Shown here piece after piece: positions 1 through 42,894 of a DNA stretch of 42,894 nt; the first letter of the stretch is position 1, and every line of letters starts with the position of its first letter. Under the pieces are notes generated by a model that was not told where the DNA came from, did not search any database, and was given only the letters and a program-made list of their open reading frames with translations. Location: NCBI GenBank assembly GCA_022508325.1, contig JAFLVL010000005.1, forward strand, positions 1 to 42,894, in the 5' to 3' direction. Position numbers and translations under genes: made by a program. The stretch is from Clostridiales bacterium (GTDB lineage Bacteria; Bacillota; Clostridia; Christensenellales; CAG-314).

Positions 1-68
1 GTCGTTTTGCCCTCGCCACTGTGACCGATAAGAGCAACGTTTCTGATGTCTTTGCTCAATACTGCCAT
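1..68 (-). CDS. EF-G-like translational GTPase, N-terminus only (runs off left edge)
   Basis: Reverse complement of 1-68 reads MAVLSKDIRNVALIGHSGEGKTT: P-loop GHSGEGKTT in EF-G family context. Confidence 0.75.
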   Translation of the reverse strand, partial: MAVLSKDIRNVALIGHSGEGKT

Positions 69-189
69 ATAAGTTAGTACTCCTAAAAAATTTTTTCAAG
101 ATTTGCCATTTGCCAAAACTTCGCATTTTACAAATCACTTTTTTAATTATATACTAACCGACAACATTTTTCAAGAGTGTAGGCGCAAT

Positions 190-885
190 TTATTCGAGAA
201 AAAATGCGTATTTTTCGCCAAAAGGCTCGCCGTCTGCGTTCACTACAGCGCAACTGCCCTCGTCTTTGGGCAATTTTTTGTACTTTTTGCGTATTCTCCG
301 CGCCACGCCCTCCAGACTGTCGAAAATCTGCACGTTGGGGAATACGCGAGAAAAACAGTGCTTGTACATGTTCATACTGCTGTTGGCAAGCGCAATGCAA
401 TCAAACTGACCGTAGAGGCTCTCAACGCTATCCGAGATATATTTGACAATTTCGCGCTCGTCGCCTGCCTCTGCAAGAATGGGGAAGTCGCGCATTTCGC
501 GGGCGATGACGTTGGGAAGATTCTGGGCGCGCGTAACAAACCTATCTCCCACCACGAGGACGTTGGACGCTGTGTAGGTCGATGCGTGCATTACAGGAGC
601 GTCGCAACCGAACAGCTCCACAGGGCAGGAGCTTGACAGCGGCTTGAAACAGCGCGAGGACAGCGCCACCGACGACAAAACCACCGCGTCACAGCCCATT
701 TCCGAGAGTTTTGCAACAGCCGCGCTACCGATGGAGAGCAATTCGCCGCCGTGGCAGTTGCCCAAAGGGAACTTTTGGTCGTAAATCATGCAAATAAAGT
801 TGCATGGCGCAGACTGCCTGAGCTTATTTAGTGTTGGATACGCCCCTATTCCGTCGTCTACGATACCTATCGTCAGCATTTTCAT
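190..885 (-). CDS. Asp/Glu racemase-fold (MurI-like) protein lacking both catalytic cysteines
   Basis: Collinear with MurI: IGIVDDGIGAYPTL (vs FDSGVGGLTVL), CDAVVLSSVALSS (vs IACNTATA), DCIALANSSMNMYKHCFSRVFPNVQIFDSLEGVARRI (vs DTLVLGCTHYPLL...IDS.EA.ARRI). Confidence 0.7.
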   Translation of the reverse strand: MKMLTIGIVDDGIGAYPTLNKLRQSAPCNFICMIYDQKFPLGNCHGGELLSIGSAAVAKLSEMGCDAVVLSSVALSSRCFKPLSSSCPVELFGCDAPVMHASTYTASNVLVVGDRFVTRAQNLPNVIAREMRDFPILAEAGDEREIVKYISDSVESLYGQFDCIALANSSMNMYKHCFSRVFPNVQIFDSLEGVARRIRKKYKKLPKDEGSCAVVNADGEPFGEKYAFFLE

Positions 886-1010
886 CCTCCCGTTTGCATT
901 TTTGGCAAATGCTTGTCAATACAACCTATTGTACGAGCTATACCCCTTCAAAATGTTACATTTTGGCGCTTTTTCGCGGAAAAACTTTAAAACAATGTGG
1001 CTAAAAACTG

Positions 1011-1039
1011 TTGCGTTAATAGACGAAATGTGTTAGAAT
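1011..1039 (+). promoter_or_regulatory. sigma-A-type promoter for rpsT
   Basis: TTGCGT - 17 nt - TAGAAT, upstream of SD AAGGAG and the ATG at 1087. Confidence 0.6.
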
Positions 1040-1086
1040 GTATAAGCAAAAATTATTAGTGGTACTATGTACGCAAGGAGATACTA

Positions 1087-1734
1087 ATGCCTAATATCAA
1101 ATCTGCAGAAAAAAGAGTTTCTGTATCAGCAACCAAAAAACTTCAAAATCAGATGGTCCGTTCGCAAATGCATACGGCTGTTAAAAAATTCAACGCGGCT
1201 ATTTCTAACGGCGACGTAGAGCTTGCAAAGCAACTCCTGCCTATCGCCAGCTCCAAGATTGACAACGCCGCTGTTAAAAACGTTATTCACAAGAACGCTG
1301 CTAACCGCAAAAAGGCGCAACTTGCGAAGGCTTTGTCACAACTTGAAAGAGGTATCGTAGTTGTCAAGGTTGACGCTAAGACCTTGAAGCAAGCAGAACA
1401 AAAGGCTGCAGCTCAACGTAAGGCAGAAGAAGCTGAGGCAATCAAGGCTCAAAGAAACGAAGCTAAGAAGGCTAAGGAAGCTGCTAAGGCTCCCGCCAGC
1501 AAGAAAGCCCCCGCCAAAAAGTCCGCTGCTGCTCCCAAGGCTCCCGAGGAAGCTCCCAAGAAGCGCACGACCAAGAAGGCTGCCGAAGGCGAAGAAGCTC
1601 CCGCTAAAAAGCCTGCTGCGAAAAAGACCGCTCCCAAGGCTGAAGGTGAAGAAGCTGCTCCCAAAAAGCGCACAACCAAAAAAGCGGCTGAACCCGCTCC
1701 CGCAGAAAAAGTTGTCGAGGACGAAATTAAGTAA
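1087..1734 (+). CDS. rpsT: 30S ribosomal protein S20 with ~125-aa Lys/Ala/Pro-rich C-terminal extension
   Basis: MPNIKSAEKRVSVSATKKLQNQMVRSQMHTAVKKF...HKNAANRKKAQLAKAL is S20; then repeated APKKRTTKKAAEGEE units. SD AAGGAG. Confidence 0.92.
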   Translation: MPNIKSAEKRVSVSATKKLQNQMVRSQMHTAVKKFNAAISNGDVELAKQLLPIASSKIDNAAVKNVIHKNAANRKKAQLAKALSQLERGIVVVKVDAKTLKQAEQKAAAQRKAEEAEAIKAQRNEAKKAKEAAKAPASKKAPAKKSAAAPKAPEEAPKKRTTKKAAEGEEAPAKKPAAKKTAPKAEGEEAAPKKRTTKKAAEPAPAEKVVEDEIK

Positions 1735-1776
1735 GTCCGCACCGCTATTGCTAACATTATTTAAATACATATCAAA

Positions 1777-1812
1777 AATCCGACTTGGTGAATTCCAAGT
1801 CGGATTCTTCTT
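1777..1812 (+). terminator. rho-independent terminator after rpsT
   Basis: AATCCGACTTGG-tgaatt-CCAAGTCGGATT, 12-bp perfect stem followed by cttcttt. Confidence 0.75.
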
Positions 1813-1837
1813 TGCCATACGCATTAGTTCGTATACA

Positions 1838-2626
1838 TTACATTATAATTTTTGGCAAATCGTTTGATTGAGTTTTATTTTTCTTGTCAAGGGGTGATGA
1901 CACACCGCTGTCGAAACCGCCACTCAAAAAATCCAATCCTTCCAGAGCGTTGCCGTCGCTGACAACTATAATCAGAATTATAATAGCGCATACCGCCACG
2001 CTGTACGACGAGGCAAGGAAGCTGTTGTATAACTCCTCGCGGCTGTCGCATTTGAAGCTGAGGCTGATAATAAAACCGAGCTGAAGTATGCCGTAGTAGC
2101 CGAGTGTGGAGACCCAAGTCGTTTTCGTAAGCACCACCAACAGAACGTAACCCACTATTGAAAGCAACGTAAATGCCAATAAATACCAACCGTAACGTCG
2201 GTTGAGCGCGGGAATTAAGAGAGGCAGTAAAAATACGACGAAGTAGACCGATGCGAGCAACGACACAGCAAGCATGAGCCACAGGGAATTGTTGAAGCCG
2301 CGATTAATGTACCAACTGCGCAGATAGAACCCCATTGCCACCGAGTTGAGCGCAACGATAATGAGCTTCACAAAATTGTAGCGTCGGGTGAGCAACACCA
2401 TAACGAAGCCCAAAAACAGCACGCCGCTTGCTATGCCGAACATTCCCCAAAAGCCAAGCGGTATATATTGCGCAAAATACGCCACCACCGACGTCGCAAA
2501 CAAAAACAGTATAGATACCAATAGTGTTGTTAGACAGCGTTTCAAAATGTTTACCTCTATGTATTTCATTATATATTGTACAACCATTATTCCAATTAGG
2601 CAACAATACGCCAAGAAAAAAGGCAC
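1838..2626 (-). CDS. multi-pass membrane protein, unknown function
   Basis: 262-aa ORF, repeated hydrophobic segments, polar C-terminal tail; start codon uncertain. Confidence 0.6.
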   Translation of the reverse strand: MPFFLAYCCLIGIMVVQYIMKYIEVNILKRCLTTLLVSILFLFATSVVAYFAQYIPLGFWGMFGIASGVLFLGFVMVLLTRRYNFVKLIIVALNSVAMGFYLRSWYINRGFNNSLWLMLAVSLLASVYFVVFLLPLLIPALNRRYGWYLLAFTLLSIVGYVLLVVLTKTTWVSTLGYYGILQLGFIISLSFKCDSREELYNSFLASSYSVAVCAIIILIIVVSDGNALEGLDFLSGGFDSGVSSPLDKKNKTQSNDLPKIIM

Positions 2627-2643
2627 TTCTTGCGAAATGCCTT

Positions 2644-2719
2644 TGGTGCTGGCGAAGGGAATCGAACCCCCGACCTATTGATTACGAATCAATTGCTCTA
2701 CCGACTGAGCCACGCCAGC
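2644..2719 (-). tRNA. tRNA-Thr(CGT), CCA encoded
   Basis: Reverse complement GCTGGCGTGGCTCAGTCGGTAGAGCAATTGATTCGTAATCAATAGGTCGGGGGTTCGATTCCCTTCGCCAGCACCA folds as a cloverleaf; anticodon loop TTCGTAA. Confidence 0.95.
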
Positions 2720-2824
2720 ATGTTAACTTTGATATTTAACTTGCTTACAAAGTATATCAAAGTTTTATTTAAAAGTCAAAGAATATCGTAATTTTTTCAA
2801 AACAATTTTTTATTTGCCGATACG

Positions 2825-3321
2825 CTATTTTTTGATTGTTTGCACTACGTTGATTAGGTGGTCAGCAATACGCTCCACGCCTGTGGATAGCGATAGGTAT
2901 TGCGCGCCGACTTCCGGTGTACATACGCCATCGCGCAGACGCTGAATGTGGTTCTTTGCCATCTCCGCCGTCAAGTCGTCTACCCTGTATTCTATTGCGT
3001 TGGCTTCGGCAAGCGCCTTGCGGTCGTACCGATATTGGCTCCGAACATAATCGTTGCCGCCTGCGCAAGCGTCATTATGCCTGCGTTTACGAAACCTATC
3101 ACCATTACAGACACCGCGCCGGAACTTTGTATCGCTGCGGTTGCAACCGTGCCTATGCCTACGCCGAGTAGCTTGCTGTTGGAGGTCTTGGCAAACAAAG
3201 CTTTGAGCCGTTTGCTGCCCAAAGACTCCAAGTTGGAACTCATCATCGAGCATGCAATCAGGAATACACCCAAACCTGAGATAAGCGTTAGTATCGAAGT
3301 TGTAACGGTAATTGCATCCAT
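2825..3321 (-). pseudogene. internally deleted Na/Pi cotransporter (NptA-like N-terminus joined out of frame to PhoU-like C-terminus)
   Basis: Frame 1: LISGLGVFLIACSMMSSNLESLGSKRLKALFAKTSNSKLLGVGIGTVATAAIQSSGAVSVMVIGFVNAGIMTLAQAATIMFGANIGTT; frame 2: KALAEANAIEYRVDDLTAEMAKNHIQRLRDGVCTPEVGAQYLSLSTGVERIADHLINV. The middle is missing. Confidence 0.8.
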
Positions 3322-3425
3322 AAAAAAATTATATCAAAGCCCATTCTGCCGCGTCAACAAAAAAGGACTGTTCGAGTTGGGAGAACAGTCCGCAAAAATT
3401 CTATTTTTGGCAAATTTAAAGGCTA

Positions 3426-3938
3426 CTATTTATTATTGGTGAGCTGACCTAAGAGGCGGCTTGCTTGCATGTAGGTATCGGAGTTGACAAACACCAAAGA
3501 AATCTCGATGTCCTCTTCTTCGTATTGTAGCAACGCCTTCAAGGCAATGGTTAGTGCCTCTTTCCTGGAAAATCCGTATGCGCCGATCGCAAGCAAGGGA
3601 AAGGCAATGGAATCCACATGATGTTGAATAGCCAATTCGACGGAGTTGACGTAACAGTTCGTCAGCAAATTCCTCTCGCCAATGACACCGCCGCGCCAGA
3701 TGGGAACAACGGTATGAATGACGTAATCTGCCGACAAGTCGTATCCGTCCGTTATCTTTGCTTCACCCGCGCGGCAAAGACCGAGCTTTTTGCAAGCTTC
3801 GGCAAGCTCCGGACCTGCAGCTGCGTGTATGGGACCGTCGAATTTCATAACGCTGGATGATAGGTAGCTATTTGCCGTGCTGACAATCGCATCAGCGCCG
3901 AGTTTTGTTAAATCACCTTTCAATAATCTGACTTTCAT
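3426..3938 (-). CDS. macro domain (ADP-ribose-binding) protein
   Basis: GDLTKLGADAIVSTANSYL...DGPIHAAAGPELAEACKKLG.CRAGEAKITDGYDLSADYVIHTVVP. Confidence 0.88.
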   Translation of the reverse strand: MKVRLLKGDLTKLGADAIVSTANSYLSSSVMKFDGPIHAAAGPELAEACKKLGLCRAGEAKITDGYDLSADYVIHTVVPIWRGGVIGERNLLTNCYVNSVELAIQHHVDSIAFPLLAIGAYGFSRKEALTIALKALLQYEEEDIEISLVFVNSDTYMQASRLLGQLTNNK

Positions 3939-4013
3939 ACTGTTAGTATATCACATAAATTTTGATTTGTGAATAAAATTTACGCAACTTTTACCAACTT
4001 TTCTCACCCCATA

Positions 4014-4931
4014 TTAATTTTTTCGCGTTCTTTTTCTGTGTTTGAGCACCACTATCAAAATATACGCTATGAGTAAAACGGCGCAAGTGCCAAGAAGTAT
4101 CACGTACATTGCCCAAAGGGGAATTTCCGTACCGCCTACGTACAAGTTGCCGTCAAAGCCGTCCAAGAGTGCCTTTTGTCCCGCTTCGGGCAAGCCGAGC
4201 TCACCGAGTTTGTCAACGTAGCCACCCATAAAGTGTTTACGCAAAATACCGACGCTATATGTGCAAGGAAGCGAGCAAAGAACGTTACGCATACCCTCGG
4301 CAAATTGCGACAGTGGCATATACGCGCCGCAAAGAAAACCGTACATACTAGACACCAGCGTGGAAATCGCCGACAGTCCGCCCTGTGACGAAATAAAGCT
4401 CTCTACCACGCCTGCAAGCAACGCGCCAAACAGTACGCAACACACGACGTCAACCAAAATAAGAAATACGTTGCCGACAGGAATGTGCCAACCGACAATT
4501 GCCAGGTAAACGAAACCGACAGCTAACACTACCACCATGACGAGAAGAGTCACGAGAAAATTTGCAATGAAGTAACTGATAGTCACCGTCGTGCCTTTGA
4601 CAGGGGACACGGATAGGTCGTTGATTGCGCCGTCAATTTTATCGGAAATCATAACCGCATTTGAACAGATTGCCACCGTCACCGAGCACACCGCCATGAT
4701 AGAGGACAGCAACCACGATCCTGCCAACCCTTCTATCACTTCTTCTCCTGCTGTAAAGCCAAAACCTTCGAAAATGGTTTTAAACGAAGATATATACACA
4801 CTGCGCAGAAAGGTCACGAACAGTACGAGCAGAATCATTGGAGTGATTAGCGACACGAAAAACAGAAATTTGTCTTTGAAATAACACTTGATATTGCGCG
4901 TCACCAGCGCGAAAAGTTTTCTTATCTCCAT
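4014..4931 (-). CDS. ABC-2 type transporter permease
   Basis: 305-aa multi-TM protein next to its ATPase; ABC-2 membrane signature region AISTLVSSMYGFLCGAYMPLSQF. Confidence 0.85.
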   Translation of the reverse strand: MEIRKLFALVTRNIKCYFKDKFLFFVSLITPMILLVLFVTFLRSVYISSFKTIFEGFGFTAGEEVIEGLAGSWLLSSIMAVCSVTVAICSNAVMISDKIDGAINDLSVSPVKGTTVTISYFIANFLVTLLVMVVVLAVGFVYLAIVGWHIPVGNVFLILVDVVCCVLFGALLAGVVESFISSQGGLSAISTLVSSMYGFLCGAYMPLSQFAEGMRNVLCSLPCTYSVGILRKHFMGGYVDKLGELGLPEAGQKALLDGFDGNLYVGGTEIPLWAMYVILLGTCAVLLIAYILIVVLKHRKRTRKN

Positions 4932-4932
4932 T

Positions 4933-5841
4933 CTACACCTCTTTAATGCTCTTACCCGTAACTCTCAAAAACACCACGTCCATGTTGCCCTTCAACACTT
5001 CAAAATCGCAAAACAATTCCTCATTGCCCTTCAACAGTTCTACAACCTTAGCGGTATTTTCTATCTCTACCTCGACGAAATCTCGCTCACGCTTGACTGC
5101 GTAGCCGAGCTTGACAAAGGTCTTTTCCACCTTGTCTAAACGGTCGTAAAAGCGAATATAGTCGGAGGCGTACTGCGTTTTCAAATCGTGAGGCGTACCC
5201 TCTGCCACTTTTTTACCGTTGTCGAGAATCACGACGTAATCGGCGACGGCTGCCTCCTCCATGTAGTGCGTGGTTAAAAAGACAGTCAACCCATGCTCCT
5301 TTCGTAATTGCTCGATGACGTTCCACACAGTCTGGCGCGTCTGCGGGTCAAGACCTGTCGTCGGTTCGTCGAGAATGAGCAGCTCGGGATTGTGAATTAG
5401 CGCGCGGGCAATGTCTACGCGACGCTTCTGTCCGCCCGATAGTTTCACAAGGGGTCTTTTGAGAATATCTTTTAACCCAAGTAATGCGTCCAACTCGTCG
5501 AGACGTCTGTCAAAATCCTGTCCGAAAATACCGTATAAGCTTGCGCGGCTCTTCAAGTTGTCGTAAGCGTTCAGACGTTTGTCAAGTACCGAGCCTTGAA
5601 AAACAATGCCAATCTTGGACTTAATGACATCGGGATTGCGGTCAATGTCCTCGCCGCAGACGTACACCTCGCCGCTGTCTTTATTCAAAATACCGCTTAT
5701 AATATTTATTGTCGTGGATTTGCCTGCACCGTTGACGCCCAAGAATGCGAACAGCTCGCCCTTCTCGACGCGGAAGGACACGTCGTCCACCGCTTTCACG
5801 TCCTTGAAGCTTTTGCGCAGATTTTTGATTTCAATTACCAT
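4933..5841 (-). CDS. ABC transporter ATP-binding protein
   Basis: Walker A GVNGAGKSTT, signature LSGGQKRRVDIARAL, Walker B LLILDEPTTGLDP. Confidence 0.95.
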   Translation of the reverse strand: MVIEIKNLRKSFKDVKAVDDVSFRVEKGELFAFLGVNGAGKSTTINIISGILNKDSGEVYVCGEDIDRNPDVIKSKIGIVFQGSVLDKRLNAYDNLKSRASLYGIFGQDFDRRLDELDALLGLKDILKRPLVKLSGGQKRRVDIARALIHNPELLILDEPTTGLDPQTRQTVWNVIEQLRKEHGLTVFLTTHYMEEAAVADYVVILDNGKKVAEGTPHDLKTQYASDYIRFYDRLDKVEKTFVKLGYAVKRERDFVEVEIENTAKVVELLKGNEELFCDFEVLKGNMDVVFLRVTGKSIKEV

Positions 5842-5852
5842 AAATGCCCCTC

Positions 5853-6410
5853 TTATTTATTTTCTAACCTTGATTTTATTGCAAGGAACTCTTCTGTCAG
5901 CAGAGCACTCACCGTATCCCAATCCCACTTGAGAAAGCCTGTTGCGTACATTGTGGCAATTCCGTGTACGTATATCCACATGTGCGTATGTAAAACCGTT
6001 GTTTTGTCTCCGCTCACACCGCTGTGTACTGCTCTGGTTGACTCGCGTTGAAACTCCGTCGCCATCTCGTCAACTGTCTCGCCAGCGCGGTCGCGCATAA
6101 ACAGATACTTGAAGAACTGCGGTTGCTCCTTAGCAAATCGAATATACGCCATACCCGCAGCCTTGTATTCCGTCCATTTGCCGCTTGCAATTTCGTCGTT
6201 GATACAGCGATTGTAGCTGGCTTCAATTTCCTTATACACTGCGCGTTTCAAGTCCTCCGCATTGACAAAGGACAGATAAATCGGTTGGGTTGAACAGGCG
6301 CAACGCTTGGCAAGCTCTCGCATGTTGAGCGCGTCCATACCGCTTTCCGCAACAATCTGACATGCCGCTTGCACTATTCGCTCTTTTTCTATGATTTTTT
6401 TTGCCGACAT
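5853..6410 (-). CDS. TetR family regulator
   Basis: N-terminal HTH IVQAACQIVAESGMDALNMRELAKRCACSTQPIYLSF; first gene of the ABC operon. Confidence 0.88.
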   Translation of the reverse strand: MSAKKIIEKERIVQAACQIVAESGMDALNMRELAKRCACSTQPIYLSFVNAEDLKRAVYKEIEASYNRCINDEIASGKWTEYKAAGMAYIRFAKEQPQFFKYLFMRDRAGETVDEMATEFQRESTRAVHSGVSGDKTTVLHTHMWIYVHGIATMYATGFLKWDWDTVSALLTEEFLAIKSRLENK

Positions 6411-6427
6411 AGCCCCTCCTTATTAAA

Positions 6428-6459
6428 AATAACAGATGTTATTGATAACACCCGTTATT
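6428..6459. promoter_or_regulatory. candidate TetR operator
   Basis: AATAACAGATGTTAT-tg-ATAACACCCGTTATT: 15-nt arms, 13/15 complementary, overlapping the -10 of the minus-strand promoter. Confidence 0.75.
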
Positions 6460-6485
6460 ATATACACCGCAACGATAGCTGTCAA
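6457..6485 (-). promoter_or_regulatory. consensus promoter of the TetR-ABC operon
   Basis: TTGACA (6480-6485) - 17 nt - TATAAT (6457-6462) on the minus strand. Confidence 0.8.
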
Positions 6486-6534
6486 GCAGTTTAACGATAG
6501 TTGTCAAGAAATTTTTCGAACGCGATTGTCCGTA

Positions 6535-7329
6535 TTATGAGCCGGTTGATTCATATCGGCGTTCGAGGAAAGTCCATATAGCGATAGACAAGGCGAACAA
6601 GGCGCAGGACGCCGCCACTATCACCCCTGCAATTAGGTAGGGCGAGTAGGTTTCGAACAAGAATATCTCCACCGGGTAGGAAATAATCAGCGCAAAGGGA
6701 AATACAAACGTCAATAATCCGCGAATTACCGCAGGGTAAATTTTGATCGGGTAGCGCGTGTAAGATATGAAGTTGTACGCGACCTGCAAAAGCTGTCCGC
6801 TACGCTTAAACTTGAATGCAAGCGAAGCAAATATTATCTTGAAGGAGGTAATCATAAGCGCACCAAAAAGCGTAGCTATTATCAGCACGAACACCGCGCC
6901 GAACGTCCAGGTTACGCTCACCATACTGCCGCACACAGACAGCATGACTATGCCCACTATCAGCTCGCCAAGCCCCTCTAGCTGGAAGGTTTCGGCAATT
7001 ACTTGAAAGAGCACAGGCACAGGCTTGGTAAACATTCGATCCAAATCGCCGTTGCGCACCTTGAAATACGCAACCGTCCAAAGGTCGTCGGTAAAGATGT
7101 GGTCAAGCGCAACCGGCAACATGGAAAAGCCGTACAAAAATCCCATCTCCGCCATCGTCCAACCGTTCAAGGACGGAATGCTTTCCATAATCATCCATAT
7201 CGAAAGGATGGACGCCACATTGGTCAGAAAGAAGTTGAAAATCGAGATAAACGTGTCGCGCTTGTACTCTAACCTAGTGATAATCGAGCGCTTGATGCAG
7301 GTAAAATAAAGTTTAATGTAACGTGCCAT
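6535..7329 (-). CDS. ABC-2 family transporter permease (COG3694-like)
   Basis: 264-aa multi-TM protein in a permease-permease-ATPase operon. Confidence 0.8.
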   Translation of the reverse strand: MARYIKLYFTCIKRSIITRLEYKRDTFISIFNFFLTNVASILSIWMIMESIPSLNGWTMAEMGFLYGFSMLPVALDHIFTDDLWTVAYFKVRNGDLDRMFTKPVPVLFQVIAETFQLEGLGELIVGIVMLSVCGSMVSVTWTFGAVFVLIIATLFGALMITSFKIIFASLAFKFKRSGQLLQVAYNFISYTRYPIKIYPAVIRGLLTFVFPFALIISYPVEIFLFETYSPYLIAGVIVAASCALFALSIAIWTFLERRYESTGS

Positions 7330-7330
7330 A

Positions 7331-8164
7331 TTAACCTCCCTGCACCGTAACCTTTCGGCTTGCTCCGCGGGATATTAGCCAAGCAATGCCCTCAAGCGCG
7401 ACGAGCCACACCAGCGACAGTCCGATACGCTCGAGCGCCCACAGCCAATCATTCTGCATCATTAGTATCAGAACAGGGTTTTGACTCATACCCGCAAAGG
7501 GCGAATAATTGAGCGCCTCCTTAAATCCGTCGGGGAAAAAGGACAGCGGAATTAGCGTACCGCTTAGAAACGTTGTAATTGTAGTTTTAATTTGGTCCAT
7601 ACCCCATGCCGCAGTTGTATAGAAGCACAGCACACCGCAGATGTATTCGAGACAGTCAAACAACAAGGCTGCCAGCAGCTGCGCAATCAAAAACAGCAAA
7701 AGATGTAACAAAAACGTCCACACCGAACTAATAACAATGTAACCAAGCGCGCCGAACACGACGTACAGCAATACAAACATAGGCAAGCCTAACAAAACTA
7801 TCTTGATAAACATTGAGCCGAGCGTGGTAAATATGAAACGGACTCGGTAGGATATTGGCTTGACGAATGACATAGCTATAGTGCCTTTTTGAATGTCTTG
7901 CACGACTTCGTACATGGTGTTGCCCGCGTACGTCACGAAGTTGAACACGTTGATGAACGCCATGTAAACTATCATTTCCTTTAACGTGAATCCATTTATG
8001 ACGGCGTCGACCCCTGCTTCCGCATTTCTGTACACGCCAATCCACAAAAAGAACACACACAGCACCTGTAACGCGCTTACAATCAGCCAACCGAAAATAT
8101 TAAATTTGTAGGCAAGCGTTTCCATTGCGCCTGCTTTGAAAAACGGTCTGTATCTTCTGAACAT
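7331..8164 (-). CDS. ABC-2 family transporter permease (COG4587-like)
   Basis: 277-aa multi-TM protein, 1 bp from the next gene. Confidence 0.78.
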   Translation of the reverse strand: MFRRYRPFFKAGAMETLAYKFNIFGWLIVSALQVLCVFFLWIGVYRNAEAGVDAVINGFTLKEMIVYMAFINVFNFVTYAGNTMYEVVQDIQKGTIAMSFVKPISYRVRFIFTTLGSMFIKIVLLGLPMFVLLYVVFGALGYIVISSVWTFLLHLLLFLIAQLLAALLFDCLEYICGVLCFYTTAAWGMDQIKTTITTFLSGTLIPLSFFPDGFKEALNYSPFAGMSQNPVLILMMQNDWLWALERIGLSLVWLVALEGIAWLISRGASRKVTVQGG

Positions 8165-8247
8165 AATTATTGTAGTGACTTATTCAAATCTAATTTCGCT
8201 GAGAACGTCTGACGCACGCAGTACCGTATCAGCCGATAAATGTGCTC

Positions 8248-9234
8248 TCAAGCCTCTTGTTCTTCGAGAATATTGCGTACCACGTCCTCAATGGTAATCT
8301 CCGACACCTTCAAGTCTGCAGTCTTCAACGTGTGGAAAACGTAATCTATCACATGCTCCATCGACAGCTCTTCGGCATTAAACTTCAACAAAAGGTTGCT
8401 CTCCTGTTGCAGGTAGGTTAGCTTGCCGCCGAAAGTGTTGAGCTCGTCAACCACGTACTCCACCTTGGGATTGACGGTCAAGGTACGCAAATCGCCGAAA
8501 CGGTGCTTAATCTCCGCGAGCGGTCCGTCGTAAATAATGACGCCCTTCTCTATCAGTACAATGCGAGAACACAGATCCTCGATGTCCTGCATATCGTGGG
8601 TTGTCAGTATTACCGTAGTGTTATATTTGGCGTTCATTGCCTTTATCGCTTCGCGTATGCGTTGTTTTACAAGCACGTCCAGACCTATCGTCGGCTCGTC
8701 AAGGAACAGTATGCTTGGATTGTGTAGCCAAGCAGCGGCAAGGTCTGCGCGCATACGCTGACCGAGAGACAGGGTGCGCACGGCTTGGTTCAAAAAGTCG
8801 CGAATTCCCAACGTATCGCACAAAAAATCCATGCGTTCCCTATAGTCTGCGTCACTTATCTGATAAATCTCTTTCAGCACCTTGAAGCTTTCAATGAGGG
8901 GTATATCCCACCATAGCTGCGTTTTCTGTCCGAAAACTACGCCGATTTTACTTGCGACTTTGCGGCGATAACGGTACGGTTCTACGCCGTCTATCAGCAC
9001 TTTTCCGCTAGACGGAGTCAAAATACCGCACATCATTTTGATTGTTGTGGATTTACCGGCACCGTTGCTGCCAATGTAACCGACGATTTCGCCGTCGGCA
9101 ATATCAAGATTTATGTCGTTGACGGCGACTATTTCTTCGTACTTGGTGGAGAACAGCGTTTTTAGCATACCGAGTACGCCCTCTTTGCGTATAGGTTTTT
9201 TGAATACTTTAGTAAGATTTTGTATTTGAATCAT
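8248..9234 (-). CDS. ABC transporter ATP-binding protein (COG4586-like)
   Basis: Walker A GSNGAGKSTT, LSLGQRMRADLAAAWLHNPSILFLDEPTIGLDV. Confidence 0.93.
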   Translation of the reverse strand: MIQIQNLTKVFKKPIRKEGVLGMLKTLFSTKYEEIVAVNDINLDIADGEIVGYIGSNGAGKSTTIKMMCGILTPSSGKVLIDGVEPYRYRRKVASKIGVVFGQKTQLWWDIPLIESFKVLKEIYQISDADYRERMDFLCDTLGIRDFLNQAVRTLSLGQRMRADLAAAWLHNPSILFLDEPTIGLDVLVKQRIREAIKAMNAKYNTTVILTTHDMQDIEDLCSRIVLIEKGVIIYDGPLAEIKHRFGDLRTLTVNPKVEYVVDELNTFGGKLTYLQQESNLLLKFNAEELSMEHVIDYVFHTLKTADLKVSEITIEDVVRNILEEQEA

Positions 9235-9275
9235 AACTTTTCTTATTTTTCCTATTAGAACATTTGTTTGTATTA

Positions 9276-9304
9276 ATGATATTACACAGTAAAAAACTTG
9301 TCAA
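9276..9304 (-). promoter_or_regulatory. promoter of second ABC operon
   Basis: TTGACA (9299-9304) - 17 nt - TATCAT (9276-9281), minus strand; -35 lies in palindrome AAACTTGTCA-actgtgtg-TGACAAGTTT (9294-9321). Confidence 0.65.
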
Positions 9305-9410
9305 CTGTGTGTGACAAGTTTGCTGATTTTTTTGTAATTTAGTTCAAATTTTGCTGATTTTTCATAAAAAGGCGCAAACTGCTCACATTATCTACAAAAG
9401 GAGAAACAAT

Positions 9411-9617
9411 ATGACGATAGCGCAATTAGTTGGAGATAATTTACGGGTAGCAAGAAAGGCAAAGGGGCTTACGCAACAGCAGGTAGCTACTGCGATGCAC
9501 AAGTATCAGTCGGATTACAGCGATTACGAGCGCGGGCTGATACAGCTGGATTACGATAAAATTATTTTTTTATGCAGAATGCTTGATATAACCCCTAATG
9601 ATTTGTTCGCAGTATAA
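9411..9617 (+). CDS. XRE-family HTH regulator
   Basis: MTIAQLVGDNLRVARKAKGLTQQQVATAMHKYQSDYSDYERGLIQ; SD AAAGGAG before ATG 9411. Confidence 0.85.
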   Translation: MTIAQLVGDNLRVARKAKGLTQQQVATAMHKYQSDYSDYERGLIQLDYDKIIFLCRMLDITPNDLFAV

Positions 9618-9622
9618 TCTAG

Positions 9623-9682
9623 GCGAGGGCGTTCGGGTGTGGCACATAGCACAGCTCTAAGTCCACACACGAATACCCGAGC
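9623..9682 (+). repeat. intergenic hairpin element, copy A
   Basis: GCGAGGGCGTTCGgGTGTGG...CCACACaCGAATACCCGAGC: long hairpin interrupted by tandem G.A/A.G; same family as copies B-D. Confidence 0.8.
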
Positions 9683-9687
9683 ATTTT

Positions 9688-10143
9688 TTAGTGGCGAACA
9701 GATAGTTCTTTTAGGGTACGTTGAAGGTCGCGGTCGGCGTCCTTTTTTAGCAAAGTTTCTTTTTTGTCATAGTCGCGCTTACCCTTGACGAGAGCAACTT
9801 CCACCTTCACCAAACTGTCTTTGAAATACAGCTTCAGGGGAACAATCGAATAGCCTTTTTCTTTGACTTTGCCCAACATTCGCATAATTTCCCGTTTATT
9901 GGCAAGCAGACGGCGGTCTCTGCGCGACTCTACGTTTGAGTAGCTACCCTTGTCGTAATTCTTGATATGACAACCGATAAGAATTAGGTTGCCATCTTCA
10001 ATTCGGCAATAGGAATCGTTCAGATTGACTTCGCCGCGTCGTAGAGACTTGACCTCACAGCCGACGAGATTTATTCCGCATTCCAGACTTTCAACAACAT
10101 TGTAGTCGTGGAATGCTTTTTTATTTGTTGAGATAATTTTCAT
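9688..10143 (-). CDS. smpB: SsrA-binding protein SmpB
   Basis: NKKAFHDYNVVESLECGINLVGCEVKSLRRGEVNLNDSYCRIEDGNLILIGCHI...KREIMRMLGKVKEKGYSIVPLKLYFK. Confidence 0.96.
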   Translation of the reverse strand: MKIISTNKKAFHDYNVVESLECGINLVGCEVKSLRRGEVNLNDSYCRIEDGNLILIGCHIKNYDKGSYSNVESRRDRRLLANKREIMRMLGKVKEKGYSIVPLKLYFKDSLVKVEVALVKGKRDYDKKETLLKKDADRDLQRTLKELSVRH

Positions 10144-10508
10144 TTCTTTTTTCTTAACCCATTGTCACTTTTTTGAGATTTGCCACCTTTTTGCGCTTTT
10201 GCTGCGGCGACGCGCTTGTTGCGTTTGTGAACTTTTATGTCGCCGACCGTCTCGATGGCGACGAAAATGACGTACACCCAAAAGAGCGCAATCCAAATTA
10301 TCGATGCAAAGGGAGGCCATGCGCTGTCTTGCAAAATTATGTCCGTGATGATATAACCGACGACACCTACCGCCAGCACCACCAAGCCCGCAATGTTCAA
10401 TGCACGCCTGTTGCGCTTGCGAATGCTGTTGATTATATCAAAAAAGAGAAATATTACGCCTAAGCCTGCGAATATACCGCCGATCCAAGGCAAAATTTGT
10501 TCCCACAT
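10140..10508 (-). CDS. small membrane protein, unknown
   Basis: 122 aa, three hydrophobic segments, basic C-terminus; 4-bp overlap with smpB. Confidence 0.6.
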   Translation of the reverse strand: MWEQILPWIGGIFAGLGVIFLFFDIINSIRKRNRRALNIAGLVVLAVGVVGYIITDIILQDSAWPPFASIIWIALFWVYVIFVAIETVGDIKVHKRNKRVAAAKAQKGGKSQKSDNGLRKKK

Positions 10509-10581
10509 TTGTAAAACCGCCTTTTATGCCATTATATAGCGTATATATTATACTTTAATTGTAAACTTTTCGTAAACTTAT

Positions 10582-12681
10582 TTATTCTCTTTTTAGGTCG
10601 AAGTCGATTTTGCACGCCTGTTTGTTGACAGACGCGACGGTGACGGTCACTGCGTCGCCAAGTGAGTATTTTACGCCCTCGCCGTAAAGGCAGAACTGCT
10701 CTCTGTTGTAGCTCAAGTGTTGCCCCAGCTTTTCGATTGAGATAAATCCCTCTACCGTATTGGGCAATTCAGCGTAAATACCGCGTTCGGTAACGCCGGA
10801 AATGAGCGCATCGAAACTCTGACCTATGAGATTTGCCGCATACGCGCACTTCTTGACGTCGTCGGCTTTGCGCTCGGCTTCGTCGGCAATTTTTTCGCGA
10901 ATTGAGGACTGTTTTGCCCCATCATACGCCATATCTTCATAAGCGCGAAGGGCTTTTTCCGTCATTTTGCCATTAATCGCCGTTTTCAATATACGGTGAA
11001 CGATTAAATCGGGATAGCGGCGTATAGGCGAGGTAAAGTGACAGTAGCAACGGCTTGCCAGTCCGAAATGCCCTATATTTACGTCGCTATACTTCGCCTT
11101 TTGCATTGTGCGTAGCATTACGTCGTTGACTAGGTTGAAATACGGCGTCTTTTCTGCCTGCAAAAGCGCGTCCTGCAATACGGAATTGTGGATTTCCTGC
11201 GAGTGTTTGACCTTGATACCTATGCCTTCAAGCAGCTTCAACAATAGCGCGAGTTTTTCCTCGTCGGGCTTTGCGTGAACGCGATAAACAAACGGGTAAC
11301 TACAATTTTCTGCGTATTCAGCTACACATTCGTTTGCCACAATCATAAATTCCTCTATCAATTGGTGAGAAAAGCTGTTGTCTGCAAGTACCACGTCAAT
11401 GACGTTGCCTCGGTCGTCGTGAACAAAGGTGACTTCTTTGGACGCGAACTCAATATTGCCACGCTTGTTGCGCTTGTTTTGCAAAATTTCCGCCAATTCC
11501 TTCATCGCAAGCAGGTCAACGGCAATATCGGCGTAACGAGCCTGCGTTTCGGCGTCACCGTCAAATATTGCCTGCACTGCCGTGTAGGTCAAACGGTGGC
11601 AACTGTGTATCACTGAAGGGAATACATCGTAGTCCAATACTTTACCTTGGGCGTTTACCGTCATTTCGCAAGTCAGTGTCAACCTGTCGACCCCCTCGTA
11701 TAGCGAGCAAATACCGTTGGAAAGCTCGCGCGGCAGCATTGGAAAGACCATCTCGGGAAAGTACACGCTAGTCCCGCGGTTGAATGCTTCCTTGTCGATT
11801 GCGCTACCGACATTGACGTAGTGAGATACGTCGGCAATGTGTACGCCGAGCTTAAAAGTGCCGTCGAAATTTCTTTCAATTGAAACAGCGTCGTCAAGGT
11901 CCTTAGCGTCCTCACCGTCGATTGTGAATATCTTACAAGCTCGCAAATCGCGTCTGCCAATTAATTCGCTTTCAGCAACGGTATGCGGCATCTTCTCGGC
12001 TTGTGATTTGCAATCAGGCGGAAAATCTTGCGTCAGGCGATAGGTTCTGGCAACCGCAGCCATATCGACGTTTTTCTCTCCGGGAAAACCGAGAACTTCT
12101 ACTATCTCTCCCTCGGGATTTTGCCTGTTATCTTGCGGAAAAAAGGTGATTTGCGCCACCACTTTTTGTCCGTTTTTCGCCCCCATGTCACGTTTTGGCA
12201 AAATATAAACGTCTTTTACAAACTTCTTGTCATCGGGAATTACGAAACGAGCGTTATTGCTTTTGTCGTAAGTGCCGACGATTTGTGTCATGCCGCGAGA
12301 GATGATTTTGACCACTTCCGCCTCGTCGCTTGCACCCGATACGCGCCGATAAAGCACGACGTCCTTGTGGAACGCGCCGTGAGTTTTTGACGCGGGCACG
12401 AACAAGTCTTCTCCGTCCTCGCGAATGAGAAATCCGAACCCGCGAGGGTTGCCTTGAAATTCCGCGCGGCCGTATTCACCGACTTTGACCAGACGGTATC
12501 TACGGTTGCGGGCGTCGAACACCATTTCGCAATCCTCTTCAAGTTGGTGTAGAATGTCGGCTACGGTTTTCCTCTCGGCAGTTGAATGCGTGTGAAGAAT
12601 ACCGTACAGCTGTTTGGCTGTAAAGTATTCGGCATCGATGTTTTTGATTATTTCCAGTATCTTATCTTTTAGTGTTTCCAT
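10582..12681 (-). CDS. rnr: ribonuclease R
   Basis: RNB motif TIDGEDAKDLDDAVSIERN...FKLGVHIADVSHYV, C-terminal S1 domain. METLKDK (12681) preferred over the longer ORF start at 12708. Confidence 0.95.
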   Translation of the reverse strand: METLKDKILEIIKNIDAEYFTAKQLYGILHTHSTAERKTVADILHQLEEDCEMVFDARNRRYRLVKVGEYGRAEFQGNPRGFGFLIREDGEDLFVPASKTHGAFHKDVVLYRRVSGASDEAEVVKIISRGMTQIVGTYDKSNNARFVIPDDKKFVKDVYILPKRDMGAKNGQKVVAQITFFPQDNRQNPEGEIVEVLGFPGEKNVDMAAVARTYRLTQDFPPDCKSQAEKMPHTVAESELIGRRDLRACKIFTIDGEDAKDLDDAVSIERNFDGTFKLGVHIADVSHYVNVGSAIDKEAFNRGTSVYFPEMVFPMLPRELSNGICSLYEGVDRLTLTCEMTVNAQGKVLDYDVFPSVIHSCHRLTYTAVQAIFDGDAETQARYADIAVDLLAMKELAEILQNKRNKRGNIEFASKEVTFVHDDRGNVIDVVLADNSFSHQLIEEFMIVANECVAEYAENCSYPFVYRVHAKPDEEKLALLLKLLEGIGIKVKHSQEIHNSVLQDALLQAEKTPYFNLVNDVMLRTMQKAKYSDVNIGHFGLASRCYCHFTSPIRRYPDLIVHRILKTAINGKMTEKALRAYEDMAYDGAKQSSIREKIADEAERKADDVKKCAYAANLIGQSFDALISGVTERGIYAELPNTVEGFISIEKLGQHLSYNREQFCLYGEGVKYSLGDAVTVTVASVNKQACKIDFDLKRE

Positions 12682-12705
12682 AATTATATTATCTGTAATT
12701 TGACA

Positions 12706-12735
12706 CAAAAAAGAGGCGATTTATTCAATCGCCCC
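12706..12735 (-). terminator. terminator after secG
   Basis: Minus strand GGGGCGAT-tgaataa-ATCGCCTC-TTTTTT. Confidence 0.75.
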
Positions 12736-12752
12736 CAATTTGAATTCCTTTC

Positions 12753-13061
12753 TTACTTAATGAATGTTTGCAAAATAAGCAATACGATAAAGCAAAGCGC
12801 AAGCACTCCGGCAGCTATGTACGTCCACAACTTCAAACGCGCTTCCTTGCGAGAGCCTGCGTTCTTGCCATAGTATGTTTCCGATTCGTCAGACTTGTTG
12901 GATGAACCTGTGATAGCTTCTACGCCGTCGGTATTTCCCGACTGCTTCATAACTACGAAAATGACAAATCCTATGCAAATCAAAGCAATTGTTGCAAGGG
13001 CAATTCTGATACCAAACACTACGCTTGATATTTCAACAAAGAATGAAAGTAAATTTAGCAT
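12753..13061 (-). CDS. secG: preprotein translocase subunit SecG
   Basis: Two TMs with MKQSGNTDGVEAITGSSN loop; located between rnr and gpmI. Confidence 0.8.
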   Translation of the reverse strand: MLNLLSFFVEISSVVFGIRIALATIALICIGFVIFVVMKQSGNTDGVEAITGSSNKSDESETYYGKNAGSRKEARLKLWTYIAAGVLALCFIVLLILQTFIK

Positions 13062-13186
13062 TTGTTAGACCTCCGTCCAAATGTCATTGGGGCAAAATAT
13101 ACCCTTTTGACTAATTACGCTTATGTAGTATATCACACCGACAGCCAATTTGCAAGTTTTTTGCATTAAAATTTGCAAAACCGTGG

Positions 13187-14737
13187 CTATTTTTTCTCCA
13201 AAATAAGGACTTTTCCTGTCATTTCGGCTGGGATAGCAAGACCCATCGTGTGTAGCATTGTGGGGGCTATGTCGCAAAGTGCGCCTTCGTTAAGCGTCAC
13301 GCTGTCACGTAGCTGTTCGTCTACCAGAATAAAGGGCACTTTGTTGGTGGTATGCGCGGTGAAGGGCGATCCGTCAACGTCAAGCATCTTCTCGGCGTTG
13401 CCGTGGTCAGCAGTTACGAACACTCTGCCGCCGTTCGCCAGCACACACTCCACAACTCTGCGAACGCAATCGTCCACCGTCGATACCGCGCGTTCGGTTG
13501 CGGGAATCACGCCCGTGTGACCAACCATATCGCAGTTGGCGTAATTAAGTATCATTACGTCATATTTGTCCTTCTCAATCTCGGCGATTGCGCGATTGCA
13601 CACTTCTTCTGCGCTCATCTCGGGTTGCAAATCGTAGGTAGCAACCTTGGGTGAAGGAACGAGAATTCTGCTCTCGTCGTCGTTGGGCGCCTCAACGCCG
13701 CCGTTGAAGAAGAAAGTAACGTGCGCGTACTTCTCTGTTTCGGCAATGCGCAGTTGAGTTTTGCCACACTTTGCAAGGTATTCGCCAAGAGTGTTGACGT
13801 AGGTTTCGGGGCGGTATGCAATGTCAATACCTGTGAATTTCTCGTCGTATTGAGTCATGCAAACCCAATGCACGCGACGGTTTCTGCCGCGCATTTCAAA
13901 GCCGTCAAATCCTGATTGAGTAAAGGCACGCGTCATCTCGCGGGCTCTGTCCGGACGGAAATTGAAGAAAATCACCGCGTCGCCGTTCTCAATAGTGGCT
14001 ACCGGCTGACCGTTTTCTACAATTACGGTCGGCAACACGAATTCGTCGGTTACGCCCTTGTTGTAGCTGTCACGAAGAGCCTCCACAGGGTCGGATGCAA
14101 TATTGTCGCACTTGCCTAACAGCATATCGTAGGCTTGCTCCACTCTGTCCCAACGGTTGTCGCGGTCCATTGCGTAGTATCTGCCGCAGACTGTGGCTAT
14201 CTTGCCGAAATTAAGTTCGGAGATTTTTGCTTGCAGCTCCTCGACAAAGCCTGCGCCACTTGTTGGAGATACGTCGCGTCCGTCCATATAACAATGAACA
14301 TAAACGTTATCTAACCCCTCACGCTTTGCTAATTCAATAAGCGCGAATAGATGCGTTATATGTGAGTGCACGCCGCCGTTTGAGGTGAGCCCCATAAGGT
14401 GCAGTTTGCCGTGATTCTTCTTGACGTATTCGATTGCAGTAAGGAATGCGGTATTGGTGAAAAAGTCGCCGTCGGCAATAGACTTGGTTATGCGTGTGAG
14501 TTCCTGATAAATTACTCTGCCTGCACCGATATTGAGATGTCCGACCTCGCTGTTGCCCATCTGCCCTTCGGGTAGACCTACAGCCAGTCCGCTTGCGTCC
14601 AGAGTTGTCGTAGGATAATTGGTCATCAAGTATCTGACGTATGGTGAACAGTTGACTCCGATAGCATTGCCTTTAGTTTCGTTCGACAGTCCGTAACCGT
14701 CCATAATAACTAGCGCTGTTATTTGTTTATTTGACAT
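13187..14737 (-). CDS. gpmI: 2,3-bisphosphoglycerate-independent phosphoglycerate mutase
   Basis: VIMDGYGLSNETKGNAI...GLPEGQMGNSEVGHLNIGAGRVIYQ...TADHGNAEKM. Confidence 0.97.
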   Translation of the reverse strand: MSNKQITALVIMDGYGLSNETKGNAIGVNCSPYVRYLMTNYPTTTLDASGLAVGLPEGQMGNSEVGHLNIGAGRVIYQELTRITKSIADGDFFTNTAFLTAIEYVKKNHGKLHLMGLTSNGGVHSHITHLFALIELAKREGLDNVYVHCYMDGRDVSPTSGAGFVEELQAKISELNFGKIATVCGRYYAMDRDNRWDRVEQAYDMLLGKCDNIASDPVEALRDSYNKGVTDEFVLPTVIVENGQPVATIENGDAVIFFNFRPDRAREMTRAFTQSGFDGFEMRGRNRRVHWVCMTQYDEKFTGIDIAYRPETYVNTLGEYLAKCGKTQLRIAETEKYAHVTFFFNGGVEAPNDDESRILVPSPKVATYDLQPEMSAEEVCNRAIAEIEKDKYDVMILNYANCDMVGHTGVIPATERAVSTVDDCVRRVVECVLANGGRVFVTADHGNAEKMLDVDGSPFTAHTTNKVPFILVDEQLRDSVTLNEGALCDIAPTMLHTMGLAIPAEMTGKVLILEKK

Positions 14738-14808
14738 ATTTTACCTCATAATTTCGCCTGAAAATGAGAATTTTCTAACCCCATATCGCGAATTTAGCTG
14801 AAATTTGA

Positions 14809-15561
14809 TTATTTATGAGCATTGACGATAGCGGCAAATTTGCCAGCTACCAAGCTCGCGCCGCCAATAAGTCCGCCGTCAATTTCACTCATTGCGAGCA
14901 GTCCTTTGGCATTGCCGTCATTCATGCTGCCGCCGTATTGAATATACAATGCGTCCGCAACTTTCTTGCCGTACTTCTCAGCAAATACACTGCGAACAAA
15001 TCCTATCGCGTCGTTTGCCTGTTCGTCGGTTGCAGTCACGCCTGTACCTATTGCCCATACGGGTTCGTAAGCAACTATAACGTTTTGCAATTCTTCAGCC
15101 GTTACGTCTTTGAAACCTTCTACGACCTGACGACGCAGAACGTTCTCCATATTGCCGCTGTTGCGTTCAGATAACGTTTCGCCTATGCAGACTATTGGTT
15201 TGAGACCTGCTGCAAGTGCTGCCTTGGTGCGCAAAAGCACAGTTTCATCAGTCTCGCCAAAGTAAGTGCGGCGTTCGCTGTGACCGATTACCACGTATTC
15301 AACACCAATTTCCTTGAGCATTGAAGGCGCAATTTCTCCTGTGTATGCTCCGCTCTCTTTCCAATGGCAGTTTTGCGCGCCGACGTGAATATTTGTGCCT
15401 TTGGTAAGCTTGACAGCCTCGTTCAAATCGGTGAACGGTACGCAAATGATGACGGTGTTTCTCGTGTCTTTAACCAATGGAATAAGCTCGGTAATCAACT
15501 GCTCCGCCTCCACGCGGTTTTTGTTCATTTTCCAGTTGCCTGCAATGATTTTATTTTTCAT
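14809..15561 (-). CDS. tpiA: triosephosphate isomerase
   Basis: IIAGNWKMNKN, VIGHSERR, VAYEPVWAIGTG, QYGGSMN. Confidence 0.98.
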   Translation of the reverse strand: MKNKIIAGNWKMNKNRVEAEQLITELIPLVKDTRNTVIICVPFTDLNEAVKLTKGTNIHVGAQNCHWKESGAYTGEIAPSMLKEIGVEYVVIGHSERRTYFGETDETVLLRTKAALAAGLKPIVCIGETLSERNSGNMENVLRRQVVEGFKDVTAEELQNVIVAYEPVWAIGTGVTATDEQANDAIGFVRSVFAEKYGKKVADALYIQYGGSMNDGNAKGLLAMSEIDGGLIGGASLVAGKFAAIVNAHK

Positions 15562-15641
15562 AATTTTCGTCCTTATAAATTTTGTCTATTCTATTAAAGT
15601 TCAAACGGCGTACGATTGTACACCGTTTGCGATTTTTACTA

Positions 15642-16955
15642 TTATTTTTCATTGAGGCAAGCAATACCGGGAAGAACTTTGCCTTCGAACAGTTCCAAAC
15701 TTGCTCCGCCGCCTGTGCTTACGTGGCTCATCTTGTCAGCGTAGCCAAGTTGCGCTACTGCTGCCGCGCTGTCGCCGCCGCCGATGATAGTTGTCGCTTT
15801 GCTAGCCGCCATTGCCTTAGCTACCGCATTTGTGCCGGCTGCAAGTGTGGGATTCTCAAATATGCCCATAGGTCCGTTCCAAATGACCGTCTTTGCATTT
15901 TTGATAACGTCAGCAAACATCTTAGCTGTCTTAGGTCCGATGTCTGCGCCTTCGCGTTCAGCAGGAATTTTGTCAATGTCCACTACCTTAGTCTCAACAG
16001 GTGCGTCGATAGGGTTGGGGAATTCGGCAATGGTCACGCAGTCGATAGGCAAGCATATTGTCTTGCCTTGCGCCTTTGCCTTCTCAAGCATTTCGCGGCA
16101 GTAATCAAGCTTTTCAGCGTCAAGCAGAGATTTGCCGATTTCGTAGCCTTGCGCCTTCAAGAAAGTGTAAGCCATGCCGCCGCCGATAATCAACGTGTCG
16201 CATTTCTCCAATAGGTTGTTGATAACGTTGAGTTTGTCGCTGACCTTTGCGCCGCCCAGAATTGCAACGAAGGGGTGAACAGGATGATCGAGCGCGTCCG
16301 CCATAACAGACAGTTCCTTCTCAATTAGGAAACCGCAAACAGCGTCTTTAACAAAGCCGTATTCTACGATTGCCGCTGTGCTTGCGTGCGAACGGTGAGC
16401 GGTACCAAACGCGTCGTTGACGTAAATGTCGGCAAATGCCGCAAGTTTTCTGCAAAATTCTTCGTCGCGGGCTTCCTCACCTGCGTCAAAACGAGTGTTT
16501 TCAAGAAGAACGACCTCGCCTTCCTTCAATGCCGCGACCTTCGCCTGCGCATCGCTACCTACGATATCTGTTGCAAACGTTACCTTGCCGTCCAACAGCT
16601 CGTTGAGTCTGTCGGCTACCGGTTTCAGGCTGAATTTCTTCGCGTCGCCCTTCAAAGCCTTTGCTACAAGTTCGGCTTTAGCAGCTTCGCGTTCGCTTTC
16701 GGGCAAAGCTTCGAGTTGAGCCTTTTCCTTCTTGTTAAGCTTGAAGTTGGGCGTGAAAATGTTGTGCGGCTTGCCAAGGTGAGAACAGAGAATAACTTTT
16801 GCTCCGTGCTCCATCAGGTATTTGATGGTGGGCAACGCGCCGTTGATACGGTTCTCGTCGGTGATTACGCCGTCTTTCATCGGTACGTTGAAATCTACGC
16901 GTACCAAACATTTCTTGCCTTTTACGTTTACATCTTTGATGCTCTTTTTATTCAT
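15642..16955 (-). CDS. pgk: phosphoglycerate kinase
   Basis: [47 protein letters not shown]; 437 aa with insertion after SHLGKP. Confidence 0.98.
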
Positions 16956-17091
16956 CTTAAAAGCGCTCCTTGAGAAATTTTGCGGGTTGCCACCGTCAAC
17001 GGCGCAACCTTGTGCAATATAATTATAAATTTTTATGTCAAATGTGTCAAGTGTATAGTTAATATAGTTATATTGTTAAAATTTGTGGTTA

Positions 17092-18144
17092 TCATAAAAA
17101 CCATTTATCGTTGACGGCAATCGTCGGGTCGTTGGGAGCGATTGACTTGGCTATCTCATGGCAACGCGCGGCTTGCGCCCTATCTCCCAACTGCCAGTAG
17201 CACACCGAGAGCTGTAAATTGGGCAAAAACTTGGCGTAGTACTCGTTGACAAATCCGCTCTGATTATGGCACGCAAGAGCAAGGGTATACCAATGCGAAG
17301 CGTGTAGATAATTGCGTTCGGCGTAGTAGGTGTTTCCCAAAAGACAGCACACCTCACTGCTTGGTGGCATGACGGCAAGACTTCGCGTCAAATAAATGCG
17401 AGCTAGCGCCACGTTGGTTACGTTCATAGCCATGCGTGAGAGCAGCTTGTAGCACTCCACCCTGTCGGCACTGTAAGCTCGCGCATTAGACGCGAACTTT
17501 CTAAGTATCGTCAAAGCCTCGTCTGTTAAGCCACACTCCACAAGCGTCTTTCCGTAGTAAAATTTGTCGCGCAGGCTGAAGCGTCTGCCATTTTTTATGG
17601 CGTTGAGATAAATTGATAGGTTGCGTTGTTCGTGCGAGGCAGACGGACGGTGGCACACCTTGGCGTCTAAATATGCAACAGTTCCGAAAGGAATTATTGC
17701 CTCGTGAATGAAGCCTTTGAAGCGACAATTTTTAGTGCGTTTTACAATTCTTTCACGCCAGAACCAAAATGGAATTTGCGTGTCCATTTCGTATTTCATA
17801 TAGTAAAAATCTGCGTTTTCTTGCGCATTTTTCCACCCCATGTCAACTTTTTTCCACCCCATTATTAATTTTTGCGTTTCGAGAGGTACGATATCGTCGG
17901 CGTCAAGCCACATGATGTAGTCGCAAGTCGCTTTGCTGATTGCGTAGTTTCGAGCTTTGGAAAAATCGTCGCACCAAAGGAAATTGTAGACCCTGGTCGT
18001 GAAATTTTTGGCTACGGCTACGGTGCCGTCGGTCGAGCCTGTGTCAACTATTATCACTTCGTCGGCGAACGTCAACTGAGGCAACAGGCGGGCAAGATTA
18101 TCTTCTTCGTTTTTTACAATCAATGTAACAGATAGCGTTTTCAT
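17092..18144 (-). CDS. family 2 glycosyltransferase with C-terminal TPR-like region
   Basis: SVTLIVKNEEDNLARLL...EVIIVDTGSTDGT...YIMWLDADD. Confidence 0.9.
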   Translation of the reverse strand: MKTLSVTLIVKNEEDNLARLLPQLTFADEVIIVDTGSTDGTVAVAKNFTTRVYNFLWCDDFSKARNYAISKATCDYIMWLDADDIVPLETQKLIMGWKKVDMGWKNAQENADFYYMKYEMDTQIPFWFWRERIVKRTKNCRFKGFIHEAIIPFGTVAYLDAKVCHRPSASHEQRNLSIYLNAIKNGRRFSLRDKFYYGKTLVECGLTDEALTILRKFASNARAYSADRVECYKLLSRMAMNVTNVALARIYLTRSLAVMPPSSEVCCLLGNTYYAERNYLHASHWYTLALACHNQSGFVNEYYAKFLPNLQLSVCYWQLGDRAQAARCHEIAKSIAPNDPTIAVNDKWFL

Positions 18145-18242
18145 ACGTACAGAATATGCGAAAATTCAATCTTCTGCCAGTCATTCAATCGTTTTTTGTA
18201 GACTTGAATTTTTAATAACAACATTTTTAAAGTTTACATACA

Positions 18243-18770
18243 TTGATAGAGAAACCTAAGGAGAAAGTTTTGAAACCGCTGATTTGCGATCTGCCCTACC
18301 CTTCAACCGACACACTTACAAAGGACGTGAGGAGCGGACAAATTATATCTTTTGCATACGCAACACTTCACGGCGAGCTGACGGCAACTTTGCAGTACGT
18401 CTACCACCATTTTTACTTTGGTGAAATGGACGAAAATGATGCAGAAATACTGATGGCAATTGCCAAAGCCGAGATGATGCACATCGACATTTTGGGGAAA
18501 GCGATGTTGAAGCTCGGAGTAAGTCCCAAATACGTACAAATGCCAAATACAAGCAATTTCTACAATACTTGCAGTGTGTCGCAGTCCACTACGCCGCAAA
18601 AAATGCTTATGGACGACATTCAGGGTGAATTAAATGCTATTGCGGACTATCAAAAAATGCTGTTTATACTGAAAAACGAGCTGGTTGAGGCAATTATTCA
18701 ACGAATTATCCTCGACGAGCAGCTACACCTTGAAAAATTGAAGGAAATGTTAAAAAAATACGCAAAATAA
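18243..18770 (+). CDS. ferritin-like diiron-fold protein (rubrerythrin-like helical bundle)
   Basis: E..ExxH..E..ExxH arrangement: GELTATLQY, KAEMMHID, GELNAIADYQ, LDEQLHLEK. Confidence 0.7.
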   Translation: MIEKPKEKVLKPLICDLPYPSTDTLTKDVRSGQIISFAYATLHGELTATLQYVYHHFYFGEMDENDAEILMAIAKAEMMHIDILGKAMLKLGVSPKYVQMPNTSNFYNTCSVSQSTTPQKMLMDDIQGELNAIADYQKMLFILKNELVEAIIQRIILDEQLHLEKLKEMLKKYAK

Positions 18771-18938
18771 AGAAAGAGGCTTGTTGCAAAACAAGCCTTG
18801 TTGCTAAAAACAAACTAAATTAGAATTGGTTTGAAGTGGTCAGAAGCGAGCAAGACGAGGCGCGAGCATTTTCATGGGGAGTGTTCTAATGCGTACACGA
18901 CCCGAAGAAAAGCGGAGCCTGACAATGTATTGCGACGC

Positions 18939-20018
18939 TTATGAACGCTTCAAAAGAGCCTCGGCGGAGACAGCGATGCCGTCGCCGTTACCTAGCGCTC
19001 CTAAGTGTTCGGTCGTAGTTGCAGAGATATTTACACAAAAAACGCTGATTTTAAGTATTTTTGAAAGCTTTTCTGCCATTTTTTCAATATATGGCGAGAT
19101 TTTGGGTTCTTGACATATCACGACTGCGGAAACGTTGACTATTTCGTAGCCACTTTCTGCTGCCATTTCGACACAGCGAGCGAGTAACTTCGTACTATCT
19201 ATTCCTTTATAGCGAGGGTCTGTATCGGGAAACTGATGACCGATGTCGCGACTACCTGACGCGGACAAAACAGCGTCGCAAACTGCATGACACAGCGCGT
19301 CAGCGTCGGAATGTCCCTTGAGCTTTTTGTTAAACGGAATTGAAACGCCACCGAGAATAACGCAATCGCCGCTAGCGAACGGATGAACGTCAAAGCCAAC
19401 GCCAATCTTATATTCGGGTAAATCCTCGGCGTAGGTTACTTTCGTATTGGAACGCAATCCGTCAACAAAATTCACTTCGCCGTAAGTTTCCAAATATAAC
19501 GTACTTTCATCGGGGTAGTCTGCCGTCGCGCTCTCTACTGCGTGACGTAGCTTTGCCAAATCAAAAACTTGGGGAGTTTGCACTGTAAAAAGTGCATTTC
19601 TGTCACATTTTTCGACCCCATGTCGATTTTTTTCTACCCCATATTCATTTTTTTGATAAATTGTATCCGTTACTGGCAAACTTGGGACGGCGCTACCGTG
19701 CCGTTCAGCTTCAAGAAAAAGACGCTCAACAAACGGTTTTGTTATGAACGGTCTCGCGCCGTCATGAATCGCAACTACGCCCTGAGCGTCATTAGCTAAT
19801 AAACGCAATCCGTTCTTTACAGATTGGAAACGCGTGTCTCCTCCCTCTGCAAAAACCGTTCCCTCAACACGCTGCCCCACTACGATTACGACGTCGGCGA
19901 CGTCTTTGAAAACGTCAACGGAATGTGTGAGGACGCTTTTGCCAAACAGCTGTGCGTTTAGCTTGTCTTTTCCAAATCGAGAGGCACTGCCGCCCGCAAC
20001 TATTATCGCGTATCTCAT
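18939..20018 (-). CDS. ispDF: bifunctional IspD/IspF
   Basis: IIVAGGSASRFGKDK...HDGARPF...VQTPQVF (IspD), then KIGVGFDVHPF...GHSDADALCHAVCDA...ATTTEHLGALGNGDGIA (IspF). Confidence 0.95.
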   Translation of the reverse strand: MRYAIIVAGGSASRFGKDKLNAQLFGKSVLTHSVDVFKDVADVVIVVGQRVEGTVFAEGGDTRFQSVKNGLRLLANDAQGVVAIHDGARPFITKPFVERLFLEAERHGSAVPSLPVTDTIYQKNEYGVEKNRHGVEKCDRNALFTVQTPQVFDLAKLRHAVESATADYPDESTLYLETYGEVNFVDGLRSNTKVTYAEDLPEYKIGVGFDVHPFASGDCVILGGVSIPFNKKLKGHSDADALCHAVCDAVLSASGSRDIGHQFPDTDPRYKGIDSTKLLARCVEMAAESGYEIVNVSAVVICQEPKISPYIEKMAEKLSKILKISVFCVNISATTTEHLGALGNGDGIAVSAEALLKRS

Positions 20019-20263
20019 AGGTCGGCAATAATCTCGTACATTTCATTTGCCTCGTCTTTTTTAACTGACTCTTTGAGCATTTTTACTCTGAACGTCAGTG
20101 AAGCCGTCGCAAAATGTACGCAAACGAGGTCGCCAACTTTTAGCTGGCAACCGGGCTTAGCAGGACGACCGTTTACGTCAACCTTGCCCGCAGAGCAAGC
20201 GTCCTGCGCAACGGTGCGCCGCTTGAGTATTCGCGATACTTTTAGAAACTTATCTAATCTCAT
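20015..20263 (-). CDS. S4-domain RNA-binding protein (RqcP/HslR-like)
   Basis: MRLDKFLKVSRILKRRTVAQDACSAGKVDVNGRPAKPGCQLKVGD. Confidence 0.88.
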   Translation of the reverse strand: MRLDKFLKVSRILKRRTVAQDACSAGKVDVNGRPAKPGCQLKVGDLVCVHFATASLTFRVKMLKESVKKDEANEMYEIIADL

Positions 20264-20264
20264 A

Positions 20265-20855
20265 TCAAATTTCTTTTCTATTAGAAAAAGCTCTTGAAAG
20301 AGTTACCTCGTCGGCATATTGCAATTCGCTGCCGATGGATATGCCTTGCGCAAGGCGAGTGACCTTGATGCCGTATTGCTTGACGAAACGAGCAATGTAG
20401 GTGGCGGTTGCTTCACCCTCGGCAGAGGTGTCGGTAGCAAGAATGACTTCGCTGACATCTCCGATCAAGCGTTGAAAAAGCTCGGACAAGCGTATGTCCT
20501 CTCTGCCAATCCCCTTCAAAGGGTTCAAGACGCCCCCCAAAACGTGATACACGCCGTGGTATTCGCCTAAGCGTTCCACTGCGAGCACGTCCTTGGCCTC
20601 CTGCACTACGCAGATTGTCGAGCGGTCGCGCGTCTGACAAATATGGCAAGGGTCTTTGTCGGTGTAGTTGCCGCAAACCGAGCATACTGTCACTTTTTCT
20701 TTGGCGTCCACCACAGCTTGAGCAAATGCGCGCGCTTCCTCGTCGGTCATTGATAGCACCGTCAAAGCGTAGCGTTGCGCAGTTTTAGAGCCAACTCCCG
20801 GTAGCTTGGTGAATTGGCGTATTAACTTTTCGATTGGTTCAATGTAGTTGGGCAT
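20265..20855 (-). CDS. recR: recombination protein RecR
   Basis: LPGVGSKTAQRYAL, Cys4 CSVCGNYTDKDPCHIC, Toprim VVQEAKDVLAVERLGEYHGVYHVLGG. Confidence 0.97.
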   Translation of the reverse strand: MPNYIEPIEKLIRQFTKLPGVGSKTAQRYALTVLSMTDEEARAFAQAVVDAKEKVTVCSVCGNYTDKDPCHICQTRDRSTICVVQEAKDVLAVERLGEYHGVYHVLGGVLNPLKGIGREDIRLSELFQRLIGDVSEVILATDTSAEGEATATYIARFVKQYGIKVTRLAQGISIGSELQYADEVTLSRAFSNRKEI

Positions 20856-20876
20856 AATTGTGTCCTGTGTGGTCGG

Positions 20877-21242
20877 TTATAATAAACCTTTCATTGCAGC
20901 AAAGGGAGCCATAAGTCTGTCTTCCTCCGCCTGCGCCTTGGCGTAAGCGTCGTTGATTGCCGCAAGAACTAGGTCTTCGAGCATTTCCACGTCGTCGGGG
21001 TCGCAAGCCTCGGGCTTTATACGAATGGAAAGAACGCTCTTTTTGCCGTTCACGGTGACCTCAATCAGTCCGCCCGATGCCGCGCCCACTATTTCCATTT
21101 CTTCAAGCTGTTGTTGCGCCTCTTGAAGTTTCTGTTGCATTTGTTGCGCCTGTTTCATGAGGCTTTGCATATTGCCTCCTCCGAAACCGCCACCGCCGCC
21201 GTAGCCGCCGCCAGATCCGTTGTATCCGTATTTGTTTCCCAT
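20877..21242 (-). CDS. YbaB/EbfC family nucleoid-associated protein
   Basis: [48 protein letters not shown]; Gly-rich N-terminus. Confidence 0.93.
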
Positions 21243-21254
21243 ATCTAATCTCCT

Positions 21255-22745
21255 TTATTTATCAAATTTGACATCTGAGCCGAGGTTGTTGAGTTGTCTG
21301 TCAAGTTCGCCGTCGGACACGGTCTTGTCCAGTTTTACGATAAGATTTCCGTCTATAAATTCTGCTACTTCCGCTTGAAGACGCTTCTTGTACTTATTCT
21401 CAATAAGCCAGTAGGCGCCCTCGGAGCATTTGATGACGAAATTTCCCAAGCCGTCAAGCTCTACCTTTACGTCTCTCCACACACCGCTAAGCAGTGGGTC
21501 GCCCTTTGCGTCTATCGACATTGTGACGCCGCGCCAAATTGACTTCGCGTCGGTTTTGTCTACGACGTACACCGATTTGTTCTCCGCGGAGATGTTCTGC
21601 GGTTGCAATTCAAGCCGTTTGAGCCTGCGTTCCAAGCCGTCGTAATCGACGTCGCCGCTAGATGACGCTATCTTCAACGCCGTCGCTTCAAAAAGCATCA
21701 AAGGCGAAAGCGCGTATTTCAATCCGCTCTCAAGTTCAACGAGCTTTTGTATCGCGTAAATAAGTTTATTAGCCGAAACGGTTTCTGCCAGCTCGCGCAA
21801 GCCTTCAAATAAATCCTGTGGGAGCATCAGAATTGCGTTGGCGTTGTCGCACACCTTGACCGTTAATAGGTCGCGCATATATAGAGACAGGTCTTTATTC
21901 AGTCGGGCTACGTCCTTGCCTTCGGACACAAGTTTATTTGTCTCTGTCAAAATTGCCGCTGTATCGTTGGAGAGAACGGCGCGGGCAAGACTGGCGATGC
22001 TATTCTTAGAGGAAACACCAAGCACTTCTACTACGTCGTTGTAGCTCAACACGTCGCTTGATACGGACAGGCACCTGTCGGCAATAGAGACGGTATCACG
22101 CACACTGCCTTCGCCTGCCTGAGCGATTGCAGCAACCGCCGCCTTGTCGTACTTCTTGCCTTCTTTGTCGTAGATGCCGCAAACAAGCTCGGCGAGCGTT
22201 TGCGTCGGCACCAGCCGAAAATCGAAACGCATACAGCGCGAGAGAATAGTCGCGGGAATCTTGTGAACCTCTGTAGTGCACAGAATGAATAGGGCGTGAG
22301 CGGGCGGTTCTTCAAGCGTCTTGAGGAGCGCGTTGAACGCGCCTGTAGACAGCATGTGAACCTCGTCGATAATGTAGACCTTATAGCGTCCGTTGACAGG
22401 AGGATACTGCACCTTCTCGCGAATGTCGCGAGCGTAATCGACGCCGTTGTTGCTGGCCGCGTCCATCTCGATTATGTCAAGATTTTGTGAACCGACACTT
22501 TCACAAACATTGCACTTGCCGCAAGGATTGCCGTTATGCTCCTTAGCGTAAGGGCAATTAACTGCACGCGCGAAAATCTTGGCAGTACTGGTTTTGCCTG
22601 TTCCGCGAGTGCCTGTGAAGAGGTACGCGTGAGAAATCTTGTCTTGCAAAATCTGATTGCGTAGCGTTATGATTATGTGGTCCTGACCTATCACTTCGTC
22701 AAAGGTTGCGGGACGGTATTTTCTGTACAATGCGACGTATTTCAT
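21255..22745 (-). CDS. dnaX: DNA polymerase III subunits gamma/tau
   Basis: MKYVALYRKYRPATFDEVIGQDHI, Walker A GTRGTGKTSTAK, zinc motif C..C..C..C. Start set at 22745 (SD AAAGGAG upstream), not 22814. Confidence 0.96.
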   Translation of the reverse strand: MKYVALYRKYRPATFDEVIGQDHIIITLRNQILQDKISHAYLFTGTRGTGKTSTAKIFARAVNCPYAKEHNGNPCGKCNVCESVGSQNLDIIEMDAASNNGVDYARDIREKVQYPPVNGRYKVYIIDEVHMLSTGAFNALLKTLEEPPAHALFILCTTEVHKIPATILSRCMRFDFRLVPTQTLAELVCGIYDKEGKKYDKAAVAAIAQAGEGSVRDTVSIADRCLSVSSDVLSYNDVVEVLGVSSKNSIASLARAVLSNDTAAILTETNKLVSEGKDVARLNKDLSLYMRDLLTVKVCDNANAILMLPQDLFEGLRELAETVSANKLIYAIQKLVELESGLKYALSPLMLFEATALKIASSSGDVDYDGLERRLKRLELQPQNISAENKSVYVVDKTDAKSIWRGVTMSIDAKGDPLLSGVWRDVKVELDGLGNFVIKCSEGAYWLIENKYKKRLQAEVAEFIDGNLIVKLDKTVSDGELDRQLNNLGSDVKFDK

Positions 22746-22770
22746 TGGTTTTCTCCTTTCCAACCACACG

Positions 22771-22941
22771 CGAGACGGGACTTGTACGCAGCCGCTGACG
22801 CTTTGTGCTAGCAAGTTTTCGTCCGTCTCGGTCGGACTTTAATGTTGCCCCTGCTCGGGGCGAATTGTTAAATTTTTCGCTGAGGAGTAGCATACCCCTA
22901 GCATCCCCGCAAGGTCGCAAAGATTCGGTATACGCCCGAAT
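22771..22941 (-). other. structured leader upstream of dnaX, unassigned
   Basis: Serial hairpins on the minus strand: ATTCGG/CCGAAT, AGGGGT/ACTCCT (G-U on RNA), GCGAA/TTCGC, GCCCC/GGGGC, CGAGACGG..ACTTG/CAAGT..CCGTCTCG. Confidence 0.5.
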
Positions 22942-23006
22942 TTTGCGGAGTTGAGTTTAACATTAATGCAAAGAAAATATTATTTTTCGCACCCCATGTC
23001 ACGTTT

Positions 23007-23543
23007 TTAAATAAATTCGGTGAGTTTTTTGCGGGCGCGCTGGAGTGCGCCGTCAACTGCCTTGTAGCTTCTGCCCGTTCGCGTCATTATGTCGTCGTAG
23101 GTGTAGCCTTCGCTAAACAGCGTGACCACTACTCTCTCCAAAGGCGACAGCTTTTCGGCGAGCACTCGCGCGACCTTCTCGGCGTATTCCTTTTGCAAAA
23201 GCCTATCCAGCGGATTGGAACCGTCTGACCAGTCTTTGGTTACGTCCAGATTGACGTAGTTGTACAGCGGCTTTTGCTTGGCTGCGCTATCACGCTTGAC
23301 TGCGTCCAAAATTTGCCTCAATACGCACAGACCGACAAAAGACGGAAAGGAGCCCTTGGTCTCGTCGTAGCTATTGATAGCGTGTATCAGCCCCAACATT
23401 CCTTCCTGCAACAAATCGTCTTTGTCGCCGCCAACCAAATAAAACCTATTTGCAAGCGAACGCACAAGTCCTTTGTAATCTGCTACAAGCTGTTCGATAG
23501 CGATTGGATCGCCGTTCTTTGCCTCTTGTATAATTTTATCCAA
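23007..23543 (-). CDS. sigH: RNA polymerase sigma factor, SigH-like
   Basis: DKDDLLQEGMLGLIHAINSYDETKGSFPSFVGLCVLRQI...LSPLERVVVTLFSEGYTYDDIMTRTGRSYKAVDGALQRARKKL. Confidence 0.9.
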   Translation of the reverse strand: MDKIIQEAKNGDPIAIEQLVADYKGLVRSLANRFYLVGGDKDDLLQEGMLGLIHAINSYDETKGSFPSFVGLCVLRQILDAVKRDSAAKQKPLYNYVNLDVTKDWSDGSNPLDRLLQKEYAEKVARVLAEKLSPLERVVVTLFSEGYTYDDIMTRTGRSYKAVDGALQRARKKLTEFI

Positions 23544-23546
23544 AAT

Positions 23547-24248
23547 TCAGCCTCTCTGTCGTACTACCTCGTACAAAGCTATTCCGCACGCAACCGACGC
23601 GTTCAAGGAATTGACCTTGCCTTTGAGCTTCAGCGATACCACGCCGTCGCAACATTTCTTAGTGTAAGCCGATATGCCGTCCCCTTCGCTACCTACCACT
23701 ATGGCTACTGCGCCTGTTAGATTGGCGGTAGCTATTTCCTGTCCGTCCATATCCAGCGCGTACACCCAAACGCCATTGTCTTGTAGCTGCTTTATCGCGT
23801 TGTTGACATTCACTACGCGGGCAATCTTGACGTGAGACACAGCCCCTGCAGAACACCGCGTAACCGTATCTGTAACCGCTACTTGACGGTTGCGCCCAAT
23901 AATTATGCCGTCAACTCCTGCACATTCTGCGGCGCGAATGATACTGCCGAAATTGTGCGGGTCGTTGATTCCGTCAAGCACCACTATAAATGGCGTATCC
24001 GAGCTTGCCAGAATTTCTTCAAGCTCGCAATAGTCAAAGTCGGTCACGTCGGCAATGTAACCCTGATGTCTGCCTTCTATGCTGGCTTTGTCGAGCACTG
24101 CCCTGTCAACATAGGAGATTTTGACCCCCTTTTGCCGCGCGAGAGCAACTATGGTATTCGCCGTTCCCTTCTCACACATAAGCGTGTTTACGGTGACGGT
24201 GTCTGATTTCAATGCTTCGAGAACGCTGTTTCTTCCTTCTATTTTCAT
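23547..24248 (-). CDS. rlmB: 23S rRNA (guanosine-2'-O-)-methyltransferase RlmB-like (SpoU/TrmH)
   Basis: EGRNSVLEAL...VLDGINDPHNFGSIIRAAECAGVDGIII...VVGSEGDGIS...LKGKVNSLNASVACGIALYE. Confidence 0.95.
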   Translation of the reverse strand: MKIEGRNSVLEALKSDTVTVNTLMCEKGTANTIVALARQKGVKISYVDRAVLDKASIEGRHQGYIADVTDFDYCELEEILASSDTPFIVVLDGINDPHNFGSIIRAAECAGVDGIIIGRNRQVAVTDTVTRCSAGAVSHVKIARVVNVNNAIKQLQDNGVWVYALDMDGQEIATANLTGAVAIVVGSEGDGISAYTKKCCDGVVSLKLKGKVNSLNASVACGIALYEVVRQRG

Positions 24249-24661
24249 TTGTCGTTCAATAACTCCACTATTCGCTCGTGCTGTCCTGTGAGATACAAGT
24301 ATCCCAGTACCGCCTCTAACCCTGTTGCTTTGCGGTAATCGGCTATGGTCTGATTCTTCGCCTTGTGGTGCGCTTTGGCGTTGCGGCCACGCAGATAGAC
24401 AGATTTTTCCGTTTCGGTTAGGCGAACTTCCAAATTTTCAATAAGAATTGCCTGCGACGCTGCTTTGACTTCGGCTGAAGCGAGCGTATGCAAGGCATCA
24501 GGCTTGAATTGAACGCCGGTTAGTAGTCGTTCGCGAACGAACAGACTATGCACGGCGTCGCCGACGTAGGCAAGCGACAATGCGGACATGAGCAAGGCGT
24601 CTTTTTCGCTAATGGGGGTGAAAAAATTCATATTAGTCTTCTGTATAGAATTTTTTGCCAT
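24245..24661 (-). CDS. mrnC: Mini-ribonuclease 3
   Basis: LAYVGDAVHSLFVRERLL...RGRNAKAHHKAKNQTIADYRKATGLEAVLGYLYLTG; start uncertain. Confidence 0.93.
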   Translation of the reverse strand: MAKNSIQKTNMNFFTPISEKDALLMSALSLAYVGDAVHSLFVRERLLTGVQFKPDALHTLASAEVKAASQAILIENLEVRLTETEKSVYLRGRNAKAHHKAKNQTIADYRKATGLEAVLGYLYLTGQHERIVELLNDK

Positions 24662-25205
24662 ACACTATGGCATTGGCGAGGTAGTCAATATCCTCATAGC
24701 CGTTCTTTTCACAAAATGCGCGCGCAATCTTGGAATTTTTGCCACAGATAATGTAAGCACCCTCAACAAACGTGTCGGTAAGCTTTTGTTCGAGAGTCTT
24801 TAGCAATTCCGTACCCAACCCCTGACGGCGGTATTCCTCCAAAATGTTGATATGTAGATGCGCCGTGTAGCCTTGACGCACGTAGCGCTCTGCAACTTTA
24901 CTCTCTGCAACAAAATGGAAATAGTCGCCACTGGAAACCTTGCGAACGAGGGGCAGATAGTTCTCCTGCATTTGCTCGGCGTAGTCGTCCAAGTCTACCG
25001 CGCACAGCACGTAACCAATGGGCAAATCATTGTCGTCAACCGCCACGAAACAGTAGTCGGGCTGATTGTCTAAATAGTAATCGCAATACATTGCGCACCA
25101 AAAAGCGCGGTTGGAGGGGGATATTTCCTCGCTGTATTTCGAAGTCAGCATACAAATGTCCTGTACGTAGCGAAAATCCTTCTTTTCGTAGGGTCTGATT
25201 TTCAT
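24633..25205 (-). CDS. GNAT family N-acetyltransferase
   Basis: HINILEEYRRQGLGTELLKTLEQKL. Confidence 0.85.
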   Translation of the reverse strand: MKIRPYEKKDFRYVQDICMLTSKYSEEISPSNRAFWCAMYCDYYLDNQPDYCFVAVDDNDLPIGYVLCAVDLDDYAEQMQENYLPLVRKVSSGDYFHFVAESKVAERYVRQGYTAHLHINILEEYRRQGLGTELLKTLEQKLTDTFVEGAYIICGKNSKIARAFCEKNGYEDIDYLANAIVYGKKFYTED

Positions 25206-25324
25206 ATTTTTATCTCCTTACGGACATAATATTCCAGTTTATAAGATGGTAGCACAGATATAGCTTTTTGTCAAGAGAAGCCTTTTCCTTTACAATTCAT
25301 AATCTTAGAGGAAATTTTATACAG

Positions 25325-25454
25325 CGGCGAGGGTGTTCGGCAATACTATCACCAACTTTTTATAGCCATCTTTTTATGTAGAAGAGGGTTTTCGTGTGTG
25401 GCGCCTAGCGTAGCTCGAAGTCCACACACGAACACCCGAGCCGTACCCCGAGCC
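25325..25454 (+). repeat. intergenic hairpin element, copy B (nested/composite)
   Basis: 5' arm CGGCGAGGGTGTTCG (25325-25339) and 3' arm CGAACACCCGAGCCG (25429-25443), plus a second 5' arm GAGGGTTTTCGTGTGTGG (25384-25401) and second 3' arm ACCCCGAGCC (25445-25454). Confidence 0.75.
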
Positions 25455-25458
25455 ACTA

Positions 25459-25494
25459 CAAAAAAAAAGAGACAACTGTTCAAGTTATCTCTTT
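25459..25494 (-). terminator. terminator after NYN gene
   Basis: Minus strand AAAGAGATAACT..AGTTGTCTCTTTTTTTT; G-U pair supports minus orientation. Confidence 0.75.
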
Positions 25495-25527
25495 GGGGTA
25501 AAAATATTTTGCCGAAATTGGCTATTA

Positions 25528-26385
25528 TTAGTCAACTGTGTCGAGCAACTTCTTGATTTCTTCAAGCAATTCGTCGGAATCTCCGCCTTCGTTGTTGCGA
25601 CGAAGCTCCTCTATGCGACGAACGAGATCGCTGTCGTTTTGAGCGTATTGAGTGCGCGGTTTCGCGGGCTCTTTAACAGGAGCGGGTTCTTCTGCGGGGG
25701 CAGGAGTGGGTTCTGCCTTTGGAGCGGGAGCAGACTCTTCCTTGACAGGTTCTTCCTCGACGGGCTTTGTTTGCTCTTCGCTTGCAAGCGCTTTCAGACG
25801 CTCGATTTCTCTCAACAGTTCTTCCGTGCGATCCACTTCGCTATTTGCAGCTGCCGCGGGCTTCTTCGGTTCTTCAATGGGAGCGGGAACAGGCGTTACC
25901 TTTGCCTTGGGGGCAGGTTTTGCAGCAGGCTTCTTCGGCGCTTTAGCCTGGGAACCGGTGCCAAGGTCTAACACTTCGTCAATAAACGAGTTGCTTGCCT
26001 CGTCTCCGTTTGCCAGAGCGATAATCTTGATGTCGTCCTTATGTAAATAGGTGTACAGATGAACCAAATCTGTGGGTTGCGCGACTATGCAAACTATTTT
26101 GATAGAAGGCGCTCTACGCACTGCGTCCACCACGTCGACAAAAATGCGGCTGTCGAAATCCTTTCGACCGCGACGCTTTACGCGCATTGGTCCCATCATT
26201 TCGTAGCCTTTTTCATTGGCGTCAGCATAAATCTCCTTATGCTTTCTCTGACCTGCGCCGTAGACTCTTCCGTAGAAGATTCTGCCCATGCCGCTCAATT
26301 TATTGATAATATCAGCGTAATGCTCGCTCGTCAGACCGCAGTTGTCAACGTCAATAAAAAATGCAATGTTTTTTTCTTCAAGCAT
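25528..26385 (-). CDS. NYN domain (LabA-like PIN fold) protein with Pro/Ala/Glu-rich C-terminus
   Basis: NIAFFIDVDNCGL...IFYGRVYGAGQ...KDFDSRIFVDVVDAV...IVCIVAQPTDLVHLYTYLH. Confidence 0.85.
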   Translation of the reverse strand: MLEEKNIAFFIDVDNCGLTSEHYADIINKLSGMGRIFYGRVYGAGQRKHKEIYADANEKGYEMMGPMRVKRRGRKDFDSRIFVDVVDAVRRAPSIKIVCIVAQPTDLVHLYTYLHKDDIKIIALANGDEASNSFIDEVLDLGTGSQAKAPKKPAAKPAPKAKVTPVPAPIEEPKKPAAAANSEVDRTEELLREIERLKALASEEQTKPVEEEPVKEESAPAPKAEPTPAPAEEPAPVKEPAKPRTQYAQNDSDLVRRIEELRRNNEGGDSDELLEEIKKLLDTVD

Positions 26386-26425
26386 AATAAGTCCTCCTAA
26401 TCGCTTATTGCTATTTTACATTATA

Positions 26426-27253
26426 TTAGGCATTTTGTCTATACTTTCGCTGAAAATAAAACAAATATTGTTGACAAAGACCCGCGTCCTCGCCAAACAA
26501 ATTGCAGAAAAACCGCGAAATCTCAATGTCCCTGTGCCCCTGTTCGAAATATTCGTGATAGACCTTCTTAAGCCAGGTATCCACCGGAAATACGTCGCCG
26601 CGCCTGAGTCCGAACAGCAAAATGCAGTCGGCAACCTTGGGTCCTATGCCCATAAATTTGAGCAATTCCCGCCTTGCGCACTCGCTGTCAAGGCTTATCA
26701 AGCAATTCAAGTCGTAATCTAACAGCATTTTCGCCGTTTCGCTTAGATATTTGTCGCGATAGCCTGCGCCAATGCCTGTGTAGAACTCCACGCTAGCGTC
26801 TGCCATTGCCTGAACGGTCGGAAATGCCTTACCAAAGGGGGTATCACAGCCTATGGCGTTGCACAGCCTGTCAATTATCAGCTGAATGCGCTTGATATTG
26901 TTGTTTGCCGATATGATAAAGCTGAAAATCATCTCCGTCAAGTCCTGATTCAGAATTCTTATACCCTTGCCGAAGCCTGCCGCCTCCTTCATTAGCGGCG
27001 AAATGGCAGAAATTCGGTTAACCTTCTGTTCGTAGTCGGTGTCTAGGTCAAAGAAATGCCAAAAATACTCCCTGTCGGTAGTTCTGACCTGCACCACGCC
27101 GTCGACCGTGGTCAATTCGGCGTACTTATCGCAAGAAAACACGGCGTAAGTGTCGGCATTTATCTGCTTGTATCGAAAAATTTGTCCACATTCCAGCGTG
27201 TCGCGCACGTTGAAATAGGTCGCGTCGTAAGTAAAAGCGATTGGCAATTCCAT
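26426..27253 (-). CDS. DNA glycosylase, 8-oxoguanine (OGG) type
   Basis: DTLECGQIFRYKQI...FIISANNNIKRIQLIIDRL...LLKFMGIGPKVADCILLFGLRRGDVFPVDTWLKK. Start set at MELPIAF. Confidence 0.9.
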   Translation of the reverse strand: MELPIAFTYDATYFNVRDTLECGQIFRYKQINADTYAVFSCDKYAELTTVDGVVQVRTTDREYFWHFFDLDTDYEQKVNRISAISPLMKEAAGFGKGIRILNQDLTEMIFSFIISANNNIKRIQLIIDRLCNAIGCDTPFGKAFPTVQAMADASVEFYTGIGAGYRDKYLSETAKMLLDYDLNCLISLDSECARRELLKFMGIGPKVADCILLFGLRRGDVFPVDTWLKKVYHEYFEQGHRDIEISRFFCNLFGEDAGLCQQYLFYFQRKYRQNA

Positions 27254-27283
27254 AATATTAGTCCTGTGTAAAAACTTTTGTGT

Positions 27284-27323
27284 AAAAAAAGCCAAGATTA
27301 GCCACGAAAACTAACCTCGGCTT
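27284..27323 (-). terminator. terminator after rpmA
   Basis: Minus strand AAGCCGAGGTTAG..CTAATCTTGGCTTTTTTT. Confidence 0.8.
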
Positions 27324-27344
27324 GTGCATATATTGCTAATTTAA

Positions 27345-27629
27345 CTATTTCGCAACGGGATAGACGGAAACTTGTCTACGCGTCTTGTCCTTGCGCTCGA
27401 ACTTCACGATGCCGTCAATCAACGCAAAGAGGGTGTCGTCCTTGCCGATACCTACGTTGTGACCGGGGTGGAAGTGTGTGCCGCGTTGTCTGACAAGAAT
27501 ATTTCCGGCTTGCGCAAATTGACCGTCAGCGCGCTTTGCGCCGAGGCGTTTGCTCTCGCTGTCACGACCGTTCTTGGTGCTGCCCATACCTTTCTTGTGG
27601 GCGAACAACTGTAACTTTATGAACATCAT
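27345..27629 (-). CDS. rpmA: 50S ribosomal protein L27 with cleavable N-terminal extension
   Basis: (M)[36 protein letters not shown]. Confidence 0.98.
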
Positions 27630-27630
27630 C

Positions 27631-27960
27631 TCAAATTACCTCCAAATTGATGTAGTCGGAATACTCTGTGTAGAAGTCTTGAAGTCCCGCAAGCAGAGTG
27701 TTTAATATCACGTCTGCGTCGTGGCGCTCCATTTCCGTAAGATTCTCGGGCAGAGTAAACCTAAGTGAACCTTCTTCTTCGTTTACGGTATATTTAACGT
27801 TGATTTGAGCAACCTGCAACAAGCCCAAAAGCGACGACTGTATTAGCGTAGATATTCCCGCGCATACGATGTCTTCGCCCGACTCGCCGTAGCCTGTGTG
27901 CCCGCTCGCTTTTACCGAAACGATATGGTTGTTTTTGCGTGTGATTGTTACGTCTGTCAT
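27631..27960 (-). CDS. prp: ribosomal-processing cysteine protease Prp
   Basis: [29 protein letters not shown] (His and Cys residues) between rplU and rpmA. Confidence 0.95.
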
Positions 27961-28262
27961 TAGCCGATTGAAGTAACCTTCAACTTTGTGTAAGGTTGTC
28001 TGTGACCTTGACGTTTGCGAATGTTCTTCTTCGCTTTGTAGGTGAAGATATTAATCTTCTTGCCCTTACCGTGCTCTACAACCGTTGCCTGAACCTTTAC
28101 GTTAGCGGCGTCTTTGCCTACAAGAACCTTGTCACCGTCTGCTGCCAACACAACCTCAAGCTCTACTGTGGAATTAACCTCGGCGTCAAGAAGCTCCGTT
28201 TCGAAAATCAGACCTTCGCTAACCTTGTATTGCTTTCCACCGGTCTTTACGATAGCATACAT
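27960..28262 (-). CDS. rplU: 50S ribosomal protein L21
   Basis: MYAIVKTGGKQYKVSEG...KGKKINIFTYKAKKNIRKRQGHRQPYTKLKV. Confidence 0.98.
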   Translation of the reverse strand: MYAIVKTGGKQYKVSEGLIFETELLDAEVNSTVELEVVLAADGDKVLVGKDAANVKVQATVVEHGKGKKINIFTYKAKKNIRKRQGHRQPYTKLKVTSIG

Positions 28263-28345
28263 AGTCTTTTTACCTCCCGTATCAGAGTCTCGCTAAACAA
28301 GGGTGACCGCGGTTGCGGCGCTTGACAAAATAACCCTTTTTAAGC
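28263..28345 (-). promoter_or_regulatory. candidate L21 leader
   Basis: Minus-strand AAGGGTTATTTTGTCAAGCGCCGCAACCGCGGTCACCCTTGTTTAGCGAGAC: paired AAGGGT/ACCCTT and nested CCGC/GCGG before rplU. Family match not checked. Confidence 0.4.
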
Positions 28346-28443
28346 GGCTAAGGTATATATTATATTATTTAGTTGAAAATGTCAACCAAATACAGCGATA
28401 TTTTTGCTTGTGCAAAAGTGTGAGCATCGTTCGATAATTATCT

Positions 28444-28905
28444 CTAAAAAAGATTTATTATTTGCCCCTTATATCTTTTCGCATACTTAATTGCCGTTTC
28501 TGCAACGCTTTCTACTCTCGGTGTTTGTAAGTTGCTATTGTCAAAGTACGTCACCAAAACATCACACAGTCCTATCATTATTCTGCTACGCACATACGGA
28601 GCCAATATACTGTTCTCGCAAATTGATTTGAGTAAAAATATCTTATCGTAACATTTTTCAATCTCTTGTAATCCGTCTCGATTATCTTCATACCCTGTTT
28701 GAGCATAAACTCGCTTTATATTGGGATATCGCATTTATAATTGCGAAACAATTTGCCAACAAGAGAAATCGAACAGTCCCTCATTGGTGAATAAGAAAAG
28801 ATATTCTTCCTCGTTAGAAACAAGTTTGCATAATACTTCCCATAATTTTATTGCCGATAATGCCGTTCGCTTATATTCCTCCGAACCAATAAATGCAATT
28901 ACCAT
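28444..28905 (-). pseudogene. SLOG/DUF1273-like protein interrupted by one in-frame TAA (28735-28737)
   Basis: ATG at 28905: MVIAFIGSEEYKRTALSAIKLWEVLCKLVSNEEEYLFLFTNEGLFDFSCWQIVSQL*MRYPNIKRVYAQTGYEDN...YKGQIINLF, same frame either side of the stop. Confidence 0.65.
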
Positions 28906-28948
28906 AATTCACCCATCGTCGTGTATATAAATAGATTTCTTCTGCATA

Positions 28949-28977
28949 ATTTTATACGAGAATTTCTCGTATGTCAA
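28949..28977 (-). promoter_or_regulatory. promoter with operator as spacer, driving the interrupted gene
   Basis: TTGACA (28972-28977) - 17 nt - TAAAAT (28949-28954), minus; the 17-nt spacer is the palindrome TACGAGAAATTCTCGTA. Confidence 0.75.
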
Positions 28978-29001
28978 GATAAAATACGAGAAAGGCTCGT
29001 A
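28955..29001. promoter_or_regulatory. paired 17-bp operators for the adjacent XRE regulator
   Basis: TACGAGAATTTCTCGTA (28955-28971) and TACGAGAAAGGCTCGTA (28985-29001), centres 30 bp apart. Confidence 0.75.
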
Positions 29002-29011
29002 TCATCAATAT

Positions 29012-29236
29012 ATGAAAAATACAAAAATAGCAGAACGAATAAAAGAATTACGACAAGTAGCCAATCTAACACAAGCAGAGTTTGGCATGAAAATTGGGGT
29101 ATCGCAAGATACTATTTCTCTGTGGGAACAAGGCAAAAGTATACCCGCCGTTGAATATATTATTTTGATGGTAGAAACGTTCAAAGCTAACGATCCTGCC
29201 TTATCGTCAGACTACTTGTTAGGTTTGATAGATTAA
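29012..29236 (+). CDS. XRE-family HTH regulator
   Basis: IAERIKELRQVANLTQAEFGMKIGVSQDTISLWEQGKSIPAVEYI. Confidence 0.9.
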   Translation: MKNTKIAERIKELRQVANLTQAEFGMKIGVSQDTISLWEQGKSIPAVEYIILMVETFKANDPALSSDYLLGLID

Positions 29237-29280
29237 AACAAAAAAAACTAAGACAACAGTCTCGATATGTATAAAAATTA

Positions 29281-29322
29281 GCACCCCGTTCGCGTTTTTT
29301 GCGATATGGGGTGCGTTTTTTT
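29281..29322 (+). terminator. terminator between convergent genes
   Basis: GCACCCC..CGC tttttt GCG..GGGGTGC-gTTTTTTT. Confidence 0.75.
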
Positions 29323-29330
29323 GCAATAAT

Positions 29331-30044
29331 TTATAAAATGTATTCTCTCAAAAGGTATTCTGCCAAATCTTCAAAGGTGCCGTTCGGATAGACGGAAATA
29401 TCCTTGCCGTCGGGGTTCAACAGACAGTCGGTGATGAGAAATACCTTCATGCCCAGTTCTCGTGCTATCATGTCCTCGTTTACGTCGTTGCCCACCATAA
29501 CACACTCTTCGCTCTTCAAATTGAGCTTTACAAGAAGCTCTTCGTAGTACTTCAAATTGGGCTTACAGTAATGGGAATTGTCGTAATGGGTGATTAGGTC
29601 AACGTCGCTCCTGTCAATCCCCGCCCAAATAAGTCTTTGCTCCTGTGCGACCTCGGGAAATAGCGGATTAGTCGCAACGACCACCGTCAAACCGCGTTTT
29701 TTCAAGTTTTTTACGATTTCTGCCGCTTTTGGGTTAAGTCCGCATGCAGCCTTTGCCGCGACGAAATCGGTTCTGTAATAATCGTCAAAATTTCCGACGT
29801 GCTCAAAGGCTTGTTCGCCGAAAATATCGGCAAAAGTACGCCAAAAAGCCTCGCTGTTGAGGCACGAGCCGTCATTTTTGACCATTGCCACCGTTCCACG
29901 CCATATACCGTCGACAAGCGCTTGCGGTTGGTAACCAAGAGGCGCAACACGCGCGGCAAGGGATTTAAAATACAGCTTTTCAAAATTTTTCACGTCCATG
30001 GGCAACAAAGTGCCGTCCATATCAAATAGAATTGCCCTAATCAT
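29331..30044 (-). CDS. HAD-superfamily hydrolase
   Basis: AILFDMDGTLLPMD...VVVATNP...CVMVGNDVNEDMIARELGMKVFLITD. Confidence 0.93.
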   Translation of the reverse strand: MIRAILFDMDGTLLPMDVKNFEKLYFKSLAARVAPLGYQPQALVDGIWRGTVAMVKNDGSCLNSEAFWRTFADIFGEQAFEHVGNFDDYYRTDFVAAKAACGLNPKAAEIVKNLKKRGLTVVVATNPLFPEVAQEQRLIWAGIDRSDVDLITHYDNSHYCKPNLKYYEELLVKLNLKSEECVMVGNDVNEDMIARELGMKVFLITDCLLNPDGKDISVYPNGTFEDLAEYLLREYIL

Positions 30045-30649
30045 ACGTTGTCTCCTAAGTAATTCTTCTGTTCAAATATTGCGAAACACTTGTCGCAAAA
30101 GCTTGCCATCTGTTCTGGCGTCTCTGCCATATCATTGCTCAACCAGTACACCACGGCGTTGACGATTCCGCCACTCCACAACAGACGTTGGTAGGACTCC
30201 TGCGGTTGCATGTCCTTGTGTCGAAGTATCATGGAATTGACAAGCTCGAGATACTTGCCCTGATAGCCACCGCAAAAGATTGATTTCAGAATTTCCGCCT
30301 TTTCCGCCGTGAAGTGGAACATTTCCAGATACCAGTTGTAGGTTACGGCTTGGCGAAAGGGACTGCCGATGCGCACAAACAGCTCGTTCTGAAGGTCATA
30401 GAGAATCTTAATGATAATCTCGTCCTTGCTTTCAAAGTTGCCATAGAACGCCATGCGCGAAACACCTGCTTTTTTGCACAGCTCGGTTACGGTTATGCTG
30501 TCGTATGACTTTTTCGTAATGAGCTGCAACAGCGCGCCCTGCAAGCTCTCGATAACTACCCTGTTCAGCTCCTCGCTGTGTCTGCGTAGCCCCGACAAAC
30601 GCTCGTCGTTACTGACGCTTTTTGCATTTTTGTTTGAAACGTATGCCAT
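30041..30649 (-). CDS. TetR/AcrR family regulator
   Basis: ALLQLITKKSYDSITVTELCKKAGVSRMAFYGNFESKDEII. SD GGAG precedes MAYVSN (30649), preferred over 30688. Confidence 0.85.
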   Translation of the reverse strand: MAYVSNKNAKSVSNDERLSGLRRHSEELNRVVIESLQGALLQLITKKSYDSITVTELCKKAGVSRMAFYGNFESKDEIIIKILYDLQNELFVRIGSPFRQAVTYNWYLEMFHFTAEKAEILKSIFCGGYQGKYLELVNSMILRHKDMQPQESYQRLLWSGGIVNAVVYWLSNDMAETPEQMASFCDKCFAIFEQKNYLGDNV

Positions 30650-30710
30650 CGTTTGACTTTTCTCCGTTTTAATGATAAAATTTGCCATTATGACAAGTGT
30701 AATTTACGTC

Positions 30711-30739
30711 ATTATACTACTTGTAGATATTTCTGTCAA
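30711..30739 (-). promoter_or_regulatory. consensus promoter of the TetR gene
   Basis: TTGACA (30734-30739) - 17 nt - TATAAT (30711-30716), minus strand. Confidence 0.8.
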
Positions 30740-30819
30740 ATGGACAAAAAATTTTGACGTTTTAACCGTCAAATAGGTTAATCTGTTAGTAGTATATTTG
30801 GTTAACGACCCATGAGCAG

Positions 30820-30848
30820 TTGACGAAATACATTCTAGGTGTTAAAAT
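30820..30848 (+). promoter_or_regulatory. promoter of degV
   Basis: TTGACG - 17 nt - TAAAAT. Confidence 0.65.
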
Positions 30849-30876
30849 AGGACAATATAATACTTGAAGAGGAAAT

Positions 30877-31710
30877 ATGGAAGTACGTATTTTGACAGAC
30901 ACGGCATCCGACCTCTCTCCCGCAGAGGTTGAAAGCCTGAACGTAGATTTGATAGAGTTGCCCGTAACGCTTGACGGAGAGGAAATCTCCTGGAAGGAGC
31001 TGGATTTGTTCTGGCAAAAGCTGATTGCAGGTAAGCTTGCCCGCACCTCACAGCAATCTCCCGAAGTGTACAGGGCTAAATTCGAAGAGGCAAAGAAAGG
31101 GGGCTACGCGCTAGTGTGTATACTTATTTCGTCGAACATGTCTGGCTCGTACGAAAGCGCGGTTGCCATAAAGGAAGAAGTAGGCTACGACAACATTTTC
31201 GTCGTCGATTCGCTCAACGCCTCCACTACCGAGATGATAATGGTCAGAGAAGCGTGCAGACTTCGCGACGAAGGCGCGACTCCCGAGGAAATCGTTGAGC
31301 ACGTTGAGAAATTGAAGCATAGAGTGAAGATTTTCGCCTGCCTTGACACGCTGAAATACGTTGCGCGTGGTGGCAGAATATCTAAGACAGCTGCGGCTAT
31401 CGGAAATCTAATCAACTTAAAGCCTGTTATTACCTTTGTTGACGGATACGTGACGACGGCAGGAAAGGCGTTCGGCATAACGCAGGGCGCGAATAAGCTC
31501 TTGGACAAAATGCGCGAAATCCCCGCCGATCCGACCTTCGGTTACATTCCCATCTACCCCGACAACAGCAAAAACACCATGAATTTTATACAGCGCGCCA
31601 AAGCAAACGGGTTCGACGTCGATGAGAACAGACTCACTCCAATCGGCGCGACGATTGGCACACACATAGGTCCCAACGCATTCGGAATCGTGTTCGTGGC
31701 AAAAGAATAA
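30877..31710 (+). CDS. DegV family (fatty acid-binding) protein
   Basis: VRILTDTASDLSPAEVE...TSQQSPEVYRAKFEEAKKGG..LVCILISSNMSGSYESA...GTHIGPNAFGIVFV. Confidence 0.95.
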   Translation: MEVRILTDTASDLSPAEVESLNVDLIELPVTLDGEEISWKELDLFWQKLIAGKLARTSQQSPEVYRAKFEEAKKGGYALVCILISSNMSGSYESAVAIKEEVGYDNIFVVDSLNASTTEMIMVREACRLRDEGATPEEIVEHVEKLKHRVKIFACLDTLKYVARGGRISKTAAAIGNLINLKPVITFVDGYVTTAGKAFGITQGANKLLDKMREIPADPTFGYIPIYPDNSKNTMNFIQRAKANGFDVDENRLTPIGATIGTHIGPNAFGIVFVAKE

Positions 31711-31724
31711 TTATTGCTTACACT

Positions 31725-31757
31725 GCCCTCCGTTACATAAGGAGGGCTTTTTGTTTT
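31725..31757 (+). terminator. terminator after degV
   Basis: GCCCTCC-gttacataa-GGAGGGC-TTTTTG. Confidence 0.85.
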
Positions 31758-31806
31758 TCTTGATTGTACTGTAATTCTGCCAAATGTATGAGAGCTAATC
31801 TTTTAT

Positions 31807-31903
31807 GCAGGTGAGGGTGTTCGGCTTGACGACATTTAGCCTTTGGCGAAGGTTTTCGAGCGAACGTGAAACGCTAGGCGTCAAGAGGAATACCCGAGCC
31901 TGC
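31807..31903 (+). repeat. intergenic hairpin element, copy C (97 nt)
   Basis: GCAGGTGAGGGTGTTCggCTTGACG...CGTCAAGagGAATACCCGAGCCTGC with G.A/A.G tandem and T-G pairs. Confidence 0.8.
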
Positions 31904-31956
31904 AAGCCGTATTATTTTTTACAATCTGCTTATACTATCTCTAACGGAGGTACATT

Positions 31957-32106
31957 ATGGCAAAGAGTAAACAGGTAAATCACGAGTACTACGCTAATTA
32001 CGAGACCTGTCGCAACCGCATGTTCGATATGTTCGACCCGGATTGGTTGCAAATCGAGGACGCACATCTTAGCTGGGAGGAGGCTTTTGAGGACGACGAT
32101 GAGTAA
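31957..32106 (+). CDS. 49-aa acidic small protein, unknown
   Basis: SD GGAGG then ATG: MAKSKQVNHEYYANYETCRNRMFDMFDPDWLQIEDAHLSWEEAFEDDDE*; overlaps next start (ATGAGTAA). Absent from the ORF track. Confidence 0.7.
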   Translation: MAKSKQVNHEYYANYETCRNRMFDMFDPDWLQIEDAHLSWEEAFEDDDE

Positions 32107-32614
32107 TACAAAAAAACAAACGAGTACGGAAACAGAAAGGAAAACCGAAGCAAAGACAGAGCCCGTCAACGAGAACAACTGCAACGTTGAAAAAACGCGC
32201 CAAGCAATGAGCGACCTATACAAAAACGTCACTATGGCGCAAAACTGCGTAAAGACGCTACTGCCCTACGTGGACGCCCAGGAAGTGACAAAGACGCTAC
32301 ACAAACAGGTGGAACAGTACGACCACTACGTCGAACAACTGGACGAGCTGTGCGAGAATCTAAATTTCGATCCTACGCCCGCGCCCAAAGCAATTATTAC
32401 AATGGCGAATATGGGCATACGCGCCAAGATGCTCACAGATAAAAGCATTACGCACATTGCAAAAATTATGTTGCAAGGCACGCTTAACGGAATAATCGAC
32501 CTTTACCGCCTGATACGCGACAACGAGGACGTGCACCCCGAGGTTGCGCTACTGCAAAAGCAAATTCTACGCTACGAAGAAGGTCGCTTCGAAAGTTTAA
32601 AGGCGTGGTTATGA
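32099..32614 (+). CDS. conserved-looking helical protein of unknown function
   Basis: MSNTKKQTSTETERK... start overlaps the upstream stop; mostly helical 171-aa protein. Confidence 0.7.
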   Translation: MSNTKKQTSTETERKTEAKTEPVNENNCNVEKTRQAMSDLYKNVTMAQNCVKTLLPYVDAQEVTKTLHKQVEQYDHYVEQLDELCENLNFDPTPAPKAIITMANMGIRAKMLTDKSITHIAKIMLQGTLNGIIDLYRLIRDNEDVHPEVALLQKQILRYEEGRFESLKAWL

Positions 32615-32641
32615 CTTCCGAGCAAACGAGCTACTAACGCA

Positions 32642-32674
32642 AACAGCTCCCCTTACACAGGAGAGCTGTTTTTT
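32642..32674 (+). terminator. terminator after 32614
   Basis: ACAGCTC..GAGCTGT-TTTTT. Confidence 0.8.
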
Positions 32675-32754
32675 GTACATAACTAAGTCTAATATTCGCG
32701 CCTGCGTAAGGCGCAACTCCCAAGTCCGACTTCATTAGAGCCACTCTCTTATGA

Positions 32755-32819
32755 CGGCGAGGGTGTTCGGCTGGGGCGCATTACAAAGCACCTAAGTCCC
32801 CCGACGAATACCTGAGCCG
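32755..32819 (+). repeat. intergenic hairpin element, copy D
   Basis: CGGCGAGGGTGTTCG..GGGG...CCCC..CGAATACCTGAGCCG with tandem G.A/A.G and two G-T pairs. Confidence 0.8.
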
Positions 32820-32855
32820 CGAGTGGTCGGAAAAATAGACATGGGGTGAGTTTTA

Positions 32856-33494
32856 CTATTTCAGCAATCTTGACGCCTTCGCGTGCTTGACCGTTGCTAC
32901 TGTGCTGACGGCGGCGCTGCCAAGTGCAACTATCGCGGGAATGATAGCGAACGACCTGATAGAACATGCGGGGTTGTTGCTGCAATAGGTGGTCAGAATT
33001 TCGCCGTTTTTCATAGCCAATCCCTCGACAAAGCAGACTATCAAAAGAATTGCCGCTATCACTGAGAGTATTGCCGACACGGCGTTCAGTACGTATATTT
33101 TCTTCACTGCCGCAAATATCTGAACGACTATGTTTAGAACCATTATCAACACAGAAAACAGCGCAAAGATAGCAAGCGTTTCGCACCACTCTCCTGCATA
33201 GTAGTAGAATGGCACAGCCAGATTGCCATAGACAGAGTCGGCGGATGAATAGGTGTCGGTTAGAGCAGCTATTGCAAACGACCAACCGCTGACCTTGACC
33301 TCAACGCCCACGCCTGCCGTCGTGTTGTAGACGTCGGCAAAGCTGACGAATAACAGAAACAGCAACAAAACGCTTATTCCCAATGCTATAAATGAGAACA
33401 GGGACAAATTTTTCGTCGCCGCCTCGTATTGTTGTTGCTTAACTCTGCGTTGATTTGCTTGATGAATTTGATTTTTCTTATTTTTATTAGCCAT
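32856..33494 (-). CDS. membrane protein, four predicted TMs, unknown
   Basis: 212 aa, basic N-terminus, four hydrophobic stretches. Confidence 0.65.
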   Translation of the reverse strand: MANKNKKNQIHQANQRRVKQQQYEAATKNLSLFSFIALGISVLLLFLLFVSFADVYNTTAGVGVEVKVSGWSFAIAALTDTYSSADSVYGNLAVPFYYYAGEWCETLAIFALFSVLIMVLNIVVQIFAAVKKIYVLNAVSAILSVIAAILLIVCFVEGLAMKNGEILTTYCSNNPACSIRSFAIIPAIVALGSAAVSTVATVKHAKASRLLK

Positions 33495-33505
33495 GATATT
33501 TCTCC

Positions 33506-34027
33506 TTAATCTGTAACGTAATAAGCAAGGTTGGAATAGTCCTCTATTAGTTCTAAGCTGTCTACAACAAACATCAAAAATTCAATTTGCTCTGTTTTGG
33601 TGGGGTCTATAGAGCCGTCAGATAAATAAGAACGTATCTCTATTTTCAATTTGTCTGCGCTCTTTACCTTGCCCGACAGATGCACCCAAGTCTTGTCGTT
33701 GGTGTTCTCACTTTGGTTGCGCGGTTGGGGCAACTCGCCGTCGTATTCCAGCACGAAGCCGATAATTGTATCGTTACCGCAGGTGCAACCGTACCCTGCA
33801 GAGCACTTGCGAACACCGCACATATACGAATTGCCGTCGACGTCCACCAATTCGTAGGTGAAACAGTCGAATTCTATGTTGGATTGCAAATACTGCTCGG
33901 GATAGTACTGAATGTTGGTCATCACGAGGAAAAAGGTGTTCTCGTTCAATACGTAATCACGCGGACCGCAAGCAGCAAAAGTTACGCATAGGACGACCGC
34001 CAATAGGACAAGAATTAGTTTTTTCAT
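33506..34027 (-). CDS. small lipoprotein
   Basis: MKKLILVLLAVVLCVTFAACGPRD lipobox. Confidence 0.75.
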   Translation of the reverse strand: MKKLILVLLAVVLCVTFAACGPRDYVLNENTFFLVMTNIQYYPEQYLQSNIEFDCFTYELVDVDGNSYMCGVRKCSAGYGCTCGNDTIIGFVLEYDGELPQPRNQSENTNDKTWVHLSGKVKSADKLKIEIRSYLSDGSIDPTKTEQIEFLMFVVDSLELIEDYSNLAYYVTD

Positions 34028-34878
34028 TTTTTAACTACCCCCTTTAACGCTCCGATTGCGTAAAACACGCCGAATACCGCAATGTCTACCGCCACTATCA
34101 TAGAACCGACAGGCGCGCCCTTTTCTATTGCCATAGAGAGAAGAATTCCAAGTAGCGAACAGCCCACCGATACACATGCGGCGCAGATAGTGACGCTCTT
34201 GAAGCTCTTGAACACTCTCATTGCCGACAGCGCGGGGAAAATCACCAACGCCGAAATGAGCAGCGAACCCACTAGGTTCATTGCAAGTACTATTATTACC
34301 GCGATGACGATGGCGATAATCAGGTTGTAAATGTTAGTCTTTGTTCCCGTTGCTTTGGCAAAGCTTTCGTCAAACGTCACTGCGAAAATTTTGTTGTAAA
34401 AAACAATAAACACTACGACTACTACCACGGACAACGCTATACTGAGCCACATATCAAACTGCGTCAGCGTCAATATTGCCGTTGAACCGAATAGCGTCGC
34501 GCATACGTCGCCTGCTAGATTGCCCGAGGTGGAGAACAGGTTCAATAGCAGATAGCCTATTGCCAAAGCCCCTACGGAAATCATCGCTACTGCCGCGTCG
34601 CCCTTGATTTTCGCATTTGTACCTGTACTTAGCAAAAGAATGGCGCAAAGTATCGTTACCGGCAAGACGATATACGTTTCGTTGGTCAATCCGACAATTC
34701 CCGCAACAGCCATCGCGCCAAATGCCACATGTGACAGTCCGTCGCCGATAAATGAGAACCGTTTCAGAACGAGTGTTACGCCCAGTAGCGACGAACACAG
34801 CGAAATGAGCGTACCTACGATTAGCGCGTACCAAACAAAGCTAAATTGAAAATATTCTGCAAATTTCGCGAAGTTCAT
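34024..34878 (-). CDS. znuB: metal (Zn/Mn) ABC transporter permease
   Basis: ABC-3 family: GVTLVLKRFSFIGDGLSHVAFGAMAVAG. Confidence 0.9.
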   Translation of the reverse strand: MNFAKFAEYFQFSFVWYALIVGTLISLCSSLLGVTLVLKRFSFIGDGLSHVAFGAMAVAGIVGLTNETYIVLPVTILCAILLLSTGTNAKIKGDAAVAMISVGALAIGYLLLNLFSTSGNLAGDVCATLFGSTAILTLTQFDMWLSIALSVVVVVVFIVFYNKIFAVTFDESFAKATGTKTNIYNLIIAIVIAVIIVLAMNLVGSLLISALVIFPALSAMRVFKSFKSVTICAACVSVGCSLLGILLSMAIEKGAPVGSMIVAVDIAVFGVFYAIGALKGVVKK

Positions 34879-35582
34879 ACTTCACCTCCTGTCACGGTAA
34901 AACGCTTGACGTATTCGCTATTCAAATACTCCTCACGAGTACCGAAGAATACGTCGTGACTGACGTGAAGAACGTGGCTTGCGTATTTCAAAGCGGCGTT
35001 AATATCGTGAGAAATCATAATGATAGTAACTCCGTCCTCTCGATTGAGCTTAGCAATAAGCTCGTACATCTCGAGGGTTACTTTGGGGTCAAGTCCCGAT
35101 ACAGGCTCGTCCAAAAGCAGCAATTTTCTTGTGGCGCATAACGCGCGAGCTAGCAGAACTCGCTGTTGTTGTCCGCCCGACAGCTCGCGATAGCAACGTT
35201 TCTCAAAGCCTTTGAGCCCCATTTTTTCGATATTTTGCCGCGCGAGGTCTTTCTCTTGTTTGTTGTAAAACGGACGGAAACCGCTACCTGCAAGGCAACC
35301 CGAAATCACCACTTCCCACACAGATGCGGGAAAGTCGCGCTGGACGTCGGTCTGCTGCGGCAGATAACCTATCTCGTTGCGCTTCAAGCCGTCGCCGGTA
35401 TCTATACTGCCGCCGATAGGCTTGACAAGTCCAAGCAAGGTCTTAACTAACGTCGATTTGCCCGAGCCGTTCTCGCCGACGATACAAAGGTAGTCGCCGG
35501 CATTTACGCTAAAATTTACGTTTGACACTACGGCTTTTTGTTCGTAGCCGCAAGATAAATCTTTGCAAGTTAATTGTGCCAT
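34875..35582 (-). CDS. znuC: metal ABC transporter ATP-binding protein
   Basis: GENGSGKSTLVKTLLGL...LSGGQQQRVLLARAL...LLLLDEPVSGLDP. Confidence 0.93.
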   Translation of the reverse strand: MAQLTCKDLSCGYEQKAVVSNVNFSVNAGDYLCIVGENGSGKSTLVKTLLGLVKPIGGSIDTGDGLKRNEIGYLPQQTDVQRDFPASVWEVVISGCLAGSGFRPFYNKQEKDLARQNIEKMGLKGFEKRCYRELSGGQQQRVLLARALCATRKLLLLDEPVSGLDPKVTLEMYELIAKLNREDGVTIIMISHDINAALKYASHVLHVSHDVFFGTREEYLNSEYVKRFTVTGGEV

Positions 35583-35607
35583 TATCTTCTCCTTTGTTCT
35601 ACGTCAC

Positions 35608-36570
35608 TTATGCAAGTGCCTCACGCAAAACCTCGAGGTTGCTTTGCATAATTGAAAGGTAATTGACGCCTTTGTCTCGGTCTTGTGCGCCGATAGATTG
35701 CAAAGAATTGAGCGTGAGTATTTTCTGATTTTTATTTCTCGAATTGTTTATTATAGTTTGAGGAATATCGTTCTTGCCGCTCTCCGTCTTTATTATTACC
35801 TTTGCTTGCAACTCGTCTACCTTTTGTGCGAGAAAAGTAATAGTCGCAAAGCTAGCCTCCGTCTCGGCAGAACAGCCCGAGAACGCCGCGTAGTAGTCTA
35901 AGCCGTAATCGGCAAAAAGATAACGGAAGGGGAAACGGTCGGCGACGATGAGCGTTTTATTTGCCCCATTTGACGTAGCTTCTCGATACTCTGCGTCAAG
36001 CTTGTCCAATTCGTCGCAATAAATTTCTGTATTTGCCGTGTAGTCGTCGGCGTTGCCTGCGTCGAGTTGTTTGATAGCGTCTGCAATGGCATTTACGCAA
36101 AGTTTTGCGCGTTTGAGAGACAGCCACACGTGTTCGTCAGAGGTTACTTCTTCCTCCGATTCACCCTGCATACCGTCTTTGTGTTCCTCGTCTAATACGC
36201 TATCTTTGATTACGTCCAACAATTTGATGACTACCATATCTTTGTTGGTGGCTTGCTTCAACGCGTCCTCTATCCAACCGTCCGACTCACCGCCGACGTA
36301 AACGAGCAAATCACAAGTTGCAATGTAGACCATATCTGCGGGCGAAGATTGATAGCTGTGCATATCTACGCCGCTGTTGAGCAAATTTTTGATATTCACG
36401 TCCGTAGCGTGTTCGCCTAAAATACTCATCGTCCAATCGTACTCGGGAAAAATGGTCGTGACAACCTTCAGATTGCCATTCTCCCAGTCGCTACCTTGGC
36501 ATGCCGACAAAGCTCCTACGAGCGAGCATATACAACATATAATTACAAGAATCGCCAATAATTTTTTCAT
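35608..36570 (-). CDS. znuA: metal ABC transporter substrate-binding lipoprotein
   Basis: Lipobox SLVGALSACQG; VDMHSYQSSPADM, DEHVWLSLKRAK, CSAETEASFATI. Confidence 0.92.
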   Translation of the reverse strand: MKKLLAILVIICCICSLVGALSACQGSDWENGNLKVVTTIFPEYDWTMSILGEHATDVNIKNLLNSGVDMHSYQSSPADMVYIATCDLLVYVGGESDGWIEDALKQATNKDMVVIKLLDVIKDSVLDEEHKDGMQGESEEEVTSDEHVWLSLKRAKLCVNAIADAIKQLDAGNADDYTANTEIYCDELDKLDAEYREATSNGANKTLIVADRFPFRYLFADYGLDYYAAFSGCSAETEASFATITFLAQKVDELQAKVIIKTESGKNDIPQTIINNSRNKNQKILTLNSLQSIGAQDRDKGVNYLSIMQSNLEVLREALA

Positions 36571-36609
36571 TTAATTGCTCCAACTTCCTTTATAAATTAA
36601 AAAAATAAC

Positions 36610-36670
36610 GTACAAACATAGCAAAAAGCGCAATATGCCATACAGCATACCGCTTGCTATTAGAATGTAC
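36610..36670 (-). other. long imperfect hairpin upstream of znuA
   Basis: GTACA..ATAGCA..AGCG..TATGC-catacA-GCATA..CGCT..TGCTAT..TGTAC. Confidence 0.6.
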
Positions 36671-36675
36671 AATTA

Positions 36676-36969
36676 TTAGTTGGATAATTTAACTTTTAAC
36701 AAAATAAGAGTTGAATTTAAACGCTTTTTGTTAGAAAGTAAAATAAAATTAAAACAAAATTTTAATAAACCCAAAAATGCCGTTGCTACCGTCAACAGCG
36801 TCGAGGCGTGAAGAATCTTTTGCGCGGAGTCGATAACGCTGCAAATAGTACAATTATCGCCTATGCAGTCATGCCCACTCTCGGCAACAATTACGCAACC
36901 TGCCAACAAAACGAGGCAAATAAAAATGATAACAAATATTATAGCTGAACGCTTAGTAGTATTCATCAC
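36676..36969 (-). CDS. small Cys/His-motif membrane protein
   Basis: N-terminal TM then ESGHDCIGDNCTICSVI, second hydrophobic stretch. Confidence 0.65.
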   Translation of the reverse strand: MMNTTKRSAIIFVIIFICLVLLAGCVIVAESGHDCIGDNCTICSVIDSAQKILHASTLLTVATAFLGLLKFCFNFILLSNKKRLNSTLILLKVKLSN

Positions 36970-37059
36970 TTGCCCCCTTTTGTTTATTATGTCAATTATA
37001 TAACATTAAAAATAACAAGTCAAGAAAATCAATGGTTGTACTGATAGCATTTGTGTGTA

Positions 37060-37113
37060 AAAAACGAAATGGGTTAAGATTTTTAAAAATTGTCTCAACC
37101 CATTTGCATTTTT
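37060..37113 (-). terminator. (bidirectional) terminator after GH2 gene
   Basis: AAATGGGTT..AACCCATTT with T-rich runs on both strands. Confidence 0.7.
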
Positions 37114-37147
37114 TGTTGTGAGTGACCGAGGCTCAACCACCGCGCGG

Positions 37148-39442
37148 TTACACTACTTCGAATTCAATTGTTTGGTCGTCTATTTGCAAGTAGCCTTTGC
37201 CGAGCACGCCTTTGGTCTTGACGTAAGTTCCGAATCTGCCGCCGTGCAACGCAATATTGTCCGGACCTATCAGCTCGATTGCGCCACTTGCGGCGAGCTT
37301 TACCGCGCGGGAGACGTAAGGGCAAACGTTGCCGTTCTGGTCTATGGCAACGATATTCACTGCCGCCACGTCGTACGTATTGGTTTCGTGCAGTTTCAGA
37401 CTGGACGCCTTCACGTAAAGGATATACGATGACATACTGCCGATAATTTTCGTGGCGAAGAGTTTGCCGTCCTTGAACGCTTCTATTCTCAACTCGTTGG
37501 CGGCACTGCCCCAGCTCCCTGCGTATTTGTTATAGAGCTGAAAGAGTCTGTCCAAAGTCAGTCTCTCGTTCACCATCACGCGAGCAATGGCTAGCTTTGT
37601 TCTGAGAGGCGCGGCATTAATTCCGCATTTGGCAATTATGGCAAGACAGCGTTTGAGTGTACGGGCGTTTTTCGGTTTGATTCCGTCATCGGTAGTCAAC
37701 CTTTCGCCAATCATGTCGTCAAGCAAAATCGGTGCGTTGGGTAGGTGCTTGAAGGGGGAGTCCGCGTGCGTGTAATCACGAATAAATACGCCGCCCTTGT
37801 AGACCTTAATTACGTCGGCGTTGGTCATTACGTACATGTCTCCCAATACGCCCTCGGGGTAGTCGCCGATGTCGCCGAGGAAGCAAACGTCGAGATAGGG
37901 ATTGCTGCCGAGCGAACTGAACACGCCGCTAGCCCACTTGGGGTTGCGGAACATATCCATTACGCCGTGATAGCATACTCTGTCGCCACTGCCGAAATCC
38001 TTGTGCGTGTTGTAGTCGAACATACACCATCCGAATGCGCCCGCCGTATCGCTTGCGGCAAATACTCCGTCAAGCATTCGAGCGTATCTTAGAACGTGCT
38101 CGCGTTGGTGGGGAGCGTCGTCGAAGGACTTGGTCGGGAACATGTGTCCGTTGTATTCGGTGACGAGATACGGCGCGTCTTTCTTACAGATGAGCTTGCG
38201 CTTGGTTGCGCCGTTGCGGTTGAAATCATTGAAAGTATACACGTCCTCCAAAAGGTGGGAGTGCCTGATATAGCGCACGCCACCCGTCTGGCGGGTTGAG
38301 TCAAGGCGGTGAGCAATAGCGTTGGTCTGCTCGTAGAGAGAATCGCAATCCATAGATTCGTTGATTCTGACGCCCCATAGTATGATAGATGGGTGATTGC
38401 GGTATTGCTCTATCATCTCCACGACGTTGTTTTTGGCAATTTCCTGCCAAGCGGCGTCACCTATATGCTGCCAACCGGGGATTTCGGTGAAAACAAGCAG
38501 CCCGAGCCTGTCGCACTCGTCGATGAAGTAATGCGATTGCGGATAATGCGAGGTTCTGACGGCATTGACGCACAGTTCATTCTTCAAAATGCGCGCGTCG
38601 CGGCGTTGCATACTCTCGGGCATGGCATAACCGACGTAAGGGAAGCATTGATGGCGGTTGAGACCGACGATTTTGAACTTCTCGCCGTTGAGATAAAAGC
38701 CGTCGCGTCGGAACTCTGCACTTCTGACGCCAAAGGTCGTTTCGTAGACGTCCGAGGCGACCGTCAAGCGCAATTTGTACAGCTTGGGACTGTCAACGCT
38801 CCACAGACTTAGGCTCTTGTCAATTGACAGCTGCGCATTCTGCCCCACGGTATAGACGGAAGAGAACAGCGTCTCGTCGCCGTCCAAAATTTCCGCTTTT
38901 AACGTTACGTTTTCCACAAAATTGCCCAATTTGACGTCAACAATTATGGGTTTTCTCGGAAAAGCCTGCACGAAAGCGTTAGCAACGTATGCGCCCTGTT
39001 TTTCTTCGAGATAAACGTCGCGATATATTCCGCCGTAGGTCTGGTAGTCCATGACAAAGCCAAATGGCGGCTGATTGAGAGAATCGCGGCTATCGACCTT
39101 GACGGCAATCAGATTGTCGCCGAGGGTGACGTTTGGAGTAATGTCGACGGTGAACGCCGTGTAGCCGCAGGCATGAGTAGCCACACTTACGCCGTTGACA
39201 AATACCTCTGCAAAGTGCCCCACCGCGTCAAAGGTCAAAAGATACGTTTTGCCCTTCGTATTGTCTAAATGCAAAATGCGACTGTAACCGCTGACAAACT
39301 GGTATATTGATTCGTCATAATAGTTGAATGGCGTCGTAGCAACGCTATGCGGCAGGCGAACGCTTTCACCTTTCGCGCCTTGCAATATCTGCTCCGACCA
39401 ATTTTGGAAAAATTGCCAGCCTTCGTTCAAATATGTTTTCAC
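37148..39442 (-). CDS. glycoside hydrolase family 2 (beta-galactosidase/glucuronidase-like)
   Basis: Jelly-roll and TIM barrel; IILWGVRINESMD acid/base region, YLVTEYNGHM nucleophile. GTG start at 39442 with SD GAGGTGAGG. Confidence 0.9.
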   Translation of the reverse strand: MKTYLNEGWQFFQNWSEQILQGAKGESVRLPHSVATTPFNYYDESIYQFVSGYSRILHLDNTKGKTYLLTFDAVGHFAEVFVNGVSVATHACGYTAFTVDITPNVTLGDNLIAVKVDSRDSLNQPPFGFVMDYQTYGGIYRDVYLEEKQGAYVANAFVQAFPRKPIIVDVKLGNFVENVTLKAEILDGDETLFSSVYTVGQNAQLSIDKSLSLWSVDSPKLYKLRLTVASDVYETTFGVRSAEFRRDGFYLNGEKFKIVGLNRHQCFPYVGYAMPESMQRRDARILKNELCVNAVRTSHYPQSHYFIDECDRLGLLVFTEIPGWQHIGDAAWQEIAKNNVVEMIEQYRNHPSIILWGVRINESMDCDSLYEQTNAIAHRLDSTRQTGGVRYIRHSHLLEDVYTFNDFNRNGATKRKLICKKDAPYLVTEYNGHMFPTKSFDDAPHQREHVLRYARMLDGVFAASDTAGAFGWCMFDYNTHKDFGSGDRVCYHGVMDMFRNPKWASGVFSSLGSNPYLDVCFLGDIGDYPEGVLGDMYVMTNADVIKVYKGGVFIRDYTHADSPFKHLPNAPILLDDMIGERLTTDDGIKPKNARTLKRCLAIIAKCGINAAPLRTKLAIARVMVNERLTLDRLFQLYNKYAGSWGSAANELRIEAFKDGKLFATKIIGSMSSYILYVKASSLKLHETNTYDVAAVNIVAIDQNGNVCPYVSRAVKLAASGAIELIGPDNIALHGGRFGTYVKTKGVLGKGYLQIDDQTIEFEVV

Positions 39443-39475
39443 AACGTACCTCACCTCGGTATATTTGATATAGAA

Positions 39476-39504
39476 AGTATATATTTTATGACAAATAATG
39501 TCAA
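39476..39504 (-). promoter_or_regulatory. GH2 promoter with palindrome over the -35
   Basis: TTGACA (39499-39504) - 17 nt - TATACT (39476-39481); palindrome TGACAAATAATGTCA at 39489-39503. Confidence 0.65.
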
Positions 39505-39505
39505 A

Positions 39506-39535
39506 TAAAAAACAGATTGACAAATGCCAATCTGT
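39506..39535 (-). terminator. terminator after 39558 gene
   Basis: Minus strand ACAGATTG-gcatttgt-CAATCTGT-TTTTT. Confidence 0.85.
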
Positions 39536-39557
39536 AGAATATTTGTTGTATGAATGC

Positions 39558-40127
39558 TTATTTGCGTACGCGATGCATCATATCAAGCCAAGGTCTGACG
39601 AGATATTGCTCGGTAACCGCGGAAGCAATCTTAACTTCACTCTCGTCGTGGCTGCCGTCAATGCGCGTGAATGCGCCTGCAATCAGTCCGAGGTATTTGA
39701 GCAATTCTGCCAAAATATCATAATCGGGATATGCCGCGTCTACGATTGCAAACATAGAAGCGAAGTCTTGCATGTGCTCTTGCGCCATTTTTCTGAGATT
39801 GCCGATGGTGTTCTTGATGTCGTTGAAGCTTCTGTTGTTGGCAAACCACTGCCAATTCATTCCTCTGGGAACGTTGTCGAAGAGGTTGATTACGTCGAAA
39901 GTGTCGGTGATTTTGTCGATGAATTCGCCTTCGATTGGCAAGAATTTGCCATCTGCGAGAGCAACTTCAAGCAATGTATATTGAACGATTATATCCAGCT
40001 TGAGATATCCCGCCTTGGGGTTAAAGTCCGAACGAACCTGACCAACCACGTCGTTCATTTTTGCAACAAGCTGACGAGCCTTCTGATAATTTTCCGTTGC
40101 TACGTTAAAAAGTTCTTGCGCTGCCAT
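39558..40127 (-). CDS. conserved-looking soluble helical protein, unknown
   Basis: MAAQELFNVATENYQKARQLV... SD AAGGAG upstream; start set at 40127. Confidence 0.65.
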   Translation of the reverse strand: MAAQELFNVATENYQKARQLVAKMNDVVGQVRSDFNPKAGYLKLDIIVQYTLLEVALADGKFLPIEGEFIDKITDTFDVINLFDNVPRGMNWQWFANNRSFNDIKNTIGNLRKMAQEHMQDFASMFAIVDAAYPDYDILAELLKYLGLIAGAFTRIDGSHDESEVKIASAVTEQYLVRPWLDMMHRVRK

Positions 40128-40241
40128 AATATACAACTCCTTTTGTAGTATTACAATTATCATAACAATTTAATATAGAGTTGTCAATATTAAACGTTGT
40201 ATTTTCAGTCTGAATTTTCGCCATTTTATTCCAAAATACGC

Positions 40242-40265
40242 AAAAAAGGACGCCGAAGCGTCCTT
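40242..40265 (-). terminator. terminator after 40272 gene
   Basis: Minus strand AAGGACGC-ttcg-GCGTCCTTTTTT. Confidence 0.9.
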
Positions 40266-40271
40266 ACCTCT

Positions 40272-40898
40272 CTACTTGGTGGAAACGTATGCGTTCAACG
40301 CTTGATTTAACGCGTTGATACACGTTTCGATGCTCTTCTCGTCCACTATGCCGCTAAGCAGCTTGGCAAGACGAGCACGTTTGGCGTCAACGTTGTCCTC
40401 CGACTTGTAAATATCCACCGCATTCGCCGAAATCAGTTTCACCTCGGCAATAAAGTCCTTTAAAGTGAGGGTTTTGTCCAGCATTTGCTGACGCGCGTTG
40501 CCGAAATACAGCAACTGGGTGTAAAAAACGCCAAAAACGTCGTTCTTCATAAGGCTTGCCAGGCTCTGCCCCGAAAGCGAAGAGACGAATTTGAAGATCA
40601 CCGAAGCCATTGCGCCAATCGACACACAATTTACAAGTACGTAGAGTACCGCAGAAAAGGCGAAAGTCGACTTCTTGACCAAAAATGCGTCCAAAGTGGC
40701 AAAGCCCAACGCAAAAATGAAGGGCAACACCACTGCAAAATCAAATTTGTGTAAAATATCCACTTTGACCTTGCTGACAAAAAGCTTCTTGACAAACTGA
40801 GTAAGTAGACAGGTTGCTACCGCGTACATAACAAAGTACGCGCCGTCGCTATTTGAGATAAACCTCACAAGCGAACTGATAAAAGTTGTAAAATCCAT
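40272..40898 (-). CDS. membrane protein, unknown
   Basis: 208 aa, four hydrophobic segments; SD GGAG. Confidence 0.65.
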   Translation of the reverse strand: MDFTTFISSLVRFISNSDGAYFVMYAVATCLLTQFVKKLFVSKVKVDILHKFDFAVVLPFIFALGFATLDAFLVKKSTFAFSAVLYVLVNCVSIGAMASVIFKFVSSLSGQSLASLMKNDVFGVFYTQLLYFGNARQQMLDKTLTLKDFIAEVKLISANAVDIYKSEDNVDAKRARLAKLLSGIVDEKSIETCINALNQALNAYVSTK

Positions 40899-41081
40899 AA
40901 AACGTATTTCTCCTTTTTATTGATTGAGAAATACAGTCCCCAAGATTTCCCGCGTAGGGCTTGCCACTGTCCCCACAAATGGCAAAACTCTACCGTAATA
41001 ATTGTATCACGATAGAGTTAGAGATTGCAAATTTATGTGTCAACTATTTTTCCGACCACACGCCCGAGGTTTCTTGTTTTA

Positions 41082-41861
41082 TTATATAGTTTCCTTATAT
41101 ATGGTATTTTTCGGGACGTTGCGGTCGCGGGCGACAGCTTTTATCGCGTCGGACTTGGTCATGCCGCCTTTTATATAATAGTCGAGGTGCTCGGTAACGG
41201 TCAGCTCACAAAGCGGATTTGTCGCCGCCCCTGCATTCACAACCAACACAAATTCGCCTTTGTCGTCCTCGATAATGTCAGACAAGTGGCAAAAAGTCGC
41301 CTTTTCGTGCGTCTTGGTCAGCTCCTTGACAAGGCAACACTCGCGGTCGCCCAGTCGCTCATGGAGATAGCTCATATTTTCCTTAATATCGTGTACTGAA
41401 ACGTAAAAGATTGCAACTCCCACCGCTCCGTCGAGTAGCTTGTCGCGCTCGCTACGCTTCTCGGGCAAAAATCCGTAGTAGGTAAAAGGCGGCTTGTAGC
41501 CCGAAATAACGAAAGCATTGACGAAAGCGCTTGCGCCGCTGACAACCGTATACGTATAGCCCTTTTCCTTCAAAGCGTTGACCAAAATGTTGCCCGGATC
41601 GTTGATTGATGGCATACCGGCGTCGGAAATGACAGCGACGTCGCGTCCCTGCTCGCAAAATGACAGCACGAAATCGAGACTCTTCTTCTCGTTAAACTTG
41701 TGATAGCTATACAGCGGCTTGGATATGCCATAATGGTTGAGCAAAATCTGCGAATGGCGCGTGTCCTCGCAAAAAATAGCGTCGACGCTTTTGAGCGTCT
41801 CCACAGCGCGAAAGGTAATCTCGCTTAAATTACCTATTGGGGTTGCAACAAAGTATACCAT
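41082..41861 (-). CDS. rsmI: 16S rRNA 2'-O-ribose C1402 methyltransferase
   Basis: VYFVATPIGNLSEITFRAVETLKSVDAIFCEDTRHSQILLNHYGI...VISDAGMPSINDPG. Confidence 0.96.
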   Translation of the reverse strand: MVYFVATPIGNLSEITFRAVETLKSVDAIFCEDTRHSQILLNHYGISKPLYSYHKFNEKKSLDFVLSFCEQGRDVAVISDAGMPSINDPGNILVNALKEKGYTYTVVSGASAFVNAFVISGYKPPFTYYGFLPEKRSERDKLLDGAVGVAIFYVSVHDIKENMSYLHERLGDRECCLVKELTKTHEKATFCHLSDIIEDDKGEFVLVVNAGAATNPLCELTVTEHLDYYIKGGMTKSDAIKAVARDRNVPKNTIYKETI

Positions 41862-41862
41862 T

Positions 41863-42597
41863 TTATTTCTCCGTTCCGTACCAGGCTTTTGCCTCGGGGG
41901 TGTAGTTGCCGTGTTCGTCGGTGACGTACATGGGCGCGTGCAGCCTGCAATCGGGCTCTCCCGCCTTGACACCGCGTATCAGCACTAGATTGGGCGGCGT
42001 ATTGGGACGCGGACACACAGGAAGAATTTCCTTGACGGCGACATTGTGCCGACTGCACAATGTCACAATTTCAGCAAGTCTTTCCGACTGGTGCACGAGA
42101 TATAGACTGCCGCGATTGTTGAGTACTTGACTTGCGCTTCTTATAATGTCTTCGAGCGTCGCCTTTATTTCGTGGCGGCAAATGGCGAGGTTGATTTTTT
42201 CTTGCATTTCGCCGCTGCCCACCTTACGGTAAGGCGGATTGCACACTACTACGTCTGCGCAACTTGCGTGCAAATGAGCATTTTTCAAATCGTCACACAT
42301 CACATCAAGAACGTCCTGTAAACCGTTAAGTCGAACACTGCGTTGCATCATTTCGCAGAGTTGTGGCTGAATCTCGATGGCGACGATACGCTTGGGGCGC
42401 TTTTTCTTGGCTAAAAGTAGGCTTATTACGCCACTGCCCGCGCCAAATTCAACGCATAGCTTGCCCTGCATATTTTTGCAAAAGTTGGCAAGCAACACCG
42501 CGTCGGTTGTAAAGCGGTATTCGTCGCTCGACTGAATCAACTGCAAACCGTCGCATTGCAAGTCTTCAATTTTCTCGTTGGGTTTGAGTTCTACCAT
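41863..42597 (-). CDS. tRNA1(Val) (adenine-N6)-methyltransferase-like (TrmN6 family)
   Basis: VEFGAGSGVISLLLAKK, VVCNPPYRKVGSGEM. Confidence 0.92.
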   Translation of the reverse strand: MVELKPNEKIEDLQCDGLQLIQSSDEYRFTTDAVLLANFCKNMQGKLCVEFGAGSGVISLLLAKKKRPKRIVAIEIQPQLCEMMQRSVRLNGLQDVLDVMCDDLKNAHLHASCADVVVCNPPYRKVGSGEMQEKINLAICRHEIKATLEDIIRSASQVLNNRGSLYLVHQSERLAEIVTLCSRHNVAVKEILPVCPRPNTPPNLVLIRGVKAGEPDCRLHAPMYVTDEHGNYTPEAKAWYGTEK

Positions 42598-42715
42598 AAG
42601 ATAATTCTACAATAAAAACATCAATAAGTAAATAAAAAAGGCAAAACTATTGGACATATTTGAGCGAGAGGGGGGGTGCAGAGGGAAACATGCGACTTCT
42701 CCCCCTGCGGTCAAA

Positions 42716-42742
42716 ATAAAAAAAGGATGCAGTAGCATCCTT
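42716..42742 (-). terminator. terminator after ferredoxin
   Basis: Minus strand AAGGATGC-tact-GCATCCTT-TTTTT. Confidence 0.88.
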
Positions 42743-42790
42743 CCTTGTTAGTCCGACCGCGTGCTTGTCACGCGCGTTTGGTCGGAAAGT

Positions 42791-42894
42791 TTACGCTTCC
42801 TCAATAGCGCCAACAGGGCATTGCGCTGCGCAAGCGCCACAATCTACGCAGAGATCAGCCGCAATTTCAAATTTGCCGTCGCCTTCGCTGATAG
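42791..42894 (-). CDS. 2[4Fe-4S]-type ferredoxin, C-terminal part (runs off right edge)
   Basis: ...SEGDGKFEIAADLCVDCGACAAQCPVGAIEEA*. Confidence 0.95.
   Translation of the reverse strand, partial: ISEGDGKFEIAADLCVDCGACAAQCPVGAIEEA

Follow-up and report, generated by a model that had tools for sequence, protein, structure and literature searches.

The glycosyltransferase gene considered here carries a 21-bp repeat twice in frame, and the question it raises is what this repeat is and how it came to lie inside a coding sequence. The window, that is the whole analysed stretch of 42,894 nucleotides, is contig JAFLVL010000005.1 of a Clostridiales bacterium. A first-pass annotation, made from the letters of the window, had described the duplication, equated it with units in ispD and in intergenic DNA, and proposed that the unit spreads as DNA and is tolerated as peptide, in the manner of Rickettsia palindromic elements (RPEs).

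The in-frame duplication was confirmed. In the minus-strand translation LDADD is shortly followed by MGWKKVD MGWKNAQ, exactly as had been read, and only the span needed correction, since the array occupies 17821-17862 and not the slightly shifted 17827-17877. Ortholog alignment gave the gene of the source genome 7 residues (one 21-bp unit) more than most relatives have, and by this alignment the extra 21 bp may be either of the two units. Several relatives within the genus already have a single MGWK[NK] unit at this place, often written as ATGGGGTGGAAAAA and preceded by an A tract; the site is an old single unit common to them. At the ispDF site, which ortholog alignment puts within a length-variable loop, G021 has one HGVGKID unit and the source genome 7 residues more. 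These and the other sites discussed below are collected in Table 1.

Table 1. Host genes, repeat units and motif cores located in the window
Feature	Position	Strand	Sequence, peptide or score	Basis or remark
Host gene, family-2 glycosyltransferase (GT2, Glycos_transf_2) with C-terminal TPRs	17092..18144	-		Domain match
5' motif unit in GT gene	17842..17862	-	ATGGGGTGGAAAAAAGTTGAC, MGWKKVD	Orthologs: single unit, most with 7-residue gap
3' motif unit in GT gene	17821..17841	-	ATGGGGTGGAAAAATGCGCAA, MGWKNAQ	Orthologs: single unit
Host gene, bifunctional IspD-IspF fusion (ispDF)	18939..20018	-		Domain match
Motif unit in ispDF	19622..19642	-	ATGGGGTAGAAAAAAATCGAC, YGVEKNR	7 residues absent in G021
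Motif unit in ispDF	19601..19621	-	ATGGGGTCGAAAAATGTGACA, HGVEKCD	Ortholog alignment
Intergenic motif copy, core	4006..4012	-	33.3	PWM
Coding motif copy, core	12180..12186	-	DMGAKNG, 26.1	PWM and alignment; no indel vs relatives
Intergenic motif copy, core	14778..14784	-	36.7	PWM
Intergenic motif copy, core	22991..22997	-	33.0	PWM
Head-to-head inverted cores, 23 bp apart, then T run	29283..29312	+	ACCCCGT / ATGGGGT	PWM
Tail-to-tail inverted degenerate cores, hairpin-forming	37069..37103	+	ATGGGTT ... AACCCAT	PWM

Four matches to the repeat unit are present in the window against 0.02 expected from dinucleotide shuffles, and the PWM locates 21 motif sites (mean of 0.9 in shuffles), 10 of which score at least 20 against none in the controls. 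The annotation was right in placing the GT unit in the same motif as the ispD and intergenic units. The inverted pair at 29283..29312 would fold into a hairpin like that of a terminator, 40 bp away from the gene beside it. An Rfam scan of the window returned one tRNA and nothing else. A second dispersed repeat, with the core GAGGGTGTTCGG, was noticed at window positions 25329, 31813 and 32759 on the plus strand, often with TTAGAGG..CTCTTATGCAGGC before and GACGAATACCCGAGC after it; its exact core has 15 copies in 369 kb of the source genome.

For the genome-wide analysis the source genome (G000; relatives carry G numbers) was sampled at 369 kb and G021 at 400 kb, both samples being enriched for stretches with exact matches, so that motif densities are upper-side estimates and not unbiased ones. 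Genes were called by a simple script based on ORFs and codon usage, not by a standard gene finder. The motif has a consensus close to AAAAWTGCGACATGGGGTNRRAAAA with the core ACATGGGGTNRR, extends over about 25-45 bp with degenerate edges, and is non-palindromic: no palindromic structure was found in its profile, which is asymmetric. In an alignment seeded on ATGGGGT alone, A/T tracts appeared at -11..-7, +10..+14, +21..+24 and about +32, with a 10.5-bp period; centred at -9, +12, +22 and +32, they fall on one face of the helix. TTTTTCNACCCCAT with at most one mismatch occurs at 42 places in the source genome, compared to 2 for the reversed pattern. The 9-mer ACATGGGGT is the leading over-represented 9-mer in the source genome sample (44 vs 0.6 expected) and also in that of G021 (45 vs 0.8), is enriched in the G020 sample (15 vs 1.1), and showed no such enrichment by 9-mer counts in G024 and G003. 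A 52-bp PWM gave 166 sites in the source genome sample vs 19 in a third-order Markov control and 127 vs 9 in G021, and it transfers between the two genomes. The resulting density of about 0.3-0.45 sites per kb, in samples enriched for sites, is below that of Haemophilus.

Of the 166 sites 86 are intergenic, 62 coding in sense and 18 antisense; the corresponding numbers in G021 are 50, 49 and 28. Coding copies use all three reading frames and both strands, on which ground a repeat kept at the peptide level was rejected; together with the presence of copies in both intergenic and coding DNA this upholds the earlier view that the unit acts as DNA and not as peptide. The sense orientation is taken by 111 of the 157 coding sites of the source genome and G021 (p = 2e-7) and by 46 of the 66 co-directional intergenic sites (p = 0.002), while codon-shuffled genes predict a bias opposite to the observed one. 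In lagging-strand genes the orientation goes with the gene and not with the leading strand (13:3 and 4:1, small counts). A replication-polar motif of the KOPS or Chi kind was rejected, since site orientation tracks genes.

Direct pairs spaced at 21±1 bp are numerous in the source genome and not in G021, and head-to-head cores 24 bp apart occur in the source genome, G021 and G020 over a background of 0.04-0.08 per offset. Most head-to-head pairs lie about 30-50 bp after gene ends, several of them followed by T runs, and judged from this arrangement the pairs 24 bp apart probably form terminators just beyond the genes. The motif is denser between convergent genes than between divergent ones and its distances to gene starts are scattered, none being fixed, both of which disfavour a promoter or operator site. 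The six-site cluster at L137:12150-12404 (C34), the densest in the source genome, is flanked by genes whose sequences read as soj/spo0J and mnmE and lies close to where the origin is expected. Intergenic DNA of the G020 sample (L188-L207) is enriched in other words too, CAAGAGAAGG, AATCTGCAACG and GGTGGATGAG, which suggests a further repeat family in that genome.

The origin of the coding copies was followed by looking for indels at source-genome sites scoring at least 18, in 50 alignments against G021, G020 and G024. An indel at the site was found in 12 alignments; the two window genes account for 11 of these, and the remaining indel is of a single residue. The reverse comparison of G021 coding sites gave indels in 10 of 63 alignments, 4 at orthologs of the window genes and the rest mostly of one to three residues. 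Since the coding copies align almost gap-free to their orthologs, they arose by substitution; the concentration of indels at the GT and ispDF genes marks these two loci, both in variable stretches, as the only 21-bp tandem expansions among the source-genome sites. Local identity at the sites was 64% vs 76% for whole genes in the source genome (65% vs 76% in G021). The sites thus lie in permissive, less conserved stretches, and to this extent the supposed tolerance of the peptide was well founded.

ACATGGGGTNRRA is found 55 times in the source genome, 61 in G021, 28 in G020, 12 in G008 and 9 in G006, and 0-4 times per genome in the rest of the genus, with 0-1 for reversed controls. A pattern of core plus tract adds G012, G013, G002 and G005 as carriers, often with T for C at -1. 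Carriers within the genus belong to one clade of 14 in the IspDF tree (support 100/99; G002 is absent from the tree). G011 and G024 stand near the source genome and G021 in this tree, which does not resolve the branching among the four, yet have few sites. Among 396 genomes of the order, G387, from another family, has 26 ACATGGGGTNRRA matches vs 3 in the control, and the motif therefore recurs in at least one further family. A congener of it, G220, has 7 matches and several other congeners none, so that G387 beside motif-free congeners presents a patchy expansion. GCGACATGGGGTNGAAAAA matches were obtained in Clostridia contigs from rabbit gut (42-63% GC), mostly with the upstream A tract too, and in five cases outside Clostridia, without that tract. 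The 18-base form of the motif had no match among 2.9 million viral contigs, and a viral origin was rejected on this basis.

Such a layout recalls the self-DNA uptake signals USS and DUS, which according to PMC12616744 occur in two proteobacterial families only, Pasteurellaceae and Neisseriaceae. In USS the core is accompanied by A/T tracts at helical spacing (PMC12616744, PMC7811141), whereas DUS are continuous motifs, at most about 13 nt long, that have no phased A/T tracts (PMC12616744). Inverted pairs of both serve in terminators (PMC1852404), one orientation is favoured in genes (van Passel, PMC2346458), and both kinds occupy permissive genic positions and are scarce in acquired DNA (PMC2397512). 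The clostridial motif likewise has a short, asymmetric, over-represented core dispersed on both strands, A/T tracts at helical spacing, close inverted pairs placed after genes as probable terminators, and coding copies lying in permissive stretches with one orientation preferred. Like the clostridial motif, the Pasteurellaceae USS has an asymmetric core, about 9 bp long, from which A/T tracts stand off by one and two turns of the helix, and it is dispersed in hundreds of copies. The USS core is, however, AAGTGCGGT and not ACATGGGGTNRR, and the clostridial motif differs further in its additional upstream A tract, tandem 21-bp copies and lower density. With DUS it shares a dispersed self motif, inverted pairs as putative terminators and variants, with C or T at -1, but DUS have a receptor, ComP, and none is known for the clostridial motif. 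Its carriers within the genus fall into one supported clade, but it is also present in G387 of another family. We found no prior description of a USS-like clostridial motif in the literature searched.

DNA-uptake genes in the carriers speak against a function in uptake. ComEC is present in 25 of 25 genomes, and a PF00437 profile search for ComGA/PilB found neither in the strongest carriers, the source genome, G021 and G020 (completeness 77% for the first and 94-97% for the other two); the PF00437 match of G021 is PriA. Strong PilB-like matches were limited to G010, G004, G002 and G012, of which G010 and G004 are without the motif. The TIGR00426 match is Tex in G021 and the top matches elsewhere occupy frames of about the same length, so that ComEA was not seen. 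In G021, the genome richest in copies, neither the pilus nor the receptor by which known Gram-positives take up DNA was thus found. The set of pilus ATPase, ComEA and ComEC was represented in the strongest carriers by ComEC alone, for which reason the motif is described here as built like a USS and is not classed as one. A motif copy was observed beside the Competence domain of comEC at G021 C1:457238, G020 C6:37109, G002 C20:14967, G006 C14:7578 and G012 C31:12426; conservation of the peptide may account for it.

Foreign DNA was represented by an integrative conjugative element (ICE) at G021 C1:1-43700 (L108, L109, L110), which encodes a relaxase-like protein, TraG/VirD4, a VirB4-like ATPase, ArdC and a serine recombinase and has a G+C content of 38-40% in its first 40 kb vs 45-48% elsewhere. 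No site scoring at least 20 is present in these 43.7 kb; this scarcity is only suggestive, as it concerns one ICE and the adjacent dcw core region is equally free of strong sites until L112.

If the window is taken alone, its pair of arrays, that in ispDF above all, resembles an ordinary tandem repeat, and the matches elsewhere could be due to chance; the genome-wide counts refute this, and with the PWM transfer between genomes and the phased tracts they leave it next to no probability. An RPE-like mobile repeat, inserting as DNA and tolerated in proteins, has in its favour repeat DNA lying in frame within ordinary proteins and the two true in-frame 21-bp expansions of the window. RPEs are palindromic inserts of about 100-150 bp, while the present motif is short, non-palindromic and substitutional. 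Fixed-length insertion into genes was not found at source-genome coding sites outside the two window loci, where all but one alignment is gap-free, the edges of the motif are degenerate, and single units at the GT and ispDF sites pre-exist in relatives. Insertion of this kind was rejected for coding sites in view of the near gap-free alignments, the likeness to RPEs that the annotation had drawn does not extend to a degenerate motif whose coding copies nearly all leave gene length unchanged, and as a general account an RPE-like element is highly improbable. Chi sites are 5-8 bp long and lack phased flanking tracts. A recombination hotspot of the Chi kind, with AddAB/RecBCD-type enzymes as its readers, would fit the G-rich core, its over-representation and its co-orientation with genes; A/T tracts up to three turns off are needless for a site read on a single strand, orientation follows the gene in lagging-strand genes and not the leading strand, and the motif is nearly absent from close relatives, all of which makes this reading improbable, if a little less so than the RPE-like one.

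The main rival is a chromosomal protein binding double-stranded DNA, nucleoid-architectural, chromosome-organising or transcription-associated, which would bind cooperatively on one helix face and whose hundreds of sites selection would maintain. Helically phased tracts, site spacing of 21 and 24 bp, carriers without pilus machinery, orientation with transcription and the dense soj/spo0J-mnmE cluster speak for it, and we regard it as a real possibility, though not a probable one. It accommodates poorly the many genic sites in all frames at an amino-acid cost, the enrichment in convergent instead of divergent intergenic DNA with no fixed distance to gene starts, and the sharp differences among near relatives such as G021 vs G024 and G011. 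That the motif is driven by a bias in DNA acquisition or recombination, and not by a binding protein resident in the cell, is our inference.

Self-DNA recognition of the USS/DUS type may be the explanation, and we put it forward tentatively, at somewhat less than even confidence and with an inferred mechanism. The motif would be read as double-stranded DNA, fragments or loci carrying it would be favoured, and substitutions would build up matches at permissive places within core genes and in intergenic DNA, with inverted pairs reused as terminators; in the source species it has also multiplied locally as tandem units of 21 bp, or two helical turns, twice in frame in the window. That it is the first self-DNA recognition sequence of uptake or transfer type beyond Pasteurellaceae and Neisseriaceae, working in Gram-positive gut Clostridia through an acquisition route without the canonical competence pilus, is a bolder claim and a rather doubtful one.

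The clostridial motif is an independent case with the same phased layout, terminator-type pairs and gene-permissive placement, in hosts apparently without a pilus. If it is of the uptake type, self-specific DNA exchange extends to Gram-positive bacteria by another route; otherwise, it would show that DNA binding of another kind can give rise to a helically phased layout. The motif could also serve to follow exchange in gut lineages that have not been cultured.
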